64,000 nucleotides of DNA, taken from NCBI RefSeq assembly GCF_014206975.1, contig NZ_JACHOU010000003.1, forward strand, positions 558,001-622,000, read 5' to 3'. The position numbers were made by a program, and so were the translations under genes. Shown here piece after piece: positions 1 through 64,000 of the stretch; the first letter of the stretch is position 1, and every line of letters begins with the position of its first letter. Source of the stretch: Aminobacter aganoensis (GTDB lineage Bacteria > Pseudomonadota > Alphaproteobacteria > Rhizobiales > Rhizobiaceae). Under the pieces are notes generated by a model. That model ran no database searches. It saw only the letters and a program-made list of their open reading frames with translations, and was not told the DNA's origin.

Positions 1-638
1 GCGGCTCGGGCAAGAGCACGCTGGCGCGGGCGATAGCTGGTTTGTTGCCACGAACGGCGAGGCTCCATGGCACGATCACATGGCCCGGCCTCGACCATCC
101 GGCGCGCAACGGCCGCGACATCGGTTTCGTCTTCCAGGACCCCGGATCGAGCCTCGACCCCGTCATGGCTCTCGGCGACCAGGTGGCAGAGGTGGCGCAT
201 GCCAATCTCGACATGGGCTGGCGCGCAGCACGGCGGCTGGCGGTCGAATTGCTTGACCGGGTCAAGCTGCCCGAGCCGGCTGCCTTGGCGCGGGCCTATG
301 CGCATCAGCTGTCGGGCGGGCAGAAGCAGCGCGTGGCGATTGCCGCCGCCATCGTGGCGCGCCCGAAGCTTTTGATCGCCGACGAGGCGACGAGCGCGCT
401 CGACACCATCGTGCAGGCCGAGATCGTGGCGCTGATCCGGGCACTGGTGACCGAGGACGGCATGGCGCTGATCTTCGTCAGCCACGACATCGGGCTTGCC
501 GCCAACCTCGCCGACCGCATCGCCGTCTTTCGCCATGGCCGCATGGTCGAGCAGGCCACGACGGCCGCGCTGGTGGCTCGTCCGAGGACCGACTACAGCC
601 GTGCGCTGCTCGTCGCCCATCTGGGGCTGGAGGCATGA
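1..638 (+). CDS. ABC importer ATP-binding protein, Dpp/Opp type (5' end outside window)
   Basis: ATPase subunit of a peptide/nickel-family (Dpp/Opp) ABC importer, acting on the cytoplasmic face of the inner membrane. The window opens inside the Walker A loop: GSGKST is read in frame from base 3, so roughly the first 40 residues are missing. The Q-loop region (FVFQDPGSSLDP), the signature LSGGQKQRVA, Walker B (LLIADEATSALD) and the H-loop (FVSHD) follow in normal order. The protein ends soon after the ATPase fold, without a long oligopeptide-transporter C-terminal tail. It overlaps the next ATPase gene by 4 bases (ATGA), so the two are translationally coupled as a DppD/DppF-like pair. The permease and binding-protein genes would lie upstream. 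Substrate unknown. Confidence 0.93.
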   Translation, partial: GSGKSTLARAIAGLLPRTARLHGTITWPGLDHPARNGRDIGFVFQDPGSSLDPVMALGDQVAEVAHANLDMGWRAARRLAVELLDRVKLPEPAALARAYAHQLSGGQKQRVAIAAAIVARPKLLIADEATSALDTIVQAEIVALIRALVTEDGMALIFVSHDIGLAANLADRIAVFRHGRMVEQATTAALVARPRTDYSRALLVAHLGLEA

Positions 639-1423
639 GCGCGCTGCTCGACGTCCAGGGACTGTCGAAACGCTACCGGCGCGGCGACAAGGAGTTCGCC
701 GCCCTCGACGGCGTCTCGTTCTCGATTGCTTCCGGCGAGACCCTGGCGCTGGTCGGTCCATCAGGCTCGGGCAAGTCGACGGTGGCGCGCATCCTGCTGC
801 GGCTGGTCGAGCCCGACGGCGGCGGCGCCCGCTTCGACGGCGAGGACCTGCTGGCGCTGCGCGGGGCCGCGTTGCGCGCCATCAGGCCAAAACTGCAGAT
901 GGTGTTCCAGGATCCACTCGCCGCCTTCAACCCACGCGCCGCGGTGGCCCGGCTGATCGACGACCCGCTGCGCATCCATGGCATCGCCGGCCGGGCGGCC
1001 CGCCCCGGGGCAATTGCGGCGCTGCTCGAACGCGTCGGGCTTGCGCCCGAACTTGCCGGCCGGCGCGTCCACGAAATCTCGGGCGGCCAGCGCCAGCGCG
1101 TGGCGATTGCCCGGGCGATCGCCACGCGGCCACGTCTGATCGTGCTCGACGAGGCGGTGGCCGCACTCGATGTGCTGGTGCGCGGCGACATCTTGCGGCT
1201 GCTCATGGAGTTGCAGGCGGAAGAGGGCATCGCCTATCTGTTCATTTCGCACGACCTCGGTGCCGTCAGGGCGATCGCCCACCGCATCGCCATCATGGAC
1301 GGCGGCCGTGTCGTCGAACAGGGCGAGGCGAGGGCGGTGATCGCCGCACCCGCCTCAGCCATCGGCCGGGCCCTGGTGGCGGCCACGCCGGAACTACCGA
1401 AATTCAGGGAGACCGCCTCGTGA
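635..1423 (+). CDS. ABC importer ATP-binding protein, DppF/OppF-like
   Basis: Second ATPase of the same Dpp/Opp-type importer, 262 residues. Walker A (GPSGSGKST) lies near residue 42, the Q-loop near 90 (MVFQDPLAAFNP), the signature ISGGQRQRVAIARA near 150, then Walker B and the H-loop (FISHD). The Walker B/D-loop reads DEAVAALD rather than the usual DEATSALD, a mild departure that keeps the catalytic Glu. The start ATG overlaps the stop of the preceding ATPase, and its own stop overlaps the GTG start of the next gene, so the three form one tightly packed operon. The C-terminus lacks an extended oligo_HPY tail, like its partner. The assignment to the family is firm; the transported substrate cannot be read from the sequence. 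Confidence 0.93.
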   Translation: MSALLDVQGLSKRYRRGDKEFAALDGVSFSIASGETLALVGPSGSGKSTVARILLRLVEPDGGGARFDGEDLLALRGAALRAIRPKLQMVFQDPLAAFNPRAAVARLIDDPLRIHGIAGRAARPGAIAALLERVGLAPELAGRRVHEISGGQRQRVAIARAIATRPRLIVLDEAVAALDVLVRGDILRLLMELQAEEGIAYLFISHDLGAVRAIAHRIAIMDGGRVVEQGEARAVIAAPASAIGRALVAATPELPKFRETAS

Positions 1424-1923
1424 CCGAACATGCCGAACGGGCCGAAAGGCTGGCTCTCGAACTCGACTCCGCCTTCCGCAACCGCGCCGACCTCTACCGG
1501 CTGATGCTGGAAGAACTGTCGGCGGAGCTGGGCGAGGCGAAGGCGGAGGAGGTGCTGGTGCGGGCGATCGAGCGGCGCGGCCGCGAGGTGGCGGAGGTAG
1601 CGTTCGCCCGGTTCGGTCCCAACGACGCGCGCGCCATCGGCGAGGCCTTCCTGGCCGTCAGCCCGGATGACGGGCGCATGTACCCCACCGACGTCGAGCG
1701 CAGCGACAGCCACATCGCCTTCAAGGTCAGGCGCTGTCCGCTGAAGGACGCCTGGCTGGCGGCGGGCGTCGCGGAAGGCACGCTGGCGACATTGTGCCGG
1801 ATCGCCGGCGCCTTCGATCGCGGCCTGTTCGAGGCCACCGGCGTGCGCTTCGACAATGTCACCTGGACGCCCGGCCACGGCACCGGATGCTGCCACATCT
1901 GCCTGACCGACAGGGACGCCTGA
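1420..1923 (+). CDS. L-2-amino-thiazoline-4-carboxylate hydrolase-like protein
   Basis: A 167-residue protein starting at GTG 1420, which overlaps the stop of the upstream ATPase (GTGA). An acidic N-terminal helical half (about residues 1-55) is followed by a domain with the pattern KVRRCPLKDAW and, at the C-terminus, GTGCCHICL. This resembles the ATC hydrolase family (PF14196), whose founding member opens the thiazoline ring of ATC on the way to L-cysteine in Pseudomonas. The paired cysteines and the RCPL motif are what I rely on. Coupling to an ABC importer suggests that the enzyme acts on the imported compound, but that is inference, and many family members have no tested activity. Confidence 0.7.
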   Translation: MTEHAERAERLALELDSAFRNRADLYRLMLEELSAELGEAKAEEVLVRAIERRGREVAEVAFARFGPNDARAIGEAFLAVSPDDGRMYPTDVERSDSHIAFKVRRCPLKDAWLAAGVAEGTLATLCRIAGAFDRGLFEATGVRFDNVTWTPGHGTGCCHICLTDRDA

Positions 1924-2039
1924 CACGCTTGCCGCGAGCCGGCCACGCGCCGATGCAACCGTGATGGACTTTCGCCGCTTGCCTGTGCGACGATTCGCCA
2001 GCGACGTGAGTCGCGGACCGGCAATTACGAGGAAATGCG

Positions 2040-2228
2040 ATGTACAAATTCGAGGTCTACAAGGACAAGGGCGGTGAGTTTCGCTTCCGCTTCAGGGCTT
2101 CCAATGGCGAGGTCATGTTCAGCTCCGAGGGCTATTCGGCCAAGGCGTCGGCGCTGAAGGCGATCGAGTCGATCAAGAAGAACACGCCGGGCGCTGCCGT
2201 CGAGGACCAGACCACTGCCGTAGCCTGA
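2040..2228 (+). CDS. DUF1508 / YegP-family small protein
   Basis: A 62-residue protein that is essentially one YegP (DUF1508) unit: it opens MYKFEVYKDKGGEFRFRF, continues with an ASNGEVMFSSEGY segment and ends with a KASALKAIESIKKN helix. YegP proteins are small alpha/beta proteins found alone or in tandem, and their role is not settled. The gene has its own spacing (116 bases after the ATC hydrolase-like gene) and is followed after 31 bases by a GlsB/YeaQ-type membrane protein, so the two may be co-transcribed. A GAGGAAATGCG stretch gives a short Shine-Dalgarno just ahead of the ATG. Confidence 0.85.
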   Translation: MYKFEVYKDKGGEFRFRFRASNGEVMFSSEGYSAKASALKAIESIKKNTPGAAVEDQTTAVA

Positions 2229-2259
2229 CCTCCAAACGGCACAAACCAGGAGAGATCAT

Positions 2260-2514
2260 ATGGGTATCGAAAGCCTGCTCATCTTCCTTATCGTCGGTGC
2301 CGTCGCCGGCTGGCTCGCCGGCCAGCTGGTCAAGGGCTACGGCTTCGGCCTGCTCGGCAACATCGTGGTCGGCATCGTCGGCGCGCTGATTGCCGGCTGG
2401 CTGTTTCCGGCCGTCGGCATCAGCCTGGGGACCGGCATCATCGCCGCGATCATCCATGCGACCATCGGTGCCGTGATCCTGCTCGTGCTGCTGAGGGTGG
2501 TGAAATCAGCCTAG
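2260..2514 (+). CDS. GlsB/YeaQ/YmgE-family stress-response membrane protein
   Basis: An 84-residue, almost entirely hydrophobic protein with three predicted membrane segments: about residues 4-22, 28-50 and 55-80. Gly-rich motifs (VGAVAGWLAG, GIVGALIAGWLF) are typical of the transglycosylase-associated / GlsB-YeaQ-YmgE family (PF04226). Family members are small inner-membrane proteins often induced by stress; no enzymatic activity is established. An AGGAGAG ribosome-binding site sits 8 bases ahead of the ATG. It lies directly behind the YegP-like gene on the same strand. Confidence 0.9.
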   Translation: MGIESLLIFLIVGAVAGWLAGQLVKGYGFGLLGNIVVGIVGALIAGWLFPAVGISLGTGIIAAIIHATIGAVILLVLLRVVKSA

Positions 2515-2597
2515 CGCCGAGTGCGCAAAATCCACGGCTCCGGACGTCGGTCAACGATGTCCGGGCCAGCGCGCCAGATGCGCCCCGTTCCGGGCCG

Positions 2598-2675
2598 CTA
2601 ATAGCCGAGCTGCCAGAGCACCGCGCTCGCCGCGCCGAACGCCACGGCGACATAGAACCAATCCGACCAATCCAT
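2598..2675 (-). CDS. possible 25-residue single-pass membrane peptide
   Basis: A short reading frame encoding [19 protein letters not shown] followed by LWQLGY and a stop. It has one plausible membrane span preceded by an acidic, Trp-rich start. The nearest purine-rich stretch (GAGGAGC) is more than 20 bases upstream, so translation initiation is not well supported. It lies on the same strand as the better supported 49-residue peptide gene just upstream of it (2711-2860), 35 bases away, so a two-peptide unit is possible. I do not recognise the family. Low confidence. Confidence 0.3.
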   Translation of the reverse strand: MDWSDWFYVAVAFGAASAVLWQLGY

Positions 2676-2710
2676 AGCGGCAAGGCGGGCTTTCCCGCTC
2701 CTCGTACGGT

Positions 2711-2860
2711 TCAGGGCAGCAGCAATATGGCCGGCATGAAATCCGCCGCCGCCGCGTTGAGAATCGTTAGCGCTACGGCGATCATGACCGCCGCTGCGAA
2801 GAAGTATTCGAAGCTGTTCTGATCTTCTCTCGGTTGGCGCGGCTGAAGCGGCGTCGGCAT
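2711..2860 (-). CDS. small membrane protein, 49 residues, unknown
   Basis: A 49-residue reading frame starting MPTPLQPRQPREDQNSFEY. It has a polar, Pro-rich N-terminal 18 residues followed by one long hydrophobic stretch (about 19-48, FFAAAVMIAVALTILNAAAA and on). A good AGGAG ribosome-binding site lies 10 bases before the ATG, which is the main support for it being real. The orientation is opposite to its larger neighbours, and it reads toward the 25-residue candidate. No known family recognised; likely a single-pass inner-membrane peptide. Confidence 0.6.
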   Translation of the reverse strand: MPTPLQPRQPREDQNSFEYFFAAAVMIAVALTILNAAAADFMPAILLLP

Positions 2861-3103
2861 GATGTGTGGCTCCTGAAGCTGCCTTTTGAATCAATTCCCG
2901 AAACGGAGGACAGTTCCATGGGCGGCTGAAAGTTCCGCACGCCGGTGCAGGCCCGACATCGAGCGGAAGAAGTGCGGCGCGAGCATCCGGAGCGAACGCG
3001 TCTCTGCCGGGCCAAATGCGGTTCGCAGCCGCACTGTCTCGATTTTCTACAAGGTATTGATGTATGTGTTGGAAAATAGACTCGCGCCTGTTCCGCATGT
3101 CCG

Positions 3104-4207
3104 ATGCGAATTGACTTAGCCAAACTGGATCGTGCGCTCGACGGAACTCTCGAAGCTGCCGTCGATCCTTCCTTGTGGCCGCGCATTCTTTCCCAGGTGG
3201 CCGAGGCCACGAGCGCCTTCGGGGTCAACATCGTGCCCCTGCATGGCTGTTTCCCGGGCGGGCTGGTCAGCACCGACAGCCTCCAGCCAGCCCTCGAAGG
3301 TTATTTCGATGGCGGCTGGAACAAGCGTGAGTGGCGTCTCCGCGGAATGCCGTTGCTGGCGTTGCAGGGGACCGTGCTGGAGCAGCACTACACCACCAGC
3401 GATGATTTCAAGAACCAGGAATATTATCGTGCCCAATCGAAGTATGGGATTGGCCGCACCTGCATCATTGGTCTCTCGAACGCCAGGGACCTGGTCTGCT
3501 TCACCTTGCACCGGCGCCTCGACGAGGACCCGTTCGATGTCGAGGACGAGCGGATTTTCCGCGCGATGCGGGATCGCCTGATGGTGTCCGCCTCGATCAC
3601 ATGGAACATCGCCAGCCAGAAGATCGACGGCATGCTGGAAGCCTTCCAGATGGCGAAGATGGGAGCGGTGTTTTTCGACCGCTTCGGCAAGGTGACGGCC
3701 ACGAACGCTGCTGCGAGCGCAAGCCTCGGACGCGAATTGCAGATATCGCAAGGGGAACTCCGCTCGCGGACGCATGCCGAAACCGTGCTGATCAAGACGC
3801 GGATGAACACCGTGCTGACGGAAAGATGGCTGGACCCCGATGCGGCCAAGCCGGTGGTGATCCAGAGGGATGCCTCGCGGCCGATCCTGCTGCGCATCCA
3901 GCGCCTCGGCGGCAACCTGCTCGATATCTTTTCGCACTCGGTCGGCGTTTGCCTGATCGAGGACCTCGATCAATCGAAGATTTCAGAACCCGAACATGTC
4001 GCCGAGACATTCGGCCTGACCAGGTCCCAGGCGATGCTGGCCTCGATGCTCGCCGATGGAATGTCGCTGCGCGAAGCGGCCGAACGGCGCTCGGTCAGCT
4101 ATGAGACGGCGCGATCGCATCTCCGCTCCATCTTTGCCAAGACCGGCACCAGCCGGCAATCGGAGCTTGTTGCCTTGATCGCCCGCCTCCGCCAGACCGC
4201 CTCCTGA
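3104..4207 (+). CDS. LuxR-family transcriptional regulator with unknown sensor domain
   Basis: A 367-residue protein with a C-terminal LuxR/FixJ-type helix-turn-helix at about residues 300-362 (FGLTRSQAMLASMLADG, LREAAERRSVSYETARSHL, IFAKTG). The N-terminal 290 residues have no receiver or recognisable acyl-homoserine-lactone domain; a PAS-like segment around residues 185-280 (FQMAKMGAVFFDRFGKV) is the likely sensor region. Proteins of this layout are common orphan regulators in Mesorhizobium-like genomes, with unknown targets. It is monocistronic: 243 bases without a gene lie between it and the divergent small-protein gene, and 336 bases follow it. No strong ribosome-binding site is seen before ATG 3104, but the other nearby ATG (3097) runs into a stop at once. 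Confidence 0.85.
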   Translation: MRIDLAKLDRALDGTLEAAVDPSLWPRILSQVAEATSAFGVNIVPLHGCFPGGLVSTDSLQPALEGYFDGGWNKREWRLRGMPLLALQGTVLEQHYTTSDDFKNQEYYRAQSKYGIGRTCIIGLSNARDLVCFTLHRRLDEDPFDVEDERIFRAMRDRLMVSASITWNIASQKIDGMLEAFQMAKMGAVFFDRFGKVTATNAAASASLGRELQISQGELRSRTHAETVLIKTRMNTVLTERWLDPDAAKPVVIQRDASRPILLRIQRLGGNLLDIFSHSVGVCLIEDLDQSKISEPEHVAETFGLTRSQAMLASMLADGMSLREAAERRSVSYETARSHLRSIFAKTGTSRQSELVALIARLRQTAS

Positions 4208-4543
4208 GTGCGCCATGCTCCCGGTGCCGATGTCTGCCCGGCGCGGTGGGGGTGGCGCGGCATGGAAAGGCGCGCATGCGATCGGCCCGCGCTCGCCATG
4301 CGAGTTCGGGAACCGAACCACCTCAGCTTCGTTCTTGGTTGACGGAGCGACCCACACCCCCGCCCGCCATCGCTCCGACATAGGGGCCTGCCGGCACCCC
4401 CCGGCGGGCCCTTGCTGTTGCCCGCTTACATTCGACTTTCGACACCGGCGTGCCGCCGGTTGCCATGGAGCCCCATGCGACATGGCGAACGCGACCGCGC
4501 GTGATGCGTCACACGCGCGGCGTCTCCGTTTTGCGGCTGCCGA
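4208..4543. other. gene-free stretch with an imperfect hairpin
   Basis: No convincing coding frame. A strong imperfect inverted repeat at about 4383-4409 (GGGCCTGCCGG against CCGGCGGGCCC, one mismatch, CACC loop region) could act as a transcription stop for the LuxR-type gene, although no T-run follows it. Nothing else stands out. Confidence 0.4.
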
Positions 4544-4642
4544 TCAGACGAACATCATGATGGCGATGCCGCCGAACACGACCAGGACCAGCCCGGCGAC
4601 CAGCATGGGGAGAAGGGAGCTATCTTGGTTGGCTTCAGGCAC
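4544..4642 (-). CDS. small membrane protein, 32 residues, GTG start
   Basis: A short frame read from GTG at 4642: (M)PEANQDSSLLPMLVAGLVL followed by VVFGGIAIMMFV. It has one clear membrane span (about residues 11-31) after a short polar start, the usual layout of bacterial single-pass micro-proteins. CCGGAG sits 8 bases before the GTG, a good ribosome-binding site. It stands alone in about 860 bases without a larger gene. I do not recognise a family. Composition and the ribosome-binding site support it; homologue conservation would be decisive. Confidence 0.5.
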   Translation of the reverse strand: MPEANQDSSLLPMLVAGLVLVVFGGIAIMMFV

Positions 4643-4692
4643 GGACTTTTCTCCGGTTGGGGTGCCGGCAACATGGCCCAGCGCCCCTGGGA

Positions 4693-4716
4693 CTTCTTTG
4701 CGCTAGCGCAAAGAAG
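4693..4716. repeat. perfect 24-bp palindrome
   Basis: CTTCTTTGCGCT followed directly by its exact reverse complement AGCGCAAAGAAG, with no spacer. A related half-site (CTTCTTTGCGCT) recurs near 4898-4909 with a degenerate right half. There is no T-run after it. It could be an operator or a repeat-element tip. The rest of 4643-5067 shows no supported gene. Confidence 0.7.
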
Positions 4717-5067
4717 ATGGCCTCGCGTGCCGCGGCAGATGCCGCAGTCGTGGCTTGCCTCGCCTGGATCGAGACCACCGGCAGAAGAAAAGGCCCGCGC
4801 CGAATGGGGAGGCAGCGCGGGCGAGCTAGGTTGGATCAGGTGCAAACAGAGGGTGTTGCATCCGACGGAACGGACCCTAGCGATGGCCGGCGCTGGCTTC
4901 TTTGCGCTGGCTCAAACTGCGGGCATGGAACCGTCCTCGCGACGGGAATGCGCAGCCGAAGTTTCGCTGGGACTGTTCGCCTGACGGAGCCTTGGGAAGT
5001 GGAAAAAACGCCATCAGGAGGCGGGCAGGCCGCCTGCTTTCGACTGTCTGGGTTTCATGGGAAGAAC

Positions 5068-5143
5068 TGGTGCCGCTTAGGTGACTCGAACACCTGACCC
5101 CATCATTACGAATGATGTGCTCTACCAACTGAGCTAAAGCGGC
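5068..5143 (-). tRNA. tRNA-Thr (anticodon CGT)
   Basis: Read on the minus strand, the acceptor arm GCCGCTT pairs with AAGCGGC. The D-arm is GCTCAGTTGGTAGAGC, the anticodon stem CATCA/TGATG carries loop TTCGTAA (anticodon CGT, reading ACG), and the T-arm is AGGTG-TTCGAGT-CACCT. The discriminator is A, and CCA is encoded at 5070-5068. It is a complete, canonical 76-nt gene standing alone between the small-peptide region and the flavoenzyme gene. Confidence 0.95.
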
Positions 5144-5305
5144 TTCCAGGCTGCGCGATCCCGGAGGCTCGCGCGACGTGAGTGCCTGATAACTTCATTG
5201 CGCGCCGATTTCAAGCGGCCTTTGCAGGGATTTGACAGGCGGCGCACGATCGCCGCGTGTCGCGGTGTACAGGCCCGCGCGCCGCAATGGCGCGCAAGCT
5301 CCGCA

Positions 5306-6262
5306 TCAGGCGCAGATGCGGGCCTTGGCGGCGGCGTATTCGCCGGCGAGGCGGGCGACGAGTTCGGCCGCCGGCACGACCTTGTCGACGGCGCCGATGC
5401 CCTGGCCGCAGCCCCAGATGTCCTTCCAGGCCTTGTATTTGCCCTCTTCCTCGAAATCCATCTTCGAGGGGTCGGAGACGGCGAGGTGGTCGGGATCCAT
5501 GCCCGAGGCGCGTACCGAGCCCTTGAGGTAGTTGCCGTGGATGCCGGTGAACAGGTTGGAGTAGACGATGTCGGCGGCCTTCGAGTCGACTATCATCTGC
5601 TTGTAGGCCTCGGCGGCGCGGGCCTCCTCGGTGGCGATGAAGGGCGAGCCGATATAGGCGAGGTCGGCGCCCATGGCCTGGGCGGCGAGCACGGCGCCGC
5701 CTTTGGCGATGGCGCCCGACAAAAGCAGCGGCCCGTCGAACCACTGGCGGATTTCCTGAATGAGCGCAAACGGCGACAGCGTGCCGGCATGGCCGCCGGC
5801 GCCGGCGGCGACCGCGATCAGGCCGTCGGCGCCCATCTTGATCGCCTTGCGGGCATGGCGGTCGTGGATGATGTCGTGCAGTACGATGCCGCCATAGGAG
5901 TGGACGGCCTGGTTGACCTCCTCGACCGCGCCGAGCGACGAGATGACGACCGGCACCTTGTACTTCACGCACAGGCGCAAATCGTGCTCGAGGCGCTTGT
6001 TCGACTTGTGCACGATCTGGTTGACGGCGAAGGGGGCGGCCGGGAGTTCGGGATTGGCGGCGTCGTGGGCGACAAGATCCTCGGTGACCTGGGCCAGCCA
6101 TTCGTCGAGCTGGGCCTCGGGCCGGGCGTTCAGAGCCGGGAACGAGCCGACGACGCCGGCCTTGCACTGCGCCAGCACCAGCGGCGGATGCGAGATGATG
6201 AACAGCGGCGCGCCGACGACTGGAATGCGCAGGTTCTTCTTGAGGATTTCAGGCAGCGCCAC
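5306..6262 (-). CDS. NAD(P)H-dependent flavin oxidoreductase / nitronate monooxygenase family
   Basis: A 318-residue TIM-barrel FMN enzyme of the nitronate monooxygenase / 2-nitropropane dioxygenase-like family. It starts ALPEILKKNLRIPVVGAPLF and has the Gly-rich phosphate-binding segment GLIAVAAGAGGHAGTLSPF, then GGAVLAAQAMGADLAYIGS and FIATEEARA. I place the start at GTG 6262, behind a GGGAGAGA ribosome-binding site; an open frame continues about 50 codons upstream but has no supported start. Family members oxidise nitronates or reduce enoyl-type substrates, and the true substrate is often unknown. A MerR/LiuR-type palindrome lies 25 bases upstream (6287-6308), linking the gene to the acyl-CoA degradation regulon at 22-30 kb and suggesting a role in fatty or branched-chain acid catabolism. 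Confidence 0.88.
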   Translation of the reverse strand: MALPEILKKNLRIPVVGAPLFIISHPPLVLAQCKAGVVGSFPALNARPEAQLDEWLAQVTEDLVAHDAANPELPAAPFAVNQIVHKSNKRLEHDLRLCVKYKVPVVISSLGAVEEVNQAVHSYGGIVLHDIIHDRHARKAIKMGADGLIAVAAGAGGHAGTLSPFALIQEIRQWFDGPLLLSGAIAKGGAVLAAQAMGADLAYIGSPFIATEEARAAEAYKQMIVDSKAADIVYSNLFTGIHGNYLKGSVRASGMDPDHLAVSDPSKMDFEEEGKYKAWKDIWGCGQGIGAVDKVVPAAELVARLAGEYAAAKARICA

Positions 6263-6286
6263 GCTTGTCTCTCCCGGCTTTTGATT

Positions 6287-6308
6287 TTGACGTTTCCGTA
6301 AACGTAAC
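6287..6308. promoter_or_regulatory. LiuR/MerR-type operator, copy 1
   Basis: TTGACGTTTCCGTAAACGTA is an imperfect palindrome with core ACGTTT-N4-AAACGT centred between 6297 and 6298. The same core occurs at 22863-22894 (near-perfect) and, with a degenerate left half, at 21825-21846. It sits 25 bases before the flavoenzyme start. Confidence 0.65.
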
Positions 6309-6389
6309 TTCTTATAGCAGATCGGGCGCTGCGGACAATGCACCGGCTTCAAGCGCTGCTGCACGCATTTTTGCCGGTCCGCAGATGCA

Positions 6390-7571
6390 TTGCATCCAGT
6401 TTTGGCCGACAAAACGCTTTCCGTGCCGTTGATTGATGCCCGGTCTGTCGCTAACCATCTGGCAACAAAGGTGCGTTGCGAGGAATATCGGTTGGATTCG
6501 ATCGAAAAGGCGATCCGGAACGCTTTCGAAAAGGGCGACCCCGAGAACCGCGAATTTCGCGAAAAGGTCTATCGAGCGGCCTTTGCCGCGCTCGATCGCG
6601 CGCTCAAGACCAATCCTGCCATGACCGTCGAGGTGGCGATCAACCGCCGCAAGTCGCTGCAGGCCACGATCACCGAGATCGAATCGGAGTTCATGCCGGC
6701 GGTGTCGGCCGGCACAGCCAATGCGGCCCCGGCTCCGGAAGTCTCGCTCAACGGCAATGGCGCGGCCAAGGCGCCGTCGGTGTCGATCGGCAGCCCGGCG
6801 ACCGGCGTCACGCCCGTCGTGCCCGATATCATGCCCGATGCCACCCTGCCCGGCGGGCCGGTCGAGATCACCGAAAAGCGCAGCAGGGCCGAGCGTCGCG
6901 CGGCGGATCGCGCGGCCCGGCGCGCCGAAAAGCAACGGCCGTTCGCGGCGATGTTCTTTGCCGTGACCTTGCTTGCCATGGGCGGCATCGGCGCCTGGTG
7001 GGCGGTGCAGACCGACCAGTTCAAGTCGGCCGAAGAGATCGACACGTCGGTGCGCAACCCGCCGAAGACGCTCGAGAGCGAGGACTTTTCGCCGGATGGC
7101 GGACCGGCCCGGCCGGGCGAGGTCGACCAGGCGCGCAACTGGATCACCGTGTTCACCCCGACCGATCCGACCGACGTCAGCACGCCGAGCGGCACCAGCG
7201 CCGAGGTGACGGCCGACGATACCGGCAGCTTCCTGCGCATCCGATCGGGCAGCACCGGCTCGGCCATCAGCTTCGACGTCGGCCAGGGACTGCTGCAGCA
7301 GATCGCCGGCAAGCATGCGGTGTTCGACATCGTCGCCCGCGCCGAGGACGGCAAGGAAACGCAGATGGCCGTCGACTGCAATTTCGGCGAGCTCGGCGAT
7401 TGCGGCCGCAAGCGCTACATCGTCGGCTACCAGCGCGGCGAGTACCTGTTCGAGATGGACGTGCCCGACAAGCAGCCGGGCGCTGCCGGGACCATCGCGA
7501 TCAACACCGACATCGACAAGCAGGGCAAAGCCGTCGACATCTATGAGATCAGGGTCTCGGTGACCGAATAG
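6390..7571 (+). CDS. single-pass membrane protein of unknown function
   Basis: Up to 393 residues. The N-terminal about 100 residues are charged and helical (EEYRLDSIEKAIRNAFEKGD). A Pro/Ala-rich linker follows, then a basic Arg-rich patch (RAERRAADRAARRAEK, about 170-185), one membrane span (about 190-208, MFFAVTLLAMGGIGAWW) and a C-terminal domain of about 180 residues likely outside the cytoplasm, with two cysteines in CNFGELGDCG. The start is uncertain: GTG 6423 and GTG 6471 are in-frame alternatives, and the codons before 6471 look poorly coding. I recognise no family. It is divergent from the flavoenzyme gene and convergent with the DNA ligase gene. Confidence 0.75.
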   Translation: MHPVLADKTLSVPLIDARSVANHLATKVRCEEYRLDSIEKAIRNAFEKGDPENREFREKVYRAAFAALDRALKTNPAMTVEVAINRRKSLQATITEIESEFMPAVSAGTANAAPAPEVSLNGNGAAKAPSVSIGSPATGVTPVVPDIMPDATLPGGPVEITEKRSRAERRAADRAARRAEKQRPFAAMFFAVTLLAMGGIGAWWAVQTDQFKSAEEIDTSVRNPPKTLESEDFSPDGGPARPGEVDQARNWITVFTPTDPTDVSTPSGTSAEVTADDTGSFLRIRSGSTGSAISFDVGQGLLQQIAGKHAVFDIVARAEDGKETQMAVDCNFGELGDCGRKRYIVGYQRGEYLFEMDVPDKQPGAAGTIAINTDIDKQGKAVDIYEIRVSVTE

Positions 7572-7585
7572 GCGGCGCACCCGCC

Positions 7586-9304
7586 TCAGTCGAGCAGCGC
7601 CTGCAGCGTCTCGATGCGGTCGGCCTCGGCCGGCGGCTTGTCCCAGCGTAGGCGCGAGATGCGGGGAAAACGCATCGCGACGCCGGATTTGTGGCGGGTC
7701 GAGCGGTTCAGTCCCTCGAAGGCGACTTCCAGCACCAGCCCGTTGGCTCGGTCGGCGCGCACCGAGCGCACCGGGCCGAAGCGCTCGATGGTGTTGTCGC
7801 GGACGAATTTGTCGATCTGTTTGAGCTCCTCGTCGGTGAAGCCGAAATAGGCCTTGCCCACCGGCACCAGCTCTTCCGCGCCCTCGGCGCCCGACCAGAC
7901 GCCGAAAGTGTAGTCGGAATAGAAGCTCGAGCGCTTGCCGTGGCCGCGCTGGGCATACATCAGCACCGCGTCGACCGTATGCGGGTCGCGCTTCCACTTG
8001 AACCACGGACCCTTGGGCCGGCCGGCGAGATAGGGCGAATCGAGCCGCTTCAGCATCACGCCCTCGATGATCGGGTGCGGCGGTGCGCTACGCATGTCCT
8101 CGAGCTGGGTCCAGCCATCGAAGGCAACCAGCGGCGACAGGTCGAAGCGGTCGGGGTCGAGCGCGGCGATGAAGGTTTCGAGATGCCGGCGCCGCTCGGT
8201 GAAGGCGAGGCCGCGCAGGTCCTCGCCATTGAGCTGGAGCAGGTCGTAGCAGCGCACGAAGGCTGGATATTGCGCCTGCATCTTGGCTGATACGGTCTTG
8301 CGGTTGAGCCGCTGCTGCAGGTCGGAGAAGGTGCCGGTCGCTTCGGGGGGCACGCCGACCAGAAGTTCGCCGTCGAGAGCCGCCTCGAAATCCATCGCCG
8401 CGACGACGTCCGGGAACGCCCCGGAGACGTCGTCGCCGGTGCGCGAATAGAGCCGGCGGACGCCGCCCTCCGACACCGCCTGGACGCGGATGCCGTCCCA
8501 TTTCCATTCGGCGGCATAGTCGGCGGGATCGAGCTTTTCGAGATCGCCTTCACTGACCGGGTTGGACAGCATCACCGGGCGGAATGGCGCCTTGGCTGCC
8601 TGTTCCGGCTTCGGCGCCTTGCCCTCCAGCCAGGCGAACAGGTCGGCATAGGGCGGTGCCAGCCCATGCCACAGCTCCTCGATCTCGGCGACGTCGACGG
8701 GGCCGAGGTCGGCCAGCGCCTGCTTGGCAAGCCGTGCCGAGACGCCGATGCGCAGCCCGCCGGTGACCAGCTTGATGATGGCGAAGCGCGCCGACGTTTC
8801 CGCCTGGTCGAGCAGGCGGGCGAGCACGGCCGGCCCGTCGGAGCGGCTGGCGGACTGGAGGGCTGCGACGACGTCGGCGAGCGTGATGTCGTGGTTGGGT
8901 TTGTAGGCCGGATTACCCCCACCCCTTACCCCTCCCCACAAGGGGGAGGGGGATTCTGAGACGCTGACGTCTCCCTCCCCCTTGTGGGGAGGGGTAAGGG
9001 GTGGGGGTGCTGCAGGCGATGCATTGCCGCCTGGCTCTGGCCACACCAGCGACACCGTCTCGGCGAGGTCGCCGACATAGTCGTAGGAATAGCCGAACAG
9101 CACCGGGTCCATGCGCTCCGACACGAGTTGGCGCAGCATCGCCGGCTTGACCGAGGCGATGTCGAGCTCGCCGGTCAGGGCCGCCAGCGCCAGGCCGCGA
9201 TCGGGATCCTCGACGGCGCGGAAATGGTCAGTGATGAGCTTCAGCTTACCGTTGCGCGACGGCGTCAGCACAAGACGGTCGAGGAGCTCGGCGAAGCGGT
9301 TCAT
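7586..9304 (-). CDS. ATP-dependent DNA ligase of the ligase-associated damage-response cluster
   Basis: A 572-residue ATP-dependent ligase that seals nicks during repair. The family (TIGR04120-type) has been tied to cisplatin tolerance. It has an N-terminal helical domain (MNRFAELLDRLVLTPSRNGK), the adenylation Lys in EWKWDGIRVQ, an RLYSRTGDDVSG motif, EGVMLKRLDSPYLAGR and WFKWKRDP, ending in an OB-fold with the FEGLNRSTRHKSGVAMRFPR segment. ATG 9304 is preceded by GGAG 10 bases upstream. Odd point: residues about 99-130 are encoded by a palindromic intergenic-type repeat (8915-9008) inserted in frame between the helical domain and the adenylation domain, reading PPPLTPPHKGEGD then SPSPLWGGVRGGG. 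The open frame is intact. Its partners are the exonuclease just upstream and the helicase and PdeM further on. Confidence 0.92.
   Translation of the reverse strand: MNRFAELLDRLVLTPSRNGKLKLITDHFRAVEDPDRGLALAALTGELDIASVKPAMLRQLVSERMDPVLFGYSYDYVGDLAETVSLVWPEPGGNASPAAPPPLTPPHKGEGDVSVSESPSPLWGGVRGGGNPAYKPNHDITLADVVAALQSASRSDGPAVLARLLDQAETSARFAIIKLVTGGLRIGVSARLAKQALADLGPVDVAEIEELWHGLAPPYADLFAWLEGKAPKPEQAAKAPFRPVMLSNPVSEGDLEKLDPADYAAEWKWDGIRVQAVSEGGVRRLYSRTGDDVSGAFPDVVAAMDFEAALDGELLVGVPPEATGTFSDLQQRLNRKTVSAKMQAQYPAFVRCYDLLQLNGEDLRGLAFTERRRHLETFIAALDPDRFDLSPLVAFDGWTQLEDMRSAPPHPIIEGVMLKRLDSPYLAGRPKGPWFKWKRDPHTVDAVLMYAQRGHGKRSSFYSDYTFGVWSGAEGAEELVPVGKAYFGFTDEELKQIDKFVRDNTIERFGPVRSVRADRANGLVLEVAFEGLNRSTRHKSGVAMRFPRISRLRWDKPPAEADRIETLQALLD
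8915..9008. repeat. palindromic repeat element inserted in frame in the ligase gene
   Basis: An inverted repeat with 36-bp arms at 8915-8950 and 8973-9008 (ACCCCCACCCCTTACCCCTC and on, mirrored at the right end) separated by 22 bases. The C/G-run composition (CCCCACAAGGGGGAGGG) is that of a common alphaproteobacterial intergenic repeat. It lies wholly inside the ligase coding region and keeps the frame. A relative is in the helicase gene at 12796-12945. Confidence 0.85.
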
Positions 9305-9339
9305 GGGAGGGAGGCTCCTGATCGGCGTAGCGCTCCGTC

Positions 9340-9523
9340 CCACCCCCCTCTGGCCTGCCGGCCATCTCCCCCGCAAGGGGGGAGATTGGTCTCGTCGCCG
9401 GCGGCACTCGCCCTGCGACGCTGCAGCGATAGAGGTTGCAACGTTGTTGGTGGGCTGGCCGGGCGATGACAGCGTGATCTCCTCCCTTGCGGGGGAGATT
9501 GCCGGCAGGCCAGAGGGGGGTGC
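9340..9523. repeat. palindromic intergenic element, family B copy 1
   Basis: Outer inverted arms of about 45 bp: 9340-9385 (CACCCCCCTCTGGCCTGCCG and on to the CTCCCCCGCAAGGGGGGAG hairpin) and 9478-9523, the mirrored copy. About 90 bases of less conserved sequence separate them. It fills the gap between the exonuclease stop and the ligase start. A second, diverged copy is at 11848-12023. Confidence 0.8.
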
Positions 9524-9593
9524 TGTCCCGCAGTCTTGGCGGTCCTGTCGCGCTTGGCGGGGCATGGGAGCGTGGGGCGGAGTGTAACCATCC

Positions 9594-10604
9594 TCAATCC
9601 CCCTCATCCTCATAGCCCACCAGATGCAGCGGTCTTGCCGCTATTCCGTTGAGTTCGCACCAGCGCACCAGCGCTTCCTCGCGGCCATGGGTGACCCAGA
9701 CCTCGCCGGCGCCGGTTTCCCCGATCGTTGCGGTCAGTTCGTCCCAGTCGGAGTGGTCGGAGATGATCAGCGGCAGCTCGACGCCGCCCTGTTTGGCGCG
9801 CTGGCGGATGCGCATCCAGCCGGAGGCGAAGGCGGCCAGCGGGTCGGGAAAGCGCCGTGCCCAGCGGTCGGCGAAGGCCGATGACGGCGCAATGACGATG
9901 GCGCCGGCAAAGTCGCTCCTGTCGCCGTCCTCGACCGTTGCGGGCTGGAGGTTGCCGAGGTCGACGCCTTGGCTCTGGTAATACTCGCTGAGGCGCGCGA
10001 TGGCGCCATGGATGTAGATTGGCTTGTCGTAGCCCTGGTCGCGCAACAGCCGCATTACCCGCTGCGCCTTGCCGAGCGCATAGGCGCCGACCAGATGGGC
10101 CCGCTCGGGAAACTGCTGCGCCGACTTCAGCAGCTTGCCGATCTCCTGCGAGGCATCGGGATGGCGGAACACCGGCAGCGCGAAGGTGGCCTCCGTGATG
10201 AAGACATCGCACGGCACCACCTCGAAGCCTGCACAGGTCGGGTCGCTGGCGCGCTTGTAGTCGCCCGAGGCGACGATGCGCAGGCCGTTGTGCTGCACCG
10301 AAATCTGGGCCGAGCCGAGCACATGCCCGGCCGGATGGAAGCCCACGGTGACGTCGCCGAGCCGGATCTTTTCGCCCATCGCCACGGCCTGGGTGCTGCC
10401 GGCAAAGTCGGCTCCGCAGCGGATCGCCATGATGTCGAGCGTCTCGCGCGTGGCCAGCACCCTGGCATGGCCGGGGCGGGCATGGTCGGAATGGCCATGC
10501 GTGATGAGCGCGCGTTCCACCGCTCGCACCGGGTCGATGTAGAAATCGCCGGGCGGGCAATAGAGCCCTTCGGGGCGGGGATGGAGCAGGTCGCGGGCAC
10601 GCAT
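9594..10604 (-). CDS. ligase-associated metallo-beta-lactamase-fold exonuclease
   Basis: A 336-residue MBL/beta-CASP-type nuclease of the ligase-associated set (TIGR04122-type). The metal-binding THGHSDHARPGHA motif lies near residue 35, a second conserved segment (FHPAGHVLGSAQI) near 92, SGDYKRASDPTCAGFE near 115, and late motifs include IISDHSDWDEL. These proteins resemble Artemis/SNM1-like end-processing enzymes and are predicted to trim DNA ends for the ligase. The gene lies just upstream of the ligase gene on the same strand, with a 289-base repeat-filled gap. ATG 10604 begins MRARDLLHPRPEGLYCPPGD; no clear ribosome-binding site is visible. Confidence 0.92.
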   Translation of the reverse strand: MRARDLLHPRPEGLYCPPGDFYIDPVRAVERALITHGHSDHARPGHARVLATRETLDIMAIRCGADFAGSTQAVAMGEKIRLGDVTVGFHPAGHVLGSAQISVQHNGLRIVASGDYKRASDPTCAGFEVVPCDVFITEATFALPVFRHPDASQEIGKLLKSAQQFPERAHLVGAYALGKAQRVMRLLRDQGYDKPIYIHGAIARLSEYYQSQGVDLGNLQPATVEDGDRSDFAGAIVIAPSSAFADRWARRFPDPLAAFASGWMRIRQRAKQGGVELPLIISDHSDWDELTATIGETGAGEVWVTHGREEALVRWCELNGIAARPLHLVGYEDEGD

Positions 10605-10688
10605 CTTTGCAAGATAGGCATTTGCCGCTTGCGTGGAAGGCCGCTTTGGCAGTAATGCGCGCCACTCTCCTCATTCTGGACACCGCGC

Positions 10689-11600
10689 TTGACGCCGTTG
10701 CAGCTCTCTTCCAACGACCTGCTTGCCGACCGGCGGGCGGACTATGCCGAAATGCTGTTCGCGTCGGGCGACCATGCCGCCGCCGCCGAACTGATGCTTG
10801 GCGCGCTCGAACTGGCGCCGAACTGGGCGATGGGCTGGTTCCGGCTGGGCGAGATGCAGGAGGCGGCCGGCCAGACCGACGCCGCCGCCGAGGCCTGGCG
10901 CATGTCGCTGAAGCTCGAGCCGGCCGACCGGCCGGGCGCAACGCTCAAGCTGCAACTGATCGGCGCGGCACCGGCCGCCGACAGCCCGCCGAGCGCCTTC
11001 GTCGAAATGCTGTTCGACCAGTATGCCGAGAAGTTCGACCACGCGCTGGTCGAGACGCTGCACTACCGCGTGCCGGAACTGCTGACGGCGGCGATCGGCG
11101 CCACCGGGCGCAGCGCGTTTGCGCATGCCGTTGATCTCGGCTGCGGCACCGGCCTGATGGGCGTCAAGCTCAGGCCGGTGGCGAAGCGGCTCGAAGGCTA
11201 CGACATCTCGGCCGAGATGCTGCGCAAGGCGCGCGACAAGGGCGTTTACGACAGCCTCGACAAGGCCGACCTGCAGGAGCTGGAGTTTGCGGGAGAAGCG
11301 GCGGACCTTGTCACCGCTGCCGACGTGTTCATGTATCTCGGCGCGCTCGACAGGGTGTTTTCCAGTGTCATGAAGATGCTGGCGCCTGGAGGCATCTTTG
11401 CCTTTTCGGTCGAGCTGTTTTCGGGCGTCGGCCCCTTCGAGCTTCAGGCGTCGCGCCGCTATGCCCATTCCGAGGCCTATGTCCACGGGCTGATCGCGGC
11501 CGCCGGCCTGACGCTGGTCTCGCTGGAGCGCGCCGTGATCCGCCAGGACCGCCGCGAGCCGGTCGAGGGCTTGATCGTGGTGACCGAGCGGCCGGCCTAG
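10689..11600 (+). CDS. TPR-containing class I SAM-dependent methyltransferase
   Basis: A 303-residue protein starting at TTG 10689. Residues about 10-85 form two TPR-like helix pairs (ADYAEMLFASGDHAAAAELM, MGWFRLGEMQEAAGQTDAAAE). A Rossmann methyltransferase domain follows, with motif I VDLGCGTGLMG near 150, GYDISAEMLRKARDKG, and a motif IV/V region VTAADVFMYLGALDRVF. The layout matches predicted TPR-methyltransferases of alphaproteobacteria whose substrate is unknown. It sits divergently beside the exonuclease gene and inside the ligase-associated repair cluster, but no functional link to repair is established. Its stop overlaps by 4 bases the end of the small convergent gene at 11597-11773. 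Confidence 0.85.
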   Translation: MTPLQLSSNDLLADRRADYAEMLFASGDHAAAAELMLGALELAPNWAMGWFRLGEMQEAAGQTDAAAEAWRMSLKLEPADRPGATLKLQLIGAAPAADSPPSAFVEMLFDQYAEKFDHALVETLHYRVPELLTAAIGATGRSAFAHAVDLGCGTGLMGVKLRPVAKRLEGYDISAEMLRKARDKGVYDSLDKADLQELEFAGEAADLVTAADVFMYLGALDRVFSSVMKMLAPGGIFAFSVELFSGVGPFELQASRRYAHSEAYVHGLIAAAGLTLVSLERAVIRQDRREPVEGLIVVTERPA

Positions 11601-11773
11601 CGCCGGCTGCTGCTGCTTGGGCTACCCAGCATGCCGCGCGAGCGCAGCGGTTTTTCCACCGGCCTGGCGGTGATGCCGACGTGCTTCTGCACGGCTTCCA
11701 GTTGCGCCTGAAGGTCGCGGACGAGCTTTTCGAGTTCGGCGATGCGGGCTTCGTGGGAGGCTGTGTCGATCAT
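11597..11773 (-). CDS. small coiled-coil protein, SlyX-like
   Basis: 58 residues from ATG 11773 (MIDTASHEARIAELEKLVRD), with a leucine-heptad helix to about residue 30, then a basic, Ser/Arg-rich tail (SPSSSSRR). An in-frame upstream ATG at 11806 would add 11 residues; I prefer 11773 because a GGA lies 6 bases upstream and the extra residues do not look like a natural start. The heptads resemble SlyX-type short coiled coils, without family-specific residues I can name. The gene converges on the methyltransferase, overlapping by 4 bases. Confidence 0.5.
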   Translation of the reverse strand: MIDTASHEARIAELEKLVRDLQAQLEAVQKHVGITARPVEKPLRSRGMLGSPSSSSRR

Positions 11774-11847
11774 GATGTCCAAGTATGTCTTTCGTGCTGA
11801 TCCCATTTGAAAGCGGACAGCCAGCGAAGCAAGGTCTCATTCCTTCA

Positions 11848-12023
11848 CACCCCCCTCTGCCCTGCCGGGCATCTCCCCCGCAAGGGGGGAGATCAGGCCG
11901 TCATCGACGCTCCCGGCCAATCACCACTTTGCAGCATTTGCGAACTCGTAGAATGGGCGCCGCCTTGGACGAGACTGATCTCCCTCCTTGCGGGGGAGAT
12001 GGCCGGCAGGCCAGAGGGGGGTG
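11848..12023. repeat. palindromic intergenic element, family B copy 2
   Basis: Arms of about 45 bp at 11848-11892 and 11978-12023, again built from CCCCCCTCTG, a CTGCCGGGC core and a CTCCCCCGCAAGGGGGGAG hairpin, with a diverged 85-base centre. It occupies most of the 356-base gene-free stretch ahead of the helicase, and is the same family as 9340-9523. Confidence 0.8.
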
Positions 12024-12129
12024 CGAAGGATCGGGATGTCTCAAGTCGGCGTATGCAATGCTCATCCATGATCCCTGTTTGTTCCAGATTCCGCTTGGCG
12101 TGCCGACGCGCCCGCGCTAGGTCTGTGCC

Positions 12130-14817
12130 GTGACGAGCCAAGCGCGACTGGAGCCGAATTCGACTGCCGCCATGCTGCCGGAGCCATTCGTGCGATGGTT
12201 CGCCGAGCGCGGCTGGGCGCCGCGTGCCCACCAGCTCGATCTGCTCGCCAGCGCGCAGCAGGGCAATTCCGTGCTTTTGATCGCCCCCACCGGCGCCGGC
12301 AAGACGGTGGCAGGGTTCCTGCCGGCGCTGACCGATCTCGCGATCAGGCCGAAGAAACGGCCGGGCGAGGCGCATCGCGGGGTGCACACGCTCTACATCT
12401 CGCCGCTCAAGGCGCTGGCCGTCGACATCGAGCGCAATCTCGGCAAGCCGGTCGACGAAATGAGCCTGCCGATCACGATGGAGACGCGCACAGGCGACAC
12501 GCCGCAGCACAAGCGCGCGCGCCAGAAGCTGTCGCCGCCGGACATCTTGCTGACGACGCCGGAGCAACTGGCGCTGCTGATCGCCTCGCCCGATGCCGAG
12601 CGGTTCTTTTCCGGCCTGCGTTATCTGGTGCTCGACGAATTGCATTCGCTGGTGACCTCCAAGCGCGGGCATCTTTTGTCACTGGGGCTGGCACGGCTCA
12701 GGACCTTCGTGCCCGACCTGCAGGCGATCGGGCTGTCGGCGACCGTGGCCGAGCCCGACGAGCTCAGGCGCTGGCTGGTGAGGCAGGGCACTTCACCCTC
12801 CCCCTTGTGGGGGACCGAAGGACGGGCGAGACCCGTGGCTCGCCCCGGTGAGTCGCCCGAAGGGCGGGGTGGGAGGAACGACCTGGCCTCTACCCCCACC
12901 CCGACGCTGCGCGTCGACCCTCCCCACAGGGGGGAGGGTAACGCCATGGCCGACCTCATCACCGTGTCAGGCGGCGCCAAGCCCGAGATATCGATCCTCG
13001 ATTCCGAGGAGCACGTGCCGTGGTCGGGGCACTCGGCGCGTTATGCCATTCCCGACGTCTACGAGGCGATCCGCAAGCACAAAACGACGCTTTTGTTCGT
13101 CAATACCCGCAGCCAGGCGGAGTTGCTGTTCCAGGAGCTCTGGCGCGTCAACGACGACAATCTGCCGATAGCGCTCCACCACGGCTCGCTCGATGTCGGC
13201 CAGCGCCGCAAGGTCGAAAAGGCGATGGCCGACAATGTGCTGCGCGCGGTCGTCGCCACCTCGACGCTCGACCTCGGCATCGACTGGGGCGACGTCGACC
13301 TCGTCGTCCATGTCGGCGCGCCGAAGGGCGCGAGCCGTCTCGCCCAGCGCATCGGCCGCGCCAACCACCGGATGGACGAGCCGAGCCGGGCGATCCTGGT
13401 GCCGGCCAACCGCTTCGAGGTGCTGGAGTGCCGGGCAGCACTCGAGGCCAACTATCTCGGTGCCCAGGACACGCCGCCGCTGCTTGATGGCGCGCTCGAC
13501 GTGCTGGCACAGCATGTGCTGGGCTGCGCGTGCGGCGCGCCCTTCGATGCCGATGAGCTTTACGCGGAAGTGACGGGGGCGGCACCTTATGCCGAACTCG
13601 ACCGCGACAGTTTCGACCGTGTCGTCGACTTCGTCGCCACCGGCGGCTACGCGCTGCGCAGTTACGAACGTTACGCCCGCATCCGCAGGACCAAGGACGG
13701 CAAGTGGCGGGTGTCCAACCCGCGTATCGCCCAGCAATACCGGCTGAATGTCGGCACCATCATCGAAGCGCCGATGCTGAACGTGCGTTACACCCGCGCC
13801 AAGGGCAAGACAGGCGCGGGCACCGCGGCGGCCCTGACACTGCGCGGCGGGCCGGTGCTCGGCAAGATCGAGGAGTATTTCGTCGAGACGCTGTCGGTCG
13901 GCGACATGTTCATCTTCGCTGGCAAGGTGCTGCGCTTCGAGGGTATCCGCGAGAACGAGTGCTACGTCTCGACGGGCGGCGCCGGCAACGTCTTGGTGCC
14001 GTCTTATGCCGGCGGCAAGTTTCCGCTCTCGACCTATCTCGCCGAGCAGGTGCGCGGCATGCTGGCCGACCCCGCGCGTTGGAAGGCGCTGCCCGAGCAG
14101 GTGGCCGACTGGCTGCGCATGCAGCAGATGAAGTCGATCCTGCCCCGGCGCGAGGATCTGCTGGTCGAGACCTTTCCGCGCGGCGAGCGCTTCTACATGG
14201 TGGCCTATCCGTTCGAGGGCCGGCTGGCGCACCAGACCCTCGGCATGCTGTTGACCCGTCGGCTGGAGCGCATGGGCGCGCGGCCGCTGGGTTTCGTCGC
14301 CACCGACTATTCGCTCGCCATCTGGGCGCTGGGCGATCTCGGTCGCCTTTTCAAGGCGAAGAAGCCGTCGCTGGCCGAACTGTTCGACGAGGACATGCTG
14401 GGCGACGACCTCGAGGCCTGGCTCGCCGACAGCTGGCTGCTCAAGCGCACCTTCCGCAACTGCGCCGTCATTGCCGGCCTGATCGAGAGGCGCTTTCCCG
14501 GGCAGGAAAAGAACGGCCGGCAGGTGACGGTGTCGGCCGACCTCATTTACGACGTCTTGCGCAGCCATGAGCCCGACCACATCCTGCTCCAGGCAACGCG
14601 GGCTGATGCGGCGAGCGGGCTCCTCGATGTCAGGAGACTGGCCGAGATGCTCTCGCGCATCCGCGGCCGAATCGTCCATAAGATGCTTGACCAGATCTCG
14701 CCGCTGGCGGTGCCCGTGATGCTGGAGATCGGCAGGGAGCCGGTCAATGGCGAGGCCAACGACACGCTGCTGATGGAAGCGGCGGACCTGATCGAAGAGG
14801 CGATGGGAAGCGCATGA
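12130..14817 (+). CDS. ligase-associated DEXH-box helicase (Lhr-like)
   Basis: An 895-residue SF2 helicase of the Lhr type (TIGR04121-type), a partner of the ligase, exonuclease and PdeM in the predicted DNA damage response. Motif I APTGAGKTVAGF is near residue 55, Ia is YISPLKALAVD, motif II is LVLDELHSL (DELH), motif III is GLSATVAEP, and domain 2 motifs include STLDLGIDWGDVD and QRIGRANHR; a winged-helix and Lhr-core region follows. GTG 12130 is the longest start; ATG 12172 (MLPEPFVRWFAERGW) is an alternative. Odd point: residues about 222-272 (12796-12945) are encoded by a repeat-derived insertion, in frame, between the two RecA domains. The stop overlaps the pdeM start by 4 bases. Confidence 0.92.
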   Translation: MTSQARLEPNSTAAMLPEPFVRWFAERGWAPRAHQLDLLASAQQGNSVLLIAPTGAGKTVAGFLPALTDLAIRPKKRPGEAHRGVHTLYISPLKALAVDIERNLGKPVDEMSLPITMETRTGDTPQHKRARQKLSPPDILLTTPEQLALLIASPDAERFFSGLRYLVLDELHSLVTSKRGHLLSLGLARLRTFVPDLQAIGLSATVAEPDELRRWLVRQGTSPSPLWGTEGRARPVARPGESPEGRGGRNDLASTPTPTLRVDPPHRGEGNAMADLITVSGGAKPEISILDSEEHVPWSGHSARYAIPDVYEAIRKHKTTLLFVNTRSQAELLFQELWRVNDDNLPIALHHGSLDVGQRRKVEKAMADNVLRAVVATSTLDLGIDWGDVDLVVHVGAPKGASRLAQRIGRANHRMDEPSRAILVPANRFEVLECRAALEANYLGAQDTPPLLDGALDVLAQHVLGCACGAPFDADELYAEVTGAAPYAELDRDSFDRVVDFVATGGYALRSYERYARIRRTKDGKWRVSNPRIAQQYRLNVGTIIEAPMLNVRYTRAKGKTGAGTAAALTLRGGPVLGKIEEYFVETLSVGDMFIFAGKVLRFEGIRENECYVSTGGAGNVLVPSYAGGKFPLSTYLAEQVRGMLADPARWKALPEQVADWLRMQQMKSILPRREDLLVETFPRGERFYMVAYPFEGRLAHQTLGMLLTRRLERMGARPLGFVATDYSLAIWALGDLGRLFKAKKPSLAELFDEDMLGDDLEAWLADSWLLKRTFRNCAVIAGLIERRFPGQEKNGRQVTVSADLIYDVLRSHEPDHILLQATRADAASGLLDVRRLAEMLSRIRGRIVHKMLDQISPLAVPVMLEIGREPVNGEANDTLLMEAADLIEEAMGSA
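12796..12945. repeat. repeat-derived insertion in frame in the helicase gene
   Basis: The ends mirror each other imperfectly (CACCCTCCCCCTTGTGGGG on the left, CCCCACAGGGGGGAGGGT on the right), and the centre holds a GC-rich hairpin block. It adds about 50 residues (SPSPLWGTEGRARPVARPGE onward) where related helicases go straight from the RRWLV segment to the ITVSGGAKPEISIL segment. Relative of the element in the ligase gene at 8915-9008. Confidence 0.75.
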
Positions 14818-15527
14818 ACATAGCCGCGCGCGATCTGACCAGGGCTGGCTGCGAGACCATTTCGGTCGCCGGCATGCGCGCCGCCTGCGACCAGCGCGGC
14901 GTGCTGCATGTCCCCGAGCTCGACCTGCTCGTCGTCTCCGACCTGCATCTGGAGAAGGGCTCGTCGCATGCCCGCCGCGGCCGTCTGATCCCGCCCTACG
15001 ATACCGCAGTGACGCTTCAGCGGTTGGCGGAAGTGGTCGAGGACTATCAGCCGCGCATCATCGTCAGCCTCGGCGACAGTTTCCATGATGGCGAGGGCGC
15101 CGCCCGCCTGCCTGAGCCGTTTCGCGCGAGCCTGATGGCGATGATGTCCGGGCGCGAGTGGTTCTGGATCGCCGGAAACCACGACCCCGATGCACCCGCC
15201 GACCTGCCGGGCGCGACGGTGCGCGAACTCGCCGTCGGCGGGCTGGTGTTCCGCCACGAGCCGTCCAGGGGGCACGCCGAGGGCGAGATCGCCGGTCATT
15301 TGCATCCCTGCGCCAGGATCGTCCAGCGCGGCCGCTCGGTCAGGCGGCGCTGCTTCGCCAGCGACGGCGCGCGACTGATCATGCCAGCCTTCGGCGCCTT
15401 CACCGGTTCGCTCAACGTGCTCGCCCGCGCCTACAAGGGCATGTTCCGCGACGGCGCGCCGACCGCCTATATGATCGGCACCAGCCGGGTGTATCCGATC
15501 GCGGGTTCGTTGCTGCGGCCGGGTTGA
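14814..15527 (+). CDS. pdeM: ligase-associated endonuclease PdeM (calcineurin-like)
   Basis: A 237-residue metallophosphoesterase of the ligase-associated set (TIGR04123-type). The metal-site motifs are visible in order: VVSDLHLEKGSSHARRG near residue 42, SLGDSFHDGEG near 85, IAGNHDPDAP near 120 and GHLHPCARI near 160, as in Mre11/calcineurin-type nucleases. The ATG overlaps the helicase stop (ATGA), so the two are coupled. The family is predicted to cut or process damaged DNA; the symbol follows family naming. Confidence 0.92.
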   Translation: MNIAARDLTRAGCETISVAGMRAACDQRGVLHVPELDLLVVSDLHLEKGSSHARRGRLIPPYDTAVTLQRLAEVVEDYQPRIIVSLGDSFHDGEGAARLPEPFRASLMAMMSGREWFWIAGNHDPDAPADLPGATVRELAVGGLVFRHEPSRGHAEGEIAGHLHPCARIVQRGRSVRRRCFASDGARLIMPAFGAFTGSLNVLARAYKGMFRDGAPTAYMIGTSRVYPIAGSLLRPG

Positions 15528-15567
15528 TCTCGACGCGCCGCGAATGCTGTCTGTTCGCCTCTATCCA

Positions 15568-15848
15568 ATTCCTGCACCGCCCCGGACGTCGTCTCCGTCG
15601 CGGCATGGGTTCCCGACACCCTCCGCTCGCTCACGAGGTCGGGAACGACGGAGGTGAGCGTCCACTTCCGTCCAGCGCCCTCGTGGTTCGACAGGCTCAC
15701 CATGAGGGCTACGGGGATGGTCCACGTGGCGTAAACGTTGAAGGTTGGCTGCAAGGTCCACCTTCCGTCGTTCCCGACCTCGTGAGCGAGCGGAGGGTGT
15801 CGGGAACCCATGCCGCGACGGAGACGACGTCCGGGGCGGTGCAGGAAT
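15568..15848. repeat. 85-bp perfect inverted repeat enclosing a REP element
   Basis: Arms 15568-15652 and 15764-15848 are exact reverse complements over 85 bases (left arm begins ATTCCTGCACCGCCCCGGAC). The arms themselves contain a nested palindrome (TCCCGACACCCTCCGCTCGC against CGAGGTCGGGA). The 111-base loop holds a REP family A unit at about 15677-15710. The whole structure fills the 410-base gap between pdeM and the TIGR02186-type gene. Confidence 0.9.
15677..15710. repeat. REP family A, copy 1
   Basis: Short palindromic repeat with stem GCCCTCGTGGT / ACCATGAGGGC-type arms and a TCGACAGGCTC loop. The same unit recurs at about 22623-22657, 31682-31716 and 31815-31851. Confidence 0.85.
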
Positions 15849-15937
15849 CGGCCTGCCCGCGCTAACACCGGCAGAGCCAGGCGAGGTAGATCCGGGCAGT
15901 GACGATGGTGGCCGAGGGCTGCGCGCCCCCGCGCCGC

Positions 15938-16723
15938 TCAGTCCTTCCGGAACACGATCCGTCCGAGCCAGCCTGTCAGCATGGCGAGGCCGATGGCGAA
16001 CAGGCCGTAGCCGAAGCCGTGGTCGGTGGCGAAGCGGAAGATTGTCTGCTCGAAGCCCGACTTGACGATGGCGAGCTGGGCCGAGGTTTCCTTGATGAAG
16101 ATGCCGTTGCGGAACAGGAAGGCGCGCGCCTTGTGGGTGCCGACCGGCACGTTGGGGGCGAGGTGGAGCGTGGCGCGGAACAGGCTCTGCGACAAAAACT
16201 GCACGCCGCCGATGTTGTCGGAGTAGAGCCCGGTCGCCTGCTTGCGCTCGCGCAGCGCCTCGGTGAACTCCTGGATGGTCAGCGGGCTGTCGCGCTTGTC
16301 CTCGGGCTCCATGTAGATGTTGTTGGCGCCGAGCGACAGCTGGCGGTAGTTGTTGGGGTCGGTGATGTCTTGCGGCTGGCGCGTTGTTGCCACCGAATAA
16401 GACATCGGCACGTTGACGAAGGTCTCGGAGCGGGTGTTGATCCACATGCCGAGCACGCGGTCCTTGCGCCGCACCACGACCGGCCGGGCCGGCCCTTCGA
16501 GCACGACATAGACGTCGTAGCGGCCCTGGCGGTTGATCAGCGGGTCGGCGTTTTCGAGCGCGCCGAAGATGGTCAGGTCAGCGCCCGAGAAGTCGGCGGT
16601 GATGGCGACGCGGTCGGTCGACAGCCCGATCTGGATGCTTTCGGGATGCGCTGCTTCCTGCGCGCGCGCCGGAAGGGCCGCGGCGGCCAGGATCAGCACT
16701 GCAAGCCATGCCGCCCGCATCAC
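15938..16723 (-). CDS. TIGR02186-family membrane protein
   Basis: 261 residues, with an N-terminal signal peptide (AWLAVLILAAAALPARA, cleavage near AQE at about 23), a beta-rich periplasmic region and one C-terminal membrane span (about 236-254, GYGLFAIGLAMLTGWLGRIV) ending in basic residues. This is the layout of the TIGR02186 family, which is found almost only beside TauE/SafE exporter genes in alphaproteobacteria. The start overlaps the stop of the exporter gene by 4 bases, so the pair is translationally coupled. The role is inferred to be an accessory periplasmic component of anion or sulfur-compound export; no biochemical function is known to me. Confidence 0.85.
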   Translation of the reverse strand: MMRAAWLAVLILAAAALPARAQEAAHPESIQIGLSTDRVAITADFSGADLTIFGALENADPLINRQGRYDVYVVLEGPARPVVVRRKDRVLGMWINTRSETFVNVPMSYSVATTRQPQDITDPNNYRQLSLGANNIYMEPEDKRDSPLTIQEFTEALRERKQATGLYSDNIGGVQFLSQSLFRATLHLAPNVPVGTHKARAFLFRNGIFIKETSAQLAIVKSGFEQTIFRFATDHGFGYGLFAIGLAMLTGWLGRIVFRKD

Positions 16724-17646
16724 AGAAGCCCGCTCACGCCGGTCAGCGAATAGAGGTTCTGCGGCTTGACGAACAGGTCGAAGCCGAGGCGCAAGGCAAC
16801 GGCAAGCACCAGCAGCGCGAGCAGCGCGCGCAGCTGCTCGCCGCGCAGCTTCTGGCCGGCCTTGGCGCCGTATTGCGCACCCGCCACGCCGCCGATCATC
16901 AGCACCAGCGCCAGGATGATGTCGACGGTCTGGTTGGTGGTCGAGTGCACCAGCGTGGTGAAGGCCGAGACGACGACGATCTGGAACAAGGAGGTACCGA
17001 CGACGACGTTGGTCGGCACCTTGAGCAGGTAGATCAGCGCCGGCACCATGATGAAGCCGCCGCCGACGCCCATGATGGCGGAGAGGAAGCCGATGCCGGC
17101 GCCGATGCCGAGCACCGGGATGACCGAGACGAACAGCTTCGAGGTGCGGAAGCGCATCTTGAAGGGCAGGCGGTGGATCCAGTTGTGCTGGCCCGACTTC
17201 TTCAGCGCCGGCGGCACGCCGCCCTTGGTCAGGCGCAGCGCATTGACGCTTTCGACCAGCATTAGTCCGCCGACGGTGCCCAGGAAGACGACGTAGAGCA
17301 GCGAGATGAACAGGTCGAGCTGGCCGATGGCGCGCAGCAGCGCAAAGACGAAGGCGCCGGCGGCCGAGCCGGCGATACCGCCGATCAGCAGCACCGTGCC
17401 GAGCTTGAAGTCGAGCGTGCCGCGCTTGAGATGGGCGAGTGCGCCCGAAAACGACGAGGCGATGACCTGGTTGGCGCCGGTGGCGACCGCGATGGCGGGC
17501 GGGATGTTGTAGAAGATCAGGAGCGGCGTGATCAGGAAGCCGCCGCCGACCCCGAACATGCCCGACAGGAAGCCGACCGCCGCGCCCATCGCCAGGAGCA
17601 CGAACACATTGACCGACATTTCAGCTATCGGGAGATAAATGCCCAC
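16720..17646 (-). CDS. TauE/SafE-family sulfite/organosulfonate exporter
   Basis: A 308-residue inner-membrane permease with about 8 membrane segments and the family's two inverted Gly-rich motifs: GFLSGMFGVGGGFLITPLLI near residue 25 and GIGFLSAIMGVGGGFIMVPA near 185. TauE/SafE proteins export sulfite or sulfoacetate or carry similar anions. The start is taken at GTG 17646; ATG in frame 9 codons later (MSVNVFVLLAMGAAVG) is an alternative. It is coupled to the TIGR02186-type gene downstream. The 175 bases before it hold its promoter region. Confidence 0.9.
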   Translation of the reverse strand: MGIYLPIAEMSVNVFVLLAMGAAVGFLSGMFGVGGGFLITPLLIFYNIPPAIAVATGANQVIASSFSGALAHLKRGTLDFKLGTVLLIGGIAGSAAGAFVFALLRAIGQLDLFISLLYVVFLGTVGGLMLVESVNALRLTKGGVPPALKKSGQHNWIHRLPFKMRFRTSKLFVSVIPVLGIGAGIGFLSAIMGVGGGFIMVPALIYLLKVPTNVVVGTSLFQIVVVSAFTTLVHSTTNQTVDIILALVLMIGGVAGAQYGAKAGQKLRGEQLRALLALLVLAVALRLGFDLFVKPQNLYSLTGVSGLL

Positions 17647-17778
17647 CCGTCAGTCTCTGCAAAATGAATTATTGCCGTCGCCCATCCCTGGGAGCCAGTT
17701 GGCTACCGGGTACTTGCGCCGACATTGCGGCGAAGTCAAACTTCACCGTGCCCGAAATGAAAATATCTCAATCAGTTA

Positions 17779-17798
17779 ACCCGCCGGTTAAGGCGGGT
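17779..17798 (-). terminator. possible terminator of the podJ-like gene
   Basis: Hairpin ACCCGCC-TTAACC-GGCGGGT, located just beyond the stop of the podJ-like gene on its strand. No long T-run follows, so termination is only possible. Confidence 0.35.
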
Positions 17799-17821
17799 CG
17801 CTGAAATGAGGAGTGGGTGGA

Positions 17822-20800
17822 CTATTTGCGCGCCAGCAGCGCCTCGACCAGCGGGCCATCGATCTCGCCGGTCGGCTTCATCGCATTGTCCTTCTGGAAT
17901 GCCGCAATGGCGTCCTTGGTCTTCTGGCCCATCATGCCGTCGGGCTGGCCGGCTTCGTAGCCATTCTTGTTGAGAATGGCCTGGACGTTGTGGATGGCCT
18001 TCTTCATGTCGACCGCGGCGGGCGCATCCTGCCAGGCGGCGGGGATGTCGACGGCGTTGGATGCCGGGTCGAGCGTCTTGGCCTGCCACAGTGCGGTCGT
18101 CTCTTCGGCGCGCTTGAGCTGCTCGGGCTTGAGCGCCTTGGCGATTTCGTCGCGCTTGGCGGCGGCATCCTTGTCGCCCTGCCTGGCGACGATGGCGAAC
18201 CACTTGTAGGACGCTTCGAGGTCCTGCTTCATGCCGACGCCCTTGGCGGCGAGGATGCCGAGATTGAACTGGCTGTCCTTGACGCCGAGGTCGGCGGCGC
18301 TGGTGAACCAGCGGGTTGCCGAGTCGTTGTCGACGGTGCCGTCGGCGCCCATGGCAAACAGCACCGCCAGATTGTGCATGGCGCTGGCGTTGCCCTGGGC
18401 AGCGGCGAGCTGGTACCAGGTCTTGGCCTTGGCCGCATCGCGGTCGACGCCGTTGCCCTTTTCGTAGAGATTGCCGATGCGGTACTGCGCCGGCGCGAAG
18501 CCGAGCTCGGCGGCTTTTTCGTACCACTGCGCCGCGGCCTTCATGTCGGCCTCGGTGCCGCGGGCTTCGGCGTAGCGCGTGCCGATCTCGAACAGCGCCT
18601 TGGCGTCGCCCGCATTGGCGGCATCGCGCAATGCGGTCGGGCCGACGGCCTTAGGCATGAAGGCGGCAGGGGTGGTGGTCGGCTTGATCGTCTCGGTCAG
18701 CGTCGGCTGCGCCGGAATGGACTGCGTGCTGTTGTGGTCGAGCGCGACCTCAGCCGGTGCCGCCTCTTCGATCGCCTCGGCGATCATGTCGGGTTTTGCG
18801 GCCGGTGCCTTGGCGACTTCGGCCTTGTCGACATTGCGAACCGGCGCGGCGGGGGCTGCGATTGCCTTGGCGGGCGCTGCGGCAGCGACCTTGGCCGGCT
18901 GGGATGCCGGAGGGGCGACGGTGACGCTTGCCGTTTCCACCGGATCGTTGAGGAAGGCCTTGCCGAGCTGCATGCCGGCGAGCGCCAGCATCACCGCGCC
19001 GACGGCCATCAGCACCGATTTGCGGCGCGACTTGATGAGATCGCCGATGCGCAATGCGCGCACCGGACCCTTGAGATCGGAGCTGCGCTTGAGCGCGTCG
19101 GCTTCGGCGGCGGCTGCCTGCGCGGCGCGGCGGGCGGCGGCGATGAAGTCGGATTTCGACGCATCGGTCTCGCTTGGCCTGGTCGTTTCGCCGCGTTCGT
19201 CGCGGACGCGGCGCATGATGGCGTTGAGGTCGGGCGCGCCGGAGCCGGGCTCCAGCGGACGGTTGGCGATCTTGGGGTCGAGCGGCGCGTCGAGCATGAC
19301 GCTCGGGGCGACGGTCTCGATGACCGGTTCGGCCGTCTCGGTTTCCGGCGGCTGTTGCTTGGCCTTCTTGGCCGTGAAGGCGCGTGCCAGGCCGCTGAAC
19401 ATCGAGGTCCGGGCGGGTGCTGGGTCCTTCTTGTCGGCGCGCACGCCGTCGAGGGCTGCGACTGCCGCCGCCGCTTCCGCTGCGGCCTGGGCAGGGCTGC
19501 GGGTGATGCGCTCATCGTCGCCCGCGCGCTCGGTCCGGCGACCGAAGGTGGCGTTGGCCTCGGGCAGCGGTGCCGGCTCTTCGGGGGCGAGCGACGGCGT
19601 CTCGCTGAGCGCGAGCTTGGCCTCCGCCTCGACGATCCGCGGCGACAGCAATTCGGCGACGGAAGCGGGCGGCGTGTCGACGACGGCCGTTTCGCCGGTT
19701 TCGATGGAGCCGAGCCGGTCGACGATCTTGAGCAGCGTGTCGTGGATCGCCTCGAAGGTCTTGCCGTTGCGCTCGTCGGAACGGCGGGTGAGCGCTTCGA
19801 GTGCCTTGAGGTCCTGGGCGAGGCCGGTGACGGCAGCGGTTTCGGTGGTCGAGCCGGTAAAGGAGCGGACCGCATTCTCGGCCGCCTGGCGCGCGGCTTC
19901 GACGAGGGCGTGGTGGTTGCCGGCGATCGAGCGTTCGATCTCGTCGAGGCGCGGACGGATGTCCTCGAACTCGGGCAATGGCGAGCCGGGGCGCGCGAGA
20001 TGGTTGGTCAGTTCGCTGACCTGTGCTTCGAGGCCGCGGATCAGGTTCGGATCGATGCTAGACACCTGGGCCGCCGACATTTCGAGCCGGCCGGAAATGT
20101 CCTCGAGTCGTGCCTCGAGGCTGCGCATCGCCTGTTCGGTGGCCGGATCGGGACGGTTGGTTTCGATGCGCTGGGCAAAGGCCGTGAAGCGCGCGTCGAT
20201 GGCCTCCATGATGCCGGCCTGGTCGGCTGCCGGCTGGCTCGCCTGGCGGTCCAGGCGATCGCCAAGGTCCTCGAGGCGGCGTTCGAGATCGCGGAACAGC
20301 GAATTGCCATGTTCGAAGGCATCGCCCTGGCGGCGCTCGAAAACATCGGCCAGCGCGTCGAAGCGCTGTTCGATGCCCTGGAAGATGAGACCGGCGTCGG
20401 GTGCTGCGGGCGTGCGTTCGATCTTGTCGGCGATCAGCGAGATCTGCTGGCCGAGGCGCTCGACGGCCTGCTCGGGAATGTCGCCGCGGGCGGCGATGCC
20501 GTCGACGCGCTCGGACAGGACATTGAGCCGGTCGATGATCTCTGCCGTCGGCTGGTCGGCGGTGATCTCCTCGATCTGGTGGGCAAGCGCTGCGATGCGC
20601 ACTTCGATGCGCTCGAACGGCGCGGGGTCGAAATGCGGCGTCTGGGCCGAGACCGTCGAGGCGACGATGGCGCGTGAGATCTCGTCGAGGCGCTCGTCGA
20701 TGAGGCCGAACATCTCGTCGCTGTGGCTGTCGCGCTGGCGCACGAACTGTTCGACCGCGCCGGCCAGTGTGCGCACCTTCTCCTCGATGGTGCGCAGCGA

Positions 20801-21538
20801 CAGCGATTCGGGCAGGTTGTTGACGGCGTCGTTGATCTGTTCGAGCCGGCCGGCAAGTGCGGCCAGTGCCGGGTCTTCGGCACGCTGGCCGGCATCGGCC
20901 GACATGCGGTCGGCGAAATCGGTCCAGCGGCGGTCGAACTCGTCCCAGCGCCGGTCGGCGGACAGCACGGTTTCTTCGCGGGCAAGATCGCCGAGCGAGC
21001 GGCGGACCTGCTCCAGTTCGAGGCGCAGCATGTTGACGCTCTTGTCGTCGCTGCGTTCGGCAAGCGAATGGATGGCGCCTGACAGGCGCTCCAGCTCGTG
21101 CCCGAGCTGGACGGCCTCGACGCCGGCAGCGCCTGCCTGGCTGGCACGGTCGATGTCCTGGCGCAGCAGGTCGAACTCGCGTTGCAGGCCGGAACTCATC
21201 TGGTGGCGCATCTCTTCGCGCAGGGCGCGCAGCTCGCCGGCGATCTGGCCGACGGCGGCAATGCCGTCTTCCTGGCCGCGGACCCTGTCGATGTCGCGGA
21301 CGATGGTATGGTAGGGGCGCTCGTAAGGAGCGCTGCGGCCAAATTCGCCGCGTGGGGCGTAGCCCGCCGCCGGTGCCTGGCGCATCGGCGCGCGATAAGG
21401 CTCTGCGCTCTCCTCGCGGGCGCGTTCCAGCCGCGCCTCGAGGTTTTCGAGCGAACGGTTGAGCTGGTCGAGCGACGCGTGCGGGCGGCGCTGCCTGCCG
21501 TCGTTGAGGGTGTCGAGATAGGACCGCTTGCTGTTCAT
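17822..21538 (-). CDS. PodJ-like polarity protein (coiled coil, TM, Sel1 repeats, peptidoglycan-binding domain)
   Basis: A 1238-residue protein. Residues about 1-600 are a long, charged coiled coil (SLDQLNRSLENLEARLERAR and repeated LEARL/DEIER heptads). A disordered Ala/Pro-rich region follows, then one membrane span at about 838-860 (SVLMAVGAVMLALAGMQLGK), four Sel1-type repeats at about 975-1130 (ALFEIGTRYAEARGTEADMK, AQYRIGNLYEKGNGVDRDA), and a C-terminal peptidoglycan-binding domain at about 1170-1235 (QAILNKNGYEAGQPDGMMGQ). This order and length match the PodJ polarity factors of Rhizobiales and Caulobacter, which organise the cell pole through a cytoplasmic scaffold and a periplasmic wall-binding tail. 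The gene is monocistronic, with a 442-base intergenic stretch upstream. The identity rests on architecture rather than on a unique motif. Confidence 0.75.
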   Translation of the reverse strand: MNSKRSYLDTLNDGRQRRPHASLDQLNRSLENLEARLERAREESAEPYRAPMRQAPAAGYAPRGEFGRSAPYERPYHTIVRDIDRVRGQEDGIAAVGQIAGELRALREEMRHQMSSGLQREFDLLRQDIDRASQAGAAGVEAVQLGHELERLSGAIHSLAERSDDKSVNMLRLELEQVRRSLGDLAREETVLSADRRWDEFDRRWTDFADRMSADAGQRAEDPALAALAGRLEQINDAVNNLPESLSLRTIEEKVRTLAGAVEQFVRQRDSHSDEMFGLIDERLDEISRAIVASTVSAQTPHFDPAPFERIEVRIAALAHQIEEITADQPTAEIIDRLNVLSERVDGIAARGDIPEQAVERLGQQISLIADKIERTPAAPDAGLIFQGIEQRFDALADVFERRQGDAFEHGNSLFRDLERRLEDLGDRLDRQASQPAADQAGIMEAIDARFTAFAQRIETNRPDPATEQAMRSLEARLEDISGRLEMSAAQVSSIDPNLIRGLEAQVSELTNHLARPGSPLPEFEDIRPRLDEIERSIAGNHHALVEAARQAAENAVRSFTGSTTETAAVTGLAQDLKALEALTRRSDERNGKTFEAIHDTLLKIVDRLGSIETGETAVVDTPPASVAELLSPRIVEAEAKLALSETPSLAPEEPAPLPEANATFGRRTERAGDDERITRSPAQAAAEAAAAVAALDGVRADKKDPAPARTSMFSGLARAFTAKKAKQQPPETETAEPVIETVAPSVMLDAPLDPKIANRPLEPGSGAPDLNAIMRRVRDERGETTRPSETDASKSDFIAAARRAAQAAAAEADALKRSSDLKGPVRALRIGDLIKSRRKSVLMAVGAVMLALAGMQLGKAFLNDPVETASVTVAPPASQPAKVAAAAPAKAIAAPAAPVRNVDKAEVAKAPAAKPDMIAEAIEEAAPAEVALDHNSTQSIPAQPTLTETIKPTTTPAAFMPKAVGPTALRDAANAGDAKALFEIGTRYAEARGTEADMKAAAQWYEKAAELGFAPAQYRIGNLYEKGNGVDRDAAKAKTWYQLAAAQGNASAMHNLAVLFAMGADGTVDNDSATRWFTSAADLGVKDSQFNLGILAAKGVGMKQDLEASYKWFAIVARQGDKDAAAKRDEIAKALKPEQLKRAEETTALWQAKTLDPASNAVDIPAAWQDAPAAVDMKKAIHNVQAILNKNGYEAGQPDGMMGQKTKDAIAAFQKDNAMKPTGEIDGPLVEALLARK

Positions 21539-21824
21539 CGAAACGCCCGTTGGTCAGAGTGCTGGTAGGAACCAGTTGCCTCAAATCCTTGCCGGGATCG
21601 GGGTCGCGAAATGCCGCGCGGAAATTGGCTTCCTGGGGCTATTCGCCGCCCTCCGAAACCGTGAACAATTCGATACATGATGACCACGGGAGAACCGACA
21701 TGCGCACATTTCCCCGAACGTGGTAAACAACCTCTTAACCAAGCTTAAGAATGTGCGACGTTGTGTTCCCGTGCCGGCGCCGAAACCAGCCAGATTTCCC
21801 TTGCGTAGGGTAGGGCGCATCGTT

Positions 21825-21846
21825 ATAGCATTTACGTAAACGTAAG
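21825..21846. promoter_or_regulatory. LiuR/MerR-type operator, copy 2
   Basis: GCATTTACGTAAACGTAAG carries the right half AAACGT and central ACGT of the shared palindrome, centred between 21835 and 21836; the left half is degenerate (GCATTT). It is 135 bases upstream of the MerR start, so autoregulation is likely. The rest of 21539-21980 shows no supported gene. Confidence 0.55.
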
Positions 21847-21980
21847 ACGTGTGCAGACCGCCGTCTTGAGTGCCTTTACACATAGAAACCATGATCGGGA
21901 GCCCCGCCCCCTGCGGCTTCCATCAGAGCATCGGCCGGCTCCGCCGCCGCGCTCGCAATTGGGGATATCGGAAGCAGATG

Positions 21981-22433
21981 ATGAAGCTTGTATCGGTCGC
22001 CGATGTAGCGGCCAATGAAAACAATCTTTCCGGCGAGGACTATGTCCGCATCGGCGAGATGGCGAAGAAGTATGGCGTGACGCTCAGGACGTTGCGTTTC
22101 TACGAGGACAAGGGGCTGCTCAACCCCAAGCGTGAGGGCGCGACCCGCCTTTACACCCGGCGCGACCGCGCGCGGCTGAAGCTGATCCTGCTCGGCAGGA
22201 AGGTCGGTTTCTCGCTGCGCGACGTCAAGCAGATGATCGACCTCTACGATCCGACCGGCACCAACGCCAAGCAGCTGCGCCTGACGCTCGACAAGTCGGA
22301 CAAGCAGCTTGGCCGCCTTCAGAAGCAGCGCCAGCTGCTCGACGAGGCGATCGGCGAACTCAACAACCACATGACCGTCGTTCGCCAGCTGCTGGCCGAG
22401 CGCACCGCGACCCAGGCCAGCGCCGCCGGCTGA
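21981..22433 (+). CDS. MerR-family regulator of acyl-CoA degradation (LiuR-like)
   Basis: A 150-residue regulator with a MerR winged helix at about residues 24-90 (VRIGEMAKKYGVTLRTLRFY, EDKGLLNPKREGATRLYTRR) and a C-terminal dimerisation coiled coil (DKSDKQLGRLQKQRQLLDEA). There is no Cys-rich metal-binding tail, so it is not a metal sensor. I place the start at ATG 21981, 6 bases after GGAAG; ATG 21978 is adjacent. It precedes the beta-oxidation operon, and palindromes with core ACGTTT-N4-AAACGT occur before this gene, before the operon and before the flavoenzyme at 6.3 kb. This matches the LiuR-type MerR regulators of branched-chain and fatty-acid catabolism in proteobacteria. A strong terminator follows at 22455-22493. 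Confidence 0.85.
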   Translation: MKLVSVADVAANENNLSGEDYVRIGEMAKKYGVTLRTLRFYEDKGLLNPKREGATRLYTRRDRARLKLILLGRKVGFSLRDVKQMIDLYDPTGTNAKQLRLTLDKSDKQLGRLQKQRQLLDEAIGELNNHMTVVRQLLAERTATQASAAG

Positions 22434-22454
22434 TCGCGTACCGACCGTTGTTTG

Positions 22455-22493
22455 AAAACGACCCGGCGAGGGAAATCTCGCCGGGTCGTTTTT
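22455..22493 (+). terminator. intrinsic terminator after the MerR gene
   Basis: AAAACGACCCGGCGAG, a GGAAAT loop, CTCGCCGGGTCG and a run of five T. It is a perfect stem with an A-tract/T-run and could serve both strands. Confidence 0.92.
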
Positions 22494-22622
22494 CGTTGGG
22501 GGGCACGGCTGTGCTTGATCTCTGCTGGCGGCGCTGACTGACCGACTACCCGGTCAACGTGCCCGTCAGATGCGCTATCTCCTGAATGCGTCAAAGGTTG
22601 GCGACAGGCGAGTCGTCTCAGC

Positions 22623-22657
22623 AGCCCTCATGGTGAGCCTGTCGAACCATGAGGGCT
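22623..22657. repeat. REP family A, copy 2
   Basis: AGCCCTCATGGT, a GAGCCTGTCGA loop and ACCATGAGGGCT form a perfect 12-bp stem. It stands in the 540-base gap between the MerR gene and the acyl-CoA dehydrogenase operon. No gene is supported in that gap. Confidence 0.88.
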
Positions 22658-22862
22658 GCTGTTGGGCCGCGCAACGGCAGCAAGACTGGATTGGCGGCCC
22701 CGCTCCAGTCGCCCTGGGGGAGCATGATTGTCATGGTAAGGGCCGTCGGCTGAGCCGCTGCCGTGCTGGCGGGCCAGCTCGATTCTCCGGGCTCGGCTTC
22801 GGTTTTCCGGACATCGCCCGGTCACCGAGCGCACCGAAAAATCCATCGGAATGCGGATTCAC

Positions 22863-22894
22863 AAAAATTGACGTTTACGCAAACGTCAATTTTT
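22863..22894. promoter_or_regulatory. LiuR/MerR-type operator, copy 3 (near-perfect 32-bp palindrome)
   Basis: AAAAATTGACGTTTAC then GCAAACGTCAATTTTT are reverse complements except for one central pair. The core ACGTTT-N4-AAACGT is centred between 22878 and 22879. It lies about 80 bases ahead of the beta-oxidation operon and is the strongest of the three sites. Confidence 0.8.
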
Positions 22895-22973
22895 GCTAAT
22901 CGGCGTTCGACAAGCGGTTCCCCGTCGCATACCGTCTGGCCGGAACCGGCATAAATTTGCTGGAGGATGAGCA

Positions 22974-24770
22974 ATGCCGATATTCCGCGCGCCGGTCCAA
23001 GACACCCTTTTTGTGCTCAACGACGTGCTCGGCTACGAGCGCTACAGCAACCTCGCCGGCTTTTCCGACGCCAGCCCCGACGTGCTGGAGGCGATTCTCG
23101 CCGAGGGCGCCAAGCTCGCCGAAAACGTCATGCATCCGCTCAACCGCGTCGGCGACATGGAAGGCTGCGTCCGCAACGAAGACGGCACCGTGACCACGCC
23201 CAAGGGCTTCAAGGAAGCCTTCGACCAGTATCGCGAAGGCGGCTGGATGGGCCTCGCGGTGCCCGCCGAACATGGCGGCCAGGGCCTGCCCTACACGGTG
23301 CATTCGGCTGTCGGCGAGTACATGTCGGCGGCCAACATGGCGCTGATGATGTATCCCGGCCTGACCCAGGGCGCGATCGCCGCCCTGCTGGTCCACGGCA
23401 GCGACGAGCAGAAGGCGACCTGGTTGCCGAAGATGGTGGAGGGTGCCTGGACCGGCACCATGAACCTGACCGAGCCGCATTGCGGCACCGACCTTGGCCT
23501 GCTGCGCTCCAAGGCTGTGCCGAACGGCGACGGTTCCTACAAGATTTCTGGCCAGAAGATCTTTATCTCGGCCGGCGAGCACGACATGTCGGACAACATC
23601 GTCCACCTGGTGCTGGCCCGCATCGAGGGCGCGCCGGAAGGCGTGAAGGGCATCTCGCTGTTCATCGTGCCGAAGTTCAATCTCGACGCGTCGGGCAATC
23701 CCGGCACGCGCAATGCGGTGTCGTGCGGCTCGATCGAAGAGAAGATGGGCATCCACGGCAATTCGACCTGCGTCATGAACTATGACGAGGCCGAGGGCTT
23801 TCTGCTGGGCGAGGCCAATGGCGGCCTGAAGGCGATGTTCACGATGATGAACGAGGCTCGCCTCGGCGTCGGCCTGCAGGGCCTGGCGGTCTCCGAGGTC
23901 GCCTACCAGAACGCCGTCGCCTATGCCAAGGACCGTATCCAGGGCCGTTCGCTGACCGGCCCGAAGGCCCCCGACAAGAAGGCCGATCCGATCATCGTCC
24001 ACCCCGACATCCGCCGCAAGCTGATGACCATGAAGGCCTTCAACGAGGCCGGCCGGGCGCTGGTGCTGTGGACCGCGATCAATTCCGACGTCGCCCACCG
24101 CTCCGAGGATGGCGCCGAGCGCCAGGCCGCCGACGACCACATGGGCCTGATGACGCCGGTGGTGAAGGGCGTGCTCACCGACAAGGGCTTCGAGCATGCG
24201 GTCATGGCGCAGCAGGTCTTCGGCGGCCACGGCTACATCGAAGAGCACGGCATGAGCCAGTTCGTGCGCGATGCCCGCATCGCCATGATCTACGAAGGCG
24301 CCAACGGCGTGCAGGCGCTCGACCTCGTCGGCCGCAAGCTCGGCCTCAATGGCGGCCGCGCCGTGCAGGCCTTCTTCAAGGAGGTCGGCGAGTTCTGCGA
24401 GGCCAATCGCGGCGACGAGCAGATGGCGCCCTACACCAAGGCACTGAAGAAAGGCCTCAACGACCTGCAGGCCGCCACCATGTGGCTGGTGCAGAACGGC
24501 ATGAGCAATCCGGACAATGCCGGTGCCGCCTCGACCGACTACATGCACCTCTTCGGCCTTGTGGCGCTCGGCTACATGTGGGGCCGGATGGTCAAGACGG
24601 CGCAGGACAAGCTGGCGACCGGCGCCAACGGTTCGGCCGATTTCTACGAGACCAAGCTGGTCACCGGCCGCTACTTCATGGAGCGCGTCATGCCCGAGAC
24701 CTCGGCGCATCTTGCGCGACTTTCGACCGGTTCGGCGACGATGATGGCACTGCCGGCCGAGGCGTTCTGA
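22974..24770 (+). CDS. acyl-CoA dehydrogenase, long form with C-terminal extension
   Basis: A 598-residue FAD enzyme catalysing the first, alpha-beta dehydrogenation step on acyl-CoAs in the cytoplasm. It has the FadE-type extended length (about 600 residues rather than 380): it starts [20 protein letters not shown], has the FAD-binding [20 protein letters not shown] segment near 165, the catalytic-region [15 protein letters not shown] motif near 405 and the [18 protein letters not shown] motif near 440, then the C-terminal dehydrogenase extension. A GGAGG ribosome-binding site precedes ATG 22974. It is the first gene of a five-gene unit with a second dehydrogenase, a thiolase, a FadJ-like enzyme and a thioesterase. 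The operator at 22863-22894 implies MerR control. Confidence 0.93.
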
Positions 24771-24833
24771 GGAGCGGGTACGGGCGGCGCCTTACGGCGC
24801 CCCTGTTTGCGGCGTCGAAACGCGGAGGAGCAA

Positions 24834-26006
24834 GTGGCGACAAATCCGACTGACGTTCTGGGACTGCCGAAACCCGCCTGGGCGGGCGAGGACGTCGGCA
24901 TGCTCTACGACATGGCGCACCGCTTCATGTCGGAGGAAATCCTGCCGCATTACGACGCGTTCGAGAAGAACGAGATGGTCGACCGCTCGAGCTGGGAAAA
25001 GGCGGGCGCCGCAGGCCTGCTCTGCGCCTCGATGCCCGAGGAATATGGCGGCTCGGGCGGCACCTTCGCCCATGAGAGCGCCATCATCGAGGCGATCGGC
25101 CATGTCGGCGTCGACGGCTTCGGCATCGCGCTGCACAATTCGATCGTCGCTCCCTACATCCTCCACTACGGCTCGGAAGAGCAGAAGAAGAAGTGGCTGC
25201 CGAAGATGGCGACCGGCGAGCTGATCGGCGCCATCGCCATGACCGAGCCGGGTGCCGGCTCCGATCTGCAGGGCGTCAAGACGCGCGCCGAGAAGAACGG
25301 TAACCAATACCGCATCAACGGCTCCAAGACCTTCATCACCAACGGCCAGCACGCCAACCTGATCATTCTGGTGACCAAGACCGACCCGGCGCAGGGCGCC
25401 AAGGGCACCTCGCTGATCGTCGTCGAGACCGACGAGGTCGAGGGTTTCGAGCGCGGCCGCAACCTCGACAAGATCGGGCTGAAGGCGAACGACACATCCG
25501 AGCTGTTCTTCAACGACGTGCGCGTGCCGACCTCGAATCTGCTCGGGCAGGAAGAGGGGCAGGGCTTCGTCCAGCTGATGCAGCAGCTGCCGCAGGAGCG
25601 GCTGCAGATCGGCACCGGCGCGATCGCCATGATCGAGCGCGCGCTTGCCGAGACCATCGACTACGTCAAGGAGCGCAAGGCCTTCGGCAAGGCGATCCTC
25701 GATTTCCAGAACACCCAGTTCAAGCTGGCCGAGCTCAAGACCGAGGCGACGATCGGCCGCGTCTTCTACAATGATTGCGTTGCCCGTCATATTTCCGGCG
25801 GGCTCGACCCGGTAACTGCGTCGATGGCCAAGTATTGGCTGTCGGACCTGCAGTGCAAGATCGTCGACGAGTGCCTGCAGCTGTTCGGCGGCTATGGCTA
25901 TATGAATGAATACCCGATCGCCCGCATGTTCCGCGACGCCCGCGTGCAGCGCATCTATGGCGGTACCAACGAGATCATGAAGTTGCTGATCGCCCGCTCG
26001 CTCTGA
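24834..26006 (+). CDS. acyl-CoA dehydrogenase, short/medium-chain type
   Basis: A 390-residue FAD-dependent acyl-CoA dehydrogenase of normal length. Motifs are IAMTEPGAGSDLQGVKTRAE near 137 (flavin/substrate signature), KTFITNGQHANLIILV, and C-terminal QLFGGYGYMNEYPIARMFRD with IYGGTNEIMKLLIARSL. I place the start at GTG 24834, right after GGAGGAG; a longer frame from 24807 adds only a few basic residues. It is the second gene of the operon, 63 bases after the first dehydrogenase, so the two enzymes may cover different chain lengths or branched substrates. Confidence 0.93.
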   Translation: MATNPTDVLGLPKPAWAGEDVGMLYDMAHRFMSEEILPHYDAFEKNEMVDRSSWEKAGAAGLLCASMPEEYGGSGGTFAHESAIIEAIGHVGVDGFGIALHNSIVAPYILHYGSEEQKKKWLPKMATGELIGAIAMTEPGAGSDLQGVKTRAEKNGNQYRINGSKTFITNGQHANLIILVTKTDPAQGAKGTSLIVVETDEVEGFERGRNLDKIGLKANDTSELFFNDVRVPTSNLLGQEEGQGFVQLMQQLPQERLQIGTGAIAMIERALAETIDYVKERKAFGKAILDFQNTQFKLAELKTEATIGRVFYNDCVARHISGGLDPVTASMAKYWLSDLQCKIVDECLQLFGGYGYMNEYPIARMFRDARVQRIYGGTNEIMKLLIARSL

Positions 26007-26036
26007 GCCGCGATCCGGAAACCAAGGAGCAGAAAA

Positions 26037-27245
26037 ATGGCTGACGCTTTTGTCTATGACGCCGTGCGCACGCCGCGCGGCAAGGGCAAGAAGGACGGAT
26101 CGCTGCATGAAGTGCCGGCGGTGCGTCTCGGCGCCAAGGTGCTGGAAGCGCTGCGCGACCGCAATGGGCTCGACACCGCCCAGGTCGACGACATCATCTT
26201 CGGCTGCGTCGACCCGGTCGGCGAGGCAGGCTCGGTGATCCCGCGCTCGGCCGCCTTCGAGGCCGGCTACGACAACAAGGCGCCGGGCATGCAGATATCG
26301 CGCTTCTGCGCTTCCGGCCTCGACGCCATCAACTTCGGTGCGGCCAAGATCGCCCAGGGCGCGGACGAGATCGTGATTGCCGGCGGTGTCGAGTCGATGT
26401 CGCGCGTCGGCATGGGCATGTCGGGCGGCGCCTGGTTCATGGACCCCTCGGTCGGCATGCCGGCCTGGTTCATGCCGCAGGGCGTTTCGGCCGACCTGAT
26501 CGCCACCAAATACGGCTTCTCCCGCGATGACGTCGACGGCTACGCGGTGGAGAGCCAGAAGCGCGCCGCAAAGGCGTGGGAGAAGGGCTACTTCAAGAAG
26601 TCGGTCGTGCCGGTCAAGGACCAGAACGGCCTGATCATCCTCGACCATGACGAGCACATGCGCCCGACCACCGACATGCAGTCGCTCGGCCAGCTCAACC
26701 CGTCTTTCGTCATCCCCGGCGAGATGGGCGGCTTCGACGCGATCGCCGTCCAGCGCTACCCGGAACTGGAAGAGATCAACCACGTCCACCACGCCGGCAA
26801 CTCGTCCGGCATCGTCGATGGTGCTGCCGCCGTTCTGCTCGGTTCCAAGAAGGCCGGCAAGGCGCTCGGCATCAAGCCGCGTGCGCGCATCCGCGCCTTC
26901 TCCAACATCGGCTCCGAGCCGGCGATGATGCTGACCGGCCCGGTCGACGTCACCGAGAAGCTGCTCAAGCGCGCCAAGATGAAGCTCTCCGACATCGACC
27001 TGTTCGAGCTCAACGAGGCGTTTGCTTCCGTGGTGCTGCGCTACATGCAGGCTTTCGACATCCCGCATGACAGGATCAACGTCAATGGCGGCGCCATCGC
27101 CATGGGCCACCCGCTGGGCGCCACCGGCGCGATGATCTTCGGCACCGTGCTCGACGAACTCGAGCGCCGCGATCTGAACACTGCTCTCGTCACACTCTGC
27201 ATCGGCGCCGGCATGGGCACCGCAACGATCATCGAACGCGTTTGA
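26037..27245 (+). CDS. acetyl-CoA C-acyltransferase (thiolase)
   Basis: A 402-residue thiolase that cleaves 3-ketoacyl-CoA with CoA, the last beta-oxidation step. The nucleophilic Cys is in [16 protein letters not shown] near residue 90, the His in [19 protein letters not shown] near 355, and the second Cys in [17 protein letters not shown] at the end. A strong AGGAG site lies before ATG 26037. It is the third gene of the operon, 30 bases after the dehydrogenase and 22 before the FadJ-like gene, whose product supplies its substrate. Confidence 0.95.
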
Positions 27246-27267
27246 TTTCGGCCGGAAGGAGACAGAC

Positions 27268-29487
27268 ATGACCTACACCAACTTCACGGTCGAAACCGAT
27301 GCCGATGGCATCGCGCTCGTCACCTGGAACATGCCCGACCGCTCGATGAACGTCTTCACCGAAGAGGTGATGGGCGAGCTCGACAAGATCATCGACCAGG
27401 TCGTCGCCGACGCCGGCATCAAGGGGGCCGTCATCACCTCCGGCAAGGAGACTTTCTCCGGCGGTGCCGACCTGACCATGCTGCAGAAGATGCTGAAGCT
27501 CTACGCCAAGGAAAAGGCCAAGGACGCAGACAAGGCGGCCAAGCTTCTGTTCGACAACGCCGGCCGCATGGGCGCGCTGTGGCGCAAGCTCGAAACCTCG
27601 GGCAAGCCTTGGGTATCGGCGATCAACGGCACTTGCATGGGCGGCGCCTTCGAGCTCTCGCTCGCCTGCCACGGCCGCGTCGCGGCGGACTCGGACAAGG
27701 TCAAGATGGCCCTGCCGGAAGTAAAGGTCGGCATCTTCCCGGGCGCCGGCGGCACCCAGCGCGTGCCGAGGCTCGCCGACCCGCAGTCGGCGCTGCAGAT
27801 GCTGACCTCGGGCCAGACGCTGACGCCGCAAAAGGCGAAGGGCATGAACCTGATCCACGCCGTGGTCGAGCCGAAGAAGCTGATCGAGACCGCCAAGGGG
27901 ATGATCAGGAACGGCCTGAAGCCGGTCCAGCCATGGGATGAGAAGGGCTTCAAGCTGCCGGGTGGCCCCGTCTATTCGGCCGCGGGCGCCAATCTCTGGC
28001 CGCCGGCGATCGCCATCCTGCGCCGCGAGACCTATGGCAACTACCCGGCCGCGACCGCGATCCTGAAATGCGTCTATGAGGGCCTGCTGGTGCCGTTCGA
28101 CACCGGCCTGCGCATCGAGCAGCGCTACTTCACCGAGATCATGCAGACCAGGGAAGCAGCGGCGATGATCCGCTCGCTGTTCGTGTCGCTGCAGGAGTTG
28201 AACAAGGGCGCCCGCCGCCCCGAGGGCATCACTGACACCAAGTTCAAGAAGATCGGCATCATCGGCGCCGGCTTCATGGGCGCCGGCATCGCCTATGTCA
28301 CGGCCAAGGCCGGCATCCCGGTGGTGCTTGTCGACCGCGACCAGGAAGCAGCCGACAAGGGCAAGGCGCATTCCGACAGCCTGATCTCCGACCAGGTCAA
28401 GAAGGGCCGGGCCAAGCCCGAGGAGCGCGACAAGCTTTTGTCGCTGATCACGCCTTCCGCCGACTATGCCGATCTCGCCGGCTGCGACCTCGTGGTCGAG
28501 GCGGTGTTCGAGGATTCGGAAGTCAAGAAGGCGACGACCGAGAAGGCGGAAGCCGTGCTCAAGTCGTCGTCGGTGTTTGCCTCCAACACCTCGACCATTC
28601 CGATCACCTCGCTTGGCAAGAATTCGGCCCGGCCGAAGAACTTCATCGGCATCCACTTCTTCTCGCCGGTCGACAAGATGATGCTGGTCGAGATCATCAT
28701 GGGCAAGAAGACCGGCGACAAGGCGCTTGCGGTGGCGATGGACTTCGTCCGCGCCATCAAGAAGACACCGATTGTCGTCAACGACACGCGCGGCTTCTAC
28801 GTCAATCGCTGCGTGCTGCGCTACATGTCGGAAGCCTTCAAGATGCTGATCGAAGGCGTGCCGGCGGCGATGATCGAAAATGCCGCCAAGGCTGCCGGCA
28901 TGCCGGTCGGGCCGCTGGCGCTGACCGACGAGACGGCCGTCGACCTCGCCCAGAAGATCATGAAGCAGACCATCCGCGATCTCGGCGAAAAGGCCGTCGA
29001 TCCACGCCAGATGGCGCTGATCAACACCATGGTCGACAGCCATGGCCGCCTCGGCCGCAAGAACACCAAGGGCTTCTACGACTATCCGGCAAAGCCGGCA
29101 AAGAAGAAGCTGTGGCCCGGTCTCAAGGACCTCTATCCGCAGAAGGCGCCCGAGAACGTCGACGTCGAGGAACTCAAGCTGCGCCTGCTGTCGGTCATCG
29201 CGCTCGAAGCGGCGCGCGTGATGGAAGAGTGCATCGTCACCGACCCGCGCGAAGCGGATGTCGGCTCGATCCTCGCCTTCGGCTTTGCGCCCTACACCGG
29301 CGGTGCGCTGTCCTACATCGACGGCATCGGCGCCAAGAAGTTCGTCAAGATCGCCAAGGACCTGCAGAAGAAATACGGCGCCGAGTTCAAGGCTCCCAAG
29401 CTGCTCATCGACATGGCCGAAAAGGGCGACACCTTCTACCAGCGCTTCGATCCCTACGCGAAATCAGAGGAAAAGAAGGCGGCCTGA
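27268..29487 (+). CDS. multifunctional enoyl-CoA hydratase / 3-hydroxyacyl-CoA dehydrogenase (FadJ/FadB type)
   Basis: A 739-residue fusion. The N-terminal crotonase (about 1-190) has [15 protein letters not shown] and an oxyanion-hole [18 protein letters not shown] segment, with [15 protein letters not shown] carrying a catalytic Glu-region. A linker follows, then the NAD-binding 3-hydroxyacyl-CoA dehydrogenase domain from about 325 ([20 protein letters not shown]), with [19 protein letters not shown] and a C-terminal dimerisation domain. It performs the two middle steps of beta-oxidation and forms a trifunctional complex with the thiolase encoded just before it. GGAAGGAG lies ahead of the ATG. 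Confidence 0.95.
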
Positions 29488-29494
29488 GGCGAGA

Positions 29495-30043
29495 ATGTAC
29501 GTCTGGGCAAGACTGGCACGCATGGCCGCGACGGCATCCCGTCGCGGCCCTTACCGTTTTGGCGATGAAGGCCGGCTGTCGTTCCGCTGCCTGCCGACCG
29601 ACATCGACTTCAACATGCACCTCAACAATGCGCGCTACATGATGCTGGCCGATGTCGGCCGCATCGACATCTTCATGCGCTCCGGCCTGATCGAACTTGC
29701 CCGCAAGAAGCGCTGGGCGCCGATGCTGGGCGGTTTGCAGACAGTGTTCGTGCGCGAGATCAGGCTGTGGAAGCGCTTCGAGGTCGTCTCCTCGATCGAG
29801 ACCTGGAGTGGCTCCGAGGTCATCGGCAAGCACCGCTTCGTGCTCGACAATGGCGAGACGGCGGCGCTGATCATGACCAGCGCCGGCGTCTACGACCGGA
29901 CCAATCGCCGCTTCGTACAGATCGACGATCTGGTGGCCGAACTGGGCTATGACGGGGCGGCACCCCGTGACGTAAGCGAGGAAGAGCGCATCTTCATCGC
30001 TTCGCACAAGGGGCTGAGGACGTTGGCGAAATCCGAGCGCTGA
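29495..30043 (+). CDS. acyl-CoA thioesterase-like hotdog protein
   Basis: A 182-residue hotdog-fold protein resembling the 4HBT/THEM6-like thioesterases: FRCLPTDIDFNMHLNNARYM carries the Asp/Asn-His region near residue 38, and LWKRFEVVSSIETWSGSEVI follows. The ATG at 29495 is 8 bases after the FadJ-like stop, so it closes the operon. Such proteins hydrolyse acyl-CoAs and may release products or relieve CoA trapping; the exact substrate is not known. Confidence 0.8.
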   Translation: MYVWARLARMAATASRRGPYRFGDEGRLSFRCLPTDIDFNMHLNNARYMMLADVGRIDIFMRSGLIELARKKRWAPMLGGLQTVFVREIRLWKRFEVVSSIETWSGSEVIGKHRFVLDNGETAALIMTSAGVYDRTNRRFVQIDDLVAELGYDGAAPRDVSEEERIFIASHKGLRTLAKSER

Positions 30044-30140
30044 CGCTTCGGCTGCCGGTCCGGCGCATTGGCGGTGGACAATTGACGCTGGCGTGGTTAA
30101 ATGCCGAAAGGTATTTTTTCCTGTGCCGAAGGGGAGCGCC

Positions 30141-30791
30141 ATGCTCTCGCATGAACGTGTCTGGGCCGCGATCGACGCTCTTGCCGAGCGCTATTCGCTT
30201 TCGGCGTCGGGCCTCGCCAAGAAGGCCGGGCTCGACTCGACCGCGTTCAACAAATCCAAGCGCCAGTCCGTCGACGGCAGGCCGCGCTGGCCTTCCACCG
30301 AGTCGCTGGCCAAGATCATCGACGCCACCAATTCTTCGCTCGAGGAGTTCCTTGGTTTTGTCGAGCCGGCGAAGGCAGCTGGCAAGGCGAGAGGCCGCGA
30401 GCAGGCTGCGGGCGTGCCGCTGCTTGGGTTCGCCCAGGCAGGCGCCGGCGGCTTCTTCGACGATGCCGGATTTCCGGCGGGCCAGGGGTGGGAACTGATC
30501 GAGCTTCCGGCGCGCGCCACGGACAGTTCCTACGCGCTCGAGGTGCAAGGCGACTCGATGCTGCCGCTCTACCGCAACGGCGACGTGCTGATCGTCGAAC
30601 CGGGCGCGGCGGTGCGCAAGGGCGACCGCGTCGTGGTCAAGACGATCTCGGGCGAAGTCATGGCCAAGGTGCTGGAGCGCCAGACCCAAAGCGTGATCGA
30701 CCTGGTGTCGCTGAATCCCGAGCACCCCAACAGGCGGTTCCAGGTTACCGAGGTCGAGTGGGTTGCCCGTATCGTCTGGGCGAGCCAGTAG
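30141..30791 (+). CDS. S24/LexA-type helix-turn-helix repressor
   Basis: A 216-residue protein with an N-terminal helix-turn-helix (about 8-70, YSLSASGLAKKAGLDSTAFN and the SLAKIIDATNSSLEEFLGF helix) and a C-terminal S24 peptidase domain. The catalytic Ser is in EVQGDSMLPLYRNGDVLIV near 140, and the Lys in RKGDRVVVKTISGEVMAKVL near 178. It has the layout of a phage CI- or LexA-like repressor, although no phage genes are nearby and homologues are common in rhizobial chromosomes. The start is at ATG 30141, behind AGGGGAG; a longer frame from 30093 has no ribosome-binding site. It is followed after 5 bases by the SNase-like gene. Confidence 0.88.
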   Translation: MLSHERVWAAIDALAERYSLSASGLAKKAGLDSTAFNKSKRQSVDGRPRWPSTESLAKIIDATNSSLEEFLGFVEPAKAAGKARGREQAAGVPLLGFAQAGAGGFFDDAGFPAGQGWELIELPARATDSSYALEVQGDSMLPLYRNGDVLIVEPGAAVRKGDRVVVKTISGEVMAKVLERQTQSVIDLVSLNPEHPNRRFQVTEVEWVARIVWASQ

Positions 30792-30796
30792 GGTCG

Positions 30797-31618
30797 ATGC
30801 GTCCCGCAGCCATAGCCATCGCCGCCGCCGGTTTCGGCATCGCCACCTTGCTTGTCACGCTGGGCGGGCAAAGGCTGGCGGCCATCGAGGCACCGTCCGT
30901 CGATGTCATCGACGAGGCCGACATCGAGGATGTCGCTCCGTCCGAAACGGAGAACACCGCCGCGATTGAAGCGGAGACCGAGCCACAGGCGTTGCCGACA
31001 GACACGAACGCTGCCGCGCGGCCGGTTGCGCCGGAGGATGTGGTGCCACCGCCGGTCGAGCAGGGCGGGCTGGTGCGCGAGGCGCCGCGCGCGCCGCTGA
31101 GCGAACTGAGCCTGGCCCTGCCGCCGAAGCCGAAGATGCCCGGCGACTGGGACGGCACGACGTTGTTCCGGCCGGTCGCCTCTGCCGCCGGCCTGATCGA
31201 GGCCAAGGGTTTCAGCGTGGCCATTTCGGGTGTGTCAGCCGTCGATACGAGCGAGACCTGTTCGTTCGAGGGCAAGGAGTGGAACTGCGGCGTGCGCGCG
31301 CGTACGGCGTTCCGCAGCTTCCTGCGCTCGCGTGCCGTGGTCTGCGATGTGCCGCCCGATGCGGAGCGCGGCGTCATCGTCGCCCGCTGCCGCGTCGGCA
31401 AGCAGGACGTCGGCGAATGGCTGGTCGCCAATGGCTGGGCCAGGGCAGATGCCGATGGCCCCTATGCCGAGGCGGGCCAGAAGGCCGAGACGGAGAAGAA
31501 GGGCATCTTCGGGGCTGCGCCGGAGCGCATTGAAATGACGCTGTCTCCGAGCGGGACGAGCCTGCCCGAGGTCGAGGCGCCGCCGGCGGAGCCAGCGGTC
31601 GAAGTGCCGGCACAATAG
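30797..31618 (+). CDS. membrane-anchored SNase-like (thermonuclease-fold) protein
   Basis: A 273-residue protein with an N-terminal hydrophobic anchor (about 1-25, RPAAIAIAAAGFGIATLLVT), an acidic/Pro-rich linker (30-115) and an SNase-like OB fold at about 135-245: AISGVSAVDTSETCSFEGKE, WNCGVRARTAFRSFLRSRAV and WLVANGWARADADGPYAEAG. The usual DRYGR segment carrying a catalytic Arg is replaced by DAERGVIVARC, so nuclease activity is doubtful; four Cys may form disulphides, which fits a periplasmic location. It lies 5 bases after the S24 repressor gene and is probably co-transcribed with it. Confidence 0.75.
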   Translation: MRPAAIAIAAAGFGIATLLVTLGGQRLAAIEAPSVDVIDEADIEDVAPSETENTAAIEAETEPQALPTDTNAAARPVAPEDVVPPPVEQGGLVREAPRAPLSELSLALPPKPKMPGDWDGTTLFRPVASAAGLIEAKGFSVAISGVSAVDTSETCSFEGKEWNCGVRARTAFRSFLRSRAVVCDVPPDAERGVIVARCRVGKQDVGEWLVANGWARADADGPYAEAGQKAETEKKGIFGAAPERIEMTLSPSGTSLPEVEAPPAEPAVEVPAQ

Positions 31619-31681
31619 CTCAGGCGCGCCCGTGCAGGCACCGCTGTTTCACACGAGGTGACCGGCATCGCGGGCTGATCA

Positions 31682-31716
31682 GCCCTCATGGTGAGCCTGT
31701 CGAACCACGAGGGCGC
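31682..31716. repeat. REP family A, copy 3
   Basis: AGCCCTCATGGT, GAGCCTGTCGA, ACCACGAGGGC. It is paired in inverted orientation with copy 4 about 100 bases away, inside the 329-base gap before lysK, where no gene is supported. Confidence 0.85.
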
Positions 31717-31814
31717 CTGGCACCGGTTCGCGAGAAGGCACATTTCGCAGTAGCCGCTGATGAACTGCCCAGAGCTCTCAGGGAGAGCGTCAGCCGTAGA
31801 GACGTTGACGCCAG

Positions 31815-31851
31815 GCGCACTCGTGGTTCGACAGGCTCACCATGAGGGCTG
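31815..31851. repeat. REP family A, copy 4 (inverted relative to copy 3)
   Basis: GCGCACTCGTGGT, TCGACAGGCTC and ACCATGAGGGCT arms, the mirror of copy 3; flanking CCAGGCGC/GCGCCTGG also mirrors, so the two copies form a larger inverted pair (about 31682-31851). Confidence 0.85.
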
Positions 31852-31886
31852 TTGGAGCGTCTTCGCCGCGTGCCGCTGTTCGGTAT

Positions 31887-31930
31887 GGCTTATCCCTTCT
31901 CCCCATCTGGGCGGGGAGGAGGGATAAGCC
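31887..31930. terminator. 44-bp near-perfect hairpin after lysK
   Basis: GGCTTATCCCTTCTCCCC and GGGGAGGAGGGATAAGCC pair with one mismatch around an 8-base loop. It lies 17 bases beyond the lysK stop on the minus strand. There is no T-run, so it may be a repeat element rather than a terminator. Confidence 0.5.
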
Positions 31931-31947
31931 AAGAGATGATGCGCGGC

Positions 31948-33597
31948 TTACGCCGCCAGCTTGCCTTCCAGCGCGCTGCGGATCAGGGCGCGCGTTTCGG
32001 CGATGCCGTAGAGCGCCGCAAACGAGCCGAAGCGTGGACCGCGTTCCTGGCCGATCAGCACCTGGTAGATCATCTGGAAGAAGGCGCCCGACACGCCGGG
32101 TCCGCCTTCCGGGCTCTGCTTGGTGTGATCCTGGTAGCGCTCGATCTGGCGGGCGACGTTGAGCGAGACGTTCTGGATGGCTTCGCCGTCGGCACCGGCC
32201 GGCAGCGCGGCAAGCGCCCGGTCGAGGGTTTCCAGTGCCTGGTGCTCGACTTCGTCCGGCGCGCGGAACGTTTTCGTCGGCTTCACGAAATCGTCGAAGT
32301 AGCGGATGGCATAGCCGGTCAGCTTGTCGAGTTCGGGATGCGTCGCGGGCGTCACGCCGGGTGCGTGGCGCGAGATGAAGCCCCACAGCACGCCCTTGTC
32401 GTGCGCGTTGGAGGCGCTGACGAGGTTGAGAAGCATCGAGAACGGCACCGGCATGTCGACGACGGGCGGGTTGCCCGAGTGCATGTGCCAGACAGGGTTG
32501 CCCAGCCGCTCCTTCCACGCCTGGCGCGGATAGGCGGAGAGGAAGCTGTAATACTCGTCGACGGCCTTCGGGATGACGTCGAAATACAGTTTCTTGGCCT
32601 GGCGCGGCCGCTGGTACATGTAGAGGCCGAGGCTTTCGGTCGGCGCGTAGGTCAGCCACTCGTCGATGGTCAGGCCGTTGCCCTTCGACTTCGAGATTTT
32701 CTGGCCGTTTTCGTCGAGGAACAGCTCGTAGACGAAATGTTCCGGCGCACGCCCGCCCAGCAGGTTGCAGATGCGGTCGTAGATCACCGCATTGGTCTGG
32801 TGGTCCTTGCCGAACATCTCGAAGTCGACGTCGAGGGCTGCCCAGCGCATGCCGAAATCCGGCTTCCACTGCAGCTTGACCCTGCCGCCGGTGACCGACA
32901 GCGTGGTTTCGGTGCCCTCGTCGTCGAAGGTGATGGTGCCGGCCTTGGCGTCGACGTCCTTCATCGGCACGTAGAGCACGCGGCCGCTCTTCGGCGAGAT
33001 CGGCAGGAACGGGCTGTAGGTCGCCTGGCGCTCTTCGCCGAGCGTCGGCAGCATGACGGCCATGATCTGCTCATAGCGCTCGGCGGCACGCAGCAGCATC
33101 GCGTCGAACCTGCCTGCCTTGTAATATTCGGTCGCGCTCGCGAACTCGTAGTCGAAGCCGAAGGTGTCGAGGAAGCGGCGCAGCATCGCGTTGTTGTGGT
33201 CGCCGAAGCTGGCGTAGTCGCCGCCGAACGGGTTCGGCACCGCCGTCAGCGGCTTGTGCAGGTGCGGCTCGAGGAAGGCGCGGTCGGGAACGTTCTCCGG
33301 AATCTTGCGCATCCCGTCCATGTCGTCGGAGAAGCACAGGAGCCTGGTCTTGACCTTGTCCTCGGTCAGAACGTGGAAGGCATGGCGCACCATCGTGGTG
33401 CGCGCCACTTCGCCGAAGGTGCCGATATGCGGCAGGCCCGAAGGACCATATCCTGTCTCGAACAGGACGGTCTCGGGAAAGCCGGATTTCTTGTAGCGCT
33501 CGACGATTTTCTTGGCTTCCTCGAACGGCCAGGCCTTGCTTTCGGCAGCGGCCGCGAGGATTTCCGGGTTGAGATCGATTGAGTTTGATCTCGTCAT
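31948..33597 (-). CDS. lysK: lysyl-tRNA synthetase, class I
   Basis: A 549-residue class I synthetase that charges tRNA-Lys, the archaeal-type form kept in many alphaproteobacteria. The HIGH-like motif is in [19 protein letters not shown] near residue 50, a KMSKS-like motif [16 protein letters not shown] is near 290, and a [11 protein letters not shown] segment near 105 is typical of the class I lysine enzyme. The start ATG 33597 begins [20 protein letters not shown] with AGGGC upstream; the longer open frame upstream is a shadow of the divergent TerB-like gene. Monocistronic. Confidence 0.95.
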
Positions 33598-33756
33598 GTC
33601 GAGAGCCCTTTTTAGTTGGGCGGAAATTCCGCCAAAAGATGGCCATGCTCTATGCGCGCATGCCGCGGGCGTCAACGATTCCGGCCATTTTTCGTTGCGG
33701 GAGGGCCAGGGCGTTCCTAAGTTCGGGTGGCATTCAACCTCGTTCTGGAGAATTTC

Positions 33757-34170
33757 ATGCCCATGCCGACCGCCCACGAGGCGTTGATCTACCTGATGGT
33801 CGTCACTTCCGCATCCGACCGCGACATGACCGATGTCGAATTGGCGCGGATCGGCGAGGTGGTCCGGACATGGCCGATCTTCCTGGACTTCGATGCCAAG
33901 CGCCTGATTGCGGTGGCCCAGGATTGCCAATTGCTGCTGCATGCCGAAAACGGCCTCGACGAAATTCTCGACACGGCCAGGCGGGTGATCCCGGAACGGC
34001 TGCACGAGACCGCCTATGCCGCTGCCTTCGAGGTTGCCTCCGTCGATCTGGAAATGCGCATGGAGGAGTTGCGCGTGCTGCAGCTTCTGCGCAAGCACCT
34101 CAGCGTCGATGCCCTGACGCTTGCGGCGATCGAGCGCGCCACCAAGGCGCGCCATCGCATGCTGACCTGA
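33757..34170 (+). CDS. TerB-like tellurite-resistance family protein
   Basis: A 137-residue all-helical acidic protein ([40 protein letters not shown]) matching the TerB/DjlA-like helical fold (PF05099). Conserved acidic positions (DRDMTDVE) resemble its metal-binding loop. TerB proteins are linked to tellurite and stress resistance or membrane-associated roles, but isolated rhizobial copies are uncharacterised. ATG 33757 has GGAG 8 bases upstream. It is divergent from lysK and convergent with the solute-binding protein gene. Confidence 0.75.
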
Positions 34171-34179
34171 TGGTGGCAG

Positions 34180-35022
34180 CTAGAAGAAGCTGACCGGGAA
34201 ATACCTGAGATAGAGCTCGGCGAACGTGCCCTTTGCCGAGATCTCGTGCAGCGCATAGTCAAAGGCGTTTGCAAGGGCTGCATTGTCCGGCTTGGTCGCG
34301 ATCGCCAGGCCGGTGCCGAGATATTCCGGTGCCAGGTAGGGGCCGCCGGCAAAGCGGCAGCAGCCGGCGGCATCCGTGCCGGCGAGCCAGAACGACAGGC
34401 GCATGCCGTCGCCGAAGCCGGCGTCCAGCTTGCCGTCCTTGAGGTCGGTGTTGAGCCAATCCGGCTTGGTGTAGGTGACGACCTTCACGCTGCCGAAATA
34501 GTCCCGGAGCACGCGTTCATGCGCCGAGCCGGCCAGCACGCCGACGCGCTTGCCCTGCAACTTTTCGACGAGCGGCTCGGTGACGGCTTGCGCCTTGCGC
34601 ATGATGAAGCGCGCCGGGAACTGGAGATAGGGCCGCGAGAAAGCGTATTTTTCCCGCGTTGCAGCTGTCGCCGGCACGCCGGCGATAATCGCCTCGCCTT
34701 CGCCGGTAGCCAGCGCGCCGTCGAGTTCGGCCCAGGGCAAAGCCTGGATCTGGCATTTCTCGGCGATGCCGAGTTCGGCGCAGACGGCACGGGCGAGATC
34801 GACATGGAAACCCGACAGCCTGCCGTTCTTGTCGATGAAGTTGAAAGGCGGGAAGTCGGTCGTCGTCAGGAAACGCAACCGCGGCAGCGTCGACAGGTCG
34901 GGCTTCTGCAAGCGCTCCTTGCTGTCCCACAAGACAGGCACCTGCGGTTCGGCTGCCTGCGCCGGGCCGAAAAATGCCGCGAGCGAAAGCGCGAACGCAA
35001 GCAACTGCGGTGCGGGTTTCAT
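34180..35022 (-). CDS. periplasmic amino-acid-type solute-binding protein
   Basis: 280 residues: a signal peptide (MKPAPQLLAFALSLAAFFGP, cleavage near AQAAE) and an SBP_bac_3 fold (LRFLTTTDFPPFNFIDKNGR, LSGFHVDLARAVCAELGIAE, GKRVGVLAGSAHERVLRDYF). Such proteins bind polar amino acids or similar ligands for ABC importers. No permease or ATPase gene is adjacent, so it is an orphan here. ATG 35022 has GGAG 7 bases upstream; open codons extend upstream without a start signal. Confidence 0.88.
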   Translation of the reverse strand: MKPAPQLLAFALSLAAFFGPAQAAEPQVPVLWDSKERLQKPDLSTLPRLRFLTTTDFPPFNFIDKNGRLSGFHVDLARAVCAELGIAEKCQIQALPWAELDGALATGEGEAIIAGVPATAATREKYAFSRPYLQFPARFIMRKAQAVTEPLVEKLQGKRVGVLAGSAHERVLRDYFGSVKVVTYTKPDWLNTDLKDGKLDAGFGDGMRLSFWLAGTDAAGCCRFAGGPYLAPEYLGTGLAIATKPDNAALANAFDYALHEISAKGTFAELYLRYFPVSFF

Positions 35023-35397
35023 GAATGCGCTCCGGCCCTGGCTGACGCGTTGCGGATGCGCTGCGCCCTGAAATGGTGGCAAGAGCTTTACCGCGGGAAA
35101 CCTTCCACGCAAAGCGATTGTGCGGCCGTGCAAGAGGCGGCAGCTGAATTTCAACATACATATATCCAAGTATATTGAGAAAGGCAGTCTCACCCGTTTG
35201 GAGCATAGCCTCGATGGTTGCGATATGCATTATTGCCGCGGGGTTAGTTGCAGCACTGGGGATGTTGCAATGAGACTGGACCGGTCGCCGCGGGGGGGAT
35301 GCACAACGACGTGCAGGCTGCGTCAAGCAGTTGGTGCGGCTTGGTTCGATGACTATCGAAGTATCCAAATTTGCGGCTCGCAGGCCGTGGGTGCGTG
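35023..35397. other. divergent intergenic region, 375 bases
   Basis: No gene is supported. It separates the minus-strand binding-protein gene from the plus-strand glycosyltransferase gene and must hold promoters for both. An AT-rich patch at about 35156-35182 (ATACATATATCCAAGTATAT) stands out against the GC-rich background and could include a -10 region or operator. Confidence 0.4.
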
Positions 35398-37338
35398 ATG
35401 GTTGCGACAGACTCCAGTCACGCAGCCATCCGCCCCTTTTTTTCTGCCGGATCATCCGTCGCCGAACAGACTTTTCTCGAAGCCAATAACAATGGGCTGA
35501 GCGTCTACGAACTTGCGCTGGCGAGCCTGCCGGAACTGCAGTCGGCGCTGGATCGGCTCGGGGTTTCGCACCGGATACGTCTCGCAACAGCTTCGCGCGC
35601 GGCCTTCCAGGGCACGACGTTCCAGACAGAATTGCTGGCATCCGGCGTGGTCACGGAGCAGGCCTATTTTGCGGCGATGGCCCGCGAGATCGGGGTCGAA
35701 TTCCTGACCGCGATCGAGCCGCAAAAGCTGATGATGGACGACGAGGCCTGCTGGGCCCAGTTCCACCGCCGGGCCATGCATGCCAGGCTGTGCGAGGCGC
35801 CGGGGCGCCATACGGGGATCGTTGCGCCGGATCAGGCGGGCTGGTGCCTGCTGAAGCAGCATTGCGAAGGCAACCCGGATCTCCGATTGCGCATCAAGGT
35901 GGTGGCGCCGTCCAGGTTGCGGGAGGCCTTGCTGGAGCGCTCCCGCCCGATGCTGACGCGATTTGCCGTCGGCAATCTTCACGACAACAGGCCCGATTGT
36001 TCGGCGCGCAACGTGTTCTGGCCTTGGCAGACCTACAGCTTCGGCATGCTGACGGTGCTGTTGCCATTCGCCATGGTCACCGTGCCGATGCTGGCTCTGT
36101 TTGCCGTGCACCTTTTGCTGGTTTCCTTTTTCATTGCCTGTTCTGCCTTGCGCGCGATTGCTGCGATTGCCCGTCCGCCCGTCGTGCCGATGCCGATCTC
36201 GCTGCCGCTTTCGCCCGACCTGCCGGTCTATTCGGTGCTGGTCGCACTCTATCGCGAGGCCGAAGTCGTGCCCGACCTGCTCGTCGGGCTCGGCCTGCTG
36301 CAATGGCCGCGCAGCAAGATCGAGATCAAGCTGGTGTGCGAGGAAGACGACGCCGAAACCATTGCTGCGATCAGGGCCCACCCTTTGCGCGCCTGCGTCG
36401 AGGTCGTGCTGGTGCCGCCATCGCTGCCACGCACCAAGCCTAAGGCCCTGTCTTATGCGCTGCCGCTGACGCGCGGTGAACTGGTCGTGCTCTACGACGC
36501 CGAAGACAGGCCCCACCCGATGCAACTCGCCGAGGCCTGGCGACGCTTCGAGGCATCCGATCGCGAACTGGCATGCTTGCAGGCGCCGCTCGAGATCGCA
36601 AACCGGCGCGCCGGCCTGATCGCCAGCATGTTCGGCTTCGAATATGCGGCGCTGTTCCGTGGCCTTCTGCCCTGGCTCGCCCACAACCGGATCATGCTGC
36701 CTCTCGGCGGCACATCGAACCACTTCCGCCGCGACGTGCTCGAAGAGGTCGGCGGCTGGGACCCCTACAACGTCACCGAGGACGCCGACCTGGCGCTGCG
36801 CCTGGCCCGCCATGGCTACCGCTGCGAGACGCTGTCCTGCCCGACCCGAGAGGATGGTCCCGAAGACCTCGTTTCGTGGCACAACCAGCGCGTCCGCTGG
36901 TTCAAGGGCTGGATCCAGACCTGGCTGGTGCATATGCGCGAGCCGGGCGCGCTGGCATCGGAACTGCCGTTCGTGTCGTTTGTCGTCACGCAGATCCTGT
37001 TTGCCGGCATGGTGCTGTCGTCGCTGCTGCATCTCGTGCTGATCGCCATGCTGCTGGGGCTGGCAGTACAGGTGCTGTTCGACGTGCCGATGAGCCTGTG
37101 GCAGTCCTATCTCGTCGCCTTCGACATCATCAGCATCCTGCTCGGCTACGGTGCCTTCCTGTTCCTCGGCTGGCTGGTGCTCAAGCCCAGAGACCGGCGC
37201 GGCTTCTGGAAGCTGTGCCTGTTCACGCCGGTCTATTGGACGATGTTGTCATGGGCGGCATGGTGCGCGCTTTACGAGCTCTGGCGGCGTCCGCACCATT
37301 GGGCGAAGACGCCGCATCGCAAGGCCCGTGCATTTTGA
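35398..37338 (+). CDS. family 2 glycosyltransferase, processive type, with N-terminal extra domain
   Basis: A 646-residue inner-membrane glycosyltransferase. Residues about 30-150 form an extra N-terminal domain (LGVSHRIRLATASRAAFQGT, LLASGVVTEQAYFAAMAREI) resembling the MshEN/GspE N-terminal fold; a membrane pair lies at about 205-250 (FGMLTVLLPFAMVTVPMLAL); the GT-A domain has VLVALYREAEV, the D-containing VLYDAEDRPHP, TEDADLALRL and the QRVRW signature (HNQRVRWFKGWIQTWL); C-terminal membrane segments follow at about 520-620. The QxxRW motif marks polymer-forming GT2 enzymes. The product polysaccharide is unknown. A start at ATG 35398 is preferred to an upstream TTG at 35371; neither has a clear ribosome-binding site. 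Confidence 0.88.
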   Translation: MVATDSSHAAIRPFFSAGSSVAEQTFLEANNNGLSVYELALASLPELQSALDRLGVSHRIRLATASRAAFQGTTFQTELLASGVVTEQAYFAAMAREIGVEFLTAIEPQKLMMDDEACWAQFHRRAMHARLCEAPGRHTGIVAPDQAGWCLLKQHCEGNPDLRLRIKVVAPSRLREALLERSRPMLTRFAVGNLHDNRPDCSARNVFWPWQTYSFGMLTVLLPFAMVTVPMLALFAVHLLLVSFFIACSALRAIAAIARPPVVPMPISLPLSPDLPVYSVLVALYREAEVVPDLLVGLGLLQWPRSKIEIKLVCEEDDAETIAAIRAHPLRACVEVVLVPPSLPRTKPKALSYALPLTRGELVVLYDAEDRPHPMQLAEAWRRFEASDRELACLQAPLEIANRRAGLIASMFGFEYAALFRGLLPWLAHNRIMLPLGGTSNHFRRDVLEEVGGWDPYNVTEDADLALRLARHGYRCETLSCPTREDGPEDLVSWHNQRVRWFKGWIQTWLVHMREPGALASELPFVSFVVTQILFAGMVLSSLLHLVLIAMLLGLAVQVLFDVPMSLWQSYLVAFDIISILLGYGAFLFLGWLVLKPRDRRGFWKLCLFTPVYWTMLSWAAWCALYELWRRPHHWAKTPHRKARAF

Positions 37339-37341
37339 GCT

Positions 37342-38277
37342 TCAATCCTTCAGGAATCGCAGGCCTTCGGCGATGATCTTGCCGTCGGGCCGGCCGATCT
37401 CGTCAAGGTCGCGGCCGTCATAGGTCAGCGCGCGCAGGATGTGGCGGATGACGGCGATGCGCCCGCGCCGCTTGTCGTTGGCCTGCACCACGATCCACGG
37501 CGCATGCTTGGTGTGGGTCTTGTCGACCATCAGTTCGATCGCCCTGGTGTAGTCGTCCCACTTGCTGATGCCGGCGATGTCCATCGGCGAGAACTTCCAG
37601 CTCTTCAGCGCGCTGTGGCGCCGGTCGTGGAAACGCTTGAGTTGCATCTCCTGGCTGATGTCGAGCCAGAACTTGAAGAAATGAATGCCCTCGTTGACGA
37701 TCATCTGCTCGAAATGAGGGGTCTCGTCGAGAAATTGCCGGTGCTGCTCGGGCGTGCAGAAACCCATCACCGGCTCGACGCCGGCCCGGTTGTACCAGGA
37801 GCGGTCGAAGGTGACGAACTCGCCAGCCGTCGGAAACTGCTGGACGTAGCGCTGGTAGTACCATTGGCCGCGTTCGGTCTCGGTCGGCTTGGTCAGCGCG
37901 ACGTTGCGCGCCGTGCGCGGGTTCATGTATTCGCGCACCGCCGAGATGGTGCCGCCCTTGCCGGCCGCGTCGCGACCCTCGAACAGCACCAGCACGCGCT
38001 TGCCTGTGGCCTGGAGCCAGGCCTGCAGCTTGACCAGTTCGACCTGCAGATGCTCGAGCGTCTGCTCGTATTCCTTTTGCGGCAGCTTGTCGTCGTAGGG
38101 GTAGTTGCCCGATTTCAGCGCCTTCTTGTCGATCCAGTCGGGAAGGTTGGGGTCGTTGATGTCGAAGGTGCGCTCGTCCTTGCCGATCTTGATTTCAACC
38201 GGGCCGGCTTTTGGCGCCGCATCGGCGGTCATCGCATGCCCTGCCTCGGCCTTCTTGCTTTCCTTGTCCTTTTTCAT
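37342..38277 (-). CDS. ppk2: polyphosphate kinase 2
   Basis: A 311-residue class I PPK2 that transfers phosphate between polyphosphate and nucleotides. Walker A is in [18 protein letters not shown] near residue 95, Walker B/lid features are [20 protein letters not shown] and [17 protein letters not shown], and a [20 protein letters not shown] segment is typical. A basic N-terminal tail precedes the domain. I use ATG 38277 ([20 protein letters not shown]) rather than TTG 38304. It is convergent with the glycosyltransferase gene and divergent from phoR, whose product senses phosphate, a sensible neighbourhood for phosphate storage. Confidence 0.95.
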
Positions 38278-38376
38278 GGTCCCGGCACCTTTCCAGCTTG
38301 GCAAGTCATGCTATTGGGTGGCTAGGAAGCGGTCCAGAGGCTTCTTGAGGGCGCTCGGCGCCACGGAAAAGTTCGT

Positions 38377-39654
<1,278 letters not shown>

Positions 39655-39790
39655 GCATTTGGGCAGGCTTGTGCCGGCCTTTCGGCGGCAGCGCACCGCC
39701 TCGCTTGCCCATTTCTTTTTTCCGTCATGTCGTTAGCCTATGAGTGCGGATTCAGGATCACGAATCCGTTTCATATCCAGGAAGTCCGCC

Positions 39791-40516
39791 ATGCTTACGC
39801 AACACACTGTCCGAGCCTATGACGAGGAACTGCAATTTCTGGCGCGGAAGATAGCTGCCATGGGCGGGCAGGCCGAGCGCATGGTCGACCAGGCGATCAA
39901 TGCGCTCGTCAATGCCGATCACGCGCTGGCCCAGAAGGTCGTCCAGGACGACCTGCTGCTCGACGAGGCCGAGCGCGAGATCGACGACAAGGCGATCCTG
40001 GTCATTGCCCGGCGCCAGCCGATGGCGACCGACCTGCGCGAGATCATCGGCGCGATCCGCATCTCCGCCGACCTGGAACGCGTCGGCGACCTTGGCAAGA
40101 ACATCGCCAAGCGCGTGGCGGCGGTGGCCGAAGGCCGGCAGCCGAACAGCCTGTTCCGCGGCCTCGAGGCGCTGGCCGAACTGGCGCTGACCCAGTTGAA
40201 GGACGTGCTTGACGTCTACGCGTCGCGCTCTGTCGAGCGCATCGGCATCGTGCGCGATCGCGACGAGCAGATCGACGCCATGTACACCTCGCTGTTCCGC
40301 GAGTTGCTGACCTACATGATGGAAGATCCGCGCAACATCACGCCCTGCACGCACCTTCTGTTCGTGGCCAAGAACATCGAGCGCATCGGCGACCACGCCA
40401 CCAACATCGCCGAGACGATCTATTACATCGTCACCGGCGAACAGATGCCGCCGGAACGGCCCAAGGAGGACAGGAGCCACGGCGTGACGCTTGCCGACGA
40501 CGGCAAGTCCGGCTGA
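39791..40516 (+). CDS. phoU: phosphate signalling complex protein PhoU
   Basis: A 241-residue PhoU with two three-helix repeats, each carrying the conserved (E/D)xxxD metal-ligand pattern (ADLERVGDLGKNIAKR near 95, AKNIERIGDHATNIAETIYY near 200). PhoU couples the Pst transporter to PhoR and restrains the Pho response. ATG 39791 has AGGA 8 bases upstream. It is 136 bases after phoR, with no pst genes between; upstream, GGATTC and GAATCC flank AGGATCAC (two GANTC sites). Confidence 0.95.
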   Translation: MLTQHTVRAYDEELQFLARKIAAMGGQAERMVDQAINALVNADHALAQKVVQDDLLLDEAEREIDDKAILVIARRQPMATDLREIIGAIRISADLERVGDLGKNIAKRVAAVAEGRQPNSLFRGLEALAELALTQLKDVLDVYASRSVERIGIVRDRDEQIDAMYTSLFRELLTYMMEDPRNITPCTHLLFVAKNIERIGDHATNIAETIYYIVTGEQMPPERPKEDRSHGVTLADDGKSG

Positions 40517-40589
40517 GGCAGCCTCTTCTTCCCGGCGTGCGGAAGGTCTAGACTGGGATCCTGATCAGGCGGCCTCGAACGGGTGCAGC

Positions 40590-41603
40590 ATGACCGAGCT
40601 TGCCAGGAAGTTCGACAAGGGCGCTGAGCTGGAAGACGGGGTCGTCGCCTCCAGCGTCTATCTCGGCGGGCGCCGCATCGCCGACATCGCCATCGAGGAA
40701 GCAGGCGACTGGTCTGAGAGGGAAGGGCACGTCGTCTGGATCGGCCTTCTCGAACCCAGCCGCGAACTTCTGCTTCGGGTCCAGCAGCAGTTTCATCTCC
40801 ACGACCTCGCCATCGAGGATGCCGAGCACCCGCACCAGCGACCCAAGGTCGAGCAATATGGCGATGCGCTGTTCATCGTCGCCAGGACCGCCCAGCTCAT
40901 CCAGGGCAGGGTCGATTTCGGCGAGACCCATATCTTTGTCGGCAAGGGCTACATCGTCAGCGTTCGCCACGGCGTCTCGACGTCATATGCCGCGGTGCGC
41001 CAGCACTGGGAGAGCTGCCCCAGCGCGCTCGCCAAGGGCGAGGATTTCATCCTCTATGCCATCCTCGACTTCATCGTCGACAACTACATGCCGGTGCTCG
41101 AGCAGATCGAGGAAGAGGTCGACCGCATAGAGGACGGCGTGCTCGCGCGGCCGATGACATCGAAGGACATCGAGCGGCTCTACATGCTGCGTCGCGACCT
41201 GCTGCGCCTGCGCAATGCGGCCGGCCCTCTGGTCGAGGTTTGCCGCAGGCTGACCAGCGCCGACCTGCCGCAGTTGCGCCCGGCCATGCACCCGCTGTTC
41301 CGCGACGTCACCGATCATATCCGGACCGTGCTGGAGAAGGTCGACAACCTGCGCGAAGTGCTGGCCTTCGCCTTCGAGGCGAGCCTTCTCGTCGGCCAGA
41401 GCCAGGAGACGGCGATTGCCAAGAAGCTCGCCTCCTGGGCGGCGATCCTGGCCGTTCCGACCGCGCTCGCCGGCATTTACGGCATGAATTTCAACGACAT
41501 GCCGGAGCTGCAGTTCAGCTACGGCTATCCCACCGTGCTCATTGCCATCGCCACGATCTGCTCGATCCTCTACTGGCGGTTCAGGAAGAATGGCTGGCTG
41601 TGA
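40590..41603 (+). CDS. corA: CorA-family magnesium/divalent-cation channel
   Basis: A 337-residue CorA: a large cytoplasmic funnel domain (VVWIGLLEPSRELLLRVQQQ, LAIEDAEHPHQRPKVEQYGD) and two C-terminal membrane helices with the selectivity loop motif in ALAGIYGMNFNDMPEL near 310 (YGMNF). It is expected as a homopentamer in the inner membrane carrying Mg2+ or Co2+. It lies 73 bases after phoU on the same strand, where phoB might be expected in related genomes. Heptamer repeat arrays begin 13 bases after its stop. Confidence 0.93.
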   Translation: MTELARKFDKGAELEDGVVASSVYLGGRRIADIAIEEAGDWSEREGHVVWIGLLEPSRELLLRVQQQFHLHDLAIEDAEHPHQRPKVEQYGDALFIVARTAQLIQGRVDFGETHIFVGKGYIVSVRHGVSTSYAAVRQHWESCPSALAKGEDFILYAILDFIVDNYMPVLEQIEEEVDRIEDGVLARPMTSKDIERLYMLRRDLLRLRNAAGPLVEVCRRLTSADLPQLRPAMHPLFRDVTDHIRTVLEKVDNLREVLAFAFEASLLVGQSQETAIAKKLASWAAILAVPTALAGIYGMNFNDMPELQFSYGYPTVLIAIATICSILYWRFRKNGWL

Positions 41604-41615
41604 GGGGAGCGGATG

Positions 41616-41679
41616 GCGAATAGCGAGTAGCGAGTAGGGAGTAGGGAGTAGGGAGTAGGGAATAGGGAATAGGGAATAG
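41616..41679. repeat. heptanucleotide tandem array, left (9 units)
   Basis: Nine consecutive 7-base units of type GCGAATA / GCGAGTA / GGGAGTA / GGGAATA: one, two, three and three copies in order. Each run of identical units suggests slippage expansion. It mirrors the right array at 41728-41776. Confidence 0.9.
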
Positions 41680-41727
41680 AAAAGGGCCTCGGGTCGCCTT
41701 GACGTCCCGAAGCCCTGGAACTTGTTT

Positions 41728-41776
41728 CTATTCGCTATTCGCTATTCGCTATTCGCTATTCGCTATTCGCTATTCG
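41728..41776. repeat. heptanucleotide tandem array, right (7 units)
   Basis: Seven perfect copies of CTATTCG, the reverse complement of the CGAATAG phase of the left array. They end one base before the gcrA stop codon (41778). The spacer between the arrays holds its own hairpin, GGCCTCGGG and CCCGAAGCC. Confidence 0.92.
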
Positions 41777-41777
41777 C

Positions 41778-42296
41778 TCACCGCGACCGGCGACGCTCGG
41801 AGGCTGGCTGGAAGGCGATCTTCGAGTGGTAGCCGCAATAAGGGCCGCTCTCGCCGGCTTCGTTGCCGCAGAAATTGAAGTCTTCGCTCAGCGGGTCGCC
41901 ATTCGGCCACTTGCAGGTGCGCTCGTTGAGCTGCACCAGCTGGAGCCGTCGCGAGATCGGCACGACGACGTTTTCCACCGGGCGGATGTAGTGGCGGGCG
42001 ACCGGCTCGACGTCGAACTGCGCCTGCAGCGCGGTGGCGCCGATGCTTGCTGTGACCGTGCGCGTCACGGTTGCCGTGCGCTGCACCGTCTTGGTCGCAG
42101 TGCTTGCCGTTGTCGTCTTCTTCTGGCGCGCCGGGGCGGCCGTTGCGCGGCCGCGGCTCGACAGCTTCAGCCGGTGAACCTTGCCGATGACGGCATTGCG
42201 GCTGACGCCGCCCAATTGTGCCGCGATCTGGCTTGCGCTCAGACCTTCCGACCAAAGCTTTCTGAGAAGTTCGACCCGCTCGTCAGTCCAATTCAT
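41778..42296 (-). CDS. gcrA: GcrA cell-cycle regulator
   Basis: A 172-residue GcrA, a sigma70-interacting activator that reads CcrM-methylated GANTC sites in alphaproteobacterial cell-cycle control. The N-terminal helix-turn-helix is MNWTDERVELLRKLWSEGLS then ASQIAAQLGGVSRNAVIGKV, a low-complexity Thr/Ala linker spans 55-85, and the C-terminal domain has CKWPNGDP, FCGNEAGESGPYCGYHSKIA, with Cys/His ligands of a zinc-like site. AGGAG precedes ATG 42296. The upstream 352-base intergenic region carries four GANTC sites. The C-terminal end abuts the right heptamer array. Confidence 0.95.
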   Translation of the reverse strand: MNWTDERVELLRKLWSEGLSASQIAAQLGGVSRNAVIGKVHRLKLSSRGRATAAPARQKKTTTASTATKTVQRTATVTRTVTASIGATALQAQFDVEPVARHYIRPVENVVVPISRRLQLVQLNERTCKWPNGDPLSEDFNFCGNEAGESGPYCGYHSKIAFQPASERRRSR

Positions 42297-42330
42297 GAGA
42301 CCGTGCTCCTGATTTAACGCGCAGAATTCG

Positions 42331-42472
42331 GAATCCTTTTCCGTCCCGGCAAGCCGGGTGGGCACCACATCTATTCGATGGATATGTCCGCCGCACGAAA
42401 TCTAGTTATTTCTCAATTACAATTATCGATGCGCTGACTCTGTGACAAGAGTCCCAGGGGTCTTCACGATTC
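42331..42472. promoter_or_regulatory. cluster of four GANTC (CcrM-type) methylation sites
   Basis: GAATC at 42331-42335, GACTC at 42436-42440, GAGTC at 42449-42453 and GATTC at 42468-42472, in the gcrA/argD divergent region. Such clusters mark promoters governed by CcrM methylation and GcrA. Confidence 0.55.
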
Positions 42473-42561
42473 GGTTTTTTCGGTTTTCCCCAACTTGCCG
42501 GAGTTCGACGTCTCGGCAGCGCCGGGGAGATTGGAACGCACGCGTCTATGCGACGTTTTCG

Positions 42562-42590
42562 TTGACTTTGTGGCCGAAAAATCTGATATA
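42562..42590 (+). promoter_or_regulatory. predicted sigma70-type promoter of argD
   Basis: TTGACT at 42562-42567, a 17-base spacer and GATATA at 42585-42590. The predicted start is near 42597, immediately before a hairpin at 42600-42616. Confidence 0.65.
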
Positions 42591-42599
42591 GCCCGCAGG

Positions 42600-42621
42600 G
42601 CCGCCGCTGAGGCGGCTTTTT
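42600..42621 (+). terminator. hairpin with T-run in the argD leader
   Basis: GCCGCC, loop GCTGA, GGCGGC then TTTTT. It has the form of an intrinsic terminator but lies 27 bases ahead of argD and right at the predicted transcript start, so it may be an attenuator-like or mRNA-stabilising 5' structure. Confidence 0.55.
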
Positions 42622-42648
42622 AATTTTCCGGTTCCGGAGAGGCATATA

Positions 42649-43842
42649 ATGAGCGGATCGGCGCTTTACGAGACGTTTGCTCGCGCACCCCTGGCTTTCG
42701 AGCGAGGCGAGGGTTCTTGGCTGATCACCGAGACCGGCGAGCGATATCTCGATTTCGCTGGTGGCATCGCCGTCAATTCGTTGGGCCACGGCCATCCGCA
42801 TCTTGTTGCAGCGCTGACCGAGCAGGCCGCCAAGCTGTGGCACGTCTCCAATCTCTACCAGATCCCCGGCCAGAGCCGGCTGGGCGAGCGGCTGACCGAA
42901 ACCTCGTTTGCCGACCGCGTCTTCTTCACCAACTCGGGCGCGGAAGCGCTTGAGTGCGCGATCAAGACCGCGCGCCGCTGCCAGTATGTGAACGGCCATC
43001 CCGAGCGTTTCCGTGTCATCACCTTCGAGGGCGCATTCCATGGCCGTACGCTGGCGACCATCGCCGCCGGCGGACAGGCCAAGTATCTCGAAGGCTTCGG
43101 CCCGAAGGTCGAGGGGTTCGACCAGGTCGCCTTCGACGACATCGATGCAGCCGAAAAGCTGATCGGCCCGGAGACGGCGGCAATCCTGCTTGAGCCGGTG
43201 CAGGGGGAGGGCGGCATCCGCCCATTCCCGACGCAGTCGCTGAAGCGCCTGCGCGAGCTGTGCGACAAGCATGGCCTGCTGCTCATTTTCGATGAAGTCC
43301 AGTGCGGCGTCGGCCGGACCGGCAAGCTCTACGGCTATGAATGGTCGGGTGTATCGCCGGACCTGATGGCGATTGCCAAGGGTATCGGCGGCGGCTTCCC
43401 GGTCGGTGCCTGCCTCGCCACCGAAGCGGCGGCCAAAGGCATGACGGCGGGCGTGCATGGCACCACCTTCGGCGGCAATCCCCTTGCCATGGCTGTCGGC
43501 AACGCCGTGCTCGACGTGCTACTCGAAGAAGGCTTCCTCGAAGAGGTTAGCCGCAAGGCATTGCTGATGAAGCAGGGCCTGGCGTCGATCGCCGACGAGT
43601 TCCCCGATGTGATTGCCGAAATCCGCGGCACCGGCCTGATGCTCGGCGTCAAGTGCACCATGCCCAACACCAAGGTGAACATGGCGCTGCGCGACCAGAA
43701 GCTGCTCGCGGTGCCCGCCGGCGAAAATGTGCTGCGTCTGTTGCCGCCGCTGACGATCACCGACGCAGAGATCCGAGAGGCGCTGGCGCGCATTCGCGCC
43801 GGAGCTGCAAGCCTCTCCAAGGCCGCCGCCAACGGCGGCTGA
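42649..43842 (+). CDS. argD: acetylornithine transaminase
   Basis: A 397-residue PLP enzyme of arginine biosynthesis that converts N-acetylglutamate semialdehyde to N-acetylornithine; family members often also act in lysine synthesis. It starts [20 protein letters not shown]; the aldehyde-binding segment is [18 protein letters not shown] near 90, the phosphate/ring Asp is in [19 protein letters not shown] near 220, and the PLP Lys in [19 protein letters not shown] near 245. GGAG lies before ATG 42649. argF follows after 15 bases, so they form an operon. Confidence 0.95.
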
Positions 43843-43857
43843 ACCCAGGGAAGTTAC

Positions 43858-44775
43858 ATGACCAGCGGGATTCGCCACTTCACCGACCTCTCGGCACTTT
43901 CCGGGAGCGACCTTCGCGGGATTCTGGACGATGCGGCGGTGCGCAAGGCGCGCCTGAAAGCCGGCGAACGATCCAAGCCGCTCGAAGGCAAGGTGCTGGC
44001 GATGATCTTCGACAAGCCGTCGACCCGCACGCGCATCTCGTTCGACGTCGGCATGCGTCAGCTCGGCGGCGAGACCATCATGCTGACCGGCACCGAGATG
44101 CAGCTCGGCCGCTCGGAATCGATCGCCGACACCGCCAAGGTGCTGTCGCGCTACGTCGATGCGATCATGATCCGCACGACAGCGCATGAGCGCCTGATCG
44201 AGCTGACCGAGAATGCCACGATCCCCGTCATCAACGGCCTGACCGACGACACCCATCCCTGCCAGCTGATGGCCGATATCCTCACCTTCGAGGAGCATCG
44301 CGGCCCGGTGCGCGGCAAGACCTTTGCCTGGACCGGCGACGGCAACAACGTGCTGCATTCGCTGCTCGAGGCTTCGGCCCGTTTCAGCTTCAACGTCAAC
44401 GTGGCGGTGCCGGAAGGCAGCGAGCCGGAGCAGAAATACATCGACTGGGCCGGCGCCAATGGCGGCAAGGTGACGCTGACGCGTTCGGCCGAGGACGCGG
44501 TTCGCGGCGTCGACGCCATCGTCACCGACTGCTGGGTTTCGATGGGGCAGGAGCACCGCGCGCGCGGCCACAATGTCTTCCTGCCCTATCAGGTCAACGC
44601 CGACCTGATGAAGCTCGCTAGGCCCGACGCGCTGTTCATGCACTGCCTGCCCGCCCATCGCGGCGAGGAAGTGACCGACGACGTGATCGACGGCCCGAAT
44701 TCGGTGGTCTTCGACGAGGCGGAAAACCGCCTGCACGCCCAGAAGGCGGTGCTTGCCTGGTGCCTCGGCGCTTGA
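43858..44775 (+). CDS. argF: ornithine carbamoyltransferase
   Basis: A 305-residue enzyme making citrulline from ornithine and carbamoyl phosphate. The carbamoyl-phosphate loop is [19 protein letters not shown] near 48, the [11 protein letters not shown] segment is near 135, the ornithine-binding DCWVSMGQE near 225, and the catalytic Cys in [12 protein letters not shown] near 262. It is the second gene of the argD-argF unit. Confidence 0.96.
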
Positions 44776-44891
44776 ATGACCGGTCCCGCGACCCTATTTG
44801 GGGCGGGATCATTCTATTGTCATCAAAGCCATGTTCTGCGACCGTCGGTAGGCCGACTGGTCGCGGACTTCTTTAGACGGGAAAAATTCCA

Positions 44892-45884
44892 GTGACTGAG
44901 ACCGAACGCAAGCTCGGCGAATTCGGGTTCGCCGGCGACGACCATGTTGTTCCATTCGCGGTGGAGCCGCTCGACGTGCGCGGCCGCACCGTGCAGTTGG
45001 GGCCTTTGCTCGACCGGATTCTCGAGCGCCACGACTATCCGGAACCCGTGGCCCGGCTTCTCGCCGAGGCCTGCGTGGTGACCGTCCTGCTTGGCACCTC
45101 TTTGAAGTTCGAAGGCAAGTTCATCCTCCAGACCCGCACCGACGGGCCGGTGGACATGCTGGTTGCCGACTTCACCACGCCGCATTCGCTGCGCGCCTAT
45201 GCCCGCTTCGATGCCGACCGTGTCGATGCGGCGATCGAGGCCGGCATGACCGCGCCCGAAGACCTGCTCGGCGGCGGCGTTCTGGCGCTGACCATCGACC
45301 AGGGCGAACACACCCAGCGCTACCAGGGCATCGTCGAGCTCAACGGCATCACGCTGGAAGAGGCGGCCCGCACCTATTTCCGCCAGTCGGAGCAGATCCC
45401 GACCGACGTCCGCCTGTCGGTGGCAAAGCTGGTCCTGCCCGCCGAAGGCGGCCCGCGCGAACATTGGCGCGCCGGCGGCCTTCTCGCGCAGTTCCTTCCC
45501 GACTCGCCGGAGCGCCGGCGCGTCCAGGACATGCATGGCGGCGACGGTGACGAGCGTGACGTCAGCGTGCATCCCGACGACAATTCCTGGCAGGAGCTCT
45601 TGGCGCTGGTCGCCACCATCGAGCCGACCGAACTGATCGATCCGACGGTCGGCACGGAAAGGCTGCTCTACCGGCTGTTCCACGAGCATGGCGCGCGCGT
45701 GTATGAAGGCGTGCGCGTTGTCGACGATTGCTCGTGTTCGGGCCAGAAGATCAAGGGCATCCTGCAAGGCTTCACCGCCGAGGAGATCACCGACAGCGTC
45801 GAGGATGGCGTCATCCGGGTGGCCTGCGAATTCTGCTCCAAGTCCTACGAGTTCGACCCTGCCGAGTTCGCGTCGGCCCAGTAA
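44892..45884 (+). CDS. hslO: redox-regulated chaperone Hsp33
   Basis: A 330-residue Hsp33 holdase. The C-terminal zinc-redox switch has CSCSGQKIKGILQGF and CEFCSKSYEFDPAEF; four Cys are placed as CxC and CxxC, the activating disulphide sites. The GTG start at 44892 is used; GGGA lies about 11 bases upstream. It is convergent with apaG (4-base gap), 116 bases after argF. Confidence 0.95.
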   Translation: MTETERKLGEFGFAGDDHVVPFAVEPLDVRGRTVQLGPLLDRILERHDYPEPVARLLAEACVVTVLLGTSLKFEGKFILQTRTDGPVDMLVADFTTPHSLRAYARFDADRVDAAIEAGMTAPEDLLGGGVLALTIDQGEHTQRYQGIVELNGITLEEAARTYFRQSEQIPTDVRLSVAKLVLPAEGGPREHWRAGGLLAQFLPDSPERRRVQDMHGGDGDERDVSVHPDDNSWQELLALVATIEPTELIDPTVGTERLLYRLFHEHGARVYEGVRVVDDCSCSGQKIKGILQGFTAEEITDSVEDGVIRVACEFCSKSYEFDPAEFASAQ

Positions 45885-45888
45885 CGGG

Positions 45889-46281
45889 TCAGTTCAGCCG
45901 GTGCCGGGCGTCGGGCAGGTCGAGCGAGAAGGCGGGGATGGCGATTTCGAAGGTCTCGCCGGCCTCGTTGCGCATGGTGTAGCGCCCGACCATGATGCCC
46001 GATGGTGTCGACAGCGGGCAGCCTGAAGCATACTGGTAGCTGTCCCCGGGGTTGAGCTCGGGCTGGTCGCCGACCACGCCCGGGCCCCGGACCTCCTCGA
46101 CCTTGCCGCTGGCATCGGTGATGTGCCAGTAGCGCGACAACAGCTGGACGAATTCGTCCGAGTTGTTCTCGATGGTGACGCGGTAACCCCAGACATAACG
46201 GTTTTCCGATGGCTCCGACTGGTCCACCAGATAGAAGGGCTCGACCTCGACCGCGATGTTGCGGGTGATTGCGCGATACAT
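45889..46281 (-). CDS. apaG: ApaG-family protein
   Basis: A 130-residue ApaG with the fibronectin-like beta fold: [60 protein letters not shown] and [11 protein letters not shown] are diagnostic family segments. ApaG is linked to divalent cation homeostasis and to Ap4A metabolism in enterobacteria; its biochemical role is unsettled. It lies in the hslO-apaG-metZ order usual for rhizobial genomes. Confidence 0.94.
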
Positions 46282-46444
46282 ATGCTGCGCTCCTTGGCCT
46301 GCACGGTGACAGAGTCCGCCGCTTGGCGCGGCGGGTCAACTCTCGTTTGCCGCATTCACGCTGATTGTGATGCAGCTGTGGCGGAATTCACCCTGCGTGG
46401 TGGCCGCCAAGGAGGCGCTCCGGCTTGCCGGAGCGCCGTTCTGG

Positions 46445-47635
46445 TCAGCGCGTCGCCTTCAGCGCATCGCCGATGTCGTTGAGCAGGTCGTCGGCGTCTT
46501 CGAGGCCGACCGACAGGCGCAGCGTGCCGTCGTCGATGCCTAGTTCGGCGCGGGCCTCGTCGGTCAGGTTCTTGTGCGTCGTCGTCGCCGGATGGGTGAT
46601 CAGGCTCTTGGAATCGCCGAGATTGTTCGAGATCAGGATGATCCGGAGCGCATTCTCGAAGGCGAAGGCCGCCTTCTTGCCGCCCTTGACGTCAAAGCAG
46701 ATCAACGTCGAGCCGCCCTTCATCTGGCGCTTGATGATGTCGGCCTGCGGGTGGTCGGCGCGGCCCGGATAGATCAGGCGCGACACTTCCGGGCTCTCGG
46801 CCAGGAAGTCGGCGATCCTGGCGGCGGCCTCGGTCTGCTGGCGCACGCGCAGCGGCAGCGTTTCCAGGCCCTTGAGCAGGGTCCAGGCGTTAAACGGCGA
46901 CAGGCTCGGTCCGGTGTGGCGGAAATAGTCGTGCAGGTTCTCGTCGATCCACTTCTTGTCGGAGAGGATGACGCCGCCGAGGCAGCGGCCCTGACCGTCG
47001 ATGTGCTTGGTGGCGGAGTAGACGACGATGTGGGCGCCGAGTTCGAGCGGCTTCTGCTGCATCGGCGTGGCGAAGACGTTGTCGACGACGACGCGGGCGC
47101 CGACGGAGTTGGCGAGTGCCGCAACCGCGGCGATGTCGATCACCTCGAGCGTCGGGTTGGTCGGGCTTTCCAGGAAGAACAGCTTGGTGTTGGGCCGGAC
47201 GGCCTTTTCCCAGTTCCCGATGACGGTGCCGTCGACCAGCGTCGCTTCGATGCCATAGCGTGGTGCCAGCGTCTCGACGATCCAGCGGCACGAGCCGAAC
47301 AGGGCGCGGGCGGCAACGATGTGGTCGCCAGCCTTCAGGCTGCACAGGATGGCGGCGGTAACCGCGGCCATGCCGGATGCCGTGGCGCGGGCGTCTTCGG
47401 CGCCTTCCAGCGCGCACATGCGCTTTTCGAACATGTCGACGGTCGGGTTGGCGTAGCGCGAATAGATGAAGCCCGGGGTCTCGCCTTTGAAGCGCGCTTC
47501 GGCACTTTCGGCGCTGTCATAGACATATCCCTGGGTGAGGTAGATCGCTTCGGAGGTTTCGCCGAATTCGGAGCGGAGCGTGCCGCCATGGACGAGGGTG
47601 GTCTGCGGATTCCAGTTGCGCTTGTCGGAGGTCAT
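46445..47635 (-). CDS. metZ: O-succinylhomoserine sulfhydrylase
   Basis: A 396-residue Cys/Met-metabolism PLP enzyme that makes homocysteine directly from O-succinylhomoserine and sulfide. Motifs are YSRYANPTVDMFEKRMCALE near 60, ATASGMAAVTAAILCSL near 85, and the PLP Lys in VVYSATKHIDGQGRCLGGV near 205. The ATG at 47635 begins MTSDKRNWNPQTTLVHGGTL; codons upstream belong to the regulatory leader. The leader holds a SAM-II riboswitch and a terminator, so expression should fall when S-adenosylmethionine is plentiful. Confidence 0.94.
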   Translation of the reverse strand: MTSDKRNWNPQTTLVHGGTLRSEFGETSEAIYLTQGYVYDSAESAEARFKGETPGFIYSRYANPTVDMFEKRMCALEGAEDARATASGMAAVTAAILCSLKAGDHIVAARALFGSCRWIVETLAPRYGIEATLVDGTVIGNWEKAVRPNTKLFFLESPTNPTLEVIDIAAVAALANSVGARVVVDNVFATPMQQKPLELGAHIVVYSATKHIDGQGRCLGGVILSDKKWIDENLHDYFRHTGPSLSPFNAWTLLKGLETLPLRVRQQTEAAARIADFLAESPEVSRLIYPGRADHPQADIIKRQMKGGSTLICFDVKGGKKAAFAFENALRIILISNNLGDSKSLITHPATTTHKNLTDEARAELGIDDGTLRLSVGLEDADDLLNDIGDALKATR

Positions 47636-47653
47636 GAGCCTAAATCCAGATAC

Positions 47654-47686
47654 AAAAAAACCGGTCGCGAAAAGTCGCAAACCGGT
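47654..47686 (-). terminator. intrinsic terminator in the metZ leader
   Basis: On the minus strand, ACCGGTTTGCGA, CTTT, TCGCGACCGGT then seven T. It stands between the SAM-II aptamer and the metZ start, so it is the probable off-switch of the riboswitch. Confidence 0.88.
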
Positions 47687-47696
47687 CCAAACGCGG

Positions 47697-47754
47697 CCCT
47701 TTAGCGACTTGTTTAACGTGGCTGCAAGCCGACCGGCCAAATCACCACGGGATA
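47697..47754 (-). ncRNA. SAM-II riboswitch (metA motif)
   Basis: On the minus strand it reads ATCCCGTGGTGATTTGGCCG, then GTCGGCTTGCAGCCACGTTA, then AACAAGTCGCTAAAGGG. CGTGG pairs with CCACG (P1); the conserved GATTTGG, the CTTGCAGCCACGTTAAA block and the closing GCTAAAGGG match the SAM-II pseudoknot consensus known upstream of alphaproteobacterial metA/metX/metZ. It is about 60 bases ahead of metZ, with a terminator between. Confidence 0.93.
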
Positions 47755-47899
47755 AAGGTCCTTTAGACCCATGGCCGGCTTGCGTCAATCGCAGGGGCGA
47801 CTAAACGTCTTGGGCCACGCATATGGCCCCGGACGAGCTTCGGGGCCAGCGATCCTCGGCTGTCCGTTCGGATCGGCGGCGCGTAAAGGAGTGAGGCAA

Positions 47900-48988
47900 T
47901 TGCGGCAGTCGGGCATTCTTCCGGACCAGGATATCGCGGCGCTGTTCGCCTCCGGCGCGCTCAAGGCGCCGCCGCTCGATGCCGACCAGATCCAGCCGGC
48001 CAGCCTCGATCTTCGCCTCGGCGCCAGGGCTTTTCGCGTTCGCGCCAGCTTCCTGCCCGGTCCCAATTCGCTGGTCTCGGCCAAGCTCGACCGCCTCAAG
48101 CTGCATGAGATCGACCTGAGCGAAGGCGCGGTCCTGGAGACCGGTTGCGTCTACATCGTGCCGCTGCTCGAAAGCCTGGCCCTGCCGGCCGAAATCTCGG
48201 CCTCGGCCAATCCGAAGAGCTCGACCGGCCGCCTCGACATCTTCACCCGCGTGATGACCGATCGCGGCCAGGAGTTCGACAAGATCCCCGCCGGATATGC
48301 CGGCCCGCTGTTTCTCGAGGTCAGCCCGCGCACCTTCCCGATCGTCGTGCGCAAGGGCTCTCGCCTGTCGCAGATCCGCTTCAGGAAGGGCAATGCCCTG
48401 CTGTCCGAGGCCGAACTGCATGCGCTGCACCTCTCCGACCGGCTGGTCGCCATCGATCCGCCCAACATCTCGGGCGGCGGCATCGCGCTTTCCATCGACC
48501 TCGCCGGCAAGCCGGGCAGCATCGTCGGCTACCGCGGCAAGCACCACACCGGCCTTGTCGATGTCGACAAGCGTGCGGCCCAGGACATCGTCGACTTCTG
48601 GGACCCGATCTACGCCCACGGCGCCGGCGAACTGGTGCTCGATCCCGACGAATTCTACATCCTGGTGTCGCGCGAGGCGGTGCATGTGCCGCCGCTCTAT
48701 GCCGCCGAAATGACGCCGTTCGACCCGCTGGTCGGCGAGTTCCGCGTCCACTATGCCGGCTTCTTCGATCCCGGCTTCGGCCATTCCAGCGCCGGCGGCA
48801 CCGGCAGCCGCGCCGTGCTCGAAGTGCGCAGCCACGAAGTGCCGTTCATCCTGGAGCACGGCCAGGTCGTCGGTCGCCTGGTCTACGAACACATGCTGTC
48901 GCGCCCCAAGGCGCTTTACGGCACCGACCTCGGCTCCAACTACCAGGCGCAGGGCCTGAAACTCTCCAAGCACTTCCGCATGGGCTGA
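47900..48988 (+). CDS. dcd: dCTP deaminase, long form
   Basis: A 362-residue 2'-deoxycytidine 5'-triphosphate deaminase that makes dUTP for dTTP synthesis. It has two dUTPase-like halves instead of one (usual Dcd is about 190 residues), as in rhizobial long-form proteins: SLDLRLGARAFRVRASFLPG, SSTGRLDIFTRVMTDRGQEF, and in the second half GGTGSRAVLEVRSHEVPFIL with GQVVGRLVYEHM. I use the TTG start at 47900 (LRQSGILPDQDIAALF), 8 bases after AAGGAG; GTG 47891 is adjacent. It is divergent from metZ. Confidence 0.9.
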   Translation: MRQSGILPDQDIAALFASGALKAPPLDADQIQPASLDLRLGARAFRVRASFLPGPNSLVSAKLDRLKLHEIDLSEGAVLETGCVYIVPLLESLALPAEISASANPKSSTGRLDIFTRVMTDRGQEFDKIPAGYAGPLFLEVSPRTFPIVVRKGSRLSQIRFRKGNALLSEAELHALHLSDRLVAIDPPNISGGGIALSIDLAGKPGSIVGYRGKHHTGLVDVDKRAAQDIVDFWDPIYAHGAGELVLDPDEFYILVSREAVHVPPLYAAEMTPFDPLVGEFRVHYAGFFDPGFGHSSAGGTGSRAVLEVRSHEVPFILEHGQVVGRLVYEHMLSRPKALYGTDLGSNYQAQGLKLSKHFRMG

Positions 48989-49095
48989 CCTTTGGTCAGC
49001 GCCGCCTGGCCGTTAGTTTGCTTGTCCATTTACAGCCATTGTGCTTGGCTGGACCAGGGACGCCCGGGAAGAGCGCCCGTCAAATGGAGAGGATC

Positions 49096-49872
49096 ATGCA
49101 GATTACCCGGAAGTTCGCTTGCGCAGCCTCGCTCGCAGCGCTCTTGTTGACCCTTGGCGGAGCTTCCGCGCAGGAGAAGCTCAAGATCGGCACCGAAGGC
49201 GCCTATCCGCCCTTCAACACCGTCACCGCCGACGGCAAGCTGGCCGGCTTCGACGTCGACATCGCCAATGCGCTGTGCGCCCAGATGAAGGTCGAGTGCG
49301 AACTGGTTGCCCAGGATTGGGATGGTATCATCCCGGCGCTCCAGGGCGGCAAGTTCGACGCCATCGTCGCCTCGATGACCATCACCGACGAGCGCAAGCA
49401 GCAGGTCGACTTCACCGACAAGTACTACACAACGCCGCTGGCACTGATCGCGCCGAAGGATTCCGCCTTGACCTCGGCCGAGCCCGACGCGCTGAAGGGC
49501 AAGACCGTCGGCGCGCAGGCGTCGACCACCCAGAGCATCTATGCCGAGGACCACTATGCCAAGGCGGGCGCCGAGGTGAAGCTCTATCCAACCCAGGACG
49601 AGGCGGTGGCCGACCTGACCAACGGCCGTCTCGACGCGGTTGTCGCCGACAAGTTCGTGCTGGTCGACTGGATCAAGACTACCGGGCAGGATTGCTGCAA
49701 GATGATCGGCGACCTCAAGGGCACCGACTCGCTGACCGGCATCGCCGTGCGCAAGGGCGACCCGCTGCGCGAGAAGCTGAACGCCGCGATCGACGCCATC
49801 GTCAAGGACGGCACCTACGCCAAGATCAACGCCAAGTATTTCGACTTCGACATCTACGGCGCGCAGGACTGA
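49096..49872 (+). CDS. periplasmic cationic amino-acid-type binding protein
   Basis: 258 residues: signal peptide QITRKFACAASLAALLLTLG (cleavage near ASAQE) and an SBP_bac_3 fold similar to lysine/arginine/ornithine-binding proteins: IGTEGAYPPFNTVTADGKLA, GFDVDIANALCAQMKVECEL, DWDGIIPALQGGKFDAIVAS, DLTNGRLDAVVADKFVLVDW. ATG 49096 follows GGAGAGG. No permease genes follow; a strong terminator ends the transcript. Confidence 0.9.
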   Translation: MQITRKFACAASLAALLLTLGGASAQEKLKIGTEGAYPPFNTVTADGKLAGFDVDIANALCAQMKVECELVAQDWDGIIPALQGGKFDAIVASMTITDERKQQVDFTDKYYTTPLALIAPKDSALTSAEPDALKGKTVGAQASTTQSIYAEDHYAKAGAEVKLYPTQDEAVADLTNGRLDAVVADKFVLVDWIKTTGQDCCKMIGDLKGTDSLTGIAVRKGDPLREKLNAAIDAIVKDGTYAKINAKYFDFDIYGAQD

Positions 49873-49886
49873 CGCCTGCGGATAAC

Positions 49887-49924
49887 AAAAAGGCCAGGCG
49901 TTCGATCGAGCGCCTGGCCTTTTT
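49887..49924 (+). terminator. intrinsic terminator after the binding-protein gene
   Basis: AAAAGGCCAGGCG, TTCGATCGAG, CGCCTGGCCTTTTT: a perfect stem with A-tract and T-run, 15 bases after the stop. It lies 10 bases before the left 54-bp tRNA repeat. Confidence 0.95.
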
Positions 49925-49934
49925 CGTGTCCGGA

Positions 49935-49988
49935 AATCTGGAGCGGGTAGCGGGAATCGAACCCGCGCGTTCAGCTTGGGAAGCTGAC
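49935..49988 (-). repeat. left attachment repeat: truncated tRNA-Gly 3' end
   Basis: 54 bases identical to 52785-52838: the 3' half of tRNA-Gly (from CCA through the T-arm to the anticodon stem, GTCAGCTTCCCAAGCTGAAC) without the D-arm and 5' acceptor strand. It is the displaced original 3' end produced by site-specific integration. Confidence 0.92.
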
Positions 49989-50014
49989 GTGCGGAGCTGC
50001 AACAAGGGATCGAT

Positions 50015-50758
50015 CTAGCGGGACGCTACGATCCAGCCGCGAGTATTTCGCTTCTGCCGTATGTCTGTCGTGAAGCCGGCCTCGGCAAGCCTGCCTAGCA
50101 ACTGTTCGAGTGATGCCCCTTCCACTAGGTCAACATGGTAGAGCACCAACATCATGCGGACCTTCCGGAGTAACTCGATTGGAGTCGACAAGAGGATCGG
50201 AAATTCGGCGCCTTCGCAATTGAACTTGATGAACGACACGTCCTTGATCTCGTGAGCCGCCATGAAGCTAGAAAGCGACATTGCAGGCACTCGCTCGCCC
50301 TTGGGCGACAATTGCTTCATTATCGAGTGGCCCCAGTTGCCGCGATCATGGTGCAGCGTGACCTCGCCGTCCTTGTCCGTCAGTGCAAGACGATGGGCAA
50401 TGACGTTGAGTGCCGGGTTCAGAGCGGCGTTGACTCGGAGATAGTTGTAGGTTTCCGCGCTTGCCTCGATAGCATGAACCGTCCCATTCGAGGCTTTAGA
50501 GGCGGCGGTCAGTGCGAAAGTGCCAATATGAGCGCCGATGTCGATCACGACGTCGGAAGCAGTTGGCTGGTACTCCGGAACGCCTGCAAAAAATATGTCG
50601 TTCTCAAAGCTATGGGCGATGACCTTTTCGTCAGCGGTACCTTCACGATAGGCTACATCGAAACCACCAAACCGATTGATTGCCATCTGATAATTGGCTT
50701 CGCCAGGGTGGAAGGCGGCCTTGGCGTTGCGGAACCGTTTTTTCAGATGAAGTTTCAT
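50015..50758 (-). CDS. FkbM-family methyltransferase
   Basis: A 247-residue SAM-dependent methyltransferase of the FkbM type, which O-methylates sugars or small glycans. Motif I is SDVVIDIGAHIGTFALTAAS near 85, followed by VHAIEASAETYNYLRVNAAL, LHHDRGNWGHS, and the FkbM-typical FIKFNCEGAEFPIL near 175 (the usual KxDxEG is KFNCEG here). The ATG overlaps the stop of the glycosyltransferase gene (ATGA), so the two are coupled. Confidence 0.85.
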   Translation of the reverse strand: MKLHLKKRFRNAKAAFHPGEANYQMAINRFGGFDVAYREGTADEKVIAHSFENDIFFAGVPEYQPTASDVVIDIGAHIGTFALTAASKASNGTVHAIEASAETYNYLRVNAALNPALNVIAHRLALTDKDGEVTLHHDRGNWGHSIMKQLSPKGERVPAMSLSSFMAAHEIKDVSFIKFNCEGAEFPILLSTPIELLRKVRMMLVLYHVDLVEGASLEQLLGRLAEAGFTTDIRQKRNTRGWIVASR

Positions 50759-51423
50759 GAGGCCTCCGGCGTCCAAACTGCAACGCCATCTATAATCTGC
50801 TTTTCGATGCCGCGCTTGTCGCGCCAGTCGCGGCCGATATCGATGGCAGTTCGTCTTGTAAATGGACCACCAAAATATACGGCGCGATAGCTTGACGAAG
50901 CGTCCGCTAAAGCCGTGTTCGTACCGTTCATAAACTGTTTATCTGGATCAAGATCGGGGTTCATGTGCTCGCTCGCTATGGATGCAAGCGCTCGCGAGGC
51001 AAACAACGGGCCGACGCCGATCCGCGGCGTTATTTTTCGGCGACCAAGCCGTGACCAGTTGCAAATGGCGATCTGGCCAACGTTTGGCTCCGCCATTTGC
51101 TTTCGCAATCTCTTCAGGCTGATCTTGTGCGACAGGATCCAGTCATCTTCCAAGTGAAGAAACCACTCGGTTTCCGGCTGCTGCCATAGCCATTTGACTG
51201 CCCCGCCATAAGAGGCCTCAGCAGGACGCCGTACCACCGTAGTAAAATATGAGCGGGCTATTTCTTCGACGCGGTTTCCATCTTCTTCGCTGCCCCAAAT
51301 TGGATCGATATTGAGGAAGAACGTCCGAACGGGAAAGCGGTCGAAAAGTTTCTGCTGAAACGACGCTAAAGTTATTGCGACGAGATCTGGTCGCCGGGTG
51401 GCGGTCATAGTTAGGTCAATCAT
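50755..51423 (-). CDS. glycosyltransferase, GT-A-like
   Basis: A 222-residue cytoplasmic glycosyltransferase-like protein. It begins MIDLTMTATRRPDLVAITLA, with the DxD-type motif in WFLHLEDDWILSHKISLKRL near residue 100, and a later DPDKQFMNGTNTALADASSS segment. I prefer ATG 51423, with GGAG 8 bases upstream, over the longer frame from 51468. It heads a two-gene unit with the FkbM methyltransferase on the minus strand and is divergent from the sulfotransferase gene. The sugar and acceptor are unknown; a surface-glycan decoration role is inferred from the neighbours. Confidence 0.75.
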   Translation of the reverse strand: MIDLTMTATRRPDLVAITLASFQQKLFDRFPVRTFFLNIDPIWGSEEDGNRVEEIARSYFTTVVRRPAEASYGGAVKWLWQQPETEWFLHLEDDWILSHKISLKRLRKQMAEPNVGQIAICNWSRLGRRKITPRIGVGPLFASRALASIASEHMNPDLDPDKQFMNGTNTALADASSSYRAVYFGGPFTRRTAIDIGRDWRDKRGIEKQIIDGVAVWTPEAS

Positions 51424-51536
51424 CGCGGCATCTCCAAATTCGGTGGTGATTTTTATCCGCGGTTCCAAGCGGCTTCAACCATTTTCGGGACGCTGGTGGT
51501 CGGCCAAATGCATTAGGGCTTGCTAATGAATTTTAG

Positions 51537-52346
51537 GTGCGCAATACACCCGAGATGCGCCGCAAAGAAATGTCGAAGCTGCTGGATCACGTCCATCTGT
51601 CACCTCGGTTTCGGTATGTTTACGTCGACACACCCAAGGTTGCCTGCTCAACTATTAAGCGTGCGCTGCAAAGCGCCGAAAGAGGATACGCGGTAGACGG
51701 CGGAGAAGCGTCTGGCGGCAAGTTTGGTTATTCGGAAACCCTCCTAACCGTTCACGACAGGTCCAAATCGCCTCTGAGGCGCCCATCCAATCGCTGGGCA
51801 CTCAGGTGGGCGCTGGCCAGGGCAAGTGTATCATTTTGCTTTGTTAGAAACCCCTATGCTCGCGTCCTCTCGGCCTATCTGGACAAAATCGCTACAAACG
51901 AGAATAGGCGAGAGATTTTTTTGCGTGGTCTGGTTGAAGATCCGCGCGAGCCGATATCGTTCGCACAATTCTTGGACGTCGTCTCAGGTCAGACGCCAGA
52001 CACAATGAACGCCCATTGGCGTCCGCAATGCTATCACAACATGATAGATTCTATCGGCTACGACTTTATAGGTGCATTTGAAACGTTGAATTCCGATTTG
52101 TTGGAAATCCTTAAAATAGCTACACCATCGGCAATAAGTTTTGTGAGTGCCGTCGACGAACATCGTACGTCGGCCATGGAGTATTTGAAACAATACTACG
52201 AATTCGAATCTTCTGTGAGATCAGTGCAGTCTATCTACAAAAGAGATTTTGAAGTCTTTGGCTATTCCATCGATCTCAATAAATCCAGCGATAGGCCGGC
52301 CTATGCCGGCTTTAGCTCACGCAGGTTCTTGAAATCGATGTCATAG
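51537..52346 (+). CDS. sulfotransferase family 2-like protein
   Basis: Up to 269 residues from GTG 51537 (ATG 51555 is an alternative). The PAPS 5'-phosphate loop resembles YVYVDTPKVACSTIKRALQS near 30, and the 3'-phosphate segment SFCFVRNPYARVLSAYLDKI near 100 fits carbohydrate sulfotransferases (PF03567-type). The C-terminal YKRDFEVFGYSI motif is also typical of the family. It would transfer sulfate to a glycan. The base composition is lower in GC than the surrounding core genes, supporting recent acquisition with the island. Confidence 0.85.
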   Translation: MRNTPEMRRKEMSKLLDHVHLSPRFRYVYVDTPKVACSTIKRALQSAERGYAVDGGEASGGKFGYSETLLTVHDRSKSPLRRPSNRWALRWALARASVSFCFVRNPYARVLSAYLDKIATNENRREIFLRGLVEDPREPISFAQFLDVVSGQTPDTMNAHWRPQCYHNMIDSIGYDFIGAFETLNSDLLEILKIATPSAISFVSAVDEHRTSAMEYLKQYYEFESSVRSVQSIYKRDFEVFGYSIDLNKSSDRPAYAGFSSRRFLKSMS

Positions 52347-52596
52347 CTTTCGGATGGTCGGCGGCGAAATCCGCCCTTCAGTCGGTCTCCGAGCCAACGT
52401 CATCAGTAGCGACTCATACACCCATACAATGCGTCGAATACAACATCATGAATGGCGCGGCGACCATGACATGCCGCACACATTTTGCGCCGGTCACCCG
52501 CGCCCGCGCCCATCGGACTGTCTGCCACAACGGAGGAAATCCAATAGACCGTAGCAAGTTCTACCTTGCGCGCACTCATGCGGTGTGTTCGGGCCG

Positions 52597-52690
52597 CCGC
52601 GGCACGTTGTACCACTTCGCCTACATCCTGTCGGCCGCCTACCACGAGACGGCGCTCTCCATTCAGGCGATCCGTGAGACACTGCGAAAA
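52597..52690 (+). pseudogene. remnant of a phage lysin/GH19-like gene
   Basis: A frame in 52448-52717 contains FAYILSAAYHETALSIQAIR, close to the AYxLATxYHETxxTMQPIRE signature of phage endolysin/chitinase-like proteins, but the residues before and after do not continue such a domain. It fits a decayed fragment. The rest of 52347-52784 shows no supported gene. Confidence 0.35.
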
Positions 52691-52784
52691 GTAACGCCGC
52701 CGCGCTATTGCTGCTGATTTGTCAATGAAAGGAGTGGTGCCAAGAACCGCCTATTTCTGGGTCTAAAGATCGTACCCAAAGCAC

Positions 52785-52838
52785 AATCTGGAGCGGGTAG
52801 CGGGAATCGAACCCGCGCGTTCAGCTTGGGAAGCTGAC
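52785..52838 (-). repeat. right attachment repeat inside intact tRNA-Gly
   Basis: Identical over 54 bases to 49935-49988; it diverges immediately on either side (CACAATCTG against GAAATCTG at one end, CTGACAGG against CTGACGTG at the other). Confidence 0.92.
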
Positions 52839-52862
52839 AGGCTACCATTACATCATACCCGC
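52789..52862 (-). tRNA. tRNA-Gly (anticodon CCC)
   Basis: The acceptor GCGGGTA pairs with TACCCGC. The D-arm has ATGTAATGGTAGCCT, the anticodon stem TCAGC/GCTGA holds loop TTCCCAA (CCC), and the T-arm is GCGGG-TTCGATT-CCCGC. The discriminator is T, and CCA is encoded. It is intact, and it is the integration target of the island to its left. Confidence 0.93.
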
Positions 52863-52990
52863 GCGGGCATCTGGTTAGCATTGCCGATGTTGTTGGGCAA
52901 TCGGGAAACGGAGTGCAGTGCTGCCGTGCCCTTGATGAGGGCACGACAATCGCGATATTCCAGTGAGGCTAGAATCGCAGGAGACTGAGC

Positions 52991-53254
52991 TTGTCCGGAT
53001 TGGCGCGTTTTCTCGGTGACACCCCCTTGCGGGTGTTGATCAAGCTCTTGGTCATCTCCTTCCTCGTCGGCATCGTCATGAGCGCCTTCGGCTGGTCGCC
53101 CTATGACGTGCTCTACGGCATCCGCGATTTCTTCCTCGACATCTGGCGCATGGGTTTCCGTGCCATCGATCGCTTCCTCGGCTATTTCCTGCTGGGTGCG
53201 GCGGTCGTCATTCCGGCCTTCATCATCCTCAGGCTGTTCAGCTACCGCAAATAG
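52991..53254 (+). CDS. DUF6460-like small membrane protein
   Basis: 87 residues with two membrane segments (about 15-35, VLIKLLVISFLVGIVMSAFG, and 63-82, YFLLGAAVVIPAFIILRLF). The opening GLARFLGDTPLRVLIKLL and the GWSPYDVLYGIRDFF segment match the DUF6460 family of Hyphomicrobiales as I recall it. The start is TTG 52991, with GGAG 7 bases upstream. Function unknown. It is convergent with the histone-deacetylase-like gene. Confidence 0.75.
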   Translation: MSGLARFLGDTPLRVLIKLLVISFLVGIVMSAFGWSPYDVLYGIRDFFLDIWRMGFRAIDRFLGYFLLGAAVVIPAFIILRLFSYRK

Positions 53255-53274
53255 GTCGGGCGCAGGCGGATAAC

Positions 53275-54171
53275 TCAGGCGAAGCCGGCGGCGGTCTCGA
53301 ACAGGATGGCGTGCCGCCGGGCCAGCGCTTCGATGTCGTGCGAATAGCCGCCACCGATGACGCCGCACAGCGGAGTGCCGGCCGTGCGGAAATGCCCGAT
53401 GACCATGCTCTCGCGCCGGCGCAGGCCTTCGTCGCTCATCGCCAGGCGCCCGAGCCGGTCTCCTCCATGGGGGTCGACGCCGGCGTTGTAGAACACGATG
53501 TCCCAGGGCGCGCGGCGCGACAGGCCGGGCAGGACCTCGGCCAGCACGTCCAGATAGGCATCGTCGCCGGTGCCGTCAGGCAGGCCGATATCGAGGCCGG
53601 AAGTGGCCTTGCGCACGGGGTAGTTTTTCTCGGCATGCATCGAAAAGGTGAAGACAGCGGGATTGGCGGCGAGGATTTCCGCTGTGCCGTCGCCCTGGTG
53701 GACGTCGAGATCGACGACCAGGATGTTTTCCGCCAGCCCGTCCTCGAGCAGCGCCAGCGATGCCACGGCCACGTCGTTGAAGGTGCAGAAGCCGGCACCC
53801 TGGGCACGCCTGGCATGATGGCTGCCGCCGGCGGTGTTGCAGGCGATGCCGTGCTCGAGCGCGAGCCGCGCTGCCATAAGCGTGCCGCCCGCGGCAAGCT
53901 GGGCACGGCGTGACACACGCTCGCCGACGGGGAAGCCGATTTCACGTTCGATGTGGGCCGGAACGGTGCAGCTCAGCACCTGCTCGACATAGCCGGGCTC
54001 ATGCGCGAGGCGCAGCCAGCGGGGCGCAATCGGTTCCGCCCGATGGAGCCCGCCCGTCAGGTCCAGGGCATGCAGCCGTTCCATCAGCTGGCGGTACTTG
54101 CCCATCGGAAAGCGGTGGTCCGGGGCAAAGCCGGCGTCGTAGTCGGGATGGCTGACGATCTGCAGCGGCAT
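53275..54171 (-). CDS. histone deacetylase-family (class II-type) deacetylase
   Basis: A 298-residue zinc-dependent amidohydrolase of the HDAC/acetylpolyamine-deacetylase family. Active-site motifs are NTAGGSHHARRAQGAGFCTF near 135, the ligand DLDVHQGDGTAEIL near 170, and FYNAGVDPHGGDRLGRL near 250. Bacterial homologues remove acetyl groups from small molecules or proteins; the substrate here is unknown. I use ATG 54171 (MPLQIVSHPDYDAGFAPDHR), giving the family's normal length; a longer frame adds a low-complexity Pro/Ala stretch. It is divergent from the MATE transporter gene. Confidence 0.88.
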   Translation of the reverse strand: MPLQIVSHPDYDAGFAPDHRFPMGKYRQLMERLHALDLTGGLHRAEPIAPRWLRLAHEPGYVEQVLSCTVPAHIEREIGFPVGERVSRRAQLAAGGTLMAARLALEHGIACNTAGGSHHARRAQGAGFCTFNDVAVASLALLEDGLAENILVVDLDVHQGDGTAEILAANPAVFTFSMHAEKNYPVRKATSGLDIGLPDGTGDDAYLDVLAEVLPGLSRRAPWDIVFYNAGVDPHGGDRLGRLAMSDEGLRRRESMVIGHFRTAGTPLCGVIGGGYSHDIEALARRHAILFETAAGFA

Positions 54172-54289
54172 GGGGGAGGGCTGAACCAAGGGGGTGAAAT
54201 CGATTGACCCCGATACATAAACGGTTGCCGGTGTTGGCGAAACCGGGGCATGTGCCCGAGCGGGAGAAACGGCAGGAGGAGGATTCTCG

Positions 54290-55648
54290 TTGGACATCGC
54301 ATCGCCGGAGGGCCGCGTGACGCCTTTTGCCGTCACCAACCGCTCGGTATTGGCGATTGCCGTGCCGATGACCCTTGCCTATCTGACCACGCCCTTCATA
54401 GGCCTCGTCGGCACCGGCGTGGTCGGCCAGTTCGGCGACGCTGCGCTGCTGGGCGGGCTCGCTGCAGGCGCCGTCGCCTTCGACGTCGTCTTCACCAGCT
54501 TCAATTTCCTGCGCGCCGGCACAACCGCGCTGGTGGCGCAGGCTTTCGGTCGTGGCGACGCATCCGAAGAACAGGCGGTGTTCTGGCGCGCGGTGGTGAT
54601 CGCGCTCGTCGCAGGTATCGTGCTGGCGCTGACGGCGCCGCTGACGTCGCTCGCCGGGCAATGGTTCATGTCGGCCGAGCAGCGGGTCAACGAGACGCTT
54701 GATGCCTATGTCCGCATCCGCATGCTGGGCGCACCCTTCGCGCTGATCAACTATGCGATCCTCGGCTACGTGCTCGGGCGCGGCGAGGGCAGCTTCGCGC
54801 TGTTGCTGCAGGCGAGCCTCAACGGCGTCAACATTGCGCTGTCGCTGCTGCTCGGGCTCAGCCTCGGCTGGGGCGTCGAGGGCGTCGCCTGGGCCGCCGT
54901 CGCCGGCGAGGCGGCAGGCATGGCGATCGGGCTTGTCGTGCTGTTGCGGCGCTTCGGGCGCCAGCCGAGGCTGGCGCCCGGGCGCATCTTCGACGCTGCT
55001 GCGTTCCGGCGCCTGTTCGTGCTCAACCGCGACATCATGATCCGGTCGCTGTCGCTGCTCGTCGCCTTCGCGCTGTTCACCCGTCAGGGCGCGCAGTTCG
55101 GCACGGTGACGCTCGCCGCCAACGCGGTGCTGATGAACTTCTTCATTGCCGCAGGCTTCTTCCTCGACGGCTTTGCTGCAGCCGCCGAACAGCTTGCCGG
55201 CCGTGCCGTCGGCGCCCGCTACGAGCCGGCCTTCCGCAAGGCGGTTTATCTCTGCTCGATCTGGGGCTTTGCGCTGGCGGGCAGCATGACGGCGGTCCTG
55301 ATGGTCTTCGGCCCTGATCTTGTGGCGCTGATCTCGACCGCCGAGGACGTGCGGGCAGTGGCCATCGCCTTCCTGCCCTGGGCCGCCTTCACCGCGCTGA
55401 GCGGCGTGCTTGCGTTCCAGATGGACGGCATCTTCATCGGCGCTGCATGGTCGCGCGACATGCGCAACATGATGGTGGTGTCGCTCGTCGTGTTCGTCGT
55501 CGCGCTGCTGACGCTGACGCCGGCCTTCGGCAATCACGGCCTATGGGCGGCACTGCATCTGCTGCTGATCGTCCGCGGCGTCTGCCTGCTGGCGATTCTT
55601 GGACCGCGGGCCAGGGCGACGTTTCAGAGCGGTGCTGCCGCCCACTGA
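54290..55648 (+). CDS. MATE-family efflux transporter (DinF-like)
   Basis: A 452-residue inner-membrane exporter with 12 predicted membrane segments in two pseudo-symmetrical halves; VPMTLAYLTTPFIGLVGTGV near residue 25 and LNRDIMIRSLSLLVAFALFT near 245 head the two halves. DinF-like MATE proteins expel cationic compounds using Na+ or H+. TTG 54290 follows AGGAGGAGGAT. Its 3' end overlaps pyrD, which is convergent, by 25 bases. Confidence 0.9.
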   Translation: MDIASPEGRVTPFAVTNRSVLAIAVPMTLAYLTTPFIGLVGTGVVGQFGDAALLGGLAAGAVAFDVVFTSFNFLRAGTTALVAQAFGRGDASEEQAVFWRAVVIALVAGIVLALTAPLTSLAGQWFMSAEQRVNETLDAYVRIRMLGAPFALINYAILGYVLGRGEGSFALLLQASLNGVNIALSLLLGLSLGWGVEGVAWAAVAGEAAGMAIGLVVLLRRFGRQPRLAPGRIFDAAAFRRLFVLNRDIMIRSLSLLVAFALFTRQGAQFGTVTLAANAVLMNFFIAAGFFLDGFAAAAEQLAGRAVGARYEPAFRKAVYLCSIWGFALAGSMTAVLMVFGPDLVALISTAEDVRAVAIAFLPWAAFTALSGVLAFQMDGIFIGAAWSRDMRNMMVVSLVVFVVALLTLTPAFGNHGLWAALHLLLIVRGVCLLAILGPRARATFQSGAAAH

Positions 55649-56700
55649 TCTAGCCTCGTGTCGCGCAGCTCGGAGATGCCGTCGAGCCCTTCGCGCGCGG
55701 CAAAGTCGGCCATGCCGCGCACGATGCGTGCCGGCAGCGACGGTCCGGCATAGACCATGCCGGTATAGAGCTGGACGAGATCGGCACCGGCTCGGATCTT
55801 TTCGAGCGCGGTCTCGGTCGAATCGACGCCGCCGACGCCGATGATGGCGCTCTGCGGGCCCAGCAGCTTGCGCATCCGGGCCAGAACCGCCGTCGAGCGC
55901 GCAAACAGCGGCTTGCCGGACAGGCCGCCAGCCTCGCCGGTATGGGTCGGGCTGCGCAGGGTAGGGCGGGCGATCGTGGTGTTGGAGACGATGACGCCGT
56001 CGATCGCCTTTTCGGTCACCTCGGCGGCGATGTCCTCGAGTTCTGCCTCGTGCAGGTCCGGCGCGATCTTGAGGAAGATCGGAACCGCATGACCGGCTTC
56101 GGCGCGGGCGATCATGACACTCGCCAAAAGTTCGGCCAGTTGCTCGCGCGCCTGCATGTTGCGCAGGCCCGGCGTGTTGGGCGAGGAGATGTTGACGGTG
56201 AGATACGATGCATGGCGAGCGAAGCGCTTGACGCCGCTGATGTAGTCGCCGATGCGGTTGCTGCTGTCCTTGTTGGCGCCGATGTTGACGCCGACGATGC
56301 CGGGCCGGCCGGCGCGCGCGGCAAGCCGCTTCTCGGCGGCGTCGTGGCCTTCATTGTTGAAGCCGAGCCGGTTGATGACGGCGTCGTCCTCGACGAGGCG
56401 GAAGATGCGCGGCTTGGGATTGCCGGCCTGCGCCAGCGGCGTCACCGTGCCAACCTCGGCAAAGCCGAAGCCGAGGCCGAGCAGCGCGTCGGGCACCTCG
56501 GCATTCTTGTCGTAGCCGGCGGCCATGCCGAGCGGGTTGGGGAAGTCGAGGCCGGCGACCTTCACATGCAGGCGCCTGTCGCGCGGCGCGCGTCCACCGA
56601 CGGGCAGGCCGCAGCGCAGGGCCTTGATCGACAGGCCATGGGCAGCCTCGGCGTCGAAGCTGAAAAGCAGGTGGCGGCCGAGCCGGTCGAATGCGCTCAT
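55624..56700 (-). CDS. pyrD: quinone-dependent dihydroorotate dehydrogenase
   Basis: A 358-residue class 2 DHODH that oxidises dihydroorotate in pyrimidine synthesis, membrane-linked through its N-terminal helices. Motifs are FPNPLGMAAGYDKNAEVPDA near 55, the catalytic Ser in TVNISSPNTPGLRNMQARE near 170, IGVGGVDSTETALEKIRAGA near 300 and LYTGMVYAGPSL. The ATG overlaps the stop of the DUF952 gene (ATGA), so they are coupled. Confidence 0.96.
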   Translation of the reverse strand: MSAFDRLGRHLLFSFDAEAAHGLSIKALRCGLPVGGRAPRDRRLHVKVAGLDFPNPLGMAAGYDKNAEVPDALLGLGFGFAEVGTVTPLAQAGNPKPRIFRLVEDDAVINRLGFNNEGHDAAEKRLAARAGRPGIVGVNIGANKDSSNRIGDYISGVKRFARHASYLTVNISSPNTPGLRNMQAREQLAELLASVMIARAEAGHAVPIFLKIAPDLHEAELEDIAAEVTEKAIDGVIVSNTTIARPTLRSPTHTGEAGGLSGKPLFARSTAVLARMRKLLGPQSAIIGVGGVDSTETALEKIRAGADLVQLYTGMVYAGPSLPARIVRGMADFAAREGLDGISELRDTRLDQWAAAPL

Positions 56701-57044
56701 GCTTCAAGCTCCGGGAAGTCGTGGCTGCCGTCGGCCTTCAGGGGCAGGGGGCGAACCCATCTGGCCATGGCGGTCTCGAGCGGCGCATAGAGATGCGGAA
56801 ACAGCGCGCCGCCGCGCGAGACCTCGAACTTGAGCGCCGGACCCAGCCGGTCGGCGTCGAAGGCGACGAGGAGCAGGTTGTCCTGCCCGGCAAAGTGCTT
56901 GGCCGCCGTCTCGACCGCCTGGGCTGCGGTCGAGAAGTGGATGAAACCGTCGGCAAGGTCGACCGGCGCGCCGCTGAAAACCCCGCTCCGCTCGGCCTCA
57001 CGCCACATCGGTTCGGGGCAGATCTTGTAGATGGTTTTCGTCAT
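56697..57044 (-). CDS. DUF952 family protein
   Basis: A 115-residue protein of the DUF952 family: KTIYKICPEPMWREAERSGV, DLADGFIHFSTAAQAVETAA, and GALFPHLYAPL are the family's conserved blocks (ART-like fold by similarity to other members). The start is ATG 57044. It precedes pyrD with a 4-base overlap, a widespread pairing in alphaproteobacteria; the function is unknown, although the FIHFS and PHLY segments are strictly conserved in the family. Confidence 0.88.
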   Translation of the reverse strand: MTKTIYKICPEPMWREAERSGVFSGAPVDLADGFIHFSTAAQAVETAAKHFAGQDNLLLVAFDADRLGPALKFEVSRGGALFPHLYAPLETAMARWVRPLPLKADGSHDFPELEA

Positions 57045-57156
57045 ATGGGCGCTATAGGCTGAAAGCATGATGCGGGAAAGGGCGGCATGACTTGCCCACC
57101 GCAATTTGGGCCCAATGCGGCGCGACAATTCGCATCGCTTGCCAATGGAGACAGCC

Positions 57157-57591
57157 ATGCGTGCCGTACTGATGCTTGTTCCGCTGCTTGCCGGTCTTGG
57201 TGGCGGATCGGCATTCGCTGCCGAAGGGCCGCGCTACCAGATGGAAAAGACCGACAAGGGTTATGTCCGCATGGACACCCAGACCGGCGAGATGTCGATC
57301 TGCGAGGAGCGCGACAACCAACTGGTATGCAAGCTCGCGGCCGACGAGCGCTCCGCGCTGCAGGACGAGATCGGCCGCCTCCAGACCGAGCTGAAGGCCA
57401 TCGACCAGCGCATCGTCAAGCTCGAGAATTCGCTGACCGCGCGGATGGAATCCAAGCTTCCGACCGAGGAGGAGTTCGAAAAGACCATGGGCTACATGGA
57501 GCGGTTCTTCCGCAGCTTCATGGGCATGGTCAAGGACATGGAAAAGGAAGACAAGGCGCAGCAGCCCGAGCTTGCACCGAACAAGACCTGA
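57157..57591 (+). CDS. secreted/periplasmic coiled-coil protein of unknown function
   Basis: 144 residues: signal peptide MRAVLMLVPLLAGLGGGSAF (cleavage near AFAAE), a short beta-like region with two Cys (MSICEERDNQLVC), then a long amphipathic helix (EIGRLQTELKAIDQRIVKLE) and a Lys/Glu-rich C-terminus. GGAG is 6 bases before ATG 57157. Similar short periplasmic proteins are common in Hyphomicrobiales without assigned function. Confidence 0.75.
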   Translation: MRAVLMLVPLLAGLGGGSAFAAEGPRYQMEKTDKGYVRMDTQTGEMSICEERDNQLVCKLAADERSALQDEIGRLQTELKAIDQRIVKLENSLTARMESKLPTEEEFEKTMGYMERFFRSFMGMVKDMEKEDKAQQPELAPNKT

Positions 57592-57742
57592 GCCAATCCG
57601 CCTGCCTGCGCCCGAAAATTGAGCATGACCGGCGCTTCCGTTGCCGTTTTGACTTTAACTGCTTGAAAAGCCGGCACCGGGCCGCATAATCGCGCCCGAC
57701 GGTCCAAGGCGCACAGAACGGTCGGGACCTCGGGAGGGATAT

Positions 57743-58399
57743 TTGCCAGCAGGCCACAAGTTCGTCATCGCGGATGACCATCCGCTTTTTCGCGGTGCCC
57801 TCAAGCAGGCCATTGCCGGCCTCGGCGATGTGTCGAGCGTGCTCGAGGCCGGAGACTTCGAAAGCGTCAAGGCGCTCGTCGCGGCCAATGAAGACATCGA
57901 CATCGTGTTGCTCGATCTTTCCATGCCAGGTGCGAGCGGCCTGTCGGGCCTGATCTCGTTGCGCGGCATCCACGCCACTGTGCCCGTCGTCATCGTCTCG
58001 GCGCATGACGACCCGGAGACCATCCGCCGCGCGCTCGAACTCGGGGCGTCAGGCTTCATCTCCAAGTCGGCCAGCATGGACAACATCCGCAGCGCCATCG
58101 AAGCCGTCCTGTCGGGCGAGATCACGGCACCCGGCGACATCGACCTAGGCGTCGAGCGCGATCCGGAGATTTCCGACCTCATCAAGCGCCTGCAGTCGCT
58201 GACGCCGCAGCAGACGCGCGTGCTCGGCATGCTGGCCGAGGGATTGCTCAACAAGCAGATCGCCTACGAGCTCGGCGTCTCGGAGGCGACCATCAAGGCC
58301 CATGTCTCGGCGATCCTGCAGAAACTCGGCGTCGACAGCCGCACGCAGGCGGTGATCCTGCTCTCCAAGATCGGCGGCGAGTCGCGCGCCGTGTCCTAG
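57743..58399 (+). CDS. NarL/LuxR-type response regulator, CrbR/ErdR-like
   Basis: A 218-residue regulator with a receiver domain (1-125; acidic pocket DDHP near 11, phosphoacceptor Asp58 in DIVLLDLSMPG, Lys near 108 in GFISKSA) and a LuxR helix-turn-helix (about 150-212, LTPQQTRVLGMLAEGLLNKQ, YELGVSEATIKAHVSAILQK). The start is TTG 57743 after GGGAGGG. The convergent neighbour encodes a transporter-type sensor kinase, and the pair resembles CrbS/CrbR (MxtR/ErdR), which control acetate use via acs in gammaproteobacteria. Pairing by neighbourhood and architecture. Confidence 0.85.
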   Translation: MPAGHKFVIADDHPLFRGALKQAIAGLGDVSSVLEAGDFESVKALVAANEDIDIVLLDLSMPGASGLSGLISLRGIHATVPVVIVSAHDDPETIRRALELGASGFISKSASMDNIRSAIEAVLSGEITAPGDIDLGVERDPEISDLIKRLQSLTPQQTRVLGMLAEGLLNKQIAYELGVSEATIKAHVSAILQKLGVDSRTQAVILLSKIGGESRAVS

Positions 58400-58450
58400 A
58401 GACTGCGTTGGAACACGCGTTTTCGAGCAAGAGCAGAAACGCCCCAGAAG

Positions 58451-61400
58451 CTATTCGGCCGCGTGCGCCATGCGCCGCATCCGGTTCATCATCGAACGTA
58501 AGACGGCCGGCTTTAGCGGCTTGTTGAGCACGGCGACGTCGATCTGGTCCGCCGCCTCGCGCACCTCGTTGGAGCGGTCGGCGGTGATCAGCACCGCCGG
58601 TGTCGCCTCGCCATAGATGCCGCGCAGGGTGCGGATGACATCGAGCCCGTTTTCGCCGTCGAGATGATAGTCGGCCAGGATGATTTCGGGCGGTCCGGCG
58701 TTCGGGGCGGATTCGAACGCGGCCGTGCCGGAATAGGTCCGGACATCGCAGCCCCAGCCCTCGAGCAGCAGCCTCATGCCCTCGAGGATGCGGGCGTCGT
58801 TGTCGATGCAGATCACCGACAGGCCGTTCAGGGCCGTGGCCGCTTCGATGCGCGGCCGGGCGGAAGCCGTGGCGGGCTGCTCCTTTGCCGTCGTGACCGG
58901 CAGGATAACCGAAAAGCGCGTGCCCTGGCCCTTGTGCGACTCGATCTGGATTTCGAGCTTCAGCACGCGCGCGATGCGGTCGACGATCGACAGGCCGAGG
59001 CCGAGCCCTTGCGCCTCGCGCATGCCGTCGTCGAGGCGGGTGAATTCGTGGAAGACGGTGCCGAGCTTGTCGGCGGCGATGCCGATGCCGGTGTCGATGA
59101 CCTGGATCTCGGCCAGTTCGCCGCGCCGCCTGACGCCGACGACGATCCGGCCGCTGCGGGTGTATTTGATGGCGTTGGAAACCAGGTTCTGGATCAGCCG
59201 GCGCAGCAGGTTACGGTCGGTGCTGACGGCCAGCGTCGATGGCACGATCACAAGTTCGAGGTCCTTGGCCCGCGCCATCGGCAGGAAGTCGGTGCCGATC
59301 TGGCGCAAAAGCCCGTCGAGGCGGAACACTGTTTCGGCGGGCTTCATCGCACCCGCATCGAGCCGCGAGATGTCGAGCACGGCGCCGAGGATGGTCTCGA
59401 CCGATTCCAGCGACGACTCGATGTTGCGCGCGGCCTGGCCGGCATTGCCCTTGCCGGCCTTCTCGATCAGCGACGAGCAGTACAGCCGCGCGGCGTTGAG
59501 CGGCTGCAGGATGTCGTGGCCGGCGGCGGCCAGGAAGCGCGTCTTGCCGAGATTGGCCTCCTCCGCCAGCATCTGCGCCTGGGCCAGTTCCTCGTTGACG
59601 CGGGTCAGTTCGGCGGTGCGGCTCTTGACCCGCTGTTCCAGCGACTCGTTGGCCCGCTTCAGCGCAAGGTCGGCCGCGACGCGCGCCGAAATGTCGGTGT
59701 AGGTCGCCACGATGCCGCCGTCGGGCATCGGATTGGATCGCATCTCGATGATCCTGCCGCTGGTCTGCAACTCGATCTGCCAGGGGCCGCCGAAGCTGGT
59801 CAGGCGGTCGAGCGTGGTCAGTCGCGACGTTGGCGCAATGTCGCCGCGCGCCACCAGATAGGCGAGGATGCGGTCGATCGACACGCCGACCTGGCCCATG
59901 TCGTCGGGCAGGTCGAACAGCGAGCGGTACTGCCGGTTCCAGCAGATCAGGCGAAAATCCTGGTCGAAGACGGTGATGCCCTGTTCCATCTGGTCGAGCG
60001 CGATCTGCAGCAGGTCGCGATTGTGCTGCAGCGCTTCGGTGGCGTCGTCGAGCAGGCGGAAAGTGTCCCTGGCCGAGTTGTCGCCGCGCTTGAACAGCAG
60101 CGACAGGATCAGCCGGGCCGAGGACGAGCCGACCGCACTCGCCATCAACTGCTCGGAGAAACGGATGACGTCCATGCCGGCGGGGTCGTTGCCGTTCAGC
60201 TTGCTGCCGCTCTCGCTCTGGAAGGTCTGGAACGAGCGCTCGGTGCGTTCGACGCCGAGATAGCGGGCGATGGTGTCCTTGAGGTCGTTGACGGTGATGG
60301 TGGTGCGGAAGCGGCGCAGCGACGGCATCGGGCTCGAATCGCGCGGCACGAAGATCGAGGCCTGGATGCGTTCGAGCGGTACCGAGGCACGCGACAGCGA
60401 GCCGAACACGAAGAACAGCGTGTTGATCGCCAGGCTCCACAATACGCCGTGATTGAGCGGCTCGGCGGCGGTGCCGAACAGCGCCTGGGGCCGCAGCGCG
60501 TCGATGCCGAAAAGCCCGTCGGTGATGATCGAGGTATCGGGTGCCGCAAGCGTCGGCAGCATCAGCGTGTAGCCCCACACCACGATGCCGGCGGCCATGC
60601 CGAGTGCTGCGCCTCGCGCATTGGCGCGGCGCCAGATCAGCCCGCCGATGAAGGATGGCGCGAACTGCGCGATCGCCGCAAAGGACATCAGGCCGATCGA
60701 GGCGAGCCGCGTGTTGTTGGTGCTCTCGCGATAATAGAGGAAGGCGGCCAGCAGGATGATGAAGATCGAGGCGCGGCGGATGTTGAGGATGATCGCCGAC
60801 CAGTCCTCGGTGTCGCCGGCCTTGGTCTTGATCAGCCGGCGCACGAAGATCGGAATGACGAGATCGTTGGAGATCATGATCGACAGCGCCACGCTCGCCA
60901 CGATGACCATGGCGGTCGCCGCCGAAAGGCCGCCGATGAAGGCGACCATGGCCAGCAGGTCGTGGCCCCGGAACAGCGGCAGCGACAGGACGTAGAGGTC
61001 GCTGGTCGTCGCCGTGCCGACTGTCGACAGGCCGGCGAACGCGATGGGCAGCACGAAGAGGTTGATCGCCACCAGATAGGCCGGGAAGACCCAGGTCGCG
61101 GTGCGCAGCTCGCTCTCGCTGCGGTTCTCCACGATCATGACGTAGAACTGGCGCGGCAGCATGATGATGGCGAAACCGCTGATGATTGTCACCACCAGCC
61201 AGGTGCCGAGCGAGGTCCGGTAGCCCATGGCGTCGCCGACCTGCTCGGTGGCGGCGAAGCTCCGCAACATGTCGCCGGGGCCGTCGAACAGCGAGAAGGT
61301 GACGAACAGGCCGACGGCGAGGAAAGCGATCAGCTTGACGATGGATTCCACCGCCACCGCCAGCACCAGGCCGTTCTGGTGCTCGGTGGCGTCGGCATGG

Positions 61401-61951
61401 CGCGTGCCGAAAAGAGTGGCAAACAGCGCCAGCAGAAGCGCCACCACCAGCGAGATGTCGCTGACGAACGGATCGAATGACGGTGGCGAGCCGGTGTAGT
61501 GCTCGACCATCAGGCTGACCGAGCCGGAGATCGCCTTGAGCTGGAGCGCGATATAGGGGATGGCGCCCACCGTTGCGATCAGCGTCGCGATCGAGGCGAC
61601 GGCGAAACTCTTGCCGTAACGCGCGCCCAGGAAGTCGGCGATCGAGGTGATCTTCTCGGCCTTGGCCAGCTTGATGATGCGGCTGAGCAGCGGGAAGCCG
61701 AACATGAAGACAAGCACCGGGCCGACATAGATGGCGAGGAATTCGAGCCCGCGCTCCGAGGCAAGCCCGACCGAGCCGAAGAAGGTCCAGGACGTGCAAT
61801 AGATGGCGAGGCTGAGGGCGTAGATGAACGGCCGCGGCCGCCCCGGTCCCCAGTTCGCAGCCCTTCGGTCGCCGATGCTCGCGATGGCGAACAGCAGCGT
61901 GACATAGGCGATGGCGATGAGGACGACGGCCAAGCCCTGCACTCTGAGCAC
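58451..61951 (-). CDS. sodium/solute-symporter-type hybrid sensor histidine kinase (CrbS/MxtR/NahK-like)
   Basis: A 1166-residue sensor. Residues about 1-510 form an SLC5/SSS transporter-like domain with about 13 membrane segments (FIYALSLAIYCTSWTFFGSV near 42). A linker follows, then PAS (about 650-765, ITVFDQDFRLICWNRQYRSL), a coiled coil, HisKA with His near 812 in LAAAGHDILQPLNAARLYCS, HATPase (LVSNAIKYTRSGRIVVGVRR, GLGLGLSIVDRIARVL), and a C-terminal receiver with Asp near 1093 in EIILADYHLDGENGLDVIR. The family couples substrate sensing through the transporter domain to a LuxR-type regulator; the neighbour at 57743-58399 is the likely partner. Confidence 0.9.
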   Translation of the reverse strand: MLRVQGLAVVLIAIAYVTLLFAIASIGDRRAANWGPGRPRPFIYALSLAIYCTSWTFFGSVGLASERGLEFLAIYVGPVLVFMFGFPLLSRIIKLAKAEKITSIADFLGARYGKSFAVASIATLIATVGAIPYIALQLKAISGSVSLMVEHYTGSPPSFDPFVSDISLVVALLLALFATLFGTRHADATEHQNGLVLAVAVESIVKLIAFLAVGLFVTFSLFDGPGDMLRSFAATEQVGDAMGYRTSLGTWLVVTIISGFAIIMLPRQFYVMIVENRSESELRTATWVFPAYLVAINLFVLPIAFAGLSTVGTATTSDLYVLSLPLFRGHDLLAMVAFIGGLSAATAMVIVASVALSIMISNDLVIPIFVRRLIKTKAGDTEDWSAIILNIRRASIFIILLAAFLYYRESTNNTRLASIGLMSFAAIAQFAPSFIGGLIWRRANARGAALGMAAGIVVWGYTLMLPTLAAPDTSIITDGLFGIDALRPQALFGTAAEPLNHGVLWSLAINTLFFVFGSLSRASVPLERIQASIFVPRDSSPMPSLRRFRTTITVNDLKDTIARYLGVERTERSFQTFQSESGSKLNGNDPAGMDVIRFSEQLMASAVGSSSARLILSLLFKRGDNSARDTFRLLDDATEALQHNRDLLQIALDQMEQGITVFDQDFRLICWNRQYRSLFDLPDDMGQVGVSIDRILAYLVARGDIAPTSRLTTLDRLTSFGGPWQIELQTSGRIIEMRSNPMPDGGIVATYTDISARVAADLALKRANESLEQRVKSRTAELTRVNEELAQAQMLAEEANLGKTRFLAAAGHDILQPLNAARLYCSSLIEKAGKGNAGQAARNIESSLESVETILGAVLDISRLDAGAMKPAETVFRLDGLLRQIGTDFLPMARAKDLELVIVPSTLAVSTDRNLLRRLIQNLVSNAIKYTRSGRIVVGVRRRGELAEIQVIDTGIGIAADKLGTVFHEFTRLDDGMREAQGLGLGLSIVDRIARVLKLEIQIESHKGQGTRFSVILPVTTAKEQPATASARPRIEAATALNGLSVICIDNDARILEGMRLLLEGWGCDVRTYSGTAAFESAPNAGPPEIILADYHLDGENGLDVIRTLRGIYGEATPAVLITADRSNEVREAADQIDVAVLNKPLKPAVLRSMMNRMRRMAHAAE

Positions 61952-62150
61952 TCACTTCCGGATCGGTCTGTTGCCTTTGCGGTGAGGCAACCACAGCTGC
62001 GTCGACAAGTCTATTATCCTTGTCTCCTAGGGCAGGGGCGGGATTTGCATTCGCGGGTTTTGCAACTGCTGGTTTTTGCTATGGTGGCGGCGGTTGGCGA
62101 CGGATGGTGGGGAACGATTCGCCTTCCGCAGATTTTACATGGAGGGTTCT

Positions 62151-62570
62151 ATGCTCAGGGAATTCCAGGAGTTTATCGCCAAGGGCAATGTCATGGATCT
62201 CGCCGTCGGCGTGATCATCGGTGGCGCCTTTGGCCTGATTGTTTCGTCGTTGGTCGGGGACATCATCATGCCGATCGTCGGGGCCATCTTCGGCGGTTTC
62301 GACTTCTCGAACTACTTCCTGCCGCTGTCGTCGTCGGTGACGGCCGTTTCGCTGGAAGAAGCCAAGAAGCAGGGCGCGGTGTTCGCCTATGGCAACTTCT
62401 TCACCGTGGTCATCAACTTCCTGATCCTCGCCTGGATCATCTTCCTGATGGTCAAGGGCGTGAACACGATGCGCAAGCGGCTTGAGAAGGAAAAGGCTGC
62501 CGAGCCGGCAGCGCCGGCCGCCGATGTGGCTTTGCTGACGGAAATCCGCGACCTTCTGGCCAAGAAGTAA
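62151..62570 (+). CDS. mscL: large-conductance mechanosensitive channel
   Basis: A 139-residue Msc[41 protein letters not shown] (pore helix M1), M2 near 82-103 ([20 protein letters not shown]) and the C-terminal EIRDLLAKK helix. It opens on hypo-osmotic shock. GGAGG precedes ATG 62151. A strong terminator follows. Confidence 0.96.
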
Positions 62571-62586
62571 TCGCGCTGGCATCCAG

Positions 62587-62623
62587 AAAAACCCCCGCGT
62601 GGCTGGCCCACCGGGGGTTTTTT
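62587..62623 (+). terminator. intrinsic terminator after mscL
   Basis: AAAACCCCCG, a 14-base loop, CGGGGG then six T. It is a strong stem with a T-run 16 bases after the stop. Confidence 0.92.
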
Positions 62624-62679
62624 CATGGCCGCGCCCACGCTAGGAATTGGCAAGCAGCAACTCTCGACCTGGGATGATC

Positions 62680-63846
62680 ATGAGCCTCATCGATCTGGTT
62701 CGCGCCGAAGCCCGCCTTGCGCCCGTCAGCGGAATCGAGGCGGTGGCAAATTACGGGCGCGACCGCGCCGGCCTGATCCCGCTCTGGTCCGGCGAAGGCG
62801 ATATGCCGACGCCCGCCTTCATCAGCGATGCCGCCGCCCGCGGGCTTGCCAATGGCGAGACCTTCTACACCTGGCAAGCCGGCATCCCCGAACTGCGCCA
62901 GGCGATATCGCGCTACCACAAGCGCCATTTCGGCATGGATTTCTCGGAGGACGAGTTCATCGTCACCGTCGGCGGCATGCAGGCGATCACCATGGCGCTG
63001 GAGGCGACGGCAGGGGCGGGCGACGAGGCGCTGTATCTCGCGCCGGCCTGGCCGAATTTCGCCGGCGCTGCCGGCGTCGCCGGCGTCACGCCGGTCCCGG
63101 TGCTGCTCGACATGACCGACAATGGCTGGTCCTGCGACGTCGAGAAGATCGCCGCGGCGATTACCCCGCGCACCAGGGTCATCTTCGTCAATTCGCCTTC
63201 CAACCCGACCGGCTGGACGGCGGACCGCGAGACGCTGCAGGCGATCCTCGACCTTGCCCGCAAGCACGACCTCTGGATCGTCGCCGACGAGATCTACGCG
63301 CTGTTCTACTATGGCGGTGGCCGCGCGGCGTCGTTCATGGACATCATGGATGCCGAAGACAAGATCCTGTTCGTCAACACCTTTTCCAAGAACTGGGCGA
63401 TGACAGGCTGGCGCGTCGGCTGGCTGAAGACGCATCCTTCGCTCAGCCGCATGTTCGAGAACCTGGTGCAGTATTCCAGCTCGGGCGTGGCGCAGTTCAT
63501 GCAGCGGGGCGCGATCGCCGCCCTCGACGAGGGCGACGGCTTCATCGCCGAGCAGGTGGCACGCGCCCGACAGGCGCGCGACATCGTCTGCAAGGTGCTG
63601 GGCGAGACCGGCCGGGTGCGCTTCAGCGTGCCGCCGGCTGCCTTCTACCTGTTCTTCTCCGTCGACGGCATGAAGGACGCCGAACGCGCCGCCTTCGACA
63701 TCGTCGACAAGGCCGCGGTCGGCGTGGCGCCCGGCACGGCGTTCTGCGCCGGCGGCGAAGGCTTCCTCAGGCTCTGCTTCCACCGTCGCCTCGACCAGGT
63801 CGAGGAAGCGTCGCACCGGCTGGCGAAGTGGATCAGCGCGCAATAG
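62680..63846 (+). CDS. PLP-dependent aminotransferase, class I/II fold
   Basis: A 388-residue fold-type I aminotransferase. Motifs are LIPLWSGEGDMPTPAFISDA near 30, TVGGMQAITMALEATAGAG near 90, NSPSNPTGWTADRETLQAIL near 170, and the PLP Lys in LFVNTFSKNWAMTGWRVGWL near 240; FLRLCFHRRLDQVEEA closes it. The substrate is not clear (aspartate/aromatic or a pathway-specific amino acid). The start is ATG 62680, with GGGA 5 bases upstream. Confidence 0.92.
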   Translation: MSLIDLVRAEARLAPVSGIEAVANYGRDRAGLIPLWSGEGDMPTPAFISDAAARGLANGETFYTWQAGIPELRQAISRYHKRHFGMDFSEDEFIVTVGGMQAITMALEATAGAGDEALYLAPAWPNFAGAAGVAGVTPVPVLLDMTDNGWSCDVEKIAAAITPRTRVIFVNSPSNPTGWTADRETLQAILDLARKHDLWIVADEIYALFYYGGGRAASFMDIMDAEDKILFVNTFSKNWAMTGWRVGWLKTHPSLSRMFENLVQYSSSGVAQFMQRGAIAALDEGDGFIAEQVARARQARDIVCKVLGETGRVRFSVPPAAFYLFFSVDGMKDAERAAFDIVDKAAVGVAPGTAFCAGGEGFLRLCFHRRLDQVEEASHRLAKWISAQ

Positions 63847-63869
63847 CCGGGGATGCCACTCAAAATGTG

Positions 63870-63905
63870 AAAAGGCCCGGAACCGGCATGGTTTCGGGCC
63901 TTTTT
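63870..63905. terminator. bidirectional intrinsic terminator
   Basis: AAAAGGCCCG, GAACCGGCATGGTTT, CGGGCCTTTTT. It serves the plus-strand aminotransferase gene and the minus-strand gene entering from the right edge. Confidence 0.92.
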
Positions 63906-63925
63906 GTCAGGAATGGGTCTTTGCC

Positions 63926-64000
63926 TCAGCCGCCGGATTTGGGCACCAGCAGCGGGATGATGCGCTCGCTCTGCGTCACTTCGGTGTGGCCAGCACCGCG
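63926..64000 (-). CDS. C-terminal end of a gene running in from the right edge
   Basis: Only the last 24 codons are in the window: RGAGHTEVTQSERIIPLLVP then KSGG and a stop at 63926. The frame is open to the window edge, and a bidirectional terminator follows on this strand, so it is a real gene end. Too short to identify. Confidence 0.6.
   Translation of the reverse strand, partial: RGAGHTEVTQSERIIPLLVPKSGG

Follow-up and report, generated by a model that had tools for sequence, protein, structure and literature searches.

The window analysed here, a stretch of 64,000 nucleotides of Aminobacter aganoensis, is internal to a contig of 642,899 bases (C3), and the insert which it carries is thus not situated at an assembly break. 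The insert is delimited by two copies of a 54-bp repeat, identical at 54 of 54 positions, which enclose 2,796 bp and lie 2850 bp apart from start to start; the whole is referred to here as an insert of 2.85 kb (Table 1). On the gene strand, the repeated core extends from the 5' end of the anticodon stem of a tRNA-Gly to 4 bases beyond the end of the tRNA. ARAGORN calls one tRNA over the right copy and none over the left copy, such that the truncated left copy and the intact right-hand gene described in the initial annotation were both recovered, as was the exactness of the repeats. A search of the whole genome at up to 3 mismatches revealed only these two copies of the core (none for the reversed-pattern control). 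A terminator-like inverted repeat (positions 49879-49932) ends immediately before the left copy; in the initial annotation, this copy had been placed just past the terminator of the upstream gene. The intact tRNA and the displaced 3' fragment share the same orientation, as is required of islands in tRNA genes.

Table 1. Features of the insert and of its boundaries, with positions in the window
Feature	Position	Strand	Remarks
Displaced tRNA-Gly 3' half	49935-49988	-	Far att copy, derived from the 3' end of the host gene; left flank matches G006 (empty site) up to the core
Interval from far att copy to FkbM stop	49989-50014	.	26 bp; an integrase adjoins the equivalent att copy in two prophages
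FkbM-domain methyltransferase	50015-50758	-	247 aa from ATG; TTG start at 50776 also possible; PF05050, E 3.5e-16
Glycosyltransferase-like protein (tentative)	50755-51423	-	Overlaps the FkbM start; no Pfam or PHROG match
Sulfotransferase	51537-52346	+	PF03567, E 2.6e-26; phrog_3347 (moron, galactose-3-O-sulfotransferase), E 2.3e-9
Phage endolysin gene stump	52525-52700	+	N-terminal part only; points toward the tRNA
Interval from endolysin stump to tRNA-side att copy	52701-52784	.	84 bp; versus 4.1 and 8.2 kb in two prophages
Second 54-bp core copy	52785-52838	-	Comprises the 3' half of the intact gene and 4 further bases
Intact tRNA-Gly, anticodon CCC	52789-52862	-	ARAGORN

The G+C content of the insert is 0.534, compared to 0.645 and 0.668 in its flanks. 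Of its three main genes, the FkbM methyltransferase also matches a methyltransferase family of phages (phrog_8156, E 6.8e-17), and its product shares 86% amino acid identity with a protein of another genome of the genus, G008. The dN/dS ratio of 0.05 between the two (dS 1.8, near saturation) indicates purifying selection on the gene since the split from G008, and is silent on selection inside the remnant. The assignment of the glycosyltransferase-like protein is based on its homologues: one of the four distant ones scanned matches Glycos_transf_2, at an E value (0.002) under the cut-off, and a motif, HxEDDW, which we take to be a glycosyltransferase motif, is invariant in an alignment of five sequences. 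Its single-sequence fold (mean pLDDT 36) was uninformative. The three smaller open reading frames of the insert yielded no Pfam match above the cut-off, and a library of defence genes produced one weak match for the FkbM protein and none for the other two. The three cargo genes probably modify surface polysaccharide, in the manner of phage lysogenic-conversion genes.

Comparison of the three cargo proteins with viral contigs confirmed no relative, and no match was obtained for the sulfotransferase in phages, for the glycosyltransferase-like protein in plasmids or for the DNA of the whole insert in phages. Among ten genomes of the genus, only G008 possesses the pair of FkbM and glycosyltransferase-like genes (73%), on a different contig from its core; the pair is located near a contig end, where by eye the neighbouring genes have a chromosomal appearance and none was recognised as that of a phage. 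In genome contigs, the FkbM gene was traced to ten loci, the closest being in Mesorhizobium sp. SCN 65-20, and inspection by eye of the five loci whose open reading frames were viewed (L109, L110, L112, L113 and G008) revealed no phage genes beside it.

The comparison with related genomes bears on how the insert came to its position. In G006 the site is empty: the two flanks (47000-49988 and 52788-56000) each produce one BLAST alignment, and these meet over a single 51-bp core, with identity near the junction of 272/306 columns on the left and 265/309 on the right. The core is likewise single in all nine other genomes of the genus that were examined. In a sample of the family, in which a 36-nt core was counted at no more than one mismatch, 79 of the 297 genomes contained it (the remaining 218 lack the core at that setting and are uninformative); 78 of these have a single copy, and only the genome of the window has two. 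The empty site and the single copies in relatives therefore define the insert as a precise gain in this genome. Since the bases are host-like up to the left copy and foreign before the right copy, the left copy is the displaced 3' end of the host gene. The insertion at tRNA-Gly is thus real and precise, and the integration at a tRNA 3' end that was proposed in the initial annotation is supported by the very alignment of flanks to relatives that was suggested there as a check.

Between the sulfotransferase gene and the tRNA lies the stump of a phage endolysin gene, which was not part of the initial annotation. The stump has lost its start codon, some 22 internal residues and the C-terminal two thirds of the protein. 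Its DNA (52525-52700) matches the genomes of G001, G003 and G009 in a search of the genus, and a one-segment tblastn search aligned it with residues 1-67 of 234 (E 6.8e-9). Scores against four endolysin loci range from 46.4 to 60.8 bits, compared to 27.4 for the best of 100 dinucleotide shuffles and 22.9 for the reversed sequence. The homologue in G001 is an intact gene of 234 aa and falls in phrog_181 (E 2.1e-20), an endolysin family in the lysis category. Of 50,697 phage records, 300 contain a relative of it, among them 226 of Acinetobacter, 37 of Rhizobium and 10 of Sinorhizobium; in none is 80% of it covered in one place. The insert thereby contains a trace of a gene that is typical of phages.

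Two of the endolysin loci in relatives belong to prophages. The G001 prophage extends over 36.8 kb from att to att, between a tRNA-Phe(GAA) and an identical 49-bp piece of its 3' half, and that of G009 over 46.9 kb, between a tRNA-Val(CAC) and an identical 47-bp piece. Both have a PF00589 integrase gene at a distance of 0.1-0.3 kb from their far att copy, both code internally for tail or virion proteins (PHROG), and in both the endolysin faces the tRNA. Directly 5' of the endolysin, G001 has a 307-aa open reading frame that was taken by eye for a glycosyltransferase (no Pfam or PHROG match), and G009 has one that by eye resembles a sulfotransferase (no PHROG match; its G003 homologue is without a Pfam match), beyond which follow genes for a methyltransferase and, at a greater distance, a pyruvyl transferase (Pfam). 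These prophages are similar to the insert in that their att core spans the tRNA from its anticodon region to its 3' end, their endolysin faces the tRNA, and likely glycan genes lie 5' of it. They differ in their size (about 37 and 47 kb, versus 2.85 kb) and in their integrase and structural genes, of which the insert has none; their target is tRNA-Phe or tRNA-Val, whereas the insert occupies tRNA-Gly and carries other cargo genes. Gene order and orientation in the insert thus agree with both prophages, while the cargo and the strand of the sulfotransferase differ, and some labels in the relatives were assigned by eye. In the window, the sulfotransferase gene shares the strand of the endolysin; in G009 and G003 the two genes are divergent.

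Endolysin matches at E <=1e-10 occur in six of the ten genomes of the genus. A second region of G009, with a virion protein, has an endolysin adjoining a hexapeptide transferase, with a glycosyltransferase nearby, and G003 has a decayed endolysin beside the same sulfotransferase-like open reading frame as G009, with no tail gene by eye. On its 5' side, the second endolysin of G001 has, by eye, a tail-fibre-like open reading frame and not a glycan gene; a tRNA scan of this region (L131) detected none. In G002 and G007, only the C-terminal part matches, to a lysis protein that looks different, and no glycan gene was in view by eye. In light of these exceptions, an endolysin with glycan genes at its side is a frequent but not a general arrangement in the genus.

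The insert itself codes for no integrase. No recombinase was found between the two copies among the main and the three smaller open reading frames (Pfam), as the initial annotation had stated, and of the 12 PF00589 integrase matches in the genome none is located on C3. The further proposal, that a tyrosine recombinase whose attachment site contains the core might be found elsewhere in the genome, gained no support: at up to 3 mismatches the genome has no third copy of the core, and hence no integrase adjoining one. The geometry of the site would suggest a tyrosine integrase as the integrating enzyme. Searches for a phage bearing an integrase at the tRNA-Gly(CCC) site found none. As a weak lead, a viral contig (L088/G326) has a terminase small subunit gene 3' of a tRNA-Gly(CCC) and an integrase on the opposite side, with a single core copy over its entire 22 kb. 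The 54-bp core matches 63 phage and 48 plasmid records, mostly at 80-92% identity among the matches listed. The exception among these, Shinella sp. PSBB067, matches over 50 of the 54 bases at 100% and in two places; the 30 kb around the first place contain one tRNA-Gly and only partial repeats of 14 and 15 bp.

The insert is probably a prophage that was reduced by deletion to its cargo and attachment sites. This reading is based on one gene stump and on the layout shared with two prophages, and both support one of the two origins put forward in the initial annotation, namely the decayed tail of a larger element. The counter-evidence is that the whole phage signal consists of one stump of about 176 bp, with no capsid, tail or integrase remnant found; no trace of head, tail or packaging genes was detected in the insert by Pfam, by PHROG or by comparison of its DNA with phages. 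The signals of age are also in conflict, as the identity of the att copies points to a recent event and the battered state of the stump to an ancient one; the two could be reconciled if the gene had decayed before integration, or if the loss was slow. The site class and the loss of the integrase, with both att sites kept, also fit the definition of a CIME (PMC5704250), whereby the insert would be the remnant of a non-phage island (ICE/IME) in tRNA-Gly, with an endolysin stump acquired from elsewhere, and ICEs adjoining tRNA-Gly are reported in Mesorhizobium (PMC8627217). Such an origin is unlikely: no gene for conjugation or mobilisation was seen in the insert, which has a phage trace instead (an ICE that was deleted completely would be just as invisible), and the stump has the place and the orientation expected from the two prophages.

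The other origin put forward initially was a small passenger mobilised in trans, of a rarely described size class. A mini-island of this type, with both att sites, would be excised and inserted by an integrase encoded elsewhere, on a phage or ICE with this tRNA-Gly as its target, in keeping with the intact and identical att copies and with the 12 integrase matches in the genome. However, the genome has no third core copy and the contig of the window no integrase match, and the ten genomes of the genus contain no second copy of the island, the nearest approach being the pair of genes in G008. The broken endolysin gene inside the insert would be expected of decay. No positive evidence was obtained for the passenger or for the size class, and this origin is rather improbable. 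A tandem duplication of tRNA-Gly, followed by the loss of one 5' half and the capture of genes between the copies, would explain why the left copy occupies the position of the ancestral tRNA 3' end. It was rejected as extremely improbable, based on the exact join in G006, on the single core in the nine other genomes of the genus and in 78 of the 79 core-bearing genomes of the family, and on the lower G+C content of the insert, whose genes are absent from the site in relatives.

Assuming that the insert is a prophage remnant, the course of events may be outlined as follows. A temperate phage would have used a tyrosine integrase to enter tRNA-Gly(CCC) in its 3' half, at a site on the anticodon side, the phage, its enzyme and the position of the crossover all being deduced. 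Integration, for which the empty site is the evidence, would have left the intact tRNA on one side and the displaced 3' fragment on the other. Two or more deletions would then have removed several kb with lysis genes on the tRNA side and, on the far side, the bulk of the prophage with its tail, head and integrase genes. Judging from the layouts of the two prophages, what was left over would be the endolysin stump, both att copies and three cargo genes that probably modify surface glycans. Lacking an integrase of its own, the remnant would not be expected to excise unaided and would be inherited with the chromosome, and its glycan genes may have been retained for surface modification.

As a remnant of this nature, the insert is a neat and fairly ordinary case of prophage decay, of a kind already known. 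Phage-related sequences of 3.24-88.98 kb are listed for Sinorhizobium meliloti (PMC11476347), and the incomplete or cryptic prophages described there resemble the insert as phage traces at a tRNA gene in a rhizobial genome, the insert being slightly below the smallest size listed. An enrichment of integrases among incomplete prophages is reported elsewhere (PMC7744054), while the insert has none. A CIME, as described (PMC5704250), shares the retention of att sites and the loss of integration genes, and either might conceivably ride with a later element at the same site, yet a CIME is defined as a decayed ICE or IME, and the sole mobile-element gene trace in the window is that of a phage. The tDNA islands of Islander (PMC4383910) share the tRNA, the displaced 3' fragment in the right orientation and the anticodon-centred class. 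The presence of an integrase gene is tested for in that approach, however, and the insert, which has none inside it by open reading frames and Pfam, would therefore be filtered out. A literature search that combined prophage, sulfotransferase, glycosyltransferase and lysogenic conversion found no report, from which no absence from print is claimed.

An additional locus in the same genome, on contig C23, may be a second, similar remnant. Here an endolysin stump (78% over residues 19-72) faces a tRNA-Met(CAT), a 20-bp exact repeat of whose 3' end is found 7.4 kb away. The locus codes for an acyltransferase, a methyltransferase, a glycosyltransferase 61 and an open reading frame in which a sulfotransferase-like P-loop was noted by eye (no Pfam match), and the contig has no PF00589 match. 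In the 15 kb taken from each of seven relatives, its left flank was not found beside the tRNA, and thus no empty site can be demonstrated there.

The present analysis shows how small a prophage in a tRNA gene can become with both of its att marks still exact. Such an insert would escape any finder in which an integrase is obligatory. It is conceivable, albeit doubtful, that the prophages of this lineage are repeatedly stripped to surface-glycan cassettes and fixed by the loss of the integrase, the phage-borne coat-modifying genes being selected as a heritable shield and the phage itself discarded. Should the pattern prove recurrent, endolysin stumps flanked by a tRNA could serve to locate phage-delivered glycan cassettes that have been kept by their hosts.

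A second candidate remnant without an integrase lies in the same genome as the window insert, at a tRNA-Met(CAT) gene on another contig, C23. It carries glycan-modifying genes and an endolysin stump oriented toward the tRNA, a 20-bp repeat of the tRNA-Met 3' end occurs 7.4 kb away, and its G+C content is 0.565 versus ~0.65 in the flanks. No empty site for this candidate was found among the 7 relatives compared.

Loci considered in this analysis
Feature	Location	Source	Remark
Candidate second remnant	L130:6171-13672	G000 (the window's genome), contig C23	at tRNA-Met(CAT); no integrase
tRNA-Gly(CCC) and terminase small subunit	L088:7093-7884	IMGVR_UViG_3300048586_000622	PF03592
tRNA-Gly(CCC) and 15-bp exact copy of tRNA-Gly 3' end	L101:11779-15001	Shinella sp. 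PSBB067	
Homologue of the window's glycosyltransferase-like gene	L087:334-999	G008 (same genus)	
5' side of tRNA-Gly	52863-52947	window	compared across genus relatives

In the viral contig, the terminase small subunit gene is situated directly 3' of tRNA-Gly(CCC), hinting at use of this tRNA by phages in a different host. The Shinella locus might hold a further small insert in the tRNA-Gly site, the 15-bp copy being located 3.2 kb downstream of the tRNA and separated from it by a transposase-like ORF, as judged by eye.

Within the genus, the glycosyltransferase-like homologue in G008 is interrupted by an in-frame stop, and the reading frame of its FkbM partner is intact. On the 5' side of tRNA-Gly, six relatives (G001, G002, G004, G005, G007 and G009) harbor 2.4-5.2 kb between the tRNA and the DUF6460 gene, with ORFs that by eye are epimerase-, methyltransferase- and glycosyltransferase-like. 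This segment is absent from the window, G006 and G008; in G003 the region is divided between two contigs. The tRNA-Gly locus appears to be a surface-glycan gene hotspot that extends to either side of the tRNA.
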